This document shows positions 1 to 64,000 of a stretch of 64,000 nucleotides of DNA, one piece after another. Position numbers and translations under genes: made by a program. A model generated the notes under the pieces. That model searched no databases. It was not told where the DNA came from and saw only the letters and a list, made by a program, of their open reading frames with translations. Origin of the DNA: Fomes fomentarius (taxonomy: Eukaryota; Basidiomycota; Agaricomycetes; Polyporales; Polyporaceae). Positions within the stretch are counted from its first letter, which is position 1, and each line of letters begins with the position of its first letter. The DNA lies in NCBI GenBank assembly GCA_022606135.1, contig JABYQN010000015.1, forward strand, positions 558,001 to 622,000, written 5' to 3'.

Positions 1-967
1 AACCAATGACTCGACAAGCTCGCTGCCGCCAAACAGGACTTCACCGCTCGTGGCATGCTGGCTGGACCTTGTCTCCCAAGCATCGACGAGGACAACATCT
101 GGGATGGACTGGACCTTGAGGAGGACCTGAATGAAGAGGCCACTGTGCGAGAGGAGCAACATGCAATCCTGGATGAGGACAAGGATGGAGGGCTGGTGGA
201 GGACAACCGGGTGCTGAGCAAGGTCATTCTTGCTAAATGCAAAGGCATGTACAGTGTCTGAATTCGCAGTTATTCTAGTCAGACAACTCATGTTACCTCT
301 GGCAGCACATGGTTATCCCAGCTGGCTGCTTGAGCTTGCAGATACTGTCAATGTCCCGCATCTCCCTGAACTAATCCACCGATTCCTTTACCTGCAGATA
401 CACCCTGACTCCCTGATCCCAGAGGAGCAGATCCAGCTTGATCACTGCCCACTGGCACCGTCACGTGTCTCTGTGTTCCCCTTGGCTGTTGCTGTCTTCT
501 ACACCCCAAGTGACCTGTGTGGTTCATATGGTATGCAGAAGGAGCGCATACAAGCTATTGGGTCCTGGCGTGGGGGACCCGCATGGTACGGCTGTGCATA
601 TGTCGTAGATGACGACAAATTGCCAGGCTTCCAAGGACTCAATGTTGTCTGTGTTCTCCTTTTCTTTTCTTTTAAGTCTGATGACAATGTATACCCATGT
701 GCACTTGTGTCATGGTTTGTCAATGTGAGTGATTGGCCATGTGAAGAGACTGGCATGTGGATGGTGGAGCCACAGGTCGATTCTCATGGTCGGCGTGTAG
801 TCTCTGTGATACATCTCGACTGCATGCTCCGTGCTGCCCATCTACTATCTATCCCCGGTTCAGATCCTATCCCTAGTCGTCTTAGGCATACAGATACATT
901 AGATGCTTTCAACGCTCTCTATGTAAACAAGTATGCAGACCATCATGCTCATGAAATAGCTTTTTAA
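1..967 (+). pseudogene. 3' part of a Plavaka/KDZ-like DNA transposon gene
   Basis: The translation reads in two frames. Positions 55-261 give an acidic stretch ending in a stop. Positions 230-967 continue in another frame with motifs such as LPELIHRFLYLQIHPD, VFYTPSDLCG, YPCALVSWF, EETGMWMV, VISVIH-like VVSVIHLD and the end YVNKYADHHAHEIAF. From memory these match the conserved C-terminal part of proteins carried by basidiomycete Plavaka/KDZ-type DNA transposons. The 5' part lies outside the window. The frame change near 235-325 is either an unrecognised intron or a frameshift; I found no intron with matching phase, so I call it a relic. The exact superfamily is uncertain. Confidence 0.6.
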
Positions 968-2495
968 TGCTTCCAAATTCAAGTACTAGTGTCCTCCGAG
1001 TACCGATCGGATTATCATCGACGCATATGTACTCAAGGCTAGGTACGTACTAGAGTGACAACCTGCATCTCATTGCTTTGGACTCGCATTTCACAGACTG
1101 TCAAGTCCACTCAAGTTGTTGTAAGTACTTTGACCTTGAGGTCAAGTTTGTCTACTTGTCAGAAGTAGCTAAGCTTGAGCACAAGTGGCCCTTCAAGGGC
1201 ATGACATATTCCTGATGTCACAGATCCCTGCAGGCACGCGATGGTTCAGCGAGGGTAGATCCCTCTGCAAGCCGCATGCCAGCGCCAACCCATTACAACT
1301 ACAAGCCAAGCAATCACCCTGACGACAACCTCCCCCTCGCAAGCAGACCCCACCTCAACGCAAGACGAACGAGCTCCCTGGTTCCGCCCGCGGGCACATA
1401 ACCACAGCACTGCACGCAAGACCGGAGAAGCAGGAATTTTCTTCGTTCTCTCTCTCTCTATACCGGCCTCCTGCAAGCTACCCTACATACCACGCATACT
1501 TACGATACCCATTACGATAGTTTCCTCCCTCTATTACTGTACCCTTGGAGTCCTGGTCCGTGTGTAAATCATCTGCAGTGGCAACATTGGCCGTGCCGGC
1601 CTCGTGCCACTATAAAATCGGAATATATCTATCTATCTAGCAAGGGGTAATATTGTCCACTGGGATCGATATCTTGTCCATGGAAACACCGATTCAGTCA
1701 GAGGTAATTATCAGTATATGGTCAACACTCATATAATGATGTGGTCAACCTCGGGGACTGGTTTATGTCCTGCTTTCCGGAGGTAATCTGTCCTAGTATC
1801 CCGGCGCTATTCTGTCCCTATGGTTCACCTTTCCTGTCTGCACTTTTACCCAGCCTCCCCTTCCTAGCCTACCACCGGGAAAAATTGGAAAGCACACTCA
1901 CGGTACTCTTTATAATGAAGGAGAATTATTCCACACGTTGTACAGTCCCTGATGTTGAATGTATGGCATGATTTTATGGGTGGCCCACACAGGCGCCCAA
2001 CCGCTTATGAATGTCCACCAAATTCGGTCACGTTAGCACTTCGGGTAATGGGGAGGTTATGGAAGCGCCGGTGGAAGCGAGTGTTGGCGCCCAGAAAAAT
2101 GTGGACCTTGCGATGGAGATTGTGGGGGCCCCATAGCTCCTAGGGAAGAAAGAAAATTTTTCCATTGAAGAGGGTGTGTAGAACTTTGGGTGTACAAAAA
2201 AGGAGGTGGAGGGAGCCAGTGGTTGTCGAGCTGTAAAAGTGTGGACAGGAAATGCGATATGGCCAGGAGCAGCCCTTATTTGGAGGACAGAATTGCGATC
2301 CCACGGGACAATATACCGTTTTGCATCTATCTATCTATATCTGGCGCCCGGTTTTGGGCCAGCGTCTGTCGTGCAACTCTCCCATCGGACCCTCAGCACG
2401 CCATCAGGATTTTTTTTCCGTCTCCATCATAATTCGCAACAGTTGCCTATATCATACATCGTCATGAACCTTCATCAACATCATGCACTTCGCCC
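968..2495. other. Intergenic, transposon-flanking, no gene seen
   Basis: No convincing reading frame. The first 250 bases after the transposon relic are rich in short TCAAGT/ACTTGA words and contain the palindrome TTGACCTTGAGGTCAA near 1129, which could be a transposon subterminal region. Short ATCT repeats occur near 1628 and 2325. Nothing else recognised. Confidence 0.5.
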
Positions 2496-2987
2496 TCAGA
2501 GGAGGGTCCAGCTGACGCCCTGCAGGCGACCGACGTCGAGAGACGCGAGTTGCTGGAACGCAGCAGGCGTCAGGTCAATGCTGCCGGGTGCACATCCCGG
2601 GCATGTGTCCGCGACAGTGACCATCACGGTCCTGCCATCGGGGCCGGTCACCTGTACCTGGCGGCCACACAGGGGGTTTCTGTTCGTTGGACGTTTCAGT
2701 ATGTTGTGCGTCAATGTCACGCAGCTCCAAAATACAAATACTCACGCGTTAGGGTTCGCTGGGTTCTGCATTGTCGTGGGGTCGAGGGCGGCGATGAAGT
2801 CCGTCTCGACGTTGGGGTGACCACATGACCCAAGGCCAGGCGTGTAGAACGTAGCTGTGGAAGCGATGAGTGGGAATGCCCGCTAGGATTCTAAAGACGT
2901 CGCTCCGAGCTCACCATCACCGGCACCCGACTGGGCGTACGCAACAGTGGCGGCAGAGAGGGCAGCGAGGACGACGGAGAAGCGCAT
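2496..2987 (-). CDS. Secreted double-psi beta-barrel (RlpA/expansin-like) protein
   Basis: Three exons on the minus strand: 2987-2915, 2854-2746 and 2679-2496. The start gives a clear signal peptide (MRFSVVLAALSAATVAYA, then Q). The mature part holds the small double-psi beta-barrel fold seen in RlpA, barwin and expansin relatives, with the signature VADTCPGCAPGSIDLTP and four cysteines. Such short fungal proteins are usually secreted and are discussed as papain-inhibitor-like or cell-wall-associated; no catalytic role can be claimed. It is a paralogue of the gene at 34483-34996 with the same exon number and phases. A TATAAAAG box lies at 3100-3107. The length (about 120 residues) is complete for this class. 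Confidence 0.85.
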
Positions 2988-4295
2988 GGTGGAAATGAGA
3001 CGAGGGTACGAAAGTGAGAGAAGGCACCAGGCCGGAAGAGCTACGATGGAAGGCGAATGTGAGTTTCAAACTGAAGAATTCGAGCTACCCACAGCTCACC
3101 TTTTATATTTGCAGGGAGCACGGTGAGCGCGCGCTCAGCCTACACTGCACCGGCTCTAGAGTAGAACGACGCTGACGGGATGTCGCCGCGACGGCGCGAC
3201 TCATCGGTTTCATGATCCCGCCAGCCGTGACGTTGATGAAGGATACAGTCCTGTGCATGATGGCCACGTCGTGCTCTGTTGCGTGTTCGCATACGGTCAT
3301 AGCACGACCAGTGGCACGCGCGAACTGAAGATTTTTTAAGTCATGAGAAGTCGGGTGCCAGGGAGGATATTCATACACACCGCGCACCTTCGCAAGATGT
3401 TGTCTGCTGGTGGTGACCTGTCAGTTGCGCTCTGCGTGATTTGAGAGTTCGGCTGGCCACATCACCATCGTGTTCATCCGACGACATCGCATCGCGCTGC
3501 GCTCCAGTGCTTCGCATCGGAACTGTTCCCAAGGCTACAACTGTGGAGTTCGTCACATGTACATGTACTTGTTCATCGTGTTACATAGAATATGTAGGAA
3601 ATATGTTGCAGTTCCAGATTTGCGCTCTGTCAACAGATTAAAGGGGGAGGCACTTCACAGCACTTAGCTGGGAGACGCTGCGTAGCATCTTCCGATCTGA
3701 TTAACGTCACAAGGCGCTTCTCAAAGCGCGGCCAGACGGTCCAGACCTATACTGAATTCAAATCTGCAACGTTACTAACGATTGAACTGAACTGACTGCG
3801 CCTGAATATCGCACATGATGTGATGAACAGTACTGGATGTTGGGAAATTGAACTCACCACAATATGAATAGCTCGCGAGATGGATTGGTATCATCTACGT
3901 GAGTACTCTTTGGGTAGAACTCCGAGTCCAATGAGACTTCAAATTCGGGGGTTTAACTTGTACTGAGCTCCCCCATGCACCGAGTTGCTCACCAGGTTGT
4001 CCTACCAGTACTTATTGCTCTGTTGGCAGGGATACTGAGATCAGCTTTGACGACTGCTTTGTGGCCGTATCATTGTGCGTCCTTTAGCGCTGCGGCATGC
4101 TTCCTACTATCGCGACCACGTGATCCAAGGGGCCACCAATTGTGGTCGGTTGAAGTGGTCTCTCAAAGCGTAACTGTTCCTCCATGAGCATCCTCAGATC
4201 GCAACATAAGCCTCAACCGCTCACTTAGCGTTAAGCATTCCCCTCAAACCCCCCTACGCATCACCTCCCCTACTATTCGACGCCAACTTGACCAA
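2988..4295. other. Intergenic, no gene seen
   Basis: Holds the upstream region of the barrel gene on the minus strand and of the unknown gene on the plus strand. Only short random frames; no repeats or RNA genes recognised. Confidence 0.5.
3100..3107 (-). promoter_or_regulatory. TATA box of the secreted barrel gene
   Basis: Reads TATAAAAG on the minus strand, 113 bases upstream of the start codon at 2987. The paralogue at 34483 has the same TATAAAAG box at a similar distance. Confidence 0.6.
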
Positions 4296-5939
4296 ATGCA
4301 TGCCGATTCGAGCAACAGGGACTCTGAACTGCTCATGACGGACGACATCGGACTGGCAGTCAAAAGTCTGCCCAGCACCAGTAGCATTCAAGACCCTGTA
4401 AGTCTCTCTTCATACACATCGGTCATTTGCGTAGTGGGAACTTGACCTCCGGGCGAGTCCGCGCGCTGGTTAGAGCCGTTGTGGTCACCTATGAAGACGA
4501 ATGACAGTCAGTCTGACTACATTGCTACCGAAAGCAGCCACGTAGACTTGCTCCACGCCATACCAACTGTCATTGTTACACTGACACTCGCTGCCAACTA
4601 GCAGTCGCGTTCCAGCAAGCTCGCGACTACTGGGCAGCAAATCCAGACAGCAAGGTAGGTCCTCGTATATTCAGGCTCAATGTCGACATGAGCTGAAAGC
4701 TTGGAGCTGCAGGAGCATGGCCCCAGTGAGGTACATAGAGTGAGTGCTAGTTAGTAAGCTGCGCTATTATGGTTCACTTACCTGGACTATGATCCGTAGT
4801 CCATCGAGCAGTGGCTGGTAACGAAGAACATCCTCGAAGGACCTGCAGCCACAACGGACGAGGTGAGTATTGAAGATAGTTACCAGGTTGACTCGTGTTC
4901 ACATACTTCATAATACGCAGTCCGCACCAGAGCCGTCTGTCGATATGTCCCCTTCAACGCCTGAGAAGCGCAGGAGCTTCAAGATCCCTAGCTGGCCCCC
5001 GATCAACCTTCGCCGCCTAAGCCTCCCAGCAATCAGTAACACAGACACGATTCTCAAGTCGCGGCGAAGACGCACAGAGAGTACTACGTCCCTCCCTTCT
5101 CCCTCCTCGTGCTCAGGTGCTGGACCGGAAGCACCAAGATCACCGAAGACTGCCTGGCGTAGCTTCGCTGGAGCTTTTAGGACCCCTTCCAAGGTACGTC
5201 TTGCAACTATTCTTGTGAGCATGTAGTAACGAATCTGAAACCGCGTCATCTTTGCGATGATAGAAGAGGTCGAGCAGCCGGAGCACCGACTTTGGATGCA
5301 TCCGCGAAGAGACACCATCGATCGTGGACATCGAGTGCACGAGTCTGACGATCGCTGAGGAGACCGCGGAGGCGATCACCACCGCTGCAACCTCTTCTGA
5401 AGGCGACAAGTTCCGCATGATCCTCATAGACCCATATGACAAATCGGATGCGTCGGATGTTCTTACTGCCCCATTGTTCTGCGATAGTCCCGAGCAAATG
5501 TCGCGCTCCATCAGTCCCTCTCCATCTGAAGTACCAGAAGAAGTACCAGAAGAAGTAAGTGCACTTCAACATACGCAAGACGATACTTCACTCACTCGTA
5601 CGCCCCTAGCCTCAGCCCATCCCATCCCCGGCAATTGACCCAGCCTACCGTGCCCTCATGCCCATCTTGCACCAGCTCGAGTCGATCACAGAGAACCCTC
5701 GGCGTAACTCGGTATCCGAGGAGTTCCAGGACGAAGGCTATGTAGGATTCTGGGAAACCTTCGCTCAGCTCACCCCAAAGGAGATCCTCTACGCTGTCTA
5801 CGCCATCCGCGCGGGTGCGCTGGACGTGCAGTTCGAACACACTCAAGGACAGGAGTTCTCTGGCGTGACACTGTTGCTTTCCCTTTGGGCCTTCGCTGCG
5901 ACGGTTGCAGTCGCGTACTTGTACTGGCGACTTCCTTGA
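4296..5939 (+). CDS. Unknown tail-anchored protein built from phase-0 exons
   Basis: I do not recognise the family. The exon model is 4296-4397, 4512-4541, 4616-4654, 4713-4730, 4800-4862, 4921-5193, 5264-5554 and 5610-5939. Every exon length is a multiple of three and every intron is phase 0. The protein (about 380 residues) is Ser/Pro/Arg-rich and probably disordered in the middle (KRRSFKIPSWPPINLRRLSL and a basic RRRR stretch). A more ordered C-terminal part follows (FWETFAQLTPKEILYAVYAI), ending in one hydrophobic helix (VTLLLSLWAFAATVAVAYLY) and a three-residue tail, which suggests a tail-anchored membrane protein. The 18-nt exon 4713-4730 (EHGPSE) and 30-nt exon are the least certain. 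The start is the first in-frame ATG of exon 1. Confidence 0.6.
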
Positions 5940-6269
5940 GGCGTTCCGTGGGATGAGGGTCTCAGTTTATGACGTTATGACATATGAAGTTGCACTCACC
6001 TGTATGATCACCCATGTAGCAGCAAAGCTGATATATATATATGCCTTATGTTATCCGATGCGAACGAGATGGTAGCATACACATGACGTTAACATTGACA
6101 GTCCTACAAGCACAACGTCCTCCATCCGGTCATGACACACATATCGTACAAGTACAAGGTACAAGAAGAAAAAGGAATCAGTGTAGGGGTTTCTCGACAG
6201 TCACCCAGCTCTCCCTCTTCGGGACAGCACTGCCATCACCGACAGTCTACCATCAGCTCCACACGCACT
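5940..6269. other. Convergent intergenic spacer
   Basis: A 330-base spacer between two genes that point at each other. An (AT)n run occurs near 6032. No other feature seen. Confidence 0.5.
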
Positions 6270-9200
6270 TCAATTCATACATCGAGCGACGCACCTGGGC
6301 TTGCCCAAAACCAACTTGACAGTTTTGACTTCGAAGCCGTGGAAGTGCAACTTGACAACAGACGAATCCTCTGCCTCATACACATTGAGCTCTTCAATCT
6401 CGTCCTCCAGCAGGTTCGTCACGAGCACTTTGACGACAGACAGGTGCTTCGCGAACTTCAGCTTGATCGCGCCGTGTCCGCCGAAGGCCTCGTACAGGCG
6501 GAGCACGACCGACGGCGCTTCGTGAGATTTGAAGTCGTCGTCGAGGCCGCGCTTGACTGTCTCGAGGATGACGTTGCGTGCTCCCTCGATGATGAAAGGG
6601 GGCTTCGTCTTGAGGAGCGGCGCCGAGGTGGTATCCTCAAGGAGACGCACTGACAGCGGCGTAAGTGTTAGTACGAGTGATCGAATGTAGACCTACCGTG
6701 GAGCGGCGAGTTGAAGATGATTCCCGCGATGGGCACATCGGACTCGAGGAAGTGACCCTCGTGAGGCAGGACTGCCCAAGAGAACTCGTGCTTGCCTAGA
6801 GGTATCTACATCAGCACCGACACGCATAATACGCTCAGCATTATACGTACCCTGGTCTTGCTCTGCATCAGGAGCAGTCGCAGCACGGAGCAATGAGATG
6901 CGGAGGACGTTGCCCGTGCACGAGAATCCGTACTTCGACTCGGATAGGATGGCGACACCGTAGCCATATTCACTCAGGTCTGCGTACTGTCAAGGCACAT
7001 GCTATGCATTAGCGCAAAAAGAAACTGCAACACTCCAAGGACCAGACGCACCTTATGACCGCAGACTTCAAACTGGGCCATGTCCCAGGTCGTGTTCTTG
7101 TGCGTCGGGCGCTGGACATACCCGAATTGCGTCTCGTACGTTGCGAAGTTGTTCCTGATGTTGAGCGGCAGCTCAAACTTGAGGAACTCGTGTCTCTCAT
7201 GCCAGTCGACCTCGGCGTCGAAGCGGAAGAAAGAGCGCGAGTTCTTCTTCAACGAAGCTGTTGTGTCCGATCTGTCAGTGCCAAGCGCTTCAAAGAGTCT
7301 GAGGGGGAAGTTACCTGGGATGGCGTCGAGGGAGATCTATACATTCAACTGTCGGCGTCCTCGAAGTAGTGATAATAAGAAGTGCGTCTACGTACCAAGA
7401 CGTTGATCGTGCTCTGACCGTACTTGATGACCGCCTTCAATGATGCGCGGAGAGGTCCCTCAGCAGCGATGGAGATGTTCTCGAAGCGAAGCTTCTTGTA
7501 CTTCTCGAGATGGTGAATCTCGACATCTGTATGACCGCGATCGTGATCAGCAAGAATGAGAAGAGAAATGTCAAGTACTGACCCCAAGCATCCCAGTAAT
7601 TCGGTCTGTCGTCGAAGATGACCAAACCGCCAGTCTCGCCAGTTGGGATGAGTTCGCGCCTACAAGAGCGTCAGTAAGATGATATTGCAGAACGCGTTGG
7701 AGGGGACATACTCTTGACCGACGTCGTAGAGGCTCGTAATCCTACCGTCCGCAATCGTGAGCTGGATACCCGAGTTCTTGAGCACGAACGTATTCACGCC
7801 AACGCGTGCAACTAGATTTCTATCAGCCAGCGTGATCACCGAAGACCCATACAGAAGCTGGAGCGCACCAGACACGGGCTTGCAATCCGCGTACAACCCA
7901 GTACTGTACGCAACACCACCTCCCGCCGCGCAATCCATTAACGCAAGACCCGTCGAGCCGCTCTTCGAAGCTTGCACGACCTGCGATTTCAGGCGCGATG
8001 CCGCACCGGTCAAGGGAACCTCGACGATATCCCGGCGGGGGAAGAAGGTCGTGTTGAAACCGACGATCGTGCCCGTCTTCTTCGTCTTCAATGCGGGGTC
8101 GGTAAGGGAGACGGAGGGCGGGAAGATCGCCTTGAACGCTTCTTCAATGAGTGCTTTACCGTCTTTGTGGACTTCTGCGTACAGCTTCTCTGCATCGTCG
8201 TATACCATGCCGCTGTACGTCTCGTGAGCAGATCGTGCCATGGATTGATTGATAAATACTCACATAGCTGATCCAGGGAGAACTATTTATTCCAACGGGA
8301 GGATTAGTTTGCATGGGACACTCTTGAACTTTGACGACTTACCGTCATGGACTGCAAGATAAGGTCAGCATCCATCCGATACCGTCTTATGATTCATTAC
8401 TCACATTGGTTCAACAACACCTTCTCCCAACAGTCGTTGATTTTCTCGTCCGGGTACACATAGTCCGTCTTGTGGAATCTGAACAGACTCGCGAACGTAG
8501 CAATAATCTATTCACACAATCATAGAAATTCGAGTCGTATGAGTACCGATGCATAGACGATATATCAGCACTACTGGCGTCCCGTACAGGACGGAAATAG
8601 TGGCACGCACCTCGACATCGCGAAGGAGAATCTCGGACTTGCGGTTGCCCTTCTTGATCGAGCCTATACAAGATCCGCTTAGCTAAACTACGTGCACATC
8701 GGCTGCAGTGACTCACCGTGCGAGGTGTATGTTCCACGGTGGAACTATTGCGGGCCAAGGTCAGTACCATGCTCTCATGTCACACGTACGTCATAGTTGA
8801 CGTACCTCCAGGTACAACTCGCCACTCCTGAATGAATAGTAGACGAGCGGGGACGTTGCGTATGTGAGTGTACGTTGAAGCACGAGTGATATACAACTGA
8901 CCAATTGGGCAGTTTTGCCCCGGCTTTAGAGTCATCGGCGAGGACATCAAAGAATTCGTCCACAGAATGGCCCATGTTCACCGGAGGAAGATCCCTCGAG
9001 TTGTTCGACGTCGCCCGGATACGTCGGAGCTGCAGCGGCACCGTTAGCTGGGAAAGTAACGGATGCAGTACAATCTCAACTCGCGTTCTCAAGCATCTTG
9101 GCAAGAGGTCCACCTCCACCGTCACCGTTGCCGAATACAAGCAAGGAGACATCAGAGGATTCCAGGTTCTGCAGTCGTTAAGCCCATGCACTGCTTAGTT

Positions 9201-11557
9201 CAGAAGGTAGGCCAGCGCACCTTGTGGTTGGTGACACCTTTGTTGATGTCACCGACCGTCGCCTGCGCAGTGTACGTGTCTGCATTGCATCCGAGCCGAG
9301 GTCAGAACCTACGATAATCACGGGCATTACAACAGAGCAGACGCACCGACAGGCGTCATATGGCACAGAACCTGTGTCCCGTCGATCCCAACCCAGTTGA
9401 ACGTGGAGTGCGGGAAGGTGTTTCTGTCAATTGTCGATCGATCTCGATATCCTCTCCGCGCAAACAGATCGTAGACGACGACAGACTCACATGTTGTTCC
9501 TGCATCCAGATTGTCGATCCACCATTAATAGAAGGTCAGCCCCGCCCACACACAAGGACCCATACTCCACAACCGATGATATCGTGTGAAGTGTCGGGGT
9601 CCGGAGGAATCAACTCACCAAGACAGCTTCTGCGTAAAGAAGTAATCCATGTCCGCAAGCCGGATGAGCTGCGGGAGAGCACCGGTTAACCCAAAGGAGT
9701 CCGGGAGCCACGCCGTCTTGCAGCGCTCGCCGAAGCGCGACTCGAAGTATCGTTGCCCGAAGATGAACTGTCGCGCGAGCGCTTCTCCGGAGGGCATGTT
9801 CGAGTCGTTCTCGACCCAGGACCCTCCGACAGGGTGGAACTTGCCCTCCTTGATCTTCTCCTTTACGCGTTCGAAGAGAGGCGGGTAGAGCTGCTCAAGC
9901 CACTTGTACTGCTGTGCTTGACTGCAGGTGAAGCGGTGCTCAGGGTAGCGTTCCATGAGGTCAACCTGGGTCGACCACGAACGCGCGACTTTCTGCTGCG
10001 TAACTCGGTACGGCCAGAGCCTGCGCATATGGAGTCAATCAAATGTGCACACCTTCAGAGAATCACACTACACATCACTCACCAAGCAGTATCGATGTGG
10101 CAGTGGCCAATACCCCAGATTTGAGCCTTCTCTGCGCCCTCCTTGTAAATCTTCTCGCCTTTCTTCTCCCACCCCTCTCCGAAGACCTCTTCGGCCAACT
10201 TGCGCGCACGATGGAGGCTCTTCACATCACCTTTATCGAACGCGTTCATGATCTCGTTCGCAGTGGTGAGAGCCTTGTTCTGGAGCGCGGTGTTTCCAGG
10301 CAGCGTGTCTGTCAACTCGCGGAGAGTTTGGAAATCCCACATGAGGTGCCACGCTTCCATGTTGGGAACGACGAGGTCCGCAGAGGCGAGTCCGAAGAAC
10401 CTATTCATCTGTGGTGACTCACTTCAATACTTGGTCAAGAGGCGAACATTGTGTATAAGACTTACATCTGGAGGTGCGATAGTGTCGCCGTTCCAGGGTA
10501 CACCGAACATGCCGTTGCAACTGGACTCGATGACGATCTCGTGCTTGCCAGCCTTTACAGCGCTGCGCGGAATGATGTATTCGACGCGTCGGTCGCCACC
10601 GTAACCGCCGGTGATTCCTTGGAGAGGAGTCCCGTCGGTTGTGAAGACCATAGCTTCACAGCCAGGGTCAAACTCGACTGCAGAACCGCATTAGCACAGT
10701 GCTATAGTGGACTGCAGCAGTAGAAGAATAGGGTGCGAAAAAAGTTTCAAAGTGTTCGCTAAGTGCTTGACATCCATGACCAGGCAAAAGGCTGGGAACG
10801 ACGAAGAGAACACTGAGCTTGAAGAGTGAGAAGGTGCTTGTGAAGATAGCCCACTCGTCCATACAAGGATCAGCAGATGGTATAAGACGAGTCTTTCCAG
10901 TACTCTTTCACTCTCAGTCCGCAACTGCGCCCGTGTGGAACAACCCATCCTATACCGAATAAGAACGACATCCAAAATGAGGCAAATCTGCTCATAATCT
11001 GCCCCTTGTGAAGCACGCAGAACCATCCTCTACAACGTCTGGTGAAGAATTTGGAGGTAATAGAACGGGACGTACATTGGACACGTTCATACTGTTCCCA
11101 GTATGACGGAATAGTGAGGGAGACTTTCCACCAGTGATTTGTCTAAACGTCCCGTCAGTGTCATCGCGCGTGGCCGCTTCCATAGCCATCTTGCAACTCC
11201 AACTACTTACCCCTACACACACACAGCTTAAGCACACGGGAGACATTGGATGCATCAAACGAAGAACTCACAAGACGGCCCAAACGACTCCCCCTTCTTT
11301 GCCGGTTTGAATTTCTGCTTCATCGCCTCTTCGAAGCTCGGCTTCGTCAGCCCTGGTGCGCTCCACACCTCAAGCTTGACATGCTCCTGGTTGTCGAGCC
11401 TGTGCGTGAAGAGGACAGACGAGAGGTTGACGTCCGCGAAGTGCCCGCCGTTGAACGTCCCGAGGCGGTTTTGTGTGAGATGCTTGATCCATTTCGCACC
11501 AGCGCTGTGGTTCTCTTTCGGGTACGACGCGCTGCTGTGTGAGTGGTGGCACGCCAT
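6270..11557 (-). CDS. ams1: Alpha-mannosidase, GH38 (Ams1/MAN2C1 type)
   Basis: Class II alpha-mannosidase of the cytosolic/vacuolar Ams1 type, which trims free oligosaccharides. Catalytic landmarks: [13 protein letters not shown] then LWPY (metal-binding His and Asp), [24 protein letters not shown] (family nucleophile Asp), [24 protein letters not shown], and FHD-VLPGSA. The remaining half is the beta-rich GH38 C-terminal region, ending ...[12 protein letters not shown]. There are about 24 exons, and all phases I checked agree: 11557-11272, 11212-11211, 11142-11076, 10677-10466, 10408-10083, 10020-9619, 9499-9491, 9423-9347, 9279-9221, 9168-9085, 9029-8902, 8827-8806, 8744-8717, 8663-8611, 8507-8405, 8351-8343, 8282-8264, 8212-7712, 7659-7583, 7526-7396, 7336-7315, 7257-about 7050, then the rest to 6270. 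It includes a 2-nt exon, two 9-nt exons and a GC-AG intron. The chosen start is MACHHSH; an upstream in-frame ATG near 11644 is possible. Confidence 0.92.
8343..8351 (-). other. 9-nt exon of the alpha-mannosidase (FHD)
   Basis: Reads TTGCAG|TCCATGACG|GTAAGT on the minus strand. With one base from each side it encodes the conserved F-H-D between VLLNQ and VLPGSA. The next exon (8264-8282) is only 19 nt. Confidence 0.75.
9030..9084 (-). other. GC-AG intron in the alpha-mannosidase gene
   Basis: The exon ends GAGAAC, the intron starts GCGAGT and ends CTGCAG, and the next exon starts CTCCGACG. The join gives KMLENLRRIRA, the expected family sequence, in phase 0. The nearest GT donor (one codon plus one base later) would shift the frame. 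Length 55 nt. Confidence 0.7.
9491..9499 (-). other. 9-nt exon of the alpha-mannosidase
   Basis: Reads TGCAG|GAACAACAT|GTGAGT on the minus strand. It supplies NN and part of Ile between KLSW and NTFPHSTF, matching the family order and keeping phase 2 on both sides. Confidence 0.75.
11211..11212 (-). other. Proposed 2-nt exon of the alpha-mannosidase
   Basis: On the minus strand the sequence reads TGTGTAG|GG|GTAAGT. The upstream exon ends FGPS plus one base (T) and the downstream exon begins TNHWWKVSL in phase 0. T plus GG makes the Trp expected in FGPSW-T-HWW. Flanking introns would be 59 and 68 nt. Without these two bases the frame breaks. Confidence 0.7.
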
Positions 11558-12265
11558 CGTCGAGTAAGATGGGTGAGCGAGGTTAGAGTTTCGTCGTGAT
11601 GGCGGTCGGCGACGACGAGCAAGAACGTCGAGCGTGGGAGCCATGATGGTATTAGACGCTTTCGGACCGGATTCCCGGTCAGTATGTGTGAGTGCAGAGA
11701 TATTGCGCGAGCGTAAACGTGGCACATAAGAATTAGTATGTATGTTCAGTGGTCGTTTGGCCGTGTCGCTCACGTTGAGCAGGAGGGCGGCCGCGACATG
11801 GGGGCTGGCCGGGGTGCGGGACATCAGAAACGTCAAGAATTCAAGTTGAAATTGAAGACAGAACTTAGAAGACCCGATGCCGTAGTCAGCTCGTCATCCT
11901 CTAGTAGAAGCACAACAACATCAACGTTCACCAGATACGAGCACTATTACAAAGACAGGTCATGTAAGTTGTTGTGAGCAAGCACAAATGCGATACATAT
12001 GTGAGGTTTCTGGCACATGGCAATATAGAGTCGTGGAAGCGAGAGAAAGCAGCGGTCAGCGGTCAGCGGTACAGCAATGTCCGGGGTCCAGGTACATAAT
12101 ATACAACATAATCACCAGCCCCTGGTCACAGGCACCAAGTAGTCGTACCTGTACCTCTATGACGGCGGGTGTACGGACAATCGTGTGTTCGTTTGGTATT
12201 CGTTTGGTATGCGTGAACGGCGGATGCCCATGCAACGAGCGCGTCTAAAGGGGATCGGCGACAAC
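11558..12265. other. Spacer upstream of the alpha-mannosidase gene
   Basis: Between the start of the mannosidase gene and the end of the IML2 gene, both on the minus strand. The mannosidase frame stays open upstream of the chosen start, so part could be extra N-terminal coding sequence. No other feature. Confidence 0.4.
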
Positions 12266-15200
12266 CTAGAGCCGTCGTCCACGCTCGAGAGCCTCCAGCG
12301 CAGCATGCGTTCGAACGTGCAATTGATTCTAGCGCAGGTGGGGAAGAGCGAAGGTAAGGGACAAAGGTCCGTCAGCACCAACCCAAAAACGCCCTCGGCA
12401 CACGGTACGGAGGCGGAAGACAGTTCCAAATGAGACTACGAACATACCTCCATGCTGAACTTGCCCTGTACACGGCCGCCAGAGTGGCGCAGTCAGTCAT
12501 CCGTGCTCACGCCATGGGGAAAAACCGGCAGCGCGGCAGAACTCACCTTCCGTCCAGCAGCGTTCACCTCGAGCGGTTTGCCTACCGAGGCCGCCAGTCG
12601 TTCAGCTTCTCGATCTCAAAGCACATTCACCCGAGTGGCGACTGGGTGGGGTCTAGGAATAGCGGTGAGAATAACTTACCTGAGAGGACGAGTTCTAAAT
12701 GCGTGCGCGCGCCATCCTTATCGCCCTGGCACGCCAGCAAACGCGCATACTCGAAATCTGCAGCGCGCCATCCGTTAGCACCCAGTCCGTCCTTCCCGCA
12801 CACCGGCCGCCGGAGTACGCGCGACACGGAGCAAGAAACAGCACAGGAGAGCCACTTACGCGCATAGTAGACGAGGTAGTGGTCATACACGATGCTCGGC
12901 CCATCCCTGAAGACAGCCTCAAACGCCTCCTTCGCGCCCTGCTCCGCCTCGCTGCGTCCCTCGAGCACAGATTTCTCCTCCTCCTTGTCAATGACCGCGT
13001 CCGAATCCGGATATGCCACAAATCGCAAGCAGATTCCCTTGAGGAAATTCGCCAGACATAGATCGTCCCAGAACTCGCCTTCCCGCTCCTCCAGGGTAAG
13101 AGAGTCGGCACTGGCAGTGCCGTACTTGGCAGGATCGTCGGCAAACTTGTGCAGAGCCGCGAGCTGCTGCTCGACGAGCGGGAGCATCCGGGACGCGATG
13201 ACGCTGTGTGGCGCGTGCGCTATTCCTAGGAAGAGGTACGCAAACTCGAGCGCGGGCAAGGCGAGTCGCCCGCCTTGCTGCTTGTGCTTCCGCGCCTTGC
13301 GTGCTACAAATTTCTACCGGCCCCGTTCGCACCAAGAGAAGTGAGCCAGTCAGCCAGCGAGAAGGAGGGTGAGGCGCCGCGGGCGGAGGAACGACAGAGG
13401 GCGGCAAATAGTGAGGGGCAAGGGCGATCGTGGATGAATCACGCGACGGTCCACGTAGGTCGCAGAACGCGCGCGCGTGTGTTTGGTGCGCGCATGCGTT
13501 ATTGTGTGGCGGTAGAAATCGGAATTCGGTGTGGGCCATGGATGAGTTGGACGGCACGTGAGATGAGAACCGCGGACCATCGTTCGGTCAGAGGGTGGAT
13601 TAGTGGTAGTGGTAGTAGTAAGGTTGTAGAATCGGAAGCAGAAGGCAAGATACATTCATATGATGAGCAAGCGGTTGCGAATGGCACCCTATGGATGCGC
13701 CGAGCTCTGTAACAAGAGAAAACCCTACTCACCTCAAGCGGAATAGACTTGCCTGCGATCCGCTGGCGCAACGCCGGGACCTTCTCCATTAGCTCAGCGA
13801 TCTCTCCTTCGTGCTTCTCGCCGCCGATTTGCAGCAGACAGACGGCAACGCCGTAAGTGTACGTCGCTTTCGACCACTATCTCCACACCACCCACATAAA
13901 CCGAGTGGCACATCAGCAGTAAATCCGCGTGCGAACAGAAACCACATCCGACCAAAATAGCGACAGAGGAAAAGTAATTGAGACCCACACACAGCGTAAG
14001 AAAAAACAATGTAAAACAGGTACAGAGAGGAAAGGGACGTACCGTCGCCTCCGCAGCGAGTATGCGCCACCGGTCGAGCGACGCGGGAACATCCCACAGC
14101 GCCAGGTTCGCAATCGCCATCTCCCAGAACGAGATGTGGTGCAAGTTCCGGTACTGGTTCTGGGCCTGCAACGCCCTCTGGTAGTACACGAGGGCCGCTG
14201 CCGGCTGACTCCGGCAGAGGTGCAGTCGCCCTTGGCCGAACAGGAAGAATACACCTGTGAAGTGCCGGTGCAAGGCGCACGACACGCGCGCACAGGCAAA
14301 AAGAACAGTCGCACGATGTCAGCGCAAGGTCTACATGAAACCTGAGAAAGATGAAACGAGAATGGACGCAGGCTAGCCCGGAAGAGAATGTGTATCTCGT
14401 ACGCCTGTCACTAGAGATATGCACAGAACACAGAACAGTTGACAGAAACAGTGGATGAAGAGAGAACAAACGGCGGTATAATTGGTAACGTGATACGTAC
14501 CGTTCGGGTAACGCTGAATGTGGTAATCAAGAATCTTCTGGGCCATGCGGATGTCGACACCCTCAAACGTAAAACTCGAAAGGACCAGATGGAAGATGAG
14601 GAGAGTCATATCACAGATGCTCCGCCGTATGCCTTCCTGGTCTGTCATGTCAAAGTCACCGTAAGTATCGCGTATCGTGGTGGCACGTCAATGACCGCGG
14701 AACGTGGGATATGGGTTTGAAAAAGGTCTGTGAGCCTCACAATCCAGTCGTCGATTCTGTAAAATGGAACCGGTACTAAGCGAAACGGAAGGACTCACCA
14801 ACTCCGACCGCAGGTGCATCATTCTCCGCGTTCCACCCGCCTGCCTTCTGCAGATAGGCGAGGCCAGCATGACGGTCGCCCTTGTACCCAAAAAGCTCGA
14901 CGATGGTGAGCAGCCTTGATGGCATCATTGAAAGTATCAAGTTCGACAGCCCGACGCCAAGATAGACACCGCTGCGAAAGTGCGCATCGATAGAGGTGTC
15001 CTCGGGTCCCTTGCCCTTCGCCTGTGCTTCTGCGTCTACGGCTTCGAGATACTTACCGAGTTGGCGGTATATACTGATCGTGGTCCGCATATTCAACCTT
15101 AACACCGAATTGTCCGAAATGAAATGAGAATCGTGATGAATATAAATGACAGAGGGAGAGAGAGAAGCCCGCGGAGAGACGCACGCTTCTTTGATGAATG

Positions 15201-17059
15201 CCAGCCAATCTCCGGAATACACGATCCCAAGAAGAGCCTACGAAGGAAACCTGGTAAGCACGATGGATAAGGCAAGTCACGATGTGATTGACAAGAAGCG
15301 ATAAGTCCGCCTTCGACGGCATCGGCATGGAACATGCCACCGTTAAGGACCGGAAATGCAGGAAATCGAATATCAGCGGATGTATCTGCCAATATACCGT
15401 GGAATAGGTAGGTGCACATCATGCTGGCGGCGCACAATGTGATCCTCGCATTTGGTAGCCAGATACACAGCCAGCTCACTAGCTGATTCGATGACCTGCC
15501 GTCATGGGGGGCGAATATCGAGCATCATCTTGTGAAGAGTTAGTTATTCACTCCTTCACGAAGGCTGTTGCCACTCGCACAACAGCACGATAACAGTAGC
15601 CGCAACGTCTTCCATATTGATGCACCTGTATTGGTTCTCGATCGAGGGGGGCGGCGATGAGTCCCGTGAGATCCTAATACAAGGATACAAGGGTCTGATG
15701 GGGACGAAGATAGAAGGAAGCGTCGACTGATTCGCAATGCCCACTTGCGCAGCCTCAGAAAAACATAGTGCCATCTTTTGGCTGACACTGCGGAGGAGAC
15801 ATGGAAGACTGGGCAAAACAGCACTGGATGACCGCATCGACAATTCGCGGATTGCTCCCGAAGCGATGCTATCCAGATTTGGGCATGCAATGAGTCATCA
15901 GAATTAGCATTTTAACTCTGATGCCCCTTGCTATGCTCATCCACAAAAACGTCCAGTGTGGCTAAACGGAAACGGGTAGCGGCAGTGTTCCCTCTACACA
16001 TGGCTCGCAGCCTGCTATTGGAGGGTACAGTTTCTGCAGATCCGCCGACGGAACGCCTAGTGGCTGTATGGAGTAGCGGACAGGGTGGAGTTGCCATACG
16101 GCGGTATGATCATGAACTGTAGCGGATTGCTAGCCCCACTCCATTAGCACGGAAAATGTGTCAAACAGCTGTGTGATTTGGCAGCTAGGACGTCAACTGC
16201 CACCTTGTACTTCCGCAGGTGTGATATGTCCGCGACATGCTAGGCACTGATGTGCAAAGCGAAACAAAAGCCATAATCCAGAACACTAGATTGAGAACAC
16301 GAGAACCAGTTGCGGTCAGAAAGCGACCACATTGACCTGATGGATGGTGCATCGTGCAACTTTGCATGTATAATAGGCAAGTTGCACTCGGCTCAGCCGA
16401 AAGGAGCAAATAAGACCCAGACAACCGCAGAATGCGTGGCGTAGCATGGAACATGGCGCGATGATCAGCAGAGGCACTGGAGGCGACTCACCTTCTCGAA
16501 TAGGGTCTCGGCGTAGATGAGTTCGGCATGACGCTCTGTTGGGGTCATGCTCTTGATAAAACCAACTCCGGACGTATTAAGGGAGCCGACCACAAGTCCA
16601 GCCAGACGTGTCGGCAGCGAAGCAGCGCGTTTCCTATGCTGGCTCGCGATGACATTCCCATGTCGTACATGTGCAAGTGCGTCCACCAGGTCCTGTGGAC
16701 GTGCTCAACGGGTATAGAAGAGAGGTGGCACTCAATGGAACTTGCCTCGTCTTCGAATGACATAAGGCCCTTGACGCACTGGATCAAACCGAAACCCGTA
16801 GCGGTATAGAGCCGTTCCCTGCCCGCCGTATAGCAGCAGTTTCGGTCGAAGAATTGGCAACTCACATCTTGGGGTCGTACTGTCTACAGAAATCCTCGGA
16901 CTCGAGCATGTGGGATCCGAGGAAGACATGAAGGCCGTACATGACGGCATCGATGTCCGGTGCTAACGATTTGTCGGGCTGGTATGGACCCGAGGGTAAG
17001 GGAGGCTGTGGGGTCTGCCAGAGCTGAAGTTTGGATTCTGTCGGTACGTCGTGCGCCAT
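12266..17059 (-). CDS. IML2/TTC39 family TPR-like protein
   Basis: Family landmarks: LPTRLAGLVVG, MTPTERHAELIYAETLFEK, ALLGIVYSGDWLAFIKEALN, GVYLGVGLSNLILSMMPSRL, IVELFGYKGDRHAGLAYLQ, FFLFGQGRLHLCRS, YPNGVFFLF, ALEFAYLFLGIAHAP, HFEYARLLACQGDKDGA and LHVRTHAALEAL. In yeast, Iml2 is a mitochondrial outer-membrane-linked protein tied to lipid-droplet and inclusion clearance; animal TTC39 proteins are related. The start is MAHDVPTESK at 17059. The last exons are tiny: 12465-12448 (18 nt, GKFSME) and 12328-12266 (63 nt). One intron has GC-AG ends (16693-16745) and one is 1,254 nt long (15238-16491); most others are about 50-100 nt. All phases I checked agree. The N-terminal exon is the least conserved part. 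Confidence 0.85.
16693..16745 (-). other. GC-AG intron in the IML2 gene
   Basis: The minus strand reads GACGAG|GCAAGT...CCACAG|GACCTGGTGGAC. The join gives FEDE-DLVDALAHV in phase 0. The intron is 53 nt, so reading through would shift the frame, and the donor matches the strong AG|GCAAGT consensus of GC-AG introns. Confidence 0.75.
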
Positions 17060-20000
17060 GCTGGAACGTCGAGCTAGCTGCAATGAACGTCGGGGTGTTG
17101 GCAGTCAGGAAATTCCAGTGTCGTATGCGGTGTCACCGGCGCTCGGGATGGTGGGGGATACGGCGGAGCAAGCGACCCAAAATGGTTGTGGTCGATATTT
17201 GAGGGCTATGCTATGTCGCGCATTGACAAGGATTAGTCAACAGGAAAGATTTGTAAAATAGCAAGTAATATGTGCTGCACGTCGCCGGGAACAGCGAGGA
17301 GGACAGCGAGAAGGGAGACAGAGGATGAGGAGCGAAGGCAAGATGGTCGTCCAGCTCGAACTGTCCGACGGCGCTCGGCCCCACCGGAGCGCCCAACGCA
17401 GGGTACCGAGGATGACGCGGTCATGTGAGCTTGCTTATACGTATACACGTTACGTTCTACGCGTCACACTCAGCCCACCGGTCGCACAACATTCAGCCCA
17501 ACCTTCCATTCTCTCCCCGACAACACGCTGACTACACGACAACGACCCTGGAGACCGCTGCCTGCCATCCCGCGACGCTCCGCAGCTGCGGGTATGTGGT
17601 TATGTTGTAACAACTTTCCCACATGCACAACATCGGTGAGTGGTGACTTCCATTCTCGCAAGCACTGAGACACCAATAGTTGCTCAGGCTATAGATATCG
17701 TCTCACGTTTTACTGCGGACTGCCAGTGAAAATCACTTGCATCTCTTGGAACTCTGATTACGACTCGCTGCTGCTACGGATCATGCTGCCAGTATACTGG
17801 GATCAAAACGCATCCAATCGGATGCCAAGTGTAGGGCTTCTCGTAAGTGTGCTGTCAACAGTACGGGTTACCCAGTAGTCACCGAACTGTGGCTATCACA
17901 ACGCATGAATAAAGCATTTTCCCGGCGAAGCTCTTGTCGCGGGAGAAGCCTTTCCCTATTGACGATCAACCCCCGTCCGGCACCAAGTTTGCCCAACATA
18001 GTAGGTTTCTTACCTCGATCGTGGGCCAGAGTTGTCGGGAATGAGACGCATTACCTCTACGACGCTATCGGCCTTCTTGATACATCAACCCTACTCCGAC
18101 CCTGGCCCGGATCGTTGAGTTGTCCAGAGGCTAGCAACAGCATGGTGGCCCTGAGGCGCGTCGGGAAGCCGACAAACGAGAGCCACGACGACAGAGAACC
18201 ACCTCCCCTATATTATCAATATACAATGTCCCGCCCGAATCCCCGACCTCTCGGGACTGGAAAAACGCTGCAAAGCGCTACCGTTCAATATTCAGCCATC
18301 GACACGGATCATCACGAATGATTGCTGCTAGCATAGGCAAGCCGAGCAACGTTAGAAACATCTGCCAAACGCGACCCGATGCTTTCAGACATCCAAGTCC
18401 CAAGATCGCTCAAACAGGTCCGACCGAGGTCTCCGGTCAGTGCGGTCACCGTAGTCACATGGCACAACCTGACGCTCGAAGTTCGAGCGCTGGATCGTCG
18501 ACGTCCTCGATGCCACATCCGTCCGCACCGGGGCACGGCGTCGCCGCGTCGCGACCTCCATCTGTGTGTTGTTTCTGGCAGGTAGCAGCCTCCGGGCCCA
18601 GGACCCACCCACCACGTGCGGCCAGAAGCTGGGCTCGAGCGCGCAAACCAGCGTCACCCCTCCCGCTTCCAATCATTCCCGTCGCCTCAGGGTGCGCTCA
18701 CCCTTCTGGTCAATTGATTCCTAGTATCGTGATCCACAGCAATCGACGACCAGATCCGTTCCGCATCTGGACGGCCACAAACTTCCGGCGGCCTCTGGAG
18801 ATCCCCCTCCCGCTGAGATACAGGGCATGTGAAACTGCGTTCGCGCTCGAGGGCGCCTTCCCATAACCATATCGACCGCCCTGTACTCGTATTGTGTCCG
18901 GACGCTTGGGACGTTTTGGGACGCGGCGCGCCGATGCGGCGTAGTGGTTGTGCCCGAGGCCCTTCAGTCCCCTTCTTGATCCTGGTCTGCACTGCGCACT
19001 TCTCGCGGGTACGCCACCGACCACCATGTATGGGTGGTCCTGCGTCTGCCTATAGTACGAGTCTCACTCTGATTGTGATACCAATGCAACCACACATCGA
19101 TTGATGTTCTCATGCTCCGCGTTTCTGCCGATCGGCCATCGAACACACCACCTCTCGTTCTTCGTCGTTCGCGTCACCCTACTGTGGCCCAACACCAGCA
19201 AAGATGTATTTTTGGCAGATCGGACGAAGACGAAGACGAAGACGAACCGTTCGGAGGGCCCGACCCGACGTCTTCGACGAGCATCCCCACGAGCGGAGTC
19301 GGACTATCCCACTATCTCCCCTCGCTGCTTGCCACACGTACACGGCACTTGGAGCGACTGGACCCGCCTGAGCGGGCTCGGTGACCCCGCCGTGTCGGCA
19401 GCAGCCGGACTCGGGCGGGCATTCGCGCATTCACAGCGGTTCCTCGCAGTCGCCCCAGCGGGCTCGGGCTGAGCGAGCGAGATCCAATCTCGCACACACA
19501 CACACGACACGAGGGCGCAAAAAATGTGGTGGTGGTGGTGGTGGGTTCTACGAGAAGAGCGGGGGGTTTGTGTGTGTCCGCATCGAAGCTCGGGCTCCAG
19601 ATTCACCACCGGGCTCAGGACCCCCCGGGCGTTTCTTTGTGATGTCGCCGGCGCCCATAGTAGACATGGACTCGATGATGATGCGCACTTTTCCCGCGCT
19701 TTGCCATGGCTGGAGCCTGAGGCCTGAGGTTTTGGGCTTGATGCTTGAAGCTTGAACGGGGGGGCCGGGGGAGGTTGTGGGACGGGTTTGCGGCATGGTT
19801 GACAGCACGGTCCAGTGGTCAGACCGGTCAGAACTCAGTACTCAGGGAGGAGGGAGTTTGCCGAGCCCGGGCCTGCCAGTGGGTCTCGGCAAATGATCAC
19901 TGTATTGCGTTTGTGGACATCGCCGCGGTGTCGACGATGGTTTAATTCGACAAATTCGTAATGAGGATGCGCGGAGCTCACGTTATTATGAGCGCACCGC

Positions 20001-20508
20001 GTACGTACGCTATGACTATGGGCAGCGTGCTGTGTGCAGCGTGCCTGGACCGCACGCCCCCGAAGGCAGCAGCTGCCAGCGCCGGGTGGTCTAGTTGCGT
20101 AGTTCGGGCGGCTCCGGCGGACTCGGGGATTCGCGATTCACTACATCGGACACGTTCAGCCAAAGAAGGGAAGGAAGTGCAATGTCAGATTTGGGCACGG
20201 GTATATTGGCGTTCCGGAAGGTCCAGGGATACAGCACTAGACTACACGAAGAGGAGGAGGAGGAGGAGGAGAGCAAGGACAGCGTCCGGTATAGTAGCTA
20301 CATATACAGTAATCTAATGAGCGAGGAACTTGAAGCATGATAACCTAGCGATATGAGTAAGGCCAGTCGAAGAGATGATGCAAGATGCGATGGGAGAGAC
20401 GGGACGGAAGGGGAATATGCAATGGTGACTGTGTATATGACCGATGGCTCATAGATATAATAATAGGAGGGCATAGAGAAATATTCGAGCCTCGCTGGCC
20501 GTCGTTGT
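17060..20508. other. Large gene-free region between IML2 and the TEA factor
   Basis: About 3.4 kb with no reading frame I would call a gene. The longest frames (17905-18321 and 18318-18866, plus) have random-looking composition. Simple repeats: GACGAA near 19216, CA near 19493, GGT near 19525 and GAG near 20251. It may hold the IML2 promoter and the 3' region of the TEA gene, or a non-coding RNA that I cannot see. Confidence 0.4.
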
Positions 20509-22172
20509 TCAGAACGACTGCTGCCATGCACGGGATTGAGGATGTGAGTACGAGTGCGATGCCGAGGGGTACGCGGCATGTTGAGGCGGAGACTGTGACG
20601 GCGAGGACTGCTGTGACGTCGAAAGGTAGTAGCCCGTCGCGGGCGGCGAGTACTGTGACGCCTGCATGTGAGCGACGGCGGAGGTCTGGGCGAACGCCCA
20701 CTGCGAGTTCTGGTGGGATGGCATCCACTCGAGCGGACTCAGAGGGGCACTCTGGAACCCGGGCACAGAGCTGTAGGCCGGCGAGCTGCTCCTGTCGCTC
20801 GAGTTCGCATACGGGTCGTCCCCTGAGCATGTGCTCAGCGTGTGCCCAGGGGGACCCTGAAGCATCTCATCCGTCTCGTAATCGATGTCCTGGAAAGGCG
20901 CAGAGGAAGAGTTGTCAGACGCCACGGAGGATGAATTATCAGTGACCACGAGAAAGCGCACCTCGAGATCCTCGTCGCGAAGCGTGACGCTGAAGGGCGA
21001 GAGCGGCGAGCCTGCTGAGGTGTTGAAGTGGTAGCGGATCATCTTCACCGTGACCGGCTTCTCGGTCGGGTCGACGACCTGCTTGGATATTTCCTGTATG
21101 ATGCTGTAGGGGGACAGGTCTAGAGTTGCAGGGACGGAGGGGGGGTGCGAGGGTACGAGCATATGTCAGCGAGAAGCTCGATACGATGCATGGAAGGCAT
21201 GGGGACTTGCCTGTGCAGTTGCATAGCGTCTCCCAGTATCCAGGCGCGAGCCTCGTGTAGTGAAGGTAGGACATGCCGGCCGCGGTTCCCACTGACTCCT
21301 GAGTGTCGAGACATTCCATCTTCACAGGGATCGAATCGGTCTGCACGATGGTGTTTCCGCAGTAGACCGTGCACGTCGAGAGCAACGGCATTGGGGAGTG
21401 AGACTTGAACGTCACAGTCGGGTCGATGTAGCGGAGGGACCGCGGCTCGACCCACTGGTATGCCGAGTTCTGCAGCACCACCTCGGTCGACCTCGTCGCC
21501 TGTCCGTAGGTCTGGCCGGAAAGGGACCACGAGTCTGCCGGGGGCACGCTGATGACGACATGCACGACGCTGTTGACCGGCCCCAGCATTGAGCCTGCAC
21601 TGTTCGCATACTCGACGTCGGACATGCCCAGCTCCTGCTGCGACGGACGAGTCGGATGCATCATCTCGTAGTGGCGATCAGAAATCGCCTTCATGACTGT
21701 AAATTGAAATGACATGAGCGTCCATGATCAACAGGCCTATAGACAGGCTGCCGGGCGCGCGGCGCCGCTGAGTGCGGAGCCGGCGAGCAGGCAGATGTTA
21801 GAGGATCGGGCGGGGTACTCACTGTGCTTTCCCGCGTTGGTGTCGCGGAGCTGCTGAATGCGGCTCCCGACCTGCTTCGCGGTGCGGATCTGCCCGGTCT
21901 TTTTGAGGATGTACTCTGCGATGAACTTGTTGCGATTTGGGAATCGTGTAAGTCCCCGGGGCGACTTGGACTCGGCGGGGGCATACTTCTCCAGCCCTGG
22001 GAGTGGCACTGTCAGCGACCGGCACGTGCCCTTCCCAAAGGGACAACAGACCTTCCATGAGGGCTGCTTCGAGGAGGGGAGGCCATACGACCTCGTTCTT
22101 GTCTTTGGACATGCGGTAGCATTTGCGGCCAGCGAGGATGGTCTTGAAGGCTGAGTTCGGGGCGTCAGGCAT
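20509..22172 (-). CDS. TEA/ATTS-domain transcription factor
   Basis: The N-terminal TEA DNA-binding domain spans the first two exons: GRKCYRMSKDKNEVVWPPLL, EALMEGLEKY, RFPNRNKFIAEYILKKTG and IRTAKQVGSRIQQLRD. Relatives include TEAD, Tec1 and AbaA, which control development and morphogenesis. A second conserved-looking region follows (SVPPADSWSLSGQTYG to YLHYTRLAPGYWETLCN), then a Ser/Gln-rich probably disordered tail ending WQQSF. The start is MPDAPNSAF with a good Kozak context (GCCACCATG). Introns: a GTCTGT donor inside the TEA domain (after MEG), one after AGKH, a GC-AG intron (21120-21210) after LCNCT, and one after RDEDLE. Confidence 0.88.
21120..21210 (-). other. GC-AG intron in the TEA factor gene
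   Basis: The minus strand reads TGCACAG|GCAAGT...CTCTAG|ACCTGTCCC. Joining gives LCNCT-DLSPYSIIQEIS in one frame. I see no GT donor with the right phase nearby. Length 91 nt, longer than the other GC-AG introns here. Confidence 0.55.
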
Positions 22173-24923
22173 GGTGGCTCACTTCGGCAGGGGGAAGGAA
22201 TTGAGGATTGACGAAGTGTGTATTGAAAGGAGGAATCGGGGAGGATGCTCGGATGGGGGATGGTGCAACGACTGGAAGACCACGCGACATATGAACTGTA
22301 CGTGGGCGTCTTCTTCCTCCCTGCTATGAGCTGACGGACCGGAGGAGGAAGGGGCCCACGATACCACACAGATTGCGGAGATGGCCCGACGCCCGAGGAA
22401 GACACCAGCCAGTGGCTCGGCGGCGGAGGAGTGTGGTGCATCGCATGACAACCACTACATTGCACGCGAGACGCGAATGTACTGGTCCCAGACTGATCCG
22501 GGCCTTTGCGGCAGAAGAGCTCAGTTTAGGGCGAGGGAACGCGCGAGGCTGCTGCCGCGAAATCCTGGGTCGACAGCAGCCTGAGCAAGCAATGGAACCC
22601 TGGATGTGACGCCACGTGACATACGCACTTGTTCGGTCGCACTGGACCAGACTTGGGGTATCATAATCCTCAGTGGGAAAATCCACGGAGGGGCGGCTTA
22701 CGCGAACTTCCACGGTCTCTGTCTGCAACAGGTGCGCAGCCTTAGCGCGGTGCCATGAATTCAAAGCGCCAGCTGTCAACGCCTAGTGAGAATCTCCAGA
22801 TGTGTCGAGCCTTGTTCTTTGGCTTGTCCCATCTACTCTCAGCCTGTCCGTGGATCCTGTCGAGCTCAGAACCTGATGATCTCGCTCCCAGTGTTGCATC
22901 TTGATGATGTTCCTGTATCATCTTAGTGAGCGAGGTTCAGTTCAACATTCAAGAGGAACAAGAGAATAATGGACACAACCTGTGCCGCCAATTGTGCCCC
23001 ACGCGACGACGACAGGACGCAGGGCATGCCCCCTCACCCCGAGATCCACATGGCGTCGGAGATTGGTGGGCGTCCATGCATTTTTGCTCGTTCTCCCGCT
23101 AAGGTTACAACTTGCGTCACCCAAGCGCAGATCCAGCACTGGGCCGCCCGGTTAGCGTCTTGACGTCGGGCTCGATGCCGCAAAGTACATAGAGAAGGTG
23201 TCATGGGGGAGCCTTCGCTAAACTCAAAAGTGCAATAATTCGCAGCGCAAGGTGGACGAAATGAAGATTTTCGGGATCGCAACCGCGCCTCCCGGGGGCA
23301 CGCTAGCTGCGAGAGGCCGAATTTGGCAAGGTCGTGATAGGCGCGCACAGACTTTTGAATATCGCACTCTCCGGTCGAGCTGTGTAGCGGTGCGAGCACT
23401 CCAGCCGATGACCCACCGTCCACGGTTCGCGGACTTGGCTAGCTTACCACTCTTCCTCCGGGCGTGTCGCCTACCCTTGCACAATGACACGCACCATGTG
23501 CTCTACATGAGCTCACACACATGCGATACCCCGTGTGGTGTTAATATTTACGGGAGATGAGCCATGAAAACTTCACTGCAGTGCAGAAGATTAATGGGCT
23601 CATGAGCTAAGGCATAATGAGCTTGGGCGGGTACACCGAGTGAAATCGCAACTCTATCGGGAAGAAGGACGATATCGATAATCCATCTCAAACTGCGTCA
23701 AGAACTCAGCCAAGACCAGATGAGGAATGAACACAAAGAACATACGGTTTCAGAGAGTGTTTGGGATCCCGAGCAGGGTGCATGGTGTGGTGGTCTATGA
23801 GAGGTCGAGGTGAGATGGATACTGGGTGGATAGTTCAACTGGGAAGACTCCAGGCCGAAGGGTAGGTTCACTCTCCGCTCCAAATTCCATGTTTGATCTC
23901 CGCTTTAGAGAAGCATAACCCCGCCTAACTCCGCGAGTCGTCTCAGGCATGGAATTGCGGCTGAGACGTTCGGAGGCTGAGCCTCATGATGATGAAGAGA
24001 AATAGAACCATTGATGGTTAAAACTTCTCGCCGGCTCACTGTCACGCCGTTCTACTAGTATACAACCAGGCGGCATCGGTGTGTCCACCGATGGAACCGG
24101 GATGGTTGATTGTTCGGATTTTCTGTCGGATTCTCTGTGAATCAGTCTTCTTTGTGGTAGTGGTAGGATCATCAACACCGTCCCGAGGAGATGTGCACCC
24201 GCGAACTGTCACTGTGGTGGAGAAGCAAGAGTGATATAATTGCGGGCGATAACGAGCGACAGATGGTGGGGTGAGAGGATGCGAGGTACGATATACATGC
24301 GGCGGTGCGCGAATTCGCCCCGCAGATCAAGAAAGTCTAGATATGTAATGTAGGAATCTAAGGTGCTAGGATGTGCGAGGTAGGTATGATATCATTGTGT
24401 GTGTGTGTGTGTGCGGGATGCGGGGGTGCGACGAGGTGTGCGACTCTATCTAGCGTCCGTCAGATGTCTACCCGCGCGGGTGCAATCTAAGTCATGTCCG
24501 TTCGTCTAGAAGCAAGGTTCATCAAGCGTAAGAAATATGTCCAATGTCCACCACCTGCCCGTCGACATCGCTCGGTCGGGGTAGAACCCAACGAAGACTC
24601 GACGAACCGAAGCAGGAAAGGGAGCAGAGAAAAAGAACACTGCGCTGGCGGGACCGTGGCCGCAACGCGCGGCTGTGTGGGGGCCGTGTGCATAGGCCAG
24701 GCGCAGAGCTTAGGAGCAAGGAGCAAGGAGTAGGGAGCAAGAACACCGCTCCTAGCGTTGCTGCTCGTCGTACGACCACATGCGTGCCGGACGCGGGGTG
24801 GGGCATAGCGCTATTAAACCTTGAGGGACGCATGTGGGAATTGCCGTAGGGGCAAATACCGAAGTCGATGATATCACGACTTGCAGCAGCAGCTCGTCGC
24901 GCGGCCCGCCGACACGTACACGC
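22173..24923. other. Large upstream region of the TEA factor
   Basis: About 2.75 kb between the TEA start and the end of the transporter gene. No gene recognised; the frames at 22324-22779 and 23034-23423 look random. A (GT)n run lies near 24399. Long upstream regions are common for fungal developmental regulators, so this is probably promoter plus leader. Confidence 0.4.
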
Positions 24924-26981
24924 TTAGACGTGGTTGTGCGCCTCCTTGTTGTACTCGAAGGAGGAGCGGGCAGATGATGTAGGTGTGAAGACGATCTTGC
25001 GCTCGATGGTGTCCTGTATGACCTCCTCAGGCTTCGCCAGGAAGATCTTGCCTTTGGCGAATGCCCATACTGTGAGGACAAAGAGAACGACCCAGACGGA
25101 GCACAAGAGAACCGTCATGATCAGGTGCCAGATGTGAAACCCGCGCAGGTTGAAGATGTCGCCTAGGACGCGCACAGTGGAGATCCACCCGACTGACAGC
25201 GTACGAAGCGCGTGGGGTTAGCTATGCTCATACTCGAAGTTGACACGGAACCATGCAACGTACCGTTAGGGAAAGTCAAAGCCCAGCCTGGAAGAGCGCA
25301 ACGCCAGAAGAGGAGTCGCCAGTGCGTCAGTAGCATGCTCATTAGCGCCCCGAGGAACGCGGCACTCACATCCAAGGATTTCCCGCAAGTGCTTGTGAAG
25401 CTTGAACCAGTACGGGAGGAGGCCGAAAAAGAAGAGAAACACCGCGAGACCGAATAATAGAAGCCCTGACATGACCGACGTTGCATACCAGATCTCTCCG
25501 GCCGTCTTACTGACAAGCCCATGCGCCGGCAGTCTGCAGCGCGCGTCAAGTGAATGGCCGATATCGGGAATTAGCGATTGCCCCTCGCGGTGAAATCGAA
25601 CAACGACGTACATTTTAGAAGCGTTTTCGCCCAACTTGATCAGTGCCAACGCGGTGAATCCGGGGGGCCCACTGCTACGAATGCACCGTTGGCTTGATGG
25701 CCATCCATGAATCCCGTCTAATTCGGTATTACTCAGATAGCCGGGCAGCGCCTTGTGGGTAAATACTCACAGTCATGATGCTATATCCGTCCAGCACAGG
25801 GGTCAGCAAAATCGAAAATTTAGACGCGCCAGACCGGACGATTGAACTCACCGGAGGATGTAGATGCAGATATAGAAGAACGTCATGAAGAAGCCTAGAC
25901 CTGAGCCGATGTGAGCGGGGACCGCTTAGCTATGCGCTCCGAGAGCAACTTTTGCGGACGAACCTTGAAAGGCATAGGCGGTGAGCAGGACACCGATAGC
26001 ACGCTGGTCTGCCGGATCGATAGTTTCGAGCACGTTGAACCCAACCACGCCGACGAGCATCTATTTCACAAGGTCAGTGCATCGTATCCGACTGATATCG
26101 GACTGTGGGTCACTCACCATAGGGAAGATCTACATATAATAAGGTTTGGGAAGGCGGGGGCGACGCCGTGAAGCCAATCAAAAGGCTGTATTACGAAGGC
26201 CGATGATATGTGTGTAGTACGTACCAGGAACGCCCAAGCGGGTGTGAACGTTTTCAGGTCATGGGGGCTATTGAACCACACCATGAGCATGGGGAAGCAT
26301 ACGAGGCATGCGAATACCACATATACCCTATCAAACCCAGTCAGCTCGTACCTGTGACCTGACCGCCGGATTGACCGGAATTGGACGTACCAGAAGAGGG
26401 CGTAGATGAAGTTAGGATGTACATGTCCCGTAGGCACAGCGTACTTGATAGTCCCGATGATGATGGTGGCGAACGACAGTACAATGAGAGGAACGAAAAT
26501 GCCTTTAACGGGATCCTTGATCAGACGGAGAGCTTGCTGCGGGTACACTGTACGTGTACAATATGTGAGCCGAACAAGCACCATGAAACGAATGAAAACT
26601 CACGGATGAACTGCAGAAGCAGTGTAGTCGTGTTCAAGGTAAACAAAGCGATGTTCAGGAAGTAAAAGAAAGTCTCGACATTGGTGAGCACGGTCGAATG
26701 TTCCTTGAGGCCGGAGAGCGTGACGTAGACCGCTCCTGTGCCCATACCAATCGGGTACTGGGTAGACGAGTCAAGACATGATTGGCGGGGCAAAGACGGT
26801 TGAAACAGAGAACGCCACTCACAGCCTGCCAACTCCATCCGTGGATACGACGCGCAAGCCCGCTGACTTTGACCTGACTGGCAGGACCCGTCTGCGTGGG
26901 CGGAAGAGGCTGCCCAGCCCGCTCAGGCAGCATGACGTTGTGGTTCGGATAGTTATGATAGGTATCTCTTCGGGAGTCCAT
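24924..26981 (-). CDS. TDT-family transporter (Mae1/Ssu1-like)
   Basis: Tellurite-resistance/dicarboxylate transporter family, which includes the malate carrier Mae1 and the sulfite pump Ssu1; the substrate cannot be told from sequence. Helices with family motifs: YPIGMGTGAVYVTLSGL, YPQQALRLIKDPVKGIFVPL, PTGHVHPNFIYALFWVYVVF, FTPAWAFLIFPMMLVGVVGF, DPADQRAIGVLLTAYAFQG, FFMTFFYICIYILRIMT, DGHQANGAFVAVGPP, GEIWYATSVMSGLLLFGLAV, WALTFPNVGWISTV and HLIMTVLLCSVWVVLFVLTV. The start is MDSRRDTYHNY at 26981. There are at least ten exons, including 12 nt (26118-26129) and 10 nt (25771-25780). Within AVGPPGFTAL the frame shifts by one base at a six-C run (25662-25667), so the gene is either broken, misassembled, or spliced in a way I do not see. 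Confidence 0.82.
25771..25780 (-). other. 10-nt exon of the TDT transporter
   Basis: Reads ATATAG|CATCATGACT|GTGAGT on the minus strand. With two bases (CG) from the upstream exon it encodes R-I-M-T between YICIYIL and TGFMDGHQ. Confidence 0.7.
26118..26129 (-). other. 12-nt exon of the TDT transporter
   Basis: Reads TGTAG|ATCTTCCCTATG|GTGAGT on the minus strand. It encodes IFPM in phase 0 between PAWAFL and MLVGVVGF, completing the expected helix sequence. Confidence 0.7.
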
Positions 26982-28547
26982 GTCGTCGGATGATGGTCAA
27001 ACCTTTCGAAGTCCGATTTGCAGAGGCCAGATACCAGGACAACCACGATTGGTTAGGGACAGGAGGGAGGGGGGTGTGGAACGGAGTGAGGTGAAAGGGA
27101 TGGCAGGCGAGTGTCGCGTCTGTAGGCAATTATACGGAACGGAAGAAAGATAAGACTGATGACAGCAGACCAAGCCGCGAACTAGATGACGAGAGACGAG
27201 ACGAGCACCAGGCGGGGGACCGAAGACGCACCAGCGTTCTCCAAGGCGAGACACTTGCGCTTGGCCGGTACTTTATAATGAAGGCAGGCTAGACTACGCT
27301 TGAGGTCGGCTAGACCGCTTTGGCCATTGTCGAGCTGCGGGGGCAAAGGACATCGAACGCGACCGAGGGTGCGAATCGCCAAGCCTTCGGCCGACCAATC
27401 GTGTTCTAGAGCCAAGGCTGGAATCGAGGTTTATGCGTGTCAAAATGCAACACTCGATGCGAGAGATGCTTCTCTTTGTGGAGCAACTCCACGCCTCGTA
27501 TTTTCGTAGGCGGATAAGAATCGCCACCGTTGCGCGCCCGTGTTTCAGGCGGGTGATGGGGATGGGAGATATATGGGCGAAATCCCAGATGCGCAATCCT
27601 CTAAGGTGTTGCGACACCTCGGACATCATCGATGAGACCTGAGACGTGAAGCAAGGTATGTAAAAGTTCCCAGCGGAAATGACAAAACGACAGATAAGAA
27701 ACAAGATCTCAGCGGGCTTTTCCCATCAGGGAGTGGCGATGCCTCGCTTAAAAACCTCGTCCGGACTCAAATTGTCTCGGTCCGCCTCTGTGGTCTGAGT
27801 GGTCTGTCGTCATTGGTCCAACGCAGCGGAACGCCGCTGCGGGTGAAGGTTTCACGTCCAACTCTTCAAGTCCAAGCATCTTCACCCGCTCTATGCCACA
27901 ACAATGGCTGCACGGACATTGTGGTGATATAGAACGGGGGAAGGAACCATGGCACAACAAGATACACAAAGGGCCGATGCTTGGAGACGAGTTTGGCCAA
28001 TCGCGAGGAGTTTCACCTTCGAGACGGTGGTCGCGATGGTTGGTTTTGCCTGTCGTCGCGCGTTACCAGCGACGCACTTACTTACTAGAACATCGTCATC
28101 GGGACAGTTCAGCAATGTCGATCACAACCCCGTGCGTCGATGATTGGCTGGAATGTACCTTCCAACCAATCAAAGAGCAGTGCTGTACAGTGCACGATCA
28201 ACACGGTGAGGAGCACTCGCCTGTTTAGCTAAACGCAAGGATCTGATGCGCTGCGCTCCTGTGGTGTTTAATGTCCTTCGCGAAAAGCCCAACTGCGTCA
28301 GAACCATAGACGAAGCGAAGAACAGCTTCGCAGCGATGAACGTCATTGGATGTCGGCCGTTGTCGAATCATCGATGTCCAAGCAATCAGATATGCGCTTT
28401 ATTGCGACATTAGAGTGTTCGATAGGTTACAATACATGTTACTGTATCGCCGAGGGAGGATTGATGTAAAGGTGCGAAATGGGAAAGCGTCAGCCGTAAT
28501 AGTATGTCAGTACTTTGAGTGGCTCACGTATCCGGGTTTATGTACAT
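26982..28547. other. Intergenic, no gene seen
   Basis: About 1.6 kb between the transporter start and the end of the RBR gene, both minus strand. Contains a purine-rich stretch near 27060. No convincing reading frame. Confidence 0.45.
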
Positions 28548-31500
28548 CTACCGGTGCGCTGCTCGTTTGCGCGCTGACCTTCGACGAGGTACAGCAGCGA
28601 CTTGTCCGTAGGGGAGGCGAATTCCGGGTGGAGCTGCGGGAGGCGCAAACGCCGGACCCGCCTGGGCATGTCCATGCGCTGGCGGATTGTTGTTGATGTG
28701 GACTTGTACATTAAACACGGGTCCTCCCAACGCGTGGTGAACTTGATGATGTTGGACCGCCCCAGGAAGTACTCCTCCGTCTCTCGCTTCAACCCGGACA
28801 TCGTGCCGCCAGTCCTGTACGCGATGGTGTGGCGGTAGTCCATGTCTGTACGGGTGCGCATGTACGGGTCCGGCGACGGCCTGATAATGATGCAGAGCCA
28901 TTGGTGCCGCAGGTACTTGAACATGCGGTGGGGGCGCTGCGCGCGACGGTCCCGGAGCTGCTGGTGGCGGTGGCGGGAGGTCGACCCGAAGATCTTTGTC
29001 GTCAAGTTCTGGATGTGTTCGCTTGTACTCTTCGAGCGCCTTCTTGGCTGCGGCGGTAACCTGTTGGTGTCGATTGAACGTTAGCGTCGCTCCGACGCCC
29101 ACCCGAGCATGCTTGGAACAGCTGTGAGGTTACCTCGTCGCTATGACGTCCCTCTACAGACGTATCCCACAGGGGGCACTTCTTCGAATCCGGTCGCGCA
29201 GTGTAGGGCGGTGGCTAGTGAGTGGTTCGTCAGCGTCAGTGGTCTTGGCGGACGATAACGGCGTGACAGAGAAAACACTACGTGCACGGCAGCGATGGCG
29301 ACGGAAAGGTCGACTCACATTGTTGAAATGGTCGTATCCTGTGATCACCTTGCGACAGATGTAGCATGAGAGCGTGCCGCAGTTGGGACACGTCATTTTG
29401 TTGCACTATCCACAACCAGAATCGTCAGCATACGATTCAACTCAGAAAGGCAACATCCAAACGCACCCCCATTTCCTTGACGAAGGCTGATAGTAGCCAC
29501 AAGCAGGACGCACGATCCAGATCGAAGATTCATTTCCACAACAACTTCCATACGAAAGCACGACACACCCACCTTTCTGACACTTGGGGCAGTTCCGCAT
29601 CAGCGCGCGAGCTACGCAGCAGACCCATCAACAACTAGGATAACATAGAATGGACAAGAGAAGGAGAATGTGAGGGCGACGACATACTCATTGCTTCTTC
29701 GATGGCGTGGCGGCCATCAAGCTTCTTGTCTTCTTCAACTTCTGCACGACCGGTGGAACATCGCATCAACCACAGAGCGAAGCACGGTTATCAGTGTGAA
29801 GTGATACCACCATGGAAGTGTCTTGCTCGAACGCGACGCACCTTGACATGTTTTGGGAAGATGATCCTAACGCCGCCGGGGATACAGGAAGAGACCGTCA
29901 GTACAACCTTCTGGCTTCCACGCAAAGATGGACGCAAACGACATCGGGCGATGCGAATTATAGTGTGGACGGCGTGCAGGGAATGTGGATCATGAAACGT
30001 GAAAAGGGGGACGAGAGTTGAGATAGAAAGGCGATTCCAGACGCAATGAATGGTAGCGCAGTACTCGTGATCATAGGGTAGGGCCGACAAGCTCGACGCA
30101 ACAAGAAACAAACTTCGAACCCACACTCAGATTCAGATTGACACTCACCAGCTTCTTGCACTTTCTACACGTCACCGCACCGCAAGCTTCGTTCTCACAC
30201 CTGAACAGGCGCTCCTGCTCGTTCTCAATCACTACCTTGTACTCGCAGAACGGGCACTCCTCCAGGCCCTCGAGCCCCGCGGCCTCGATTTCTTTCCGCT
30301 GCTTCACGCGCTCGTACAGCTCGAGGAGCTTTGGAGTGAGGAACCGCCGTAGCTCCGACTCGGGAAAAGGCAGTTTGCACCCGGACTGATCCATACATAC
30401 AATCCGCGCGTCGTGCTCTCCGAGCTTCGTCTCGGCGTACGATATCATGCACGAGGTGCAGAAGAGGTGCGCTTCTGGACATTGCACCATCTTGTCCTGC
30501 TCGTCGTGTCATCCAGTGAGCGTGACAGGGGGACAGTGGGTCTGAGTCCACGCACAAAAGGGTATTCGCAAAAGCAGCATCCACACTCGATCCCGCCCTC
30601 CTCCTGCATCTTCAGCTCCTCCACAGCCTCGGCTGCTCGTTTCGTCTCTTCCTCGCTCAACTTCTCTTTCACCCACTGAACCTCCCTGTCGAATTCAGAG
30701 TCATGGCGCTGTACTCGCTTACCCTTGCCTTTGCTTCGAAGGCGGACCATCTTCTTGCATGTGTTGCTACGCAGTTGATCGCGAAGCACAAGGTACGTTG
30801 GTGCGTAGAGTGCGTTGTTCTCCTTCAGAACTTGACGGATGTACGTAGTCGGAACGCTGAGGAAGTCGCTCTCAAGTTGCTCCTACATGGCGAGTGAGCA
30901 AGTCAATTCCACCCACAATATCCACAACTTACGATGGTAAGAGAAGCGTAGTGCAAACCCCGGTCGGCCTTCCGATTCTTGTCCCCATAATCGACCTTCG
31001 GCCTCACCGCACGCTGCGCCTGATGGTCGTCCGAATCATCACGTTTGCGTTTACCCTTACCCTTCACATCCACCTTCGGATAGTCGGGGTTCTCCATCAA
31101 TAGATGCAGCACGGCTTCGACGACGTTGTCCTTGTGAGTTGGATGGCGCTGCTCGATCAACGAGAACACATGTGCAGGCAGGACATCGGGGATGATCTCG
31201 AGCACCTGCGCGACGTACGTGTCGAACGAGATCTCTTCATCGGGTATAATCACTGTCGCTGGTGCTGATGCTGGCTGAGCCGCGGGCTGCTCAACCGCTG
31301 CTGCTACGCGCTGCTCGACCACTGCTGGTACGAGCCCAGCCAAGGGAGCGGGGGCAGCGAGGCCTTGAGGATCATCCGGCAGATCAGGGAGGAACAAAGG
31401 GAGCATAGGCGATGGTGCTCGGGGCGGCTGACATGCGGGTGCTTCCACCGCACATACTCGAGACGGTCCAGCAGCGGGCTCAGACCTGTTCTTTCCCTTG

Positions 31501-31700
31501 CGCTTCGCATGATTATTCGAGCTATTGCTGCGTGTTGTCGGACGCTTCGATGGGCCCGCCTGAGGCATATCCTCTTCCGAGTCCGTCAGTTCAATAACAT
31601 CTCCAGCGGGAAGAGGACCCTTCGAGCGCGTCCGCGGTCCAGGCCTCGCACGCATCGGAGAATCGTCTCTCGAGTCGACGTCAATGACGACGCGGCTCAT
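28548..31700 (-). CDS. RBR-type E3 ubiquitin ligase, RNF216/TRIAD3-like
   Basis: Order from the N-terminus: acidic VIELTDSEED (possible SUMO-interacting motif), a low-complexity Ala/Pro region, a CUE/UBA-like segment (YVAQVLEIIPDVLP, HKDNVVEAVLHLLMENPDYP), a coiled region (VQWVKEKLSEEE), then the RBR zinc module. RING1: GIECGCCFCEYPF, CPEAHLFCTSC, DQSGCKLPF. IBR: CPFCEYKVVIENEQERLFRC, CGAVTCRKCKKL, DHLPKTC. RING2: RNCPKCQK-AFVKEMG-CNKMTCPNCGTLSCYICR. The C-terminus is Pro/His-rich. This layout fits RNF216, which builds chains via a RING2 thioester cysteine. Zinc-ligand segments are split by exons of 25 nt (29842-29866) and 20 nt (29467-29486). The start MSRVVIDVD is the first Met of the acidic region. 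The join near 29080-29110 is uncertain. Confidence 0.85.
29467..29486 (-). other. 20-nt exon in the RING2 of the RBR ligase
   Basis: Reads ATCAG|CCTTCGTCAAGG...GGGG|GTGCGT on the minus strand. With one base from the upstream exon it encodes AFVKEMG between CPKCQK and CNKMTCPNC, keeping the frame. Confidence 0.7.
29842..29866 (-). other. 25-nt exon carrying IBR zinc ligands
   Basis: Reads GTTAG|GATCATCTTCCC...TGTCAAG|GTGCGT on the minus strand. It encodes DHLPKTCQ, the His and Cys expected to close the IBR zinc site, and joins in frame to EVEEDKKLDGRHAIEEAM. Confidence 0.7.
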
Positions 31701-34482
31701 GTCTAGTGATAAGTGAAGGTCAGCACTGAGGGTGACGCAGATGGTGATGGGGGTAGAAGAACACAGCAGTTGAAAGAGAACCGGCAGAGGCCATTGGTGT
31801 AGGCTTCGTCGCGCATGAGAGTGTGGAACAGCAACAGAATCGCGTTGGACGAAAACCAGGATACCCCAGACCCCAGATGGGGCCCGCGCGTTCTCTCCTG
31901 TTCTCCCCCGCATATATAGCCTGCGTCGTGCGACGTGCTCAGGGCGAACACGAACCGCGTCCACGGGGCTGGATTGTGCTGCGGCTGTGTTGCCGACGTC
32001 CAGCCGCACCTGGGAGCCGATGGCAACACCTCATGTGGCCCACTCTAAGATAGAGCCAACCGGTCGGTCCCACTGCACAAGCCAACACCTCTGTCTTGGG
32101 GTTCTTGGGTGGCCCATACGAGAAGCTTGGCCATGCACGTTCGTCCAACGTTGGGCCGAGATAGCGACGAGCGGGTTGGTGGAACGTGTCGGACATCTCG
32201 GAGTCGGCAAATCTGCAGTATACCACGCTCAGAGCGGCGAGCAGTGCCAGGTCAAAGTTGGCTGAGTTCGTCGCTCTGATCTGACAGCCCATCGTACAGT
32301 GCAGAAGGCTGGGCTGTAAGGTGTGCCCGTTTCCATCCAGGCAGCGCTAAGACCACCATAGCAAAGAATATCGACGCTACTCTCGTGAAAGACTTGTCGG
32401 ACAGCGAAACAAACATACCCCGGCCGTCTATACCTGAGTCACATATTTGCTGCACGGTTTCTCTTCCATCTCAGATGGTGCAGAGACTCAACCGACGATG
32501 AGACGGATGCAATGTTTTTATGTGCCATGGCCGCATTCAGGGCTCGTGGTATGGCATCTCATAGGATGGGACCACCGCCCAATAAGTGCCAGCCCGAAGC
32601 TCTATCGGCTTCAACCATGTCGGCGCCAGCTCGGGTGAGCGGCCTCCTCACGACATCTTTCCGCCACATACTGTGTCGAGCTGGCGCTCAACTGGCCATG
32701 AATGAATTGCAACGCCAAAGGAGATCCAGATTTCGATGATTTTGAGGCTTGACCCTTGCCGTCTTGGTCCTCCTGAAGATCTCGTAACCAGATGCCGTCT
32801 GGTAATGATTTGGGACGTGGGTCCGAACTGCCTCGAGGGGCTCAACTTCCGCACATCTGAACAGCCTACGCAGGGGTCATCCCCGATGAGCGGCTGTTGA
32901 GGCCTTGAGGATTGCGCGCGCATACGTTCAAATCACGGTGCTCATACTTGAAGCATATATGCAGGTGTAGAATAAGGGGCACATACCTAGTAAAAACCCG
33001 CTCCCAATCGACCCCCTCGCAGACAATACCGGGCGACCGCTCACGGCGACTCCTGTTCCCGATGGTGCGGAGGCTGGCGTACGGCCGTCCTTGACAGTGA
33101 GTGTTGATGCGTATGTCGTGGTGGTGGTTCAGAACGAAGTATCTCCAACGATAAAGTTGCTTTGCGGTGGAAGCAAGGCTCGGAGCCTGAATGCGGCACG
33201 AGCACGTGCCGTTAGTCACATTCTGTGACGGACGCGTCACCACGTGGCAACCGTGGCACTCACTCAGTACTGCGATAGCATTGAACAAGGGATTTCGATG
33301 AGTACTACAAAACATCCAAAACGGACGCTCGCGTTTTCCTCGTGAATTGTTACTTCTTGGGCACCTGAACGTTGGACATAAGTACTTATCAACGTCCACG
33401 CCGCCGCCGTACGGCCCATGCTGATGCTCAAGGTGTTTCATCATGGCGTGAGAAAATGCAATCATCCCGCCGCCGATTGATCCTGGATTGATCAATCATC
33501 ATGTGCTGGCCAACGCGAAACAGAAAAGTCTTACTCGACCAGCGACTTCAAATTGCAACACAATGACCAGACATTGCCGGACGACATCACAGATGACTAC
33601 TCCCCACAAGTCCGTTCGTCGCCTCTATAACATCAATGGTGGTGATGGTAAGTAAGCATGAGCCTCCCCAAAACTGCGCTTTTCACCCTGCTGCACCAGA
33701 GCGGTGCTTCACTACGGCGGAGGCAGTGTACGCATACTTGTCTCGACCATGGATGCGATCCCAGTTACCTAGGTAACATCTTCTGGACCCGGTCGCCAAT
33801 CCGATTGAACAGAAGAAATGAGCCCAGAGTGCACGGGGCGGCGCAGTTCGCTGCGTGACATCTGCTATCCCCGATGCGAGCAGATCTATGCAAGACAGAC
33901 GGACTCGATGGTCAGTGGACGCGTAGTTCAGTGGCAAGCTCTGCCGTACAGCGCTGACAACACAACAAGCCTATAGCTTGGCGGACTACTGTCCATCTTC
34001 GTCTGCTCTTGGCAGCTATGGTCCTGCGAATGCTGGCCGATGGGTGCAATCGTACATGTTTATGCCTTTCGAGTTTGGTATGTCAGGCTGAGGAACATCA
34101 ACTATTGCAAGAGAAGCCGCCGCCGCCGCCGTTGGAATAAAACCATACGGCCATCTTACTGCCTCAAGTCCATCAAGTCCATCCTGAAACCACACCGGTC
34201 ACGATTAAACCGATGCAAGGGTGACGTTTTGATGGCCGCCAGTATCTCCGTATCGCGGAGTCTTGATGTTCACGCAGGCATTCACTCACAATTGCATCGC
34301 CCCCGCGTGCAAGCTTGCGCTTCATCCGACGCCCGACGCCCGACGGTCAAGGTATAAAAGGCTGGCTCTCCGCACTCCAGATTCCTCAGTTTGCAACTCA
34401 CCCACCTTCACTTCGCTTCTCATCAACAATTCTTCAGGCCCGGTGCCTTACCCCAACTCAGTACTCTCTATTCATCTTCACC
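31701..34482. other. Intergenic, no gene seen
   Basis: About 2.8 kb. The 209-codon minus frame at 32866-33495 has no family resemblance and a length that chance allows in a window this size. The plus side from about 34300 is the promoter of the second barrel gene. No RNA gene or transposon recognised. Confidence 0.4.
34353..34360 (+). promoter_or_regulatory. TATA box of the second barrel gene
   Basis: Reads TATAAAAG, about 123 bases upstream of the ATG at 34483, followed by a pyrimidine-rich leader. Confidence 0.65.
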
Positions 34483-34996
34483 ATGCGTTTCTCCACTGTC
34501 CTCCTTGCTGCCCTCTCCGCTGCCACCTACGGCTACGCGCAGTCCCTCTCCATGTCCGGTGGTGATGGTATGTCAGCCCGACTCCTGCACCCGATTTGAT
34601 AGGGTGTATTGGCTCACCTGAACGGCCTGTCGTAGTCACCTTCTACTCCGCTGGCACTGGTTCGTGCGGTTTCTTCAACACCGACGCCGACTTCATCGTC
34701 GCCGTCGATATCGCCACAATGCAGAACTTCCCCGGAGCAGGCGCGAACCCCAACGCGTGAGCACTCTCCATGCCTCCTGCTCCTCTTCCGACGCTGACTC
34801 CCTTCCTTACAGGAACCCGATATGCGGCCGCCAAATGGTAGTGACCGGGCCCGACGGCAAGTCCGTGACTGTTACAGTCGCAGACACTTGCCCCGGCTGC
34901 GCACCCGGCAGCGTCGACCTGACCCCTACCGCGTTCCAGCAGCTTGCGTCCCTCGATGTCGGCCGTCTGCACGGCATCAGCTGGACCCTCATCTAA
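34483..34996 (+). CDS. Secreted double-psi beta-barrel protein, paralogue
   Basis: Three exons: 34483-34567, 34636-34756 and 34813-34996. Signal peptide MRFSTVLLAALSAATYGYA followed by Q. The mature protein holds VTFYSAGTGSCGFF, NPNANPICGRQMVVTGPDG and VADTCPGCAPGSVDLTP, then ends in RLHGISWTLI. Exon phases (1 and 2) are the same as in the copy at 2496-2987, and the last exon is very similar, so the two are duplicates now about 32 kb apart in opposite orientation. The role is secreted and cell-wall or defence related by family analogy only. Confidence 0.88.
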
Positions 34997-35846
34997 GCTC
35001 CCGATCGCAGCGCTTGGGGAGGAGGAGACGTGTGATGAATATGACCGCTCATGACGATGTACGACTTAGGCAACTGTTACGAATTGTTGATGGGAACGAA
35101 AAACTAAACCAGAGTGCCGGCGGTGTGAGCGTGTACCTCGACTTCAGCATAGTTGCAACTGTATTGTCGACGGCGCTCTCGATTTGCAGACGGACTCAGG
35201 TCTGGATCCTCCCAGCAGGGGCGTTTGTCTTTGTGTTCAGCTTCAACAGGGTCCGCTTGTAGCTCATGAAACGACAAGATCATCGATGTCAAGCTGCCGT
35301 GCAACGCACATTAGTACACTAGCTCGCACCAGTAAATGTTTCGTGTTGCTTGGGCAGCTTGAGCCAGACAATCGGTGAACATATGCAGTGCTCGTTCAAG
35401 TCTCTAGATCTATCTTATTGTACTCGGTCTCGGGCCATAAAGACACAATGTTCATTCCCAGTTACAACACTCACGTCGACGCTCGGGATGATCGTCAAAT
35501 TGGATATATAGTCCGGCATCCGATGGGCTACTTCGCTGTCCTCTCTGCAACCGTCTCCTTGGCCTCTTTCACCGACGCACATATTGTTTCGGTTAAAGAA
35601 GGTGCGCCGCACTCTGCCAACGCAGGGTGAAGGGAATTGTACCAAACTTGCTTGATGTTACCGGTGTTTGAGGTCCAAACGTGCACAAGTACGTTCAGCA
35701 TAGACGTTACTCGTAAATTCTCGTGGCAGAAAGCGCATGAGATACAGTACACTACACGTCCGTCCCAGGTCTCTAACGCAAAAGCTATTGTTACATCCAG
35801 CAATCCCGATCTAATCCAGTAGTAGATCCAATCACCAGCCGCGCCC
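34997..35846. other. Convergent intergenic spacer
   Basis: Between the second barrel gene (+) and the end of the reductase gene (-). Only short random frames. No repeats recognised. Confidence 0.5.
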
Positions 35847-38451
35847 TCAGATTGCGAACAGCTCTGTGTGCAATGCGATACCACCCAATTCGACACCCCT
35901 GGTCAAGCTTACCCGTGCGACAGCATTGTGCGCCTCGCGCGTGAGCGACTCGGGGCCCGCAGCACACACCGCGACTCCCCCGCCCAGCCCGACCCAGTTC
36001 AGCCGAGGCAATGAACTGAGGTGGGGTGCGCTCTCGTCCGAGTCGAGCGATACGGTCTCGGCGTCCGCCTCTGCCTGCTTCTTCTCGGCTCCAGGTGTTG
36101 ATGGTGGAGGGGTGACGAGCGCGCGCAGGAGGCCGGTGACAGACGGGCGAGTGGTCATGATGACGTCCATGTTCGGGATAGGAGGGACGTCTTCGGGGTT
36201 GCAGAGACATGTCACGTAGACGGTGATGTGCAGGTCCAGTGAGGTGCCTGCGACAGCCGTCGCAATCTCGTTGAGCATGGGTGCGAACCAGTGGATAGCG
36301 CCTAGAGACGGTCAGCGTGTACAGTAGGATTGAGGACATTGCTTACCGTATGAACGGACACACCACGCGAACTCAATGCGGCGCGTTTTCTCGCCGTTCG
36401 GCCGTCCAAGCTTGACACACCGCGCAACGATGTCATCGAGGATCCCAAGCGTAAAGGTGGCGCCAGAGCCGCCTGCGACAAGGAGCGCACTCTCGTAGTC
36501 GCCGATGTCGACGCTCGATCCACCGTAAGGGCCATCAATCATAACTTGGATGGGCACGCCAGGCTGGTCGTCTTTCTCCGCACTTACACGCTCTTGCTCC
36601 GTCAGCGCGTACTTGTTGATCGCGCGGGTCCAGTCGCCAACGGCGCGTGCTGCGAGGGATATGGTGTTCCCGGGGATGCAGGACGACGAAGCAGGTGCGT
36701 TGACGATGGTGAGCGGGTGGGACTCGAAGATGCGACCAGAGAAGAAAACCCGGAGGCGAACATGCTGACCGGCTACCCAGCCATCGTCGCAGTCGTGAAT
36801 GTGTATCTAGGAACAATGAGCAAGTCTAACACCTAAGTTTTCTACACCGATCAGACCACAAGGGCGTAGCGGCCAGGTGGAGGAGAACCTCTGATAATCC
36901 CTATAGTTCTTGACAACGCTGATGCTTACCGGGCCCAACACGACGGACAAAGGCCTTATTCCCGGCCAACGGACATAAGCAGGAACTTGGTGCGGGATGG
37001 GATCTTTCGGGGCGGTCTTAACTTTCCCTCAAAGTACAAATGCGGGGACAAAAAATGCAGGGAAATTTAAGACCACCCCGGAAAATCCCATGGCTTTTAC
37101 AACGGGATTTCTTGGGCAGTGCACGGAGAACTAGTGAATCGCAGGCATATCCTCGACGGGGCGCCAAACGGCAGACGGGCCGTTGAGCGCTCAAAATGAA
37201 AGCGGCCCGGACGTCCCGACATCTCCGCCAGCCGGATATCCTGACACAAGTCTCAAATCCATCCCGACACAAACGGCCTCTCATAGGGATTATCAGGGGT
37301 CCTGGCGGAGGGGGCTGCTGCGTGTGACCCGCCTCTATGGTCTGATCAGTACAGTAGCATGAAAGAGAACATACCAAAGTCATGTTGCTGTCGATAGGGA
37401 CGAGCGTAGCATCCTTGATACGGTAACGGAACAAACGAAGGAGCATGTCGAAGCCGTAGAATGCTAGTGGCGGGAAGATCCATGGCGAGGCGTAGATTGT
37501 GTGATAGCAGATCGTCACAAAGAACGCAACAAAGCCAAGGACGCTGAGCACGAAGTTCGATCAGAGGAGACACGAATCTCAAAGTACAGAAAACGCACTG
37601 GACAACGAAGAAACCCTGGTAGAAGAGCCGGCGTACAGGCCTGAGGGATGTGAGAATGAGCACACCGAGCACGCCGAAAGCCGCGATACCCGAAGTCTCC
37701 TTCTGCTGCCCGAGGATAGGGAGATCGAAGACGACGTGGTTGTTAATCCACAATGCGCCATGCACTGCGGACCCAATGAACATCCCACGACCAGCCCAGC
37801 GGTGGATATAGTTGAGCTTCTCGTAGCCATTGCCGGGACCTAGGAGTAGAGAAAGGATCGAATTCTTGGTGGCGAATAGGAATACGACAGGGAACTGCGC
37901 GAGGGCGAGAAAGCCCGCCCGGTTGGGATTGTCGATGAGAGGGACCTGCATTGTTATGCACGCAACCACGAGCGCAAGGTATGCCACAATTACGATCACT
38001 GAGCACTCGAGGTGAGTCTTCGGACAAGAAGTGAGGGGCGTCAGAACATACTCTGTCCGATATCGAGCTCGACGCCTGGTAACGTCCACAGCGTGGACGA
38101 CCGAAGCGTCTCCACTAGGCTAGATACTGTCCGCCGAGATCGCTTAGGCGTAATATCGGCCCTGTTCGCAGGGACATAATTCCCGCCGCGCTCGGTGACG
38201 CCAGAGACGAGCCCCCGTAATAGCCGGCGGGTTGTGAACGAGCGGACGACATGAGGAATCGAGGCAAGGATTGCGGCACCCAGCACTGCAGCCCATATTA
38301 TGGAGAACTTGCGTTGCCACTTCGGATCCTCGACGTACGAGCTGCAGGATTAAGATCGTTAACGAGCGGACGAGGGAGGGTAGCCGGCTGTAACTTGCTT
38401 ATACTGCTGCAGTTCCGTCGGGATCACTGGAGGTGCTCCGAAGTCAGACAT
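35847..38451 (-). CDS. Ferric/cupric reductase (FRE family, NOX-like fold)
   Basis: Membrane metalloreductase that reduces extracellular Fe3+ or Cu2+. Heme-binding helices: NYIHRWAGRGMFIGSAVHGA with a second His pair in WINNH and CYHTIY. FAD-binding: HPLTIVNAPAS after GWVAGQHVRLRVFFSG. NADPH-binding: GPYGG and ALLVAGGSGATFTLG, with a C-terminal CAAGPESL. Exons: 38451-38399 (MSDFGAPPVIPTELQQY), 38341 onward, then several to 35847. Intron 1 (38342-38398) has GC-AG ends. The intron 36807-37374 is 568 nt because it carries a MITE-like element. The gene is divergent from the CTR copper transporter at 38864, 412 bases away, which fits joint use in high-affinity copper uptake. The start is the only Met giving the family N-terminus. 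Confidence 0.9.
36884..37303. mobile_element. 420-bp MITE-like element in a reductase intron
   Basis: Left end 36884-36904 reads AGAACCTCTGATAATCCC then TAT. The inverted right end at 37283-37303 differs at two of 21 positions. Flanks are GGTGGAGG (36876-36883) and GGCGGAGG (37304-37311), an 8-bp target duplication with one mismatch. The element has no coding capacity. An 8-bp duplication suggests the hAT superfamily, but the end sequence alone does not settle it. It sits wholly inside the 568-nt intron 36807-37374. Confidence 0.75.
36999..37089. repeat. 31-bp inverted repeat (hairpin) inside the MITE
   Basis: Arms 36999-37029 and 37059-37089 pair at 27 of 31 positions around a 29-nt loop; the left arm core is CGGGGCGGTCTTAA. 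It could be an internal foldback of the element or the remains of a second nested insertion. Confidence 0.75.
38342..38398 (-). other. GC-AG intron 1 of the reductase gene
   Basis: The minus strand reads CAGTATAA|GCAAGT...CCTGCAG|CTCGTACGTC. The join gives LQQY-N-SYVEDPKWQRKF, the family N-terminus. The only nearby GT donor would put the next exon in the wrong frame. Length 57 nt. Confidence 0.75.
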
Positions 38452-38863
38452 CACGAATGGGGTGATTCTCTCGACGCTCACGACTCGGGGGAGAGGGAGG
38501 AGGAGGAGGTGGTGGTGGTGGTGGAAGGGCGGTGGCTACAGTCTGCGGATATCAGACCGATTGCACGAAAGACTTCTTTCACAATATTTGGCTTGGCCAA
38601 ACAATAGAGAGAGAATTTTTCTGTGCAGGACGCCCAATGTAGACGCTGAGTGATGCTAGCCGCCGCTTGTTCTTGCACTCTGCCGCCTGTAATTCGCAGT
38701 CTCCGTCGATTACAATCTATCGTTGATTTTAGAGAGAGCATGTGGGGGCTGGGCCTCCGCTGCGAACGTATTTGAACCGCTGGAGGTCAGGGTTGCTGGT
38801 CCTTCAGCCCCCCAAAGCTCTTACGCTCGACCATCCTTCGACAAGCTCAGTCTTCCCACCGTC
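38452..38863. promoter_or_regulatory. Bidirectional promoter, reductase and CTR genes
   Basis: 412 bases between two divergent start codons. Contains a GGA/GGT simple repeat at about 38499-38525 and several GCTG words (for example near 38646, 38748 and 38793) like the core bound by copper-sensing fungal regulators of the Cuf1/Mac1 type. The site assignment is speculative. Confidence 0.4.
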
Positions 38864-39797
38864 ATGGATATGTCCAACATGAACATGCCAACTACGACTG
38901 CTGCCGCGGCCGCTGCTACCTCCACAGCGATGTCCATGAGCATGGGAGGCAGTAGCTCCTGCAAGATCTCCGTGAGTGTTCAGTTTCATTCTATCAATAG
39001 CTATCCATCCGCCACTTCTGTGTTCTCACTTCGTTACCGTTGTATGGAGTACAAGACGTACTTCCCATACGCAAGGCAAATAGTGCCTTTGGCGGTGACA
39101 GGGCTATATATTCCCGTTTCCGTCTTCCCTCGATCATAGCCGTACACGCACGCACGCTCACACACGTTGACAGATGCTCTGGAACTGGTACACGGTGGAC
39201 ACTTGCTTTATCGCAAGCTCCTGGCACGTCACCAGCAAAGGAATGTTTGCAGGTTGCTGCATCGGCGTCATCGTCCTCGTCATCGTCCTCGAGCTTCTCC
39301 GCCGCCTCCAACGCGAGTTCGACCACTATATCCGCCGCGTCAACGGTGCCGTCGCCGCCTCCTACTCTAGGACGGAAGGGGTGAATGGAAGCGACACAGG
39401 AAGTAACAAGAATCTCAAGGCCGTCGTCCCGACCTTGGCTTCGCGCGGTTCGGACGGTGCTGGACGACTCAAGCTGTGGCAGCAACTCGTGCGCTCCTTC
39501 CTTTTCACCCTTCAATTTGCCGTCGGATACTTTGTAATGCTGCTCGCTATGTATTACAACGGTCAGTAGCTCCCGTCTATCTCCGATAGACTAACACTCA
39601 TATTCGACAACCTGCAGGGTACTTCATCATCTGTATCTTCATCGGAGCATTCCTCGGCGCCTCAATCTTCCAGTGGGACACGTACTATGCCGGTAACTCG
39701 TGAGTTTCCTCCTTAGATTTTGTGGAGCCTCGAAAGTCGACGCTGACAGGTGATCATTAGTGACGGACCGGAGACTCGAGACTCGTGCTGCAACTGA
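38864..39797 (+). CDS. CTR-family copper transporter
   Basis: Four exons: 38864-38971, 39174-39561, 39618-39699 and 39761-39797. Met-rich N-terminus MDMSNMNMP and MSMSMGG for copper capture. Then [23 protein letters not shown], helix 1 (GMFAGCCIGVIVLVIVLELL), a cytosolic loop, helix 2 with the MxxxM pore motif (YFVMLLAMYYNG) and helix 3 (YFIICIFIGAFLGASIF). The C-terminus ends in DSCCN, a Cys-Cys pair typical for copper hand-off inside the cell. It resembles the Ctr3-like subgroup. All phases agree. It is divergent from the metalloreductase gene, which would supply Cu+. Confidence 0.93.
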
Positions 39798-40246
39798 GGG
39801 TCGCGTGGATCATTTACGTAGACGTCGTGTATGCCATCGACCTGAGTCTAGCTTCCAACTCTGTGACGTACATACGCACTTCTGTTACGACTTTCTATGA
39901 TACTCCCTACGAACCACAAAGGATCATCCGGATAATTGAGATCTCGCTGTTCCCATTGTCATTGATGATCATAATTCCACCTCGCGTAGCACCCAATATG
40001 CTGCGTACGTACTCCGACGTGCTAGCCCAATGTCGACAACCGATAATTCTCCCGACAAGGGACCCTTAATAATACTGTGCAAGGTACGAACTCGTGGCCA
40101 CGATCGGACACTCGTGACTACATGATGGCATCTACATCAACAGCGACCCACAACGTTCATTCGATCCAAGGCTGCAGCAACACCTGCAAGCTTAAAAGGC
40201 CTACTGGATTTCCGAGTTCAACTTTCGAGAGTGAGCACGCACAAGT
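39798..40246. other. Intergenic spacer upstream of the DJ-1 gene
   Basis: 449 bases between two plus-strand genes. No gene or repeat recognised. Confidence 0.5.
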
Positions 40247-41097
40247 ATGGCCTACCTCTCACTCGGACTCATTCTCTTCGCGCTGCTCTTGCCCGCCGCA
40301 ACTGCAGTCGCAAAAAAACCGAACAAGACCAGTAGGTACCCTTCCCCATCGCCCCTCGCCCTGACTCCGTAGTCAAGTTCAAGTACTCGTTCGCTGATCG
40401 GGTATCATTACTTACCCCCCCCCCCCCCCCAGCCCCGACCAAAATCGGGATCATCCTCTTCCCCTCTTTTGAGCCCCTCGACGTCTTCGGCCCTGCTGAT
40501 GCTCTCCAGATGCTCGCACGCCAGACGCACCTCGACCTGTACCTCATCTCCAACGCCAATGGGACGGACCTCTCTCCGGTCAGCACCGCACCACGCGCCG
40601 CGGCCATGAACCCCTTCAACTCGACGTTCTGGCAGTCCGTCGTCCCGACGCATACTCTTGAGAATGTCCCAGACAACCTCGAGGTCCTCCTCGTCCCCGG
40701 GGGAATCGGCACGCGCGCGTCAGATCTCGGCCCGACGGTCGAGTTCATCAAGGAGCGCTATCCGAAGCTGCACTCGCTCATCAGCGTGTGCACGGGGGCG
40801 ATCCTTGTCGCAAAAGCCGGTGTTTTCGACGGGAAGAGGGCGACGACCAACAAGGTGTCGTACAATGCGATCACACCTCAGTTCCCGAGCGTGCAGTGGG
40901 ATAGGTTCCCGCGATGGGTCGTTGACGGGAACGTGTGGTCATCCGGAGGGGTGTCGGCGGGCATTGATGTTACCTTCGGGTGGATCGCGGGTAACTTCGG
41001 GGAAGATGTCGCCCGAACGGTGGCGAACAATATAGAATACGAGTGGAGGAACGATCCGAATTGGGATCCGTTTGCATATGTCTGGGAGAACAACTAG
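40247..41097 (+). CDS. Secreted DJ-1/PfpI family protein
   Basis: Two exons: 40247-40331 and 40433-41097. Exon 1 encodes a signal peptide (MAYLSLGLILFALLLPAATA). Exon 2 carries the DJ-1/PfpI fold: TKIGIILFPSFEPLDVFGPA, EVLLVPGGIG and the nucleophile elbow SVCTGAILVAKAGVFDGKRA, then WVVDGNVWSSGGVSAGIDV. The subfamily near isonitrile hydratase usually has a His after RATT; here it is Asn (RATTN), which may change or abolish activity. The substrate is unknown. The acceptor of the single intron follows a run of 16 C. Confidence 0.88.
40415..40430 (+). repeat. C16 homopolymer at a splice acceptor
   Basis: Sixteen consecutive C directly before the AG acceptor of the DJ-1 gene intron, acting as the polypyrimidine tract. 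Confidence 0.9.
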
Positions 41098-41533
41098 ACT
41101 AGCTTACTGGAAAGCGCTGTAGTCGACACTCTTCGTCTACGAGGCTTCTACATTGAGTATCACATGGCGCACGGGCAGCGAGTTCTTCAAACTGCTTAGA
41201 CTGCACGCACACCCTCAAGTCGCTTGTGGGAGGTTTTGAGTCTTTAGCGCTCGCATACCGTGAGTCCCTCCTTCATCTCCTCCTACATATCATGACTTCT
41301 CGCCGACTGAGAATAGACCTGGGTTCCAGGTAGACCTCACCATGATGTAGGTTGATAGGCGCTCAGCGGCTAGAACTATAGATTATCCACATGCGGTTCG
41401 TGGTGAGCGGGCCTTGATACTACTCAGGGCGCTAGTTCCTGTGCAGGAGGTCTATAAATGCCCACAGCTCCTCACCCCGTATTCATCTGCTTCACTCTCG
41501 GTCTCACATCTCTTTCTCCTCAGGCTCTAGACA
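41098..41533. promoter_or_regulatory. Upstream region and TATA box of the DUF6533 gene
   Basis: 436 bases without a gene. TATAAA at 41453-41458 lies about 76 bases before the ATG at 41534, followed by a CT-rich leader. Confidence 0.5.
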
Positions 41534-42737
41534 ATGTCTTCAGATCTGGACTACAATATTCCGGAGCTTGTGAGCGACCTGACGTACAAGTAAGTGATAT
41601 CCTTGAGTGGTGCTCCACTAGAAATTGATAGAGTAATTCTAGTTATATATACAATCTCTGTCGATTTGCTAGCCTTGGTATGCCTTCAGATTGACAGTAA
41701 TTATGGTTGGGTCCTTGATTGACCCACGCTTTTGTTGTCCTGGAGCAATGCTTCTCTACGATGCAGCTCTTTCTTCAGCTACTGAAATAGAGGTCATCTG
41801 GAGTCGAAAGATGAGGCTCGTAGGCTGTCTTCATATCGTCAACCGCTACGCTCAAATTGCCACATACGTTGCGTTGATAGTGTCAAGCTTTACTACGAGT
41901 AGCAATGTGAGGTCCCATCTTCTACGGAGTTTCAATATACTCATCCTGTGGAATTAGATGTGTGTTTTGACACTTTCGGTGGATTATTCCCCGTGTCATC
42001 ATCGTGAACTGATGACCCATTGAACATGTACAGATGCAGTTCCACGGGCGTGTTTGTAACAGTCACTACGCTGCTACCATACCTCGCTTGGGCATGTATG
42101 TCACCCTGAATCAACACTCCGAGTCTGTCATATGTTGAAAAAATACTGACTTCATGCAGTATTCACAGGTCTCCGCGTGTACGCACTCTCCAACGGGAAC
42201 AAAATACTATCTCTTCTGGTATTCTTCCTGAGCGCGGTCTACGTTATTCCAGCTGCGGTATGAGTTCTCAATATACCTTTCCTCGGCAACATTCGTATCT
42301 TAAGACTCTGCAGTACCTTGATTCAAGTTCAACATTCGTAGTTGAACCCTATCCGTACGGTTGCAGCCATATCATCGGTACAGCACTGAAAGGATCCGAA
42401 GCAGGGTGAGCTGATAAATTCATCATTATGGACGTCAACATCAAGTGCTGAGTGCATTGTTCTCTCCAGTGGGACAGTCGGATTGGTCCCAGAGGTATGC
42501 ATTGACACACCCATTTAATACACTGTCCCTTCTAGTGACAGCAACGTCGCGCGGCTGCCAAATTCTTGGAGAGTTGTTAGTTCTGTTGTGGACACTCAAG
42601 GCTACCTGGAGACAATGTGCATCTGGTCAGCGCGGCACACTCTCGGCGGTTATATTTACCAACGGTACGTTCGTGACACGTACCTCGTTATAAGTCATAT
42701 AACTCATTATATTCTAGGAGTAACTTGCTTCATGTGA
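41534..42737 (+). CDS. DUF6533-type multi-helix membrane protein, possibly degenerate
   Basis: Basidiomycete-typical DUF6533 family, function unknown. Exon 1 is MSSDLDYNIPELVSDLTY. The next clear coding block has MLLYDAALSSATEIEVIWSR and NRYAQIATYVALIVSS, then CSSTGVFVTVTTLLPYLAWA, LFTGLRVYALSNGNKILSL, YLDSSSTFVVEPYPYG and CQILGELLVLLWTLKATWRQ. The usual YC.VAA segment before MLLYD is missing or split into pieces that I cannot assign. Between ...TTSSN and CSSTG a 2-nt exon (AT, 41958-41959) would restore phase. In the last block an in-frame TGA (42735-42737) cuts off family-like sequence (LRYVFCANAEGPP...) that continues to about 42840. It is either a truncated functional variant or a decaying gene. 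Confidence 0.55.
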
Positions 42738-43421
42738 GGATTGCGATATGTTTTCTGCGCAAATGCTGAAGGCCCGCCTAGTGTGCCACTCCTGTTGAAT
42801 GTGACCACACTTGCTCTCTACGTAGCTGTATGTGCTTGGGTGTGTCTCTGTGCTCAAGTCATCGCTAATCGCTACTCTGGAAGGACACCGAACAATCTAT
42901 ATGGATGAACCAAAACATCGTATGCTTCCGCGAGGCGTGAGTGACGCCAGTGGTTTCTTTCCTGCATATCTCAATCTACTCATCACTCCTCTTGCAGGAT
43001 CACCACCATCCTCATTTCGCACTTTCTTCTGGACCTTGGGAAGCTCGCCCGGCACGGTAACGATGGCCAGCCTGAGTCCGGAAACTCTAACGGCACCAGG
43101 TTTATGACCTCAATCCCGAGCTTCGTTCTCCATGAATCAGAGACGGAGTCGGGCTAAGAACCCAATGAAGCGTTCACTCTTAGTTAGTCCTATTGAACAT
43201 GATGTACTCACATAGACGTCCCTCTGATACTCGCACGATGTGCTGAGTCGTGAATGGTAGCAGCCAACACAGTTGTGGAATGAGTATATCTGTGTGTAGG
43301 ACCGGCTTTTAGAGTATGTAAGGTCCACCCATTCTTGTAGACACGAAGGCAGGACCAGCGCGCTTCAACCATGGTCAATTCCCAGTAGTAGTACCCTTTG
43401 TCTCAAAAAATCCGTCTACCG

Positions 43422-44129
43422 TCAATCATCCACCGGCTCGCCTCCCACTTGATCTCCAGCACCCGGCGCCACCTCCTCTAGTTCCCCCCTCAACCTCAAC
43501 CTGGCCTCCATCAACGCCTTCCCAAGTAAATTCAAGCCCCAGCTCTCCTTCTTCTCTTCGTCCACACACATCTCCGCCGCCCGCGCCGCGCCAAACCCCA
43601 CGCCCCAGATCCGATCCAACGGGCTCGCCTCGACGAGTGCCTTGTTCCCCGTCCGCAGCAACTCCGCCTTCAGAGACGCGCTCTGCCCAAACTTGAGCAG
43701 GGAGCCCTCGAGGACGATCCGCTCGCGCTCGCGCACCCACGTCTCCTCGGAGAAGTTCCGCACCTTGCGCCCGAGGGCTTTCACTTCTTTCGGGCCTGGG
43801 GCACGCTGCTTGCCCGACTTGCCCCACTCGGAGTTCGCGTTGGCAGGCTGTTTGGAACGAGAGCGGGTGCTGCGCGTCGGACCCGGACCGGCAAAAGAAG
43901 AGTGCCGCGGCGGTAAACCAACGATACGCAGGAATACTTCCTGGTCTCCAAACAAAAGCGCTTTCTGGCCAATCATCCAGTGTTCAGCTGTCGGAAAGAA
44001 GACGTCGCGCTCCGTGCCGTCAGGGAGCGTGATGCACGTGGAGAAGGGCGAGGGGTACCATTGTGACGCCCAACCGTACAACTGCTCGGGCTTCCAAAAG
44101 AATATGTAGTCGTCGGCGGTGCGAGCCAT
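43422..44129 (-). CDS. NADAR-domain protein (YbiA-like, DUF1768)
   Basis: Single exon, 235 residues. Motifs: IFFWKPEQLYGWASQWYPSP, TAEHWMIGQKALLFGD, WVRERERIVLEGSLLKF, ELLRTGNKALVEASPLDRIW and GVGFGAARAAE. NADAR proteins act on ADP-ribose and NAD-derived adducts or on unstable riboflavin intermediates as N-glycosidases; the actual substrate here is not known. An insert of about 40 low-complexity residues (GPTRSTRSRSKQ...) separates the two conserved halves. The start MARTADD has a good context (ACACCATGG). It lies between the two CTR genes, with no evidence of co-regulation. Confidence 0.88.
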   Translation of the reverse strand: MARTADDYIFFWKPEQLYGWASQWYPSPFSTCITLPDGTERDVFFPTAEHWMIGQKALLFGDQEVFLRIVGLPPRHSSFAGPGPTRSTRSRSKQPANANSEWGKSGKQRAPGPKEVKALGRKVRNFSEETWVRERERIVLEGSLLKFGQSASLKAELLRTGNKALVEASPLDRIWGVGFGAARAAEMCVDEEKKESWGLNLLGKALMEARLRLRGELEEVAPGAGDQVGGEPVDD

Positions 44130-44462
44130 GGTGTTCGTTCGCGCGGTGGCGATAGTATGAGAAGACAATGCACTGCACTGAGCCGTGTTGTGAACGGTAC
44201 TTATAAGTGTCGAGTCGAAGTCGAGTCAGCAGACCGCAACGGGAGTGACGGGACCGTCAGTGGCGTAGTGTACACAGCCTTGCATGCCCACTTGACATGC
44301 CCGTCCCGTGAACGAGTCACAACGGACACCATAATAAGCACAAGAAATCAGAATCCTTGTAGACATACATGAGAACCATGAATTAGCGTTGTACAGATTG
44401 TCCCGGCCGTGATAGAAAGGACGAAGGTAGACTCTAGCATGACAGATCGCTCACCCCCTGCA
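44130..44462. other. Spacer between the NADAR and second CTR genes
   Basis: 333 bases: upstream of the NADAR gene and 3' of the CTR gene, both on the minus strand. Nothing recognised. Confidence 0.5.
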
Positions 44463-45217
44463 CTAGTGATGAGCAGCGTGACTCGCGAACCTCCCGAACA
44501 GGGCCTCTCCAACACCAAGGCCGACGACGATAGCGATAATGAACGAGACTTGGAAGGTCCTGCAAGGACGCAGTTCGTGAGTTCAATGATATCGCCCACG
44601 ATGCACAGGATAACGTACATGACAATCAACATAAGCGCGAAGTGCAGCGTGGCCTGCACGGCATGAAGGATTCCCCTCGTAATGTCATGGGCAGGAATGA
44701 ACGGTGGCCCGTTGCGCATCGTAGCAACATCGCGGATGCGTGTGACCGAGAACGCGCTGGGCTTCTTGTCGCGTGCGGATGAAGAGGGGATGGTGTTCAG
44801 CCTGTCGGCCATGATGATTTGAGCCCTGAGACCGTATCAGCGCATCCGAAGCATGAGGATACGGGACACATTGTTGAAGGTAAGCATGCAGAAGTGAAGT
44901 CAAACAGACCTCATGCTCCAGTGTGCCTCCATGACCGCCCTCGACGCGGCAATCCACCGATCGACCAAAGCCAACAAGAACAGTCCGATACAGGTCCCGA
45001 CCATCGCTCCAGCACTAGTCGGAACCCATCCGTAAAACAAGACGATGTCTCCGGGTGTGAAGTGCAGCCACATAGTCATGCTGCCCATCGTGAGGTCCAT
45101 AGCACCGTCCATGCTCATATCCATGCCATTGCTGTGATCGTGAGCAAGTGCTCCCGCTGAGAGCAGGATGCCAACGGCAAGAGATAGTATCAAGGCGGAC
45201 GGGCGACGAGGGAGCAT
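44463..45217 (-). CDS. Second CTR-family copper transporter
   Basis: Signal peptide (ALILSLAVGILLSAGALA), then a short His/Met-rich copper-binding head (HDHSNGMDMSMDGAMDLTMG) and MTMWLHFTPGDIVLFYGWVP. Helix 1 is AMVGTCIGLFLLALVDRWIA. Helix 2 carries MxxxM (HFALMLIVM) and helix 3 the glycine packing motif (IIAIVVGLGVGEALFGR). The C-terminus is ASHAAHH. Exons: 45217-44910 (GTCTGT donor), 44825 onward, and a last exon joined through M-T-FQVS with the stop at 44463. This subtype resembles Ctr2-like proteins, often vacuolar, but location cannot be fixed from sequence. It lies 5-6 kb from the first CTR and reductase pair. Confidence 0.9.
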
Positions 45218-46663
45218 GGTGTAGCAATTGACAAGGAGTGCGATGGGAAAGGTGGGGGTCAGGCGAACAGGGTGATAAGACATTATGGGAGATTACGTAA
45301 TCAATCCAAACAAACATAAACCTTCGTTTCGATCTTGATGAAGCGTATTCCCGTGCCCGGATGAAGGTCCCTCTGGACGTTACGAGCGTGAGGGGTAGGC
45401 TTGCCATGCTCTCACGATGTCAAGGGTTGCTCGAGAATGAGAATAGACGGGGGCGACAAGGAAAGGGGGTGCTCCCTGGACGATCGATTGCGCTGCAGTT
45501 GCCAAGTCCGCGCCACGAGAGCCGAAGAGACCGATGGTGATGTATTGGGTTCCCGAGCCAGGACACACCGTGGGAGGCGTTCCCCGAGTCAAGCAGCACC
45601 ATCGGGGTACATCGCACGATGCCCGGAAGAATGCTGATATGCAGCCAGTAGATGCCATACGAGCCGAACGTTGCGGAGGCTGAACGCGATCCAGACAGGG
45701 CACTAAAAGGAAACCAAGCGCGCAGCAGGAAGAACCAGGGTGAGGACCCTTGATCACGCAACGTTGGCCGTCCGTTCCGAATAGCGGGGACCAAATTGAG
45801 GAATCCATATCGATGTTGAGATTGAGTCGTCCGTGCGGTGGCCGAGTCAACAGTGTTCACCAGTACCGTGAACGGTCGGCGAGCAGCAACTGGCGTGCGA
45901 CGTATCGTGGGAGGCACCACATGGAAGGCGCTTCATGAAACCCGAGGGAGGAGACGACCATCAAGTGCGATGAGCTGGGCGACTGGAGCGCAGCTGTCAG
46001 TTTAGCAGCATACATGATAGCTGGGCTTCTTGTATGCGCTCATAAATGGATGATAAGACTATCGCTGAGCTTGGTGAGGGTATCCTCTCACTCAGCGAAG
46101 TCGTCTGCATTGCTCAACGCACCTGTGTGTCCTCAATATCCTCCTGAACAATCACATACTCATCAAACACCACCTCTGCTCGCCATGAATCTCCCCCAAG
46201 GATTCCAACCGTCCAGCTCTCTCATCCTACGATCACGTTCATGTTGAAGGGCCACATCGAGCTTGCTGAGGATACCTCCCGCTCGACGTCGACACATACA
46301 GACACTTTGAGAGCGCATATAGCAGGCGATTGAGATAGGAGGGGCAAGAAAGCGGACGGAGACAGGAAAAGGGGGAGGAGAGGGATAAGGGAGATGATGG
46401 AGGTCAAAAGGGAAGACGTGATGTTGCGGCATTTTAGCGAACGAGGCAATTCGCCCATTGGCTCGCTAAGCCTTCCTGGCGGTCCTTCGTCGGACTATCA
46501 AGGTGAGCGCGGGGACAACGAACTCAGTTCAGGCTCCGCTAGAATGACTTGACTGGGGATCGGCAACGTGGTCCGTTCTACCCGAAAACGTCAGTCTCCT
46601 TGCGCTCGCCGGTAGTGCACTATAGTAATTTCGTCCTCTCTTCCTCCGACCTCCTCGTCGTCC
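45218..46663. other. Intergenic, no gene seen
   Basis: About 1.4 kb between divergent genes. The minus frame at 45420-45920 looks random in composition. Probably holds the promoters of the second CTR gene and of the long plus-strand gene. Confidence 0.45.
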
Positions 46664-49600
46664 ATGTCCTCTGCGAATCAACGCTCAAACGGCCGACCCT
46701 CTACACCCAAGTGGCGATCCTCGTTATCGAGCCCGAGACGACAACGCCCAGCAACAGCAGTATCTGTCGTCTTCGCAGAGCCAGAACAAGGCGCGAGGCT
46801 TGGTTCGGCCCTCGACAGACTTCCAGCAGTCGCTGCTATCGATGATGGCGCAAGCTTCGTCAGCGAAGTGTCGAGGAAGAGGGAACGGTTGAACTCGAAC
46901 GCATCCAGCTTTAGGAGTCAGATTGAGCCTCGGGACGAACGGATAGAGACTCCTCGGGAGAACAGGGATATCATAAGGAAGAGATCGAGGTTGAACGTCG
47001 ACGCTCAGAACGGTTCAACAGAAGTGTCTGATGCTGATACAGAGGGTACTACCATACTGAATGCGCAAGGTGAGTTGAGACTGTTCATTTCCTCGCATTC
47101 AAGAGAACCATGGGTCGCGGATTGCTTCGATGCTCTATATGCGGTTCTATCTCTTTCTGTGCCATGGAATGGGAAACTGGGCGGTATGCTCTATGCGAGC
47201 GTACTCAAGTGTTCAAGTCTTCTTGAAGAGAAATGTTATGCCCCGATGGATTCGATCTTACCACGCGGAGTCCACGCGCGAGGGAGGAACGTGCGGGACA
47301 ACCGACTGTTACGGCATTGGGCAGCAGGCGTGCTGTGCGCTCTCAATCCTGCCGTCAATGTCTATGTGCAGTGCTTAGACGCAGCCGAGTAGTAGTGGTA
47401 TGGAAAGTGCCATACCAAGATGTTCGTGAGATTGCGTTAGCCGATTTTGTGTCTTCGACTCGTCTGGTGCTCTTCTCGTACCCTATATATCAACAGTGCG
47501 CATCAGTAACTCACTCACCTGCGTCCCAGGATCTGCTTCGAACCCTGTCGATCTTACAGAGTCCCCGAAGCCGATGGAGGTCGACCTGAAGGTTGAAACT
47601 ACGCCTCCTTCAAGCGGGCAAGACAACGCTGTTCCGCCGCACGCTCCAGAGACTACACCTCCGGCCCAAGAAGCTGCACTCATTCCTTTTCCCACCGCAG
47701 ATCCACAGCGGACCATCCGTGCGTCGAAATCGTCGCCTTCGCGCTCCTCTTGGTTCGGCTTGTCCCGTTCAAAGGGAGACGACAGCTCGTCAACCGCGCA
47801 GCAGCCAACGACCGCAGACGCAACGCCGAGTGGACCACCTTACGCACCCGCTCAGACTGCTACGTCACCCATCCCCGTCGCACAGTCGACAATCGCTAGC
47901 GATGTCCGCAGCACCATCGACAGGGATGGCGTCATCGACTCGTCGACTTCTCCCCCTACGCAGACGCAGGCTGCGGTTGCCACCTCCCCCCCGCGGTCGA
48001 TCCCACCCCCCAACAAGGAACCAACTCCAATGTCGTTCTCTCCTATACAATACTCCCCGCCTGCCCAAGCCGCCTTCAAGAGCAACACAACGTCAATATC
48101 GTCCGTGGACGAGGAAGTCCCAGTCCAAAGGCCGCGGTTAACGAGCATCGACGGCGGTACGAGTCTGATGGCACCACAGGCTGTCGTCCAGGCTCAGGAC
48201 CCGAAGACCGCTGGGCGCAAGCCGTCTATCAGCTCCTTGAATCCAACGACGAGCCGGTTTACTTTGAGAATACCACTGCTGGGGCGACCGAAGATACCTC
48301 TTGACCAGGCGGTCGCGTCTGCTCAGGCCGTGGACATCCGCGACTCACCTACTGCTTCTCTTGACAGCCCGTCGAGCGTCAACAAGCCTGGAGAAAGTGA
48401 TGATAGTGCTTCGAATCGTAGGTCACGTGCCCGCTAATGTGCAATATGATACTGACATAGTTACTCTTCCTCCCATCCTCAGCTACGGGCGACTCTGATC
48501 GGGGAGCTGCGGCCAGTGGCGACTCTGAAGACGGGGCTGCTACACCACAGGCTGTTAACATCATGCCTCCTTCGCCGGACGAGCAGCCGTCAGACAGCGC
48601 AAATGCGGAGTCTAATACCTCAGCTGAGAGTAACGGGACTGCCCGACCCCAGGATAAGTCCAACCCGTCTGCATCTGCACGTCCTGCTTCATGGTGGGAC
48701 TACGTCGGATGGAGCGGGAATATGCAGCCAACACACAGTGCAGGTTCGGAAGAGGGTAGCAAGCAAACGGATGCTGCCAAGGAAGATGTCACTTCGTCTC
48801 CCGTTACGCAGCCTGCGCCGGACGAGCAGGCCGCTCAAACGCCCAACCCCGACGGGCCTGTGACCGCAACAGAAGAATCCTCGCCTCAGACCAAGGACGA
48901 TGAGCAGATACCGCCCTCAGATGCCAAGTCTGACAAGAAGGCTGCCTCCGTATTCTCCGCCGAGACGGTGAAGAGTCATGGCTCTGTGTGGTATTCTCCT
49001 TGGGCTTGGTACTCCCCGCCGGCGAACGCGTCTAGTGCTACTGCTCCCGCTTCGGATGCAACCGATTCTACTGCTCCCAAGACAGAGTCCGAGATGGTCA
49101 AGGAAGAAGCCCTCGCTCGCGACCAGGAAGAACGTCAGGCCGAACCCGTGCCAGAACCGGAGCCTGTCCCTCCACCCAGCCATGAGCGAGAGGCGACCCC
49201 TGAGCCGTCAAACCCTATTCAATCTACCCTATCGGAGAATCGGTCAGGTTGGATGTCGTTCTTCGTCTCGAAGGCCGCGACGATGAAGGCGGTGACGAAC
49301 GAGGCGAGTGAGAAGAAGGACGAAGGCATGGAGGTCATGGAAATCGACGACGATGATGACGTGCCGGACCCCTCGGTCGCGACTGAGGTTGACATACCTC
49401 AGTCCAAAGACGCGAAGAAAGCTGTACCAATACCGAAACCGCTCTCTCTGCTCTCCAGCTCGCCTACACCTTCTTTGCCTAGCCCTGTGCCGACTCCGAA
49501 GACTCCCAAGTTGCCTACGAGCAAGTCTCCCACGGTACCCTCCCCTCAGAAAGAACGCGAGCCAAAGAAGCAGGAGCCGCCCGCCCCTCCACTCACGGAC

Positions 49601-51873
49601 TCGGAGTCAGTCAAGAGAGATACCGTGCGCGGGGCGCGTACGCCTTCACCCACGCCATCCAAGTCTTCTACTTCTCCGACCAGTGCCAAACCGTCAGCAC
49701 CCAATCTCGTGCTGCCGACGTGGGCCGATACGTTCCACTCCCCTCCGCGCTCATACTTGCCTCCCCGGTCGCCAAACGCGAAATCGAAGCTGACGGGTGC
49801 CCTGTCGTACGTCGCCGGCGCGCTCTTCTCGAACGAGGGCGCGCGGGGGTCGAAGGGCGGGAAAGGAAAGGGTAAAGAGAAGGATAAGCATAAGGGCAAA
49901 GAGCGCGAACAGTTCGGGACATGGTCGGCGTCGACGGGCGCGACGGGTAGTGGCAACTCGGAGTTGTTGACGTTTGGGCGGGAGCTTCCGAAGGCGCTGG
50001 ACGTGCTGGGCGAGCAGCTTAATCCGTACATCCTCAATGGAGGGTGCAGGGTGGTTGTGATCGGCGTTGCCGGTTGGGCTCCTGGTGCGTCTCCATGTGT
50101 GCTTGCCGCTGTCGGTCCGGGGGGATGGAATCGCTGATAGACTTTCATTTGCACTTCATAGGCGCTGTGACGAGGACGCTCGCGGGCGGGGTACGTTTCT
50201 ACGTGAGCTGCGAGCGCGTTTGGGTGACGCTGACATTGTGGCCGCTCGTTCTGTCATGTCTGATTTACAGCTACCGTCGTCGAGCAGCAAGTTCGTCAAC
50301 ATGACTGTGCAGGCGCTTGAGCAGTTCGCGGAGGAGAATGGGTTCAAGTTCAAGAAGATCACGCCGATGCCGCTTGAGGGCGATGGCACGATCCGGAAGA
50401 AGGTCTCGAGGTGCGTCTTCCAATCCCATCATAGTCTCATCTGGGATGACGGGTCTCACACGGAACACGGACGTCTGACGCCACTGGTGCTATCAACAGA
50501 GTGTACAACCACTTGTTGAGCAACGAGGAGTGGTTGGAAAACCTCCACGCGGCGGACGTCGTCTTCGTCGCGAGCCACTCACAGGGCGCCGTCGTCGCCA
50601 CACACCTCATTGATCGGCTGATCGAAGATGGACACATACTGACCACGCGTAGCGTCGACACACTCGCGAAGACCGCAGCTTCGATAGCAGCGGGTGGCGC
50701 CGCGGCGATGCCGACCACGCAGGCGCAGAAGGTCTGCTTGTTGTCGCTGTGTGGAATTCATCTTGGCCCGTTGAGGTATCTCAAGACGAGCTCGCTATTG
50801 CAGCCGTACTTCCAGGTCAGTTCAGACCACATATCACTTGGAGTTGGGACCGTGCTGTTTGCTCACACGTCCGGCTGAATAGTATGTGGAGAATGCATCC
50901 GCTCGAGAACTGTTCGAGTTCCAGGTTCGTGATTGACGTGAACGTTCTTCGGGGTCTGGGTCTGATTCCCATCTAGGACACGGAGTCCGCGGTGTCGAAG
51001 AACTACATCGCTGCGTTAAGGAACATCATGGACCATGGCGTACGTTGATCATGCGATATTTCTTCGGATAATATCCTCACTGAATATCTACATCTGTTCA
51101 ACAGTCCAAGGTGGTTTACATCGCGTCCTTGAACGATCAAGTCGTACCCATCTATTCTGGACTCTTCACGGCGGCATCGCATCCTAGGATTCTGCGAGCA
51201 TTATATATCGATAGCGATGCATACCAGTACGTACACAAGTGTTGCGCTTGCCTAAGCTAACGCTCAAGATATGCTCTAGTTCATCTGATTTCCTCTCAAA
51301 TCTCCTGATCCTCCTTATACGTGTTCTTAACGCGGGGCTATCTGATCGGGGGCTATTGGCGCACCTATCCGAAGCTACTGCTGGGACACTTAGCGGTGTT
51401 GGGCATTCAACTGCCTATGAAGAGCCTGCTACGTATTCGTATGTCCCATACGTGCGCAGTCCTCCTCCATACGATACATTGATGGCTTCCATCTATCAGG
51501 CTTGCGGTGAAGTACTTCTTTATGACGAACGATGGGACCAACTCCGACGCGGAACTCGTCATAACTCCTTTCAACGCCGTGGACGAACAGAACGATTACG
51601 AGGTGCGTCCACACGATTCAAACCATTTGTCGGTGTCTGAAACATGCGAGCTGATCGCATTTGGAATGCTAGATCCCATGGCTGCTTCGTGATATGATTG
51701 CTGACAACAAGATCTCGCACTTCTTCGCGCGCGAGTTTGCGCAATTGCGCGACGCGTTCGACGACTGGCAGCCTAAGACTACCATTCTCCGCGACGTGAA
51801 GAAGAAACTGCAGCCAATTACGAGGCTCTCGAGCACGGCCACACTCGCATCTGCTTCCATCAGCAAGCTATAA
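46664..51873 (+). CDS. Long disordered protein with alpha/beta-hydrolase-like C-terminus
   Basis: Conserved fungal protein of unknown function, similar in layout to yeast YML020W-like proteins. Residues up to about 950 are Ser/Pro/Thr-rich, with short repeated aromatic words (SWWDYVGWSG, SVWYSPWAWYSPP). Then an ordered domain: GGCRVVVIGVAGWAPGA, KFVNMTVQALEQFAEENGF, and VVFVASHSQGAVVATHLIDR with a serine-hydrolase style SHSQG elbow, followed by KVVYIASLNDQVVPIYSGLF. Exons: 46664-47069, 47530-48417, 48483-50084, 50162-50190, 50271-50410, 50500-50815, then five or six more to 51873. Intron 1 is 460 nt; the rest are short. The 29-nt exon 50162-50190 supplies AVTRTLAGG. Enzyme activity is only suggested by the SxSxG-type motif. 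Confidence 0.8.
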
Positions 51874-52265
51874 TCCGCAGTCGTACCGCGACTCTTATTC
51901 ATGTCCACGCAGCACAGACTTTGCCACACATTCCCCACACACGGACATCCACCATCTGCTTTCATCATTGACAGGCACGCACGAATGTATAACACGCTGT
52001 ACATTAAGTTGCTGTAGAGTACGCTTGCTTTTGGGGTTCGATACTTAATCACGTTCATGCTTTCTATTGCCGCAGTGCCGCTTTCCGGTGTATCGATACA
52101 TACGGAACGGAGTTGTTGGGGTTCTTGATACATAGGCTCATTCTATCATGCTTCGGTTTCTATCCACTTAGAGATACGATCATATTTCAACAAGCACAAA
52201 ACGTTATCTGACACCAATCGAATCGGTCATCCGGGGCCCATGCACCTTTACTTACAAACGCCAAA
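51874..52265. other. Convergent spacer
   Basis: 392 bases between two converging genes. Nothing recognised. Confidence 0.5.
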
Positions 52266-53875
52266 CTAATTTCCGCCAGCGCGGTATTCTGCGCCACAGT
52301 CACCGATCGTCATGATCATATGTCCGCTGTTCGACTGTGCCAAAACAGCCTCGATGTCGGCCTTGTCCCGCTCTGTCAGCGAGAACGTGAAGACTGTGTT
52401 GTTGTCGTCAGTGTTGTCGCTCAAACCGAGTCGTGCACCTGCGGAGATAGACATCCGCATCAGCTTGGAATCTATAGTTCTCCAAAACAAATGGTGGACC
52501 GCACCTATAATGACAGCGCCAACGAAGGGATGCTCGAGCACCCAGCGCGTGGCGACGTTTGCGATGCTGACTTTGTCGTGGCGGTCAGCGATGTCGCGCA
52601 GGACTCGGAGCAGTTTCTGGAAGAGGTCCCAGGTGCCCCAGGCCTTCAGAATCATATCGAGATACTATCACAATCACACCGTACGCAGTGGCGTGTGAGC
52701 AGGATCCAGGCCAGCTCGATGCAGTCGGAAGGTGCCTTACCTTCCTGAGGGACGGGTTCAATTGAGCCGAGTACAGCTCTGGTTCCGGCTGCCCGAGCCA
52801 CCGATCAGTCAGCAGCCCCCCGCACTGGCCCCGGTGGTGGCGATGTCAACAGACGTGGGAGGACGTGTAAGACGTAAGGATGTGCTCACCAGCGTGCCGT
52901 ATGCGAGCACCTTGAAGCCGTACCGCTCACACAGGTCGTTCATGCCGTGCAAGGGGCGCACGTCGATGAGAGAGAACTGCTGGACGTCAGTACCGCGCTG
53001 CAATTCAATTCAGGGCGCAGGGGCACGCGTGCCCACCTGGACCTGATTAGAGACGATACAGCCGGGGCCAAAAGTGACGCATATCTCCTCCGTCCTCCTC
53101 GTGTCGAAGTTACACAGCCCCAGGTTGCGGAGGCTTCCAGCCGAGCGAAGGTGGAGAAGGTGCTCGATCGCGGTTAGGTAGCTTCTATCCCTGTAGTCCT
53201 GCCAGAAGAACTGTGGGCGTCGTCGGGCGCAAGATATAAGATCAATCATGCACCGCAACGAACTGAGGTGGGTGTGCTTACTTGGAGAAGATCGATACGC
53301 TGGCTCTGCATTCGCGCGAGCCGTTCGTTGACGGCGGCTAGGACGCTTTGGTAGGTTACGACCGTAGGCTCGAAAACACACCACTTGGTGGCGCCGAAGG
53401 GGCGCTGACTATCAGCAGGAAGGCTCCGGAGGAAGTTTCCCTATCACAAGTTGCGAGTATCAGAGTGGAGGTACACGGAGTTGGCACAGATGGGGCTCAC
53501 GAATAGACCCTCAGCAGGGCCATAATGGTCGGCTGTTCATACGACCGTCAGACGCTATTGGCATGATCAGAATGGTGGAATGTACCCTGAGTGTTGGAAC
53601 GACACAGGATTGAGATGTGAGCGCGGAGTGCCATAATCTCGTGCCAGACTTACCATGTCTGTCGGCGGTACGGTCAAAAGTGTCAATAGTTGGAGGAATC
53701 GACCGGACTTACCAAACGCAATGTAACCTTTTCCCAGGTGGGTAGCCATGGCATCACGAACCTTCTGAGCAGGGGCGCTCCCCCAGGCATTGCTGGACAG
53801 CTGCCAAAGACCGATCCAGATCCGGGGAAGCCGGGTGGCTGGGGAGAGTGTGAACTGTTCCAACTGAGTATCCAT
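52266..53875 (-). CDS. Aldo/keto reductase with 5-nt and 1-nt exons
   Basis: NADPH-dependent aldo/keto reductase. Motifs in order: LPRIWIGLWQLSSNAWG, GYIAF-DM-A-DHYGPAEGLFG (Asp and Tyr of the catalytic tetrad), FGATKWCVFEP (Lys), RIDLLQ-FFWQDYRD, RNLGLCNFD, IVSNQVQFSLID, GGLLTDRWLGQPEPE, VATRWVLEHPFVGAVIIGAR and GDCGAEYR. Where the classical family has His (QFHW) this protein has Phe (QFFW). Exons near the start: 53875-53713, 53658-53654 (ACATG), 53586 (G) and 53532-53501. Only with both tiny exons do the phases agree and FDMADHYG appear. The remaining exons join in phase. A TATA box on the minus strand lies at 53944-53950. Family members often act on sugars or aromatic aldehydes; the substrate is unknown. 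Confidence 0.88.
53586..53586 (-). other. Proposed 1-nt exon of the aldo/keto reductase
   Basis: The minus strand reads CACTCAG|G|GTACATTCC. The single G joins ...GAC ATG to CC GAC CAT to make Ala in FDMADHYG. It divides a 121-nt gap into introns of 67 and 53 nt, the usual size here. Confidence 0.6.
53654..53658 (-). other. Proposed 5-nt exon of the aldo/keto reductase
   Basis: The minus strand reads CCGACAG|ACATG|GTAAGT. With the G ending exon 1 it encodes Asp-Met, the Asp being the catalytic-tetrad residue. The upstream intron is 54 nt. Confidence 0.65.
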
Positions 53876-53943
53876 GAACAGGTAGTAGTAGTAGTATGTT
53901 GGTGCTGGTGGATGTTTATTTCATTCTGCCTACTGTCTCTCGA

Positions 53944-53950
53944 TTATATA
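53944..53950 (-). promoter_or_regulatory. TATA box of the aldo/keto reductase gene
   Basis: Reads TATATAA on the minus strand, about 70 bases upstream of the start codon at 53875. Confidence 0.55.
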
Positions 53951-54239
53951 CCCGAGATCGGCAAGTAAACGATACCCGCATATTGCTGCGAGTACGACAG
54001 AGAACGCGGGATCCCTGTAATACCCCGACCCGAAGAGAGGAGGCGGAGTGCCACTACTACATCCGGCGTTGGTCCGACTCGAAGTTTGAGTTAGCTCTAG
54101 CGCGCAGGCAGTGGGCGCCAAGAACCTGCGCAATCCGGCAAGTTTCATCAGCGGGTGTAAGTATATTTTTTTTACAAGAATGAATAGCCACTTACGACGG
54201 AAAAAACCTCCTTTGATACCTGCACGCACGACTGTCCTG

Positions 54240-54246
54240 TATAAAG
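54240..54246 (+). promoter_or_regulatory. TATA box of the unknown gene at 54321
   Basis: Reads TATAAAG about 80 bases upstream of the ATG at 54321. The 445-bp divergent intergenic region thus has a TATA box for each direction. Confidence 0.6.
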
Positions 54247-54320
54247 AGCCAGGCGCGCTGCTCATCGTCTAGCAGGCCAAGCCCTCCAGCGACACGATTC
54301 ACCGCTCACCGAGTACCACG

Positions 54321-55068
54321 ATGCCCGCACTCAATGGTCCTGACGGTCCTGCCGTATCGGCAGACGCTCGTCCGGTCTTGGGACATGTGTCAGTATCGCT
54401 CACATTCCCAAAAGCGATTACTGAGACCGTTCTCTTGCAGAAACCTCATGGTGGACACCCTCATCGCCAACGCTAACCTTGAGGAGTAAGCTAGTAACCG
54501 GAGAACCTGACCCACTGGCAGCTGACAGCGGGCCTTCGTTGCCACACACAGCCTGCGCGCAATCGTGCGCGGAATGCTGGCCACGAGTCCTCCTACCGTG
54601 GCGCACGCATTCACATCTGCGGCTCGACAGCGGCTTCTGCGCATGAATGCGACCGCGATACCCGACACAACGGACGTGTTCGATGCCGGGTCTGGAGTGA
54701 AGACCGCGGTTCCTACCCCGAAGCTCCATGACATCCTGATCCGCACTCGTACCCTCTACGGATCGGGGATGGGCTTTGCGAGCTTGAAGATCCTTGCGCG
54801 CATCGTTGTCGCTACAGTTGGATTGCGGTGGGAGGATGGCAGCGTCATGGAGGCTACATTGGCGGAGGTCGACGCCGACATCAGCCAAGCAATCCAGAGC
54901 TCGAAGGAGGAGATGGAGAATGGGCGGGTAGGGGATATCCAGGATGCCCGAGACGCAGTGCAGGAGCTGCGCTCGGCGGTGAACGAGAGCCAGATAGACG
55001 CGAAGAAATGGGACGGCGTGTTCCCGTTCGAACGCGCAGCGTCGAGCTTGGAATATTGGAGAGTCTGA
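54321..55068 (+). CDS. Unknown conserved-looking protein
   Basis: Not recognised. Three exons: 54321-54388, 54441-54485 and 54552-55068, with phases that agree using a GTCAGT donor for intron 1. About 209 residues, no signal peptide and no membrane helix. A mixed alpha-helical sequence (VAHAFTSAARQRLLRM, LHDILIRTRTLYGSGMGFAS, VMEATLAEVDADISQAIQSS, ARDAVQELRSAVNESQ) suggests a soluble helical protein with a weak coiled-coil tendency near the end. It is divergent from the aldo/keto reductase gene; no functional link can be claimed. Confidence 0.65.
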
Positions 55069-57484
55069 GGAGAGGACTGGAGATGGCATTTCTTGGATTG
55101 TTGTTGTGTAACATCGCCGTTCGCAAATGTAACGTTATCAACATTGACAGCGTGGTGCAAGATTTAGGCCCTTATCCCCGTCAAGGCAATCCTGGCCGAG
55201 TGTGAACATCAGCCCCTGACGAGTAATTGCGACAACCTCCCTGCTTATCCGATGCGTTCGGCGTCTTGAATAGTTGCCGACCTGAGCGACCGTGAGGCGG
55301 AACTCGACGTTGATTGCGACCTTTGACTGACTTCATCGGATGGTCCGCGGTTGGGGGATTGACTTCGATAGACTTGTTAGAAAGCCGGTGACCGTTGTGG
55401 TGGTCGACCTTCGCAAACTTTGCCCTTAGAAGAGCAGCGCTAAGCCGCACCGCACCCTAGCAGGACTAATCCGATACAGCATGGAAAGCATCGATGACAT
55501 GCGTCGACCGCCCCGGAGGCGCACAAGATGCCACACGCATGCGGTCATAGCATCTCAACGCTTCCCAGTGTTGGTATAGTGGCACTGCGGGCGGCAAGTG
55601 CCCGTCCGTGAACTCTTCTCTAGTCAGCTGTCTCTGAAGCGGCCGCGTAGGGAAAGGCTTACTGACGTCACTGCGCCCCAAATGAACAAGGACCACATAC
55701 GACATGCTCATGACGAAGTACTCACCTGTTCGTTGCTCTTGTAAACGCTCAATGGACACCCAGCCGCACCTGTAGACTCTGAGTTCGACCACTTCGAGTT
55801 CCAGCGCGCATGGCCAGCACGCAGACGACCTGCGACGCTCACAAGATGCGCCCATAAATGCCGCACCCGACGCCAGTCAAGCGTATCGCCTACTCCGCCG
55901 AACACAGCGCCGTCACATTGCTCCAATCTCTCGACATTGTTCCCACTCAACCTCTTCCACCCTTGTGTTGGAGGCCATCTGTAGCCTTTGCTGGCCGAGA
56001 AGAAACGTCGCCGGTGACTAGATGTGTGCTCCTCTAGCGTTAGTTGGCTGATATGAAGAGACGATAGACAGGCAGGGGTTCATGCGCCAAGTGCAACCCA
56101 CGCTACTGTCAAAGTCGAGACAGATCAGTGTTACGACACAAATGAACGCCAGAATCGCGACTGCAAGACCCTCTGTTGGATAGAAGAACCATGAAGAGAC
56201 ATGGAACGCTGCAGGCAACACGAGGTTTGAGCGCATTGTCCACCCTTCTGCCATTGCGGTCCGATCGTAGCAGCTGCTTACCTGGAGAATGAATTCCGAA
56301 TTTGGTGATTCGTCCAAGCTGCCAGACCGTCTTGTTCGCAATCACGACCATGACAGTCGCCGAGCCGCCGCGCCAGGATTGATTTGAATATGTTTAGGAA
56401 CGAGCCGTCTGAGTATTACTTATCTTTTCCAATAGTCGATAGCCTGTTGAATTCCATGAGCATCCGATTGTACTTAGTGAGTCTATGAGATGCCCATAGA
56501 TACCCCTTCCGCCGAGCACGCAGCTGCCTGAATATTGCATGGTGGCGCCCATGAGACAACGGCGGCTATGCAATGCGGCGCTGATGATACTATTCAGCGA
56601 CAAGAATGTCTGTATGCAGGTCTAGGTAGCTTAACGAACCTTTACTTACCATCGAGCCGTCGAGATACATGAACTTGTTGATAGCCAGTCTAGCAGGATG
56701 AGTACATTAACGGTCATTTGTGCAAAATGCACCGCAGTAGGTCACGGCATGAGTTCAGTTGAGAACTATTTGTTTTCCGCACTGAGTGGAACGGGGACGA
56801 CAGCGTGGTGCACCGTCGACGTCAGTCCATGAAATTTTTGACAGACTGGTCCGCCAAGTTGGAGGCGAAACGGAATAGTGCGTTCCCACGACTATAGTTT
56901 GACTGATCTCATTTTCCCACGAGTACTACTGACTAGTGGGTTACTTAGACCCCAAACTTAGCTTACTATTACTATGTACCAATGACGTTCCGAGTCGGAA
57001 TACTTAACGTTCAGTGGGCCAGGGCATATCACCTTCAATCTCAGGTGATCACAACCTTGTGCACGACCGTCACCTACTCGTGTGTCCACTTTTTCGAATC
57101 CAAATCCGACCAATCGCCCCGGTGAAATTCATGCTCACCGTGACAGCTGATGGCGTCGTCGCGCACTGTATTCTTGATTCGTCGCTTCATTTAGCAGAAC
57201 CCCGTTGCCAATCCGAGGACTTCACGGCGCACTCAGCTGATGAACACGGCCAATAGCTATCCGCCGGTCGTTCGCTCTTCCACTACATTTCCGTGGCTGG
57301 CGTTGCGCTCGATCCACAAGACGAGCATAGTTCTATATGACAGTACGCAGTACGAATGCCGTAGCAATCCACACAGCTGTATCCGATGAGCGGTCTTTCA
57401 GCCCGCAATGCTTGCGCGACAGAACTCCAGGCGTGACGTACCAGACCGGCCGCACTCTACAACGTGCAACCAGCTCGATAGGAC
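55069..57484. other. Gene-poor region with a possible decayed membrane-protein gene
   Basis: About 2.4 kb. On the minus strand, pieces between about 55500 and 56710 look like scraps of a multi-exon membrane protein (IANKTVWQLGRITKFGIHSP; a hydrophobic stretch EGLAVAILAFICVVTLICL; TSYVVLVHLGRSD-like text). They vaguely resemble DUF6533 proteins but cannot be joined into one frame. I therefore leave it as a possible relic. Nothing else recognised. Confidence 0.25.
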
Positions 57485-59126
57485 CTAACGCTTCGCCTTC
57501 TTGCAGCCCTCGCTATCGCCCTTTTCTCGCGCCCGTTTGCCCATCTGCACTCGCTCCGCCGGGGCCTGGACGCGGCCCTGACTCCCTTTAGACCGCAGGT
57601 ATCCCCATATCAGCGAGTCTTCGTAAGGTGCGTCGAAGCTGTCGAGCGCGTCGGGCGGATAGAACCAGTAGTTGAACGCCATGTGGAGGTCGCCGCCTGC
57701 CTTGGCGTTGCCGGACGACGTCGAAGTCACTTCGTGCCACCACGATGCAGGGAGGTAGAGCATCTCGCCCGCGGACAGCTCGACGACGTAAGGCGCGGTT
57801 GCCTTGCGCAGCCTGGGCACCTCGGATGGGGAGAAGTCGGTAGGGAGGGCGGCGGTGGTAGGAATGCCGAGGAATTGGTGTAGGTGGGCGGTAGGGATGC
57901 GAGAGAAAGAGGAGGGCTCGCTGGGCTGCGCCTCTTCGTCTTCGTCTCCGTCTTCGGATTCTTTTTCTTCGTCGTCGTCGTCGTTGTCGCTGCCTTCTCC
58001 CTCTCCCTCTTCCTCTTCCTCTTCCTCTTCATCATCCGAATGCCCTATGCCGTTCCACTCTTCGTGTTCGTTCTCCCCTTCGTTATCGTCGTTCTTCTGA
58101 ACGGAGGATGAGGCTTTAGAGGATCCGACAGCGAGTTCGTGCTCAACGTCATCCAAGCCGGCCATGAGAGCATCGAAGTCATCGACTTCCTCCCCGCCGC
58201 CCTGCTCGTCGAGAGCAAGCATAGCTAGTTCGTCCAGAGATTCGTCATGCGCTTCCATGAGAGCCTTCAGCTCTTTGGAATGGGCCTTCCCTTTTCCTTT
58301 GCTCCTGGCTTTGAGCTCTTCGATCTTCTGCTCGAGAGCGCGCACTCGCGCCTTGCACGCGGCGCGTTTTGATAGCCCATCTGCGCGTACGGGGATATCC
58401 TCGTAGGAGATAAGCCCGTTAGGGTGTAGGGTGTCCAGGATACCGTATGGGTAGAGGTTCTTCACCTCGGATGGTGGGAAGAGCACGAAGCGCTTGCGCC
58501 CCTGTAAGAGGCAGTAGAGGTTGTCGTGGAAGTCGTGGTGCTATAGGAAGGGTAGACGAGCGTTAGTGCCGGGCTCCATGGGGCCTAGACTAAGGGATCC
58601 GCTCACTAGACCAGAAGACGAGCCATCCTTCGACTTTCCAACCCAGAGATTCACCTGTTGCAGGAAGAGATTACCCATGATGCGCGGCACGATGGGAAAT
58701 TCGTCCTTGAGAGCGTTTGTCGGAGGCGGGAAGACGGTCTCCGTGTCTGGTTCCTCGTCGGAGTATTGAGTGGTGAGGTAGGATTGAGGACCCTCGTCCT
58801 TGCTCAGCGACTGAAGAAAGTCGCCGAACGACATCGACACTCGTTCGACGTCGGTTCCGTACTGGTTTGCCGTTGGGTGGATAGGCTCGACCATGACCTG
58901 TACACTACCGGACTTCTTGGCCAGGTAGGATATATCTGTCTACATGCATTCGTGAGCGACCTATAGACGAGGTTCCTCGGACTCAACATACCCATTTTGT
59001 ACCCTGGAAGGCGGGGTCATCCAACAGACCGCTAACGATTACTGGTTTGCGTTTGGAGACGTAACGTGAGAAAAAGTCATGAGCGGGTAGGCTGGGCGGA
59101 ATGCGCTCAAGTTGAGGCTTCTTCAT
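57485..59126 (-). CDS. JmjC/cupin-8 protein with a large acidic insert
   Basis: Iron/2-oxoglutarate oxygenase fold, cupin-8 type, related to JMJD7/TYW5-like proteins and hydroxylases. N-terminus: MKKPQLERIPPSLPAHDFFS and VIVSGLLDDPAFQGTKW. Core: LFLQQVNLWVGKSKDGSSS, then HHDFHDNLYCLLQGRKRFVL with the HxD metal motif, and FPPSEVKNLYPYG. The last metal His sits in LSAGEMLYLPASWWHEVTS, followed by HMAFNYWFYPPD. Between the two metal-binding parts lies an insert of about 140 residues with a coiled segment (RVRALEQKIEELKARSKGKG) and an Asp/Glu run (positions about 57930-58090). The C-terminus is basic (KRAREKG...KKAKR). Exons: 59126 down to 58540s in three pieces, then one long last exon. The substrate is unknown. 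Confidence 0.87.
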
Positions 59127-59933
59127 GCTGAAGCGAGTCAAAGCGTCGCGTTAACCACCGCGAGGCGTGCTTTACGTTGCAGTGTACTTAAGGGTCGGTG
59201 AAGTCAAACCAATGAAGCATTCGATTTGATGAGGATTCGCGTAAATGTCCGTGGGAATGTACCCCTTTTTGGGAAACTTCTATCGTCGAGATACGTAACT
59301 AAGGAAGTGAAACTGGTGCTCTTTAGACATGATTCGCTCTTGTGGAGTCAATGAGCATGGTCATAGATTGTACATACTCAAGGAGCTTCTCTTCCTTAAC
59401 CACACGGCCTGACTCATGTCCAGAATGCGGGTTGTGTTGCTGGGATCGAATTAACTCACCACTAATTATTACATTGTCGGACATGCCGTACTTAATAGAA
59501 CTCCTCCTCTCTTCGAGTCTTCCTCGTCTAGCACCACCCACCCTCAAACCGTTTCAGTTGGTGCCTTCAAACAGCGAGAAAATTTGACCTGCAACCTACC
59601 GTGAGCCTGGTATAGACCGCGTTACGATTCTATGTTATCTGATGATAAGAGACTTATATTTGCGGCAAGGAACCGATCAAATGTGTATTATAGAAGTGCA
59701 CGTTACCCGAGCGAGGGGTCGCTCAACGCCGAGTACGACGAGGACTTCCTTGCCGTCGACACTCACCGCGACCTCCACATCGTTCCCAGCAGCGGTCGCC
59801 TTCGCCACCGCCTCCTTCTATCGCACGCGCCGTATCCCGCGTAACATCTGTCCTCCCTCGCGGTTCCCCCAAGGTCGAGCATGTCTTCTAGCTGAACCCC
59901 TAACACCTCCTTCACTCACGGCGACGGAACAAC
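59127..59933. promoter_or_regulatory. Divergent upstream region
   Basis: 807 bases between the JmjC gene (-) and the coiled-coil gene (+). A CT-rich leader precedes the ATG at 59934. No defined motif recognised. Confidence 0.4.
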
Positions 59934-62864
59934 ATGGCGGATACACAGAGAGCCTCACAAATTCCAGTCATCAGCCCCCGCGCGACACACACCAGGTTCC
60001 CCAGCAATCTCTCGTCGCCCCATCTTGGACTCGTACCTCCATCCCGGTACCCCTCAGTGAGTGGTAGTCCAACCATCGCTACCCCGGCCGCGAGTCCGTC
60101 GTCTCCGAGCAGTGGAGGCAGTACGCCTTTCCGTTCCTTCCGGAACTTCTTATCGTTCGGTGTCGGCAGTAGTAAACATGCACCCGCCCCGGCCCCATCT
60201 GCCATTCCCAAGAGCCATTTTAGCACTCTCGGTCCCATTCGTCGCTCGGTCAACGTCGAACGCAGGGCTTCGTCTCCTCATCTGAACAAGGCGAGGCGGT
60301 CTGAGGACGACTACGTGCTCAAAATCGACTTGCCTCGTCCTGGTGACGAGGGTCTGTTCGATGATCTATCGAAGAGCAGTGATTCCCCATTCACAGCAAG
60401 AACATCAGCGTCACAGTCAGGATATTCCTCTGCGTCGCACAGTCCAAGCATGGAAAGCCCAGGTGTGTCCGTTAGCCATATTGTCCCCACCATGCTCTAA
60501 ATATTGGTAGCAGCATCGACATCGGGCACACCCGCTCTAGCTGCGATGGAGCTATCGACAATCTTGGAGTCCGATACGTCTGGCATTTCGAAACATCTTC
60601 CCAGTCTCGACACTTCACAGGCTAGCGAGCGGTCTCTCTCTCAGCTCAGCCCGAACGCATTCCAACCTCAAGCGCTACACCCACCCCCTCGTAATACCCG
60701 GCATGGAAGCACATCGCCATCGAACGATACCTCTGCCTTGGACCTCTCGACGTCGCAGCTTACGAAAGAAGTGCTCGCCGCACTGTCTGGAAGTGGCGGT
60801 AAGCAGCACTGGCTGGACGGTGTTGTTGTGGACGATGTACCGTCAGACGGCGCAATCAGCCGAGAGCGAACACCAGAGAGCCCAAGTACCAGTCTCAATT
60901 TGAACTCTCTTGACCCCGATCTTGCCGCGTTGCTCAGTCCCAACCGCATGAAGAACCGTACTGAGCCTGCGGTACTGGTAGCCATCAATTCGATGCAACC
61001 TTCCTCATTCAGCCCTCCTCCGTCCCCTGCGGCCAAGTTCTCCGCTTCTGCTTCCACTGTTGCTTCGTTCGCTAACTCCCCCTACCGCCCCCCTCAAGAG
61101 CTCATGGCTAGCACTTCATCACGACGAGTTCCCGCCACTTCCCTTGCGCCTACCCCTCGCCTCCCTTCCTCTTTAACGTCTGTACCACGGATCACCAGGT
61201 CTGTGTCTGATCGCCCCGCTCTCGGACCGGCCCCGCTCTCTGGGCCTCCTTCGCCAATCACACGCACTCCATCTGGGCGTGCTATGTCCTCGAGCCCGGA
61301 GCGAGTCGCGTCCACCAGCGCTGCAAGTCGCCTCGCTCGGGGAGCATCCATGGACATGCCGGCGAACTCGTCTGTTCGACGCCCTGGGAGTAGCGGGAAC
61401 GCTGATGGGCGACGCACGGCAGCATCGCGACTTCTGACACCCGTCCGCCCCTCGTCATCCTCCGCGAGCTTGTCGCGCCCGCCTACGTCGCGGTTGAACT
61501 CGGTACAGAGCAGCGCTTGGGAAAACGAGTCCGTGTCGCCTTCGTCGCGCGCGCCCTCGTCCATCGGCACAGCGCCGAGCCGCCTGCAGCACAACCGGAC
61601 AAGCTTGGACACTGAACGACCACGGCTCACGGGCAGCGTACGCACCCGGAAGCGGAGTACCAGCGTCATCGAGAACTCTCCCTCTCATCCACCGATATCG
61701 ACCCCCAGGATGACGGACTGGCTCGGCCCTCGGACGGCCAAGGCGTTTGCAGCTGCTGGCCTGCTCGATCACGACAAGGATTCGCCTGGCAGTGCCAGTC
61801 GTCCTCCATCGAGATTCGGCACTTCGCGAAGCAGCATTGATCGCGATTCGCGGTCTAGGTACACGCCATCCAGAATGGCATTCTCTGAAGCCGGATCGAG
61901 CTCGTCTTGGGGTGCTCGCAGTGGCAGCGTCTCGCGCGCAGCTGGTTATTCTGAGGGCATGTCGAATGCGGGTCCTCTGAGTGAGGCCTTGTCTACGCCT
62001 CGGACAGTTTTCTCTGTCGCCTCGACGGCGGCGACGTCGGTGTCTGCGTCGTCCGTGAACCAGGAGATCCAACAGCTGCAAGAGAAGCACGCCCTCGAGT
62101 CAAGCGCTCTTCTGAACGCTCTAGCGGACTCGCAGCGGACGACGAAGATGCTGCGGGAGGAGAACGGGCAGCTCCGTGACCGCATCCAGATGCTCGAGGA
62201 CAAGCTGGCTGATGCACAAGAGCGGATCCAGCAGATCCTCTATTTTCAGCCTCCAGCGCCCGCGCCAAAATCCATGTACGCGCAGCGTTATGGAAGCCCC
62301 GCTATGTCCGACCGGCGCAATCTGACGCATTCGAGGAATAGCTCCTTCCGTCGCCAGCGCGGAGATCCATCATCTATCTACGCGGATGCTACTTCTTCCC
62401 CCGAACTAGCATCGTTAACCCCGGAGATTCCACTGGATAACGCTGAAGCGTTCATCCCTCCTACTCGGCGACGCATGAGTGGCTCCTCGTCTATCTTCCC
62501 TCCTCTACCATCTAACATGTCTATGATCATGCACGAAGACGGAGTCTCGCACGACACCTTCGCTAGCATGTCCATGGGTTCTTCCTCGCCTGGAGAATCG
62601 CCCACCATGGTCTTTGGCCGGTTGCACGGTCAGGCACCAAGCGCGATCCCCAAACCCTCCTCATCAAGGAGCGTCGGTCACAGAGCAAACAGGTCCGTAT
62701 CGTCAGCAGGGAATATCTCTCCGACGACGGCCAGCTTCTCGATCATGACAAGCTCGCCTGGGAGCCTGAACCTCCGTCCGGAGCATGAGCGCCATCTAGG
62801 CGACATGCCTCCCTTGGATCTCGACGCGGAAGGCTTCGAGTTTGATGAGCAGTCGCTGCGATAG
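59934..62864 (+). CDS. Large disordered Ser/Pro-rich protein with one coiled coil
   Basis: Not recognised. Two exons: 59934-60462 and 60511-62864, joined in phase as ESP-AASTSGTP. About 960 residues, mostly low-complexity Ser/Pro/Arg with many SP and RxxS sites, which suggests heavy phosphorylation. One strong coiled coil near residues 680-750 (EIQQLQEKHALESSALLNAL, ADSQRTTKMLREENGQLRDR, IQMLEDKLADAQERIQQIL). The tail ends GDMPPLDLDAEGFEFDEQSLR. Such proteins often act as polarity, septation or microtubule-linked scaffolds, but this is a guess. The start MADTQRAS follows a CT-rich leader and lies in a good context. Confidence 0.75.
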
Positions 62865-63500
62865 CACGCGCTCTGCCCCCCATATGTCCATGGAACCATG
62901 CATCCTCTCCTACCCATCGCTCTCTCGCTTCCCGCATTTCGCCCTTCGTCCTTCGCCCTTCTTGTGCTTAACCGCCTCGACTCATTCATCTTCGCACCTC
63001 GCGCCGCACTATGCCTCACGGTCTTCGGTCTCTCAGGGTCTTTTTCGTTCGTCTTCTGGATGTACATGCTTCTCTTGAGGTTCCCCATTGCACACAATCG
63101 TCGCTCATTTATGCTCTTCTCTCCTTCCATACGCGCTCTCGTTTGGCCCCCTCTCCCGCCACCCCCTCGTCCCTCGTCTCTTCCCCTACCTCACGCACAC
63201 GCAACACGTATAATATAGACCGTCCCATGCATTGCTGTCGGCGTCGACTGTAACCTCCTACTACTGTTTGTTTTAGCTGAGCTCTGCGCTGTCCAAAAGT
63301 CGGATGTACCGTACTTAGATCCCTATCCTAGTCTTGCGCGCTGCGCCCGTGGTGGCGTTCTGTGCGATTGCTTCTATTCGTAGCCATTGAGCGGGCTTCT
63401 CGCGTAAATTAAGTAGGTCACGAGTGTGACTAGCGTAGGTCATCCCACCAGTGATACGCCAGGCGCTGAGGTTGTTATCCAAGGTCACCATAACACGTTC
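62865..63500. other. Spacer, no gene seen
   Basis: 3' region of the coiled-coil gene, rich in CT runs, then sequence without a reading frame of interest before the F-box gene. Confidence 0.4.
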
Positions 63501-64000
63501 CCGATGCCTCGGTGACCTGAGGGCTCCGAGTCGCTGTGCGGTGTTCGTGGTTGAGTCTCCAACGCAGGCGTATGCTTGCGGTTTGAGGTCATGGAGGTGG
63601 AGAGGCAGCCTACAAGATCTCCCGCACTTGGCGATCGAGATCCAAATCAAAGTACGTTCGTATCTCTCCATCGGCTCTCGGATGCGCCCCAATTGAATGC
63701 GAATGCGAGTTGATACAAACTAGGTGTACTCTCACCTGCATCTTCGAGATCTGCTCGCGCTCGCGCGTACATGCAAACAGTTCCGCGCATTCTTTCTGCA
63801 CCATTCGAACGAGCCGCTCTGGCACGCCGCACGTGAGAACGCGGGGAATCTCCCGCGGTGTCCGACACCATTCATGAACGAACCTGCGTTCATGAACCTC
63901 TTGTTCAGCACATATTGTCAGGTAGGTAACATGTGTGTCGTTATAATATCAACCAGTTTGTGAACTGAACCGGAACCGGTCCCATCATTTACGTGTGCAG
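63500..64000 (+). CDS. F-box protein, 3' end outside the window
   Basis: Two exon pieces: ...WRWRGSLQDLPHLAIEIQIK ending at about 63650 (GTACGT donor), and VYSHLHLRDLLALARTCKQF, RAFFLHHSNEPLWHAAREN, LPRCPTPFMNEPAFMNLLFS from about 63724. The F-box consensus LP.EI..EI.SHLHPRDLLALART is clear and the style is that of the large Agaricomycete F-box families, adaptors of SCF ubiquitin ligases. The true start was not found upstream and the gene runs off the right edge (intron after STYCQ at 63920), so completeness cannot be judged. Confidence 0.7.

What the first reader, a model, noticed from the sequence alone, without database searches (positions are those of the whole stretch)
53501..53720. A single-nucleotide exon next to a 5-nt exon at the catalytic Asp of an aldo/keto reductase
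Exon 1 ends GYIAF plus one G. The only way I find to obtain the conserved FDMADHYG in frame is G|ACATG|G|CC: a 5-nt exon (53654-53658) and a 1-nt exon (53586). Both are bounded by AG and GT, and the three introns are then 54, 67 and 53 nt, normal for this genome. Using only the 5-nt exon breaks the frame; skipping both loses the tetrad Asp and leaves an atypical 180-nt intron. One-nucleotide exons are almost unknown in any eukaryote.
Basis: partly seen in the sequence, partly recalled or inferred. Interest (0 to 1): 0.88.

Follow-up and report, generated by a model that had tools for sequence, protein, structure and literature searches.

The report
One-letter exon in a mushroom gene
A gene of the tinder fungus is cut so finely that one of its coding pieces is a single DNA letter beside a piece of five letters, and a second, distantly related copy of the gene in the same genome is cut at exactly the same places, so the oddity is very probably real although the public annotation of this gene leaves it out.

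Summary
Observation confirmed; interpretation supported, not yet proven by RNA. The window is from Fomes fomentarius (Polyporales). The aldo/keto reductase gene on the minus strand reads through ten GT-AG exons, including ACATG (53658-53654) and G (53586), giving 345 aa with FDMADHYG. New evidence: the one other close relative found in this genome (contig C5, 61% identical protein) is split the same way, TTCG|ACATG|G|CCGACC, with nine introns at the same sites and unrelated intron sequence. Its deposited protein contains DM and is reproduced by exactly one GT-AG exon chain, which needs the 1-nt exon. A sequencing slip would have to have happened twice. Asp-Met (or Asp-Leu) is present in 32 of 32 transcript-like relatives and 80 of 80 intronless prokaryotic homologues examined. 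The deposited model of the window gene skips both microexons, as do 85 of 148 deposited models listed. Single-nucleotide exons are known (plant APC11 and VPS55; Fusarium CYP621A, also AG|G|GT), so this is a new member of a known kind; I found no earlier basidiomycete case. No transcript of this gene and no DNA of other mushrooms could be read, so the junction and its age remain to be shown.

The parts
53713..53875 (-). Exon 1 (163 nt), ATG to the first base (G) of the Asp codon
   Evidence: matches P0001 and homologues
53659..53712 (-). Intron 1, 54 nt, GTAAGT...CGACAG, phase 1
53654..53658 (-). 5-nt exon ACATG
   Evidence: same exon in the paralogue L016:527-531
53587..53653 (-). Intron 2, 67 nt, GTAAGT...ACTCAG, phase 0
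   Evidence: paralogue L016:532-607, 76 nt
53586..53586 (-). Single-nucleotide exon G, first base of the Ala codon GCC
   Evidence: AG|G|GT; same exon in the paralogue L016:608
53533..53585 (-). Intron 3, 53 nt, GTACAT...GAACAG, phase 1, with CTGAC 15 nt before the 3' end
   Evidence: paralogue L016:609-670, 62 nt
53501..53532 (-). Exon 4 (32 nt), CC-GAC-CAT-TAT-GGC..., encodes the rest of ADHYG
52266..53440 (-). Exons 5-10 (53440-53282, 53210-53037, 52976-52890, 52824-52741, 52664-52505, 52438-52266) with five GT-AG introns between them
   Evidence: skip model with these exons equals P0001 letter for letter

Best explanation
The gene encodes an aldo/keto reductase whose conserved FDMADHYG segment is interrupted by three short spliceosomal introns within eight coding bases, so that Asp-Met-Ala is put together as G | ACATG | G | CC. 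The G at 53586 is a real single-nucleotide exon, and it is at least as old as the duplication that gave the two Fomes copies. Shown: the sequence, the single GT-AG solution for the motif, the same structure in the paralogue, and the fixed D-x-A-D-H-Y-G spacing in relatives. Inferred: that the spliceosome makes this junction in the window gene. Also inferred is the mechanism: an acceptor and a donor one base apart cannot be held at the same time, so the flanking introns must be removed one after the other by intron definition. Intron 2 has the better donor (GTAAGT against GTACAT) and probably goes first, leaving ATGG|GTACAT as the donor of intron 3; the 1-nt exon then works like a recursive-splicing site shifted by one base.
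For: Only GT-AG chain giving GYIAFDMADHYG. Paralogue on C5 with the same 5-nt and 1-nt exons and nine introns at the same sites and phases, 205 of 337 residues identical, intron sequence unrelated apart from 13 bp around ACATG and two 7-bp matches. Deposited paralogue protein P0109 reproduced by exactly 1 GT-AG chain, the one with the 1-nt exon; with GC donors allowed 9 chains, and the 5 that were printed share the same three introns here. 32 of 32 transcript-like relatives have FDMADHYG; 80 of 80 prokaryotic loci kept have D[LM]ADHYG. Shuffle controls 80 of 5000 and 23 of 5000. Intron lengths of the two genes 49-76 nt, median 60.5, so a merged intron of 121, 139 or 180 nt would stand out.
Against: No transcript of this gene was seen, and none of the 19 rows of its clade is transcript-like. 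The deposited model skips both microexons, as do 15 of the 19 deposited models of this clade; 1 of 19 (P0012) shows DM. The clade has Phe or Tyr for the catalytic His, and 3 of its rows have Ser for the Tyr, so need for Asp cannot be taken for granted. The donor GTACAT is weak. An AG|G|GT arises by chance in 1.6% of shuffles here.
Confidence: 0.92

Rival explanations
1. Both microexons are skipped: one 180-nt intron and a protein with GYIAFADHYG, as in the deposited model P0001.
For: In frame without a stop; equals P0001 letter for letter; 85 of 148 deposited models listed have this form.
Against: 0 of 32 transcript-like relatives have the skip form; 80 of 80 prokaryotic homologues keep the two residues; the intron would be 180 nt against 49-76 nt for the 18 introns of the two genes; the paralogue's deposited protein includes DM.
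Confidence: 0.03
2. Another microexon choice is used: a 9-nt exon (FDMVTDHYG), a 6-nt exon with a GC donor (FDYADHYG), or a contiguous ACATGG exon with a non-GT donor.
For: The first two are open and in frame; ACATGG preceded by AG is contiguous in both genes.
Against: The 9-nt form moves Asp to six before Tyr; the GC form puts Tyr for Met and uses the donor GCACTC; in the paralogue the corresponding GC form gives FDVPDHYG from other bases, so neither recurs, and the paralogue's deposited protein has DMA. ACATGG is followed by TA here and TG in the paralogue, which are not accepted intron starts (general knowledge).
Confidence: 0.03
3. Assembly error: a G was lost next to 53653 and the true exon is a 6-nt ACATGG before GT; the AG|G|GT is chance.
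For: Loss of one G from a run is a common long-read error (general knowledge); deposited models of Lyophyllum (P0111) and Phlebia (P0136) read FDMG..., which fits ACATGG|GT as well as 5+1.
Against: The paralogue lacks the same base at the same place and has its own AG|G|GT. Tricholomella (P0167) reads FDMVRA..., which fits ACATG followed directly by GT.
Confidence: 0.01

Closest known systems
Single-nucleotide exon of CYP621A P450 genes in Fusarium (PMC12940212; abstract, Results and Discussion read)
   Same: Nuclear spliceosomal 1-nt exon, AG|G|GT, in a conserved enzyme motif, found because phases did not fit; short fungal introns; missed by automatic annotation.
   Different: Ascomycete, a P450, and supported there by SRA reads in two species. 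Here a basidiomycete reductase, with a 5-nt exon directly before it, in two paralogues, without reads.
Single-nucleotide exons of plant APC11 and VPS55 (PMC4674806 abstract and Discussion read; PMC8831610 passages read)
   Same: Constitutive 1-nt exon flanked by introns, conserved across species, missing from reference annotations.
   Different: Plants; proven by RT-PCR and RNA-seq; larger introns possible; unrelated genes.
Stwintrons, spliceosomal twin introns of fungi (PMC5639578 passages read)
   Same: Two adjacent short introns that must be removed one after the other; the first removal completes the donor context of the second.
   Different: In a stwintron the inner intron lies inside the donor, branch site or acceptor of the outer one and no exon base is left between them; here one exon base stays.
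Recursive splicing at ratchet points (named in PMC4674806 Discussion; otherwise recalled)
   Same: Acceptor directly beside a donor, used in sequence.
   Different: Ratchet points leave no base in the mRNA and divide long introns.

Membership tests
Single-nucleotide exon | one base bounded by AG and GT, with introns of workable size on both sides | tested here: met
   CAG|G|GTACAT, introns 67 and 53 nt; paralogue CAG|G|GTATGC, 76 and 62 nt
Single-nucleotide exon | the base is needed for frame and for the conserved protein | tested here: met
   all 4 stop-free GT-AG chains with Asp at the conserved place use it; only GT-AG chain for P0109 uses it
Single-nucleotide exon | conserved in a second gene or species | tested here: met
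   same exon in the C5 paralogue; other species not testable, no DNA held
Single-nucleotide exon | junction seen in RNA | not testable with these tools
   no transcript of this gene among the rows
Stwintron | inner intron interrupts donor, branch site or acceptor of an outer intron | tested here: not met
   inner intron ends one exon base before the outer donor GTACAT; that donor is whole
Aldo/keto reductase superfamily | PF00248 domain over the curated cut-off | tested here: met
   156.5 bits, cut-off 24, residues 18-320
Aldo/keto reductase superfamily | catalytic tetrad Asp, Tyr, Lys, His (tetrad recalled, not from a call) | tested here: not met
   Asp only with the microexons, Tyr and Lys (GATKW) present, His position is Phe (LLQFFW); the paralogue has LLQFHW

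The most novel reading that the evidence does not exclude
The 5-nt plus 1-nt exon pair is an ancient, constitutive feature of this reductase across mushroom-forming fungi, kept since before Agaricales and Polyporales parted, spliced by obligatory one-after-the-other removal of introns around AG|G|GT, and silently missing from most deposited gene models, which therefore lack the catalytic Asp.
Probability: 0.5. Interest if true: 0.76.

Novelty: new member of a known kind. Interest (0 to 1): 0.64.

Why it matters
It would bring the single-nucleotide exon to a further lineage, with the same AG|G|GT as in Fusarium, and shows one that outlived a gene duplication. Two paralogues with the same exon and unrelated introns are a natural test of how a spliceosome handles an acceptor and a donor one base apart. 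It also points to a repeated annotation fault: 85 of the 148 deposited models listed lack the Asp-Met pair.

Tried and rejected
Splice-site model trained on the window alone by bridging open frames: first thresholds found 0 groups, the relaxed run gave 38 noisy groups; no site scores are used. Viral-contig scan: 58 pattern matches, no relative. Genome-contig scan: prokaryotic, intronless relatives only, used as length markers; one of its two search patterns was ADHYG[SP]AE, so ADHYG in those loci is partly by selection, the two residues before it are not. PDB sequence search: 46 weak matches, all to reductase-like chains as named; FDMADHYG lines up with FDLANNYG in 5t79. Reading the gene structure of other species from their deposited proteins: 4 of 24 garbled models keep DM and then differ (P0103, P0111, P0136, P0167); only P0103 and P0167 tell a 5-nt from a 6-nt exon; kept as a hint only. 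Tree: 72 of the 156 rows then held, picked by me for species spread, midpoint root; the window clade's place beside Obba and Gelatoporia copies is weak (89/53).

Literature: searches showed no basidiomycete case in the rows listed; one search listed 15 of 993 papers and 10 of 25, and the library is open-licence PMC only.

Counts that differ between calls: with a looser pattern one search gave 73 skip models of 124, one search gave 71 of 124; with the third search the count is 85 of 148. In one search one of 32 transcript-like rows (P0151) was classed 'other' because its N-terminus is short; it carries FDMADHYG. All protein rows are cluster representatives from lists of the best 120, so these are not counts of all genes.

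Full report
WHERE. The window is part of a 40.9-Mb assembly of 24 contigs. The best protein match to the gene is 'Aldo/keto reductase [Fomes fomentarius]', 99% identical (P0001). Fomes fomentarius belongs to Polyporaceae, Polyporales.

THE OBSERVATION. The coordinates in the finding are right. The gene runs on the minus strand from 53875 to 52266 in ten exons, all introns GT-AG, 1038 nt with the stop, 345 aa, PF00248 at 156.5 bits. The deposited protein P0001 equals, letter for letter, the model in which 53713 is joined to 53532.

IS THERE ANOTHER WAY. I enumerated GT-AG chains from codon 45 to the DHYG exon: 55 in frame, 24 without a stop, 16 of these keeping GYIAF. Four put Asp at the conserved place, five before Tyr; all four use the 1-nt exon, and one keeps GYIAF without an insertion. 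Without the 1-nt exon one can get FADHYG by skipping or FDMVTDHYG by a 9-nt exon. If GC donors are allowed, 13 of 64 stop-free chains have Asp at that place, among them FDYADHYG by a 6-nt exon.

THE SECOND COPY. A search of the whole genome with the protein scored 8 candidates and found one other close relative, on contig C5; a search with that relative's protein at E up to 10 added only weak matches on C1 and C2. Its DNA (L016) reads GCGTTCG gtgagc ... cccag ACATG gtgaga ... cttacag G gtatgc ... atcacag CCGACCACTATGGG. Its deposited protein P0109 contains FDMADHYG. An exhaustive spliced search (introns 35-250 nt) reproduces P0109 by exactly one GT-AG chain, with exons of 157, 5, 1, 32, 156, 174, 87, 84, 160 and 161 nt. 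P0109 is recorded on a contig of 3,142,997 bases, the length of C5. I did not see the record's exon table, so that its annotators used the 1-nt exon is a deduction. The same enumeration at this gene gave 2 stop-free GT-AG chains that keep GYTAF with Asp in place; both use the 1-nt exon. The two proteins agree at 205 of 337 positions, nine introns sit at the same sites and phases, and the intron stretches share only 13 bp around ACATG and two 7-bp matches. One lost base in an assembly does not explain this.

CHANCE. In dinucleotide shuffles of the stretch between ACATG and CCGACC a usable AG|G|GT arises in 80 of 5000 for the window gene and 23 of 5000 for the paralogue; about 7 in 100,000 for both if independent (inference). 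The 18 introns of the two genes measure 49-76 nt, median 60.5.

IS ASP-MET NEEDED. Three protein searches gave 180 rows (the best 120 of each listed, each row a cluster representative). Of 32 rows known only from contigs of 1,152 to 6,652 bases with the frame uninterrupted (source labels jgi or lgn; that these are transcripts is my inference), 32 have FDMADHYG. Of 148 rows with deposited models, 39 have the full motif, 85 the skip form and 24 are garbled at this place. Of the best 80 prokaryotic loci (576 encode a relative), 80 have D[LM]ADHYG, 78 with Leu and 2 with Met; ADHYG was part of one search pattern, the residues before it were not. The skip form in fungi is therefore most likely an annotation fault.

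AGE. In a tree of 72 chosen rows the two Fomes genes fall in two separate clades of Polyporaceae-like genera (16 and 15 rows). The paralogue's clade is sister to Grifola (97/91), and a split with 99/95 support parts 50 rows, with the paralogue and the rows from other orders (orders recalled from the genus names), from 22 rows with the window gene. The duplication thus looks older than the Polyporaceae (inference; the root is arbitrary). The 1-nt exon is as old, unless it arose twice at one place. Hints from elsewhere: Tricholomella (P0167) reads FDMVRA, which fits ACATG followed by GTAAGA; Mycena citricolor (P0103) reads FDMCFPADHYG, which needs a donor right after ACATG; Lyophyllum (P0111) and Phlebia (P0136) read FDMGT and FDMGK, which fit G followed by GTAC or GTAA with intron 3 kept, but would fit a 6-nt exon too. 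Without the DNA this stays open.

MECHANISM (inference). Acceptor CAG and donor GTACAT (paralogue CAG and GTATGC) are one base apart, so they can hardly be held at the same time; removal must be stepwise. PMC4674806 argues the same for APC11 (Discussion). Intron 2 here has GTAAGT and intron 3 the weaker GTACAT, so I expect intron 2 to go first. A CTNAY branch-like motif is present in introns 2 and 3 of both genes, and in 16 of the 18 introns.

KNOWN CASES. PMC12940212 (abstract, Results, Discussion) reports an AG|G|GT exon in CYP621A of Fusarium, with SRA reads in two species, as the first fungal and second overall. PMC8831610 (passages) had added VPS55 to APC11 in plants. A placozoan mitochondrial 1-bp exon is listed (PMC5436844, search listing), another splicing system. 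PMC12940212 suggests that loss of an exon base at a splice site, rescued by a cryptic AGGGT, could make such an exon; ACATG|G fits that path. The stwintron work (PMC5639578, passages) suggests another: an intron gained beside an existing donor. My searches showed no basidiomycete case.

CAUTION ON FUNCTION. In the window gene's clade the place of the catalytic His is Phe in 18 rows and Tyr in 1; elsewhere 132 rows have His and 5 could not be read (156 rows). Three rows of the clade have Ser for the Tyr. The clade may have changed its chemistry, so the need for Asp should be tested and not assumed. The paralogue keeps FDMADHYG, GATKW and LLQFHW.

Noticed in passing
window 53210-53200 (LLQFFW, about residue 122); rows P0001-P0018 and P0050: The whole clade of the window gene has Phe (18 rows) or Tyr (1 row) where 132 relatives have the catalytic His, and 3 of its rows (P0012, P0015, P0050) also have Ser for the catalytic Tyr: a reductase paralogue that has lost part of its tetrad.
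   Followed up: partly
deposited fungal models in the lists: 85 of 148 deposited models lack Asp-Met at this place and 24 more are garbled there, against 0 of 32 transcript-like rows: a repeated annotation fault.
   Followed up: yes
P0103, P0111, P0136, P0167: Four garbled models seem to carry pieces of introns 2 or 3 after FDM, and hint that the 5-nt exon, perhaps also the 1-nt exon, exists in Agaricales.
   Followed up: partly
L032-L111: Full-length homologues at 45-49% identity are frequent in cyanobacteria such as Nostoc and Anabaena, and scattered in other bacteria; whether genes were transferred was not examined.
   Followed up: no
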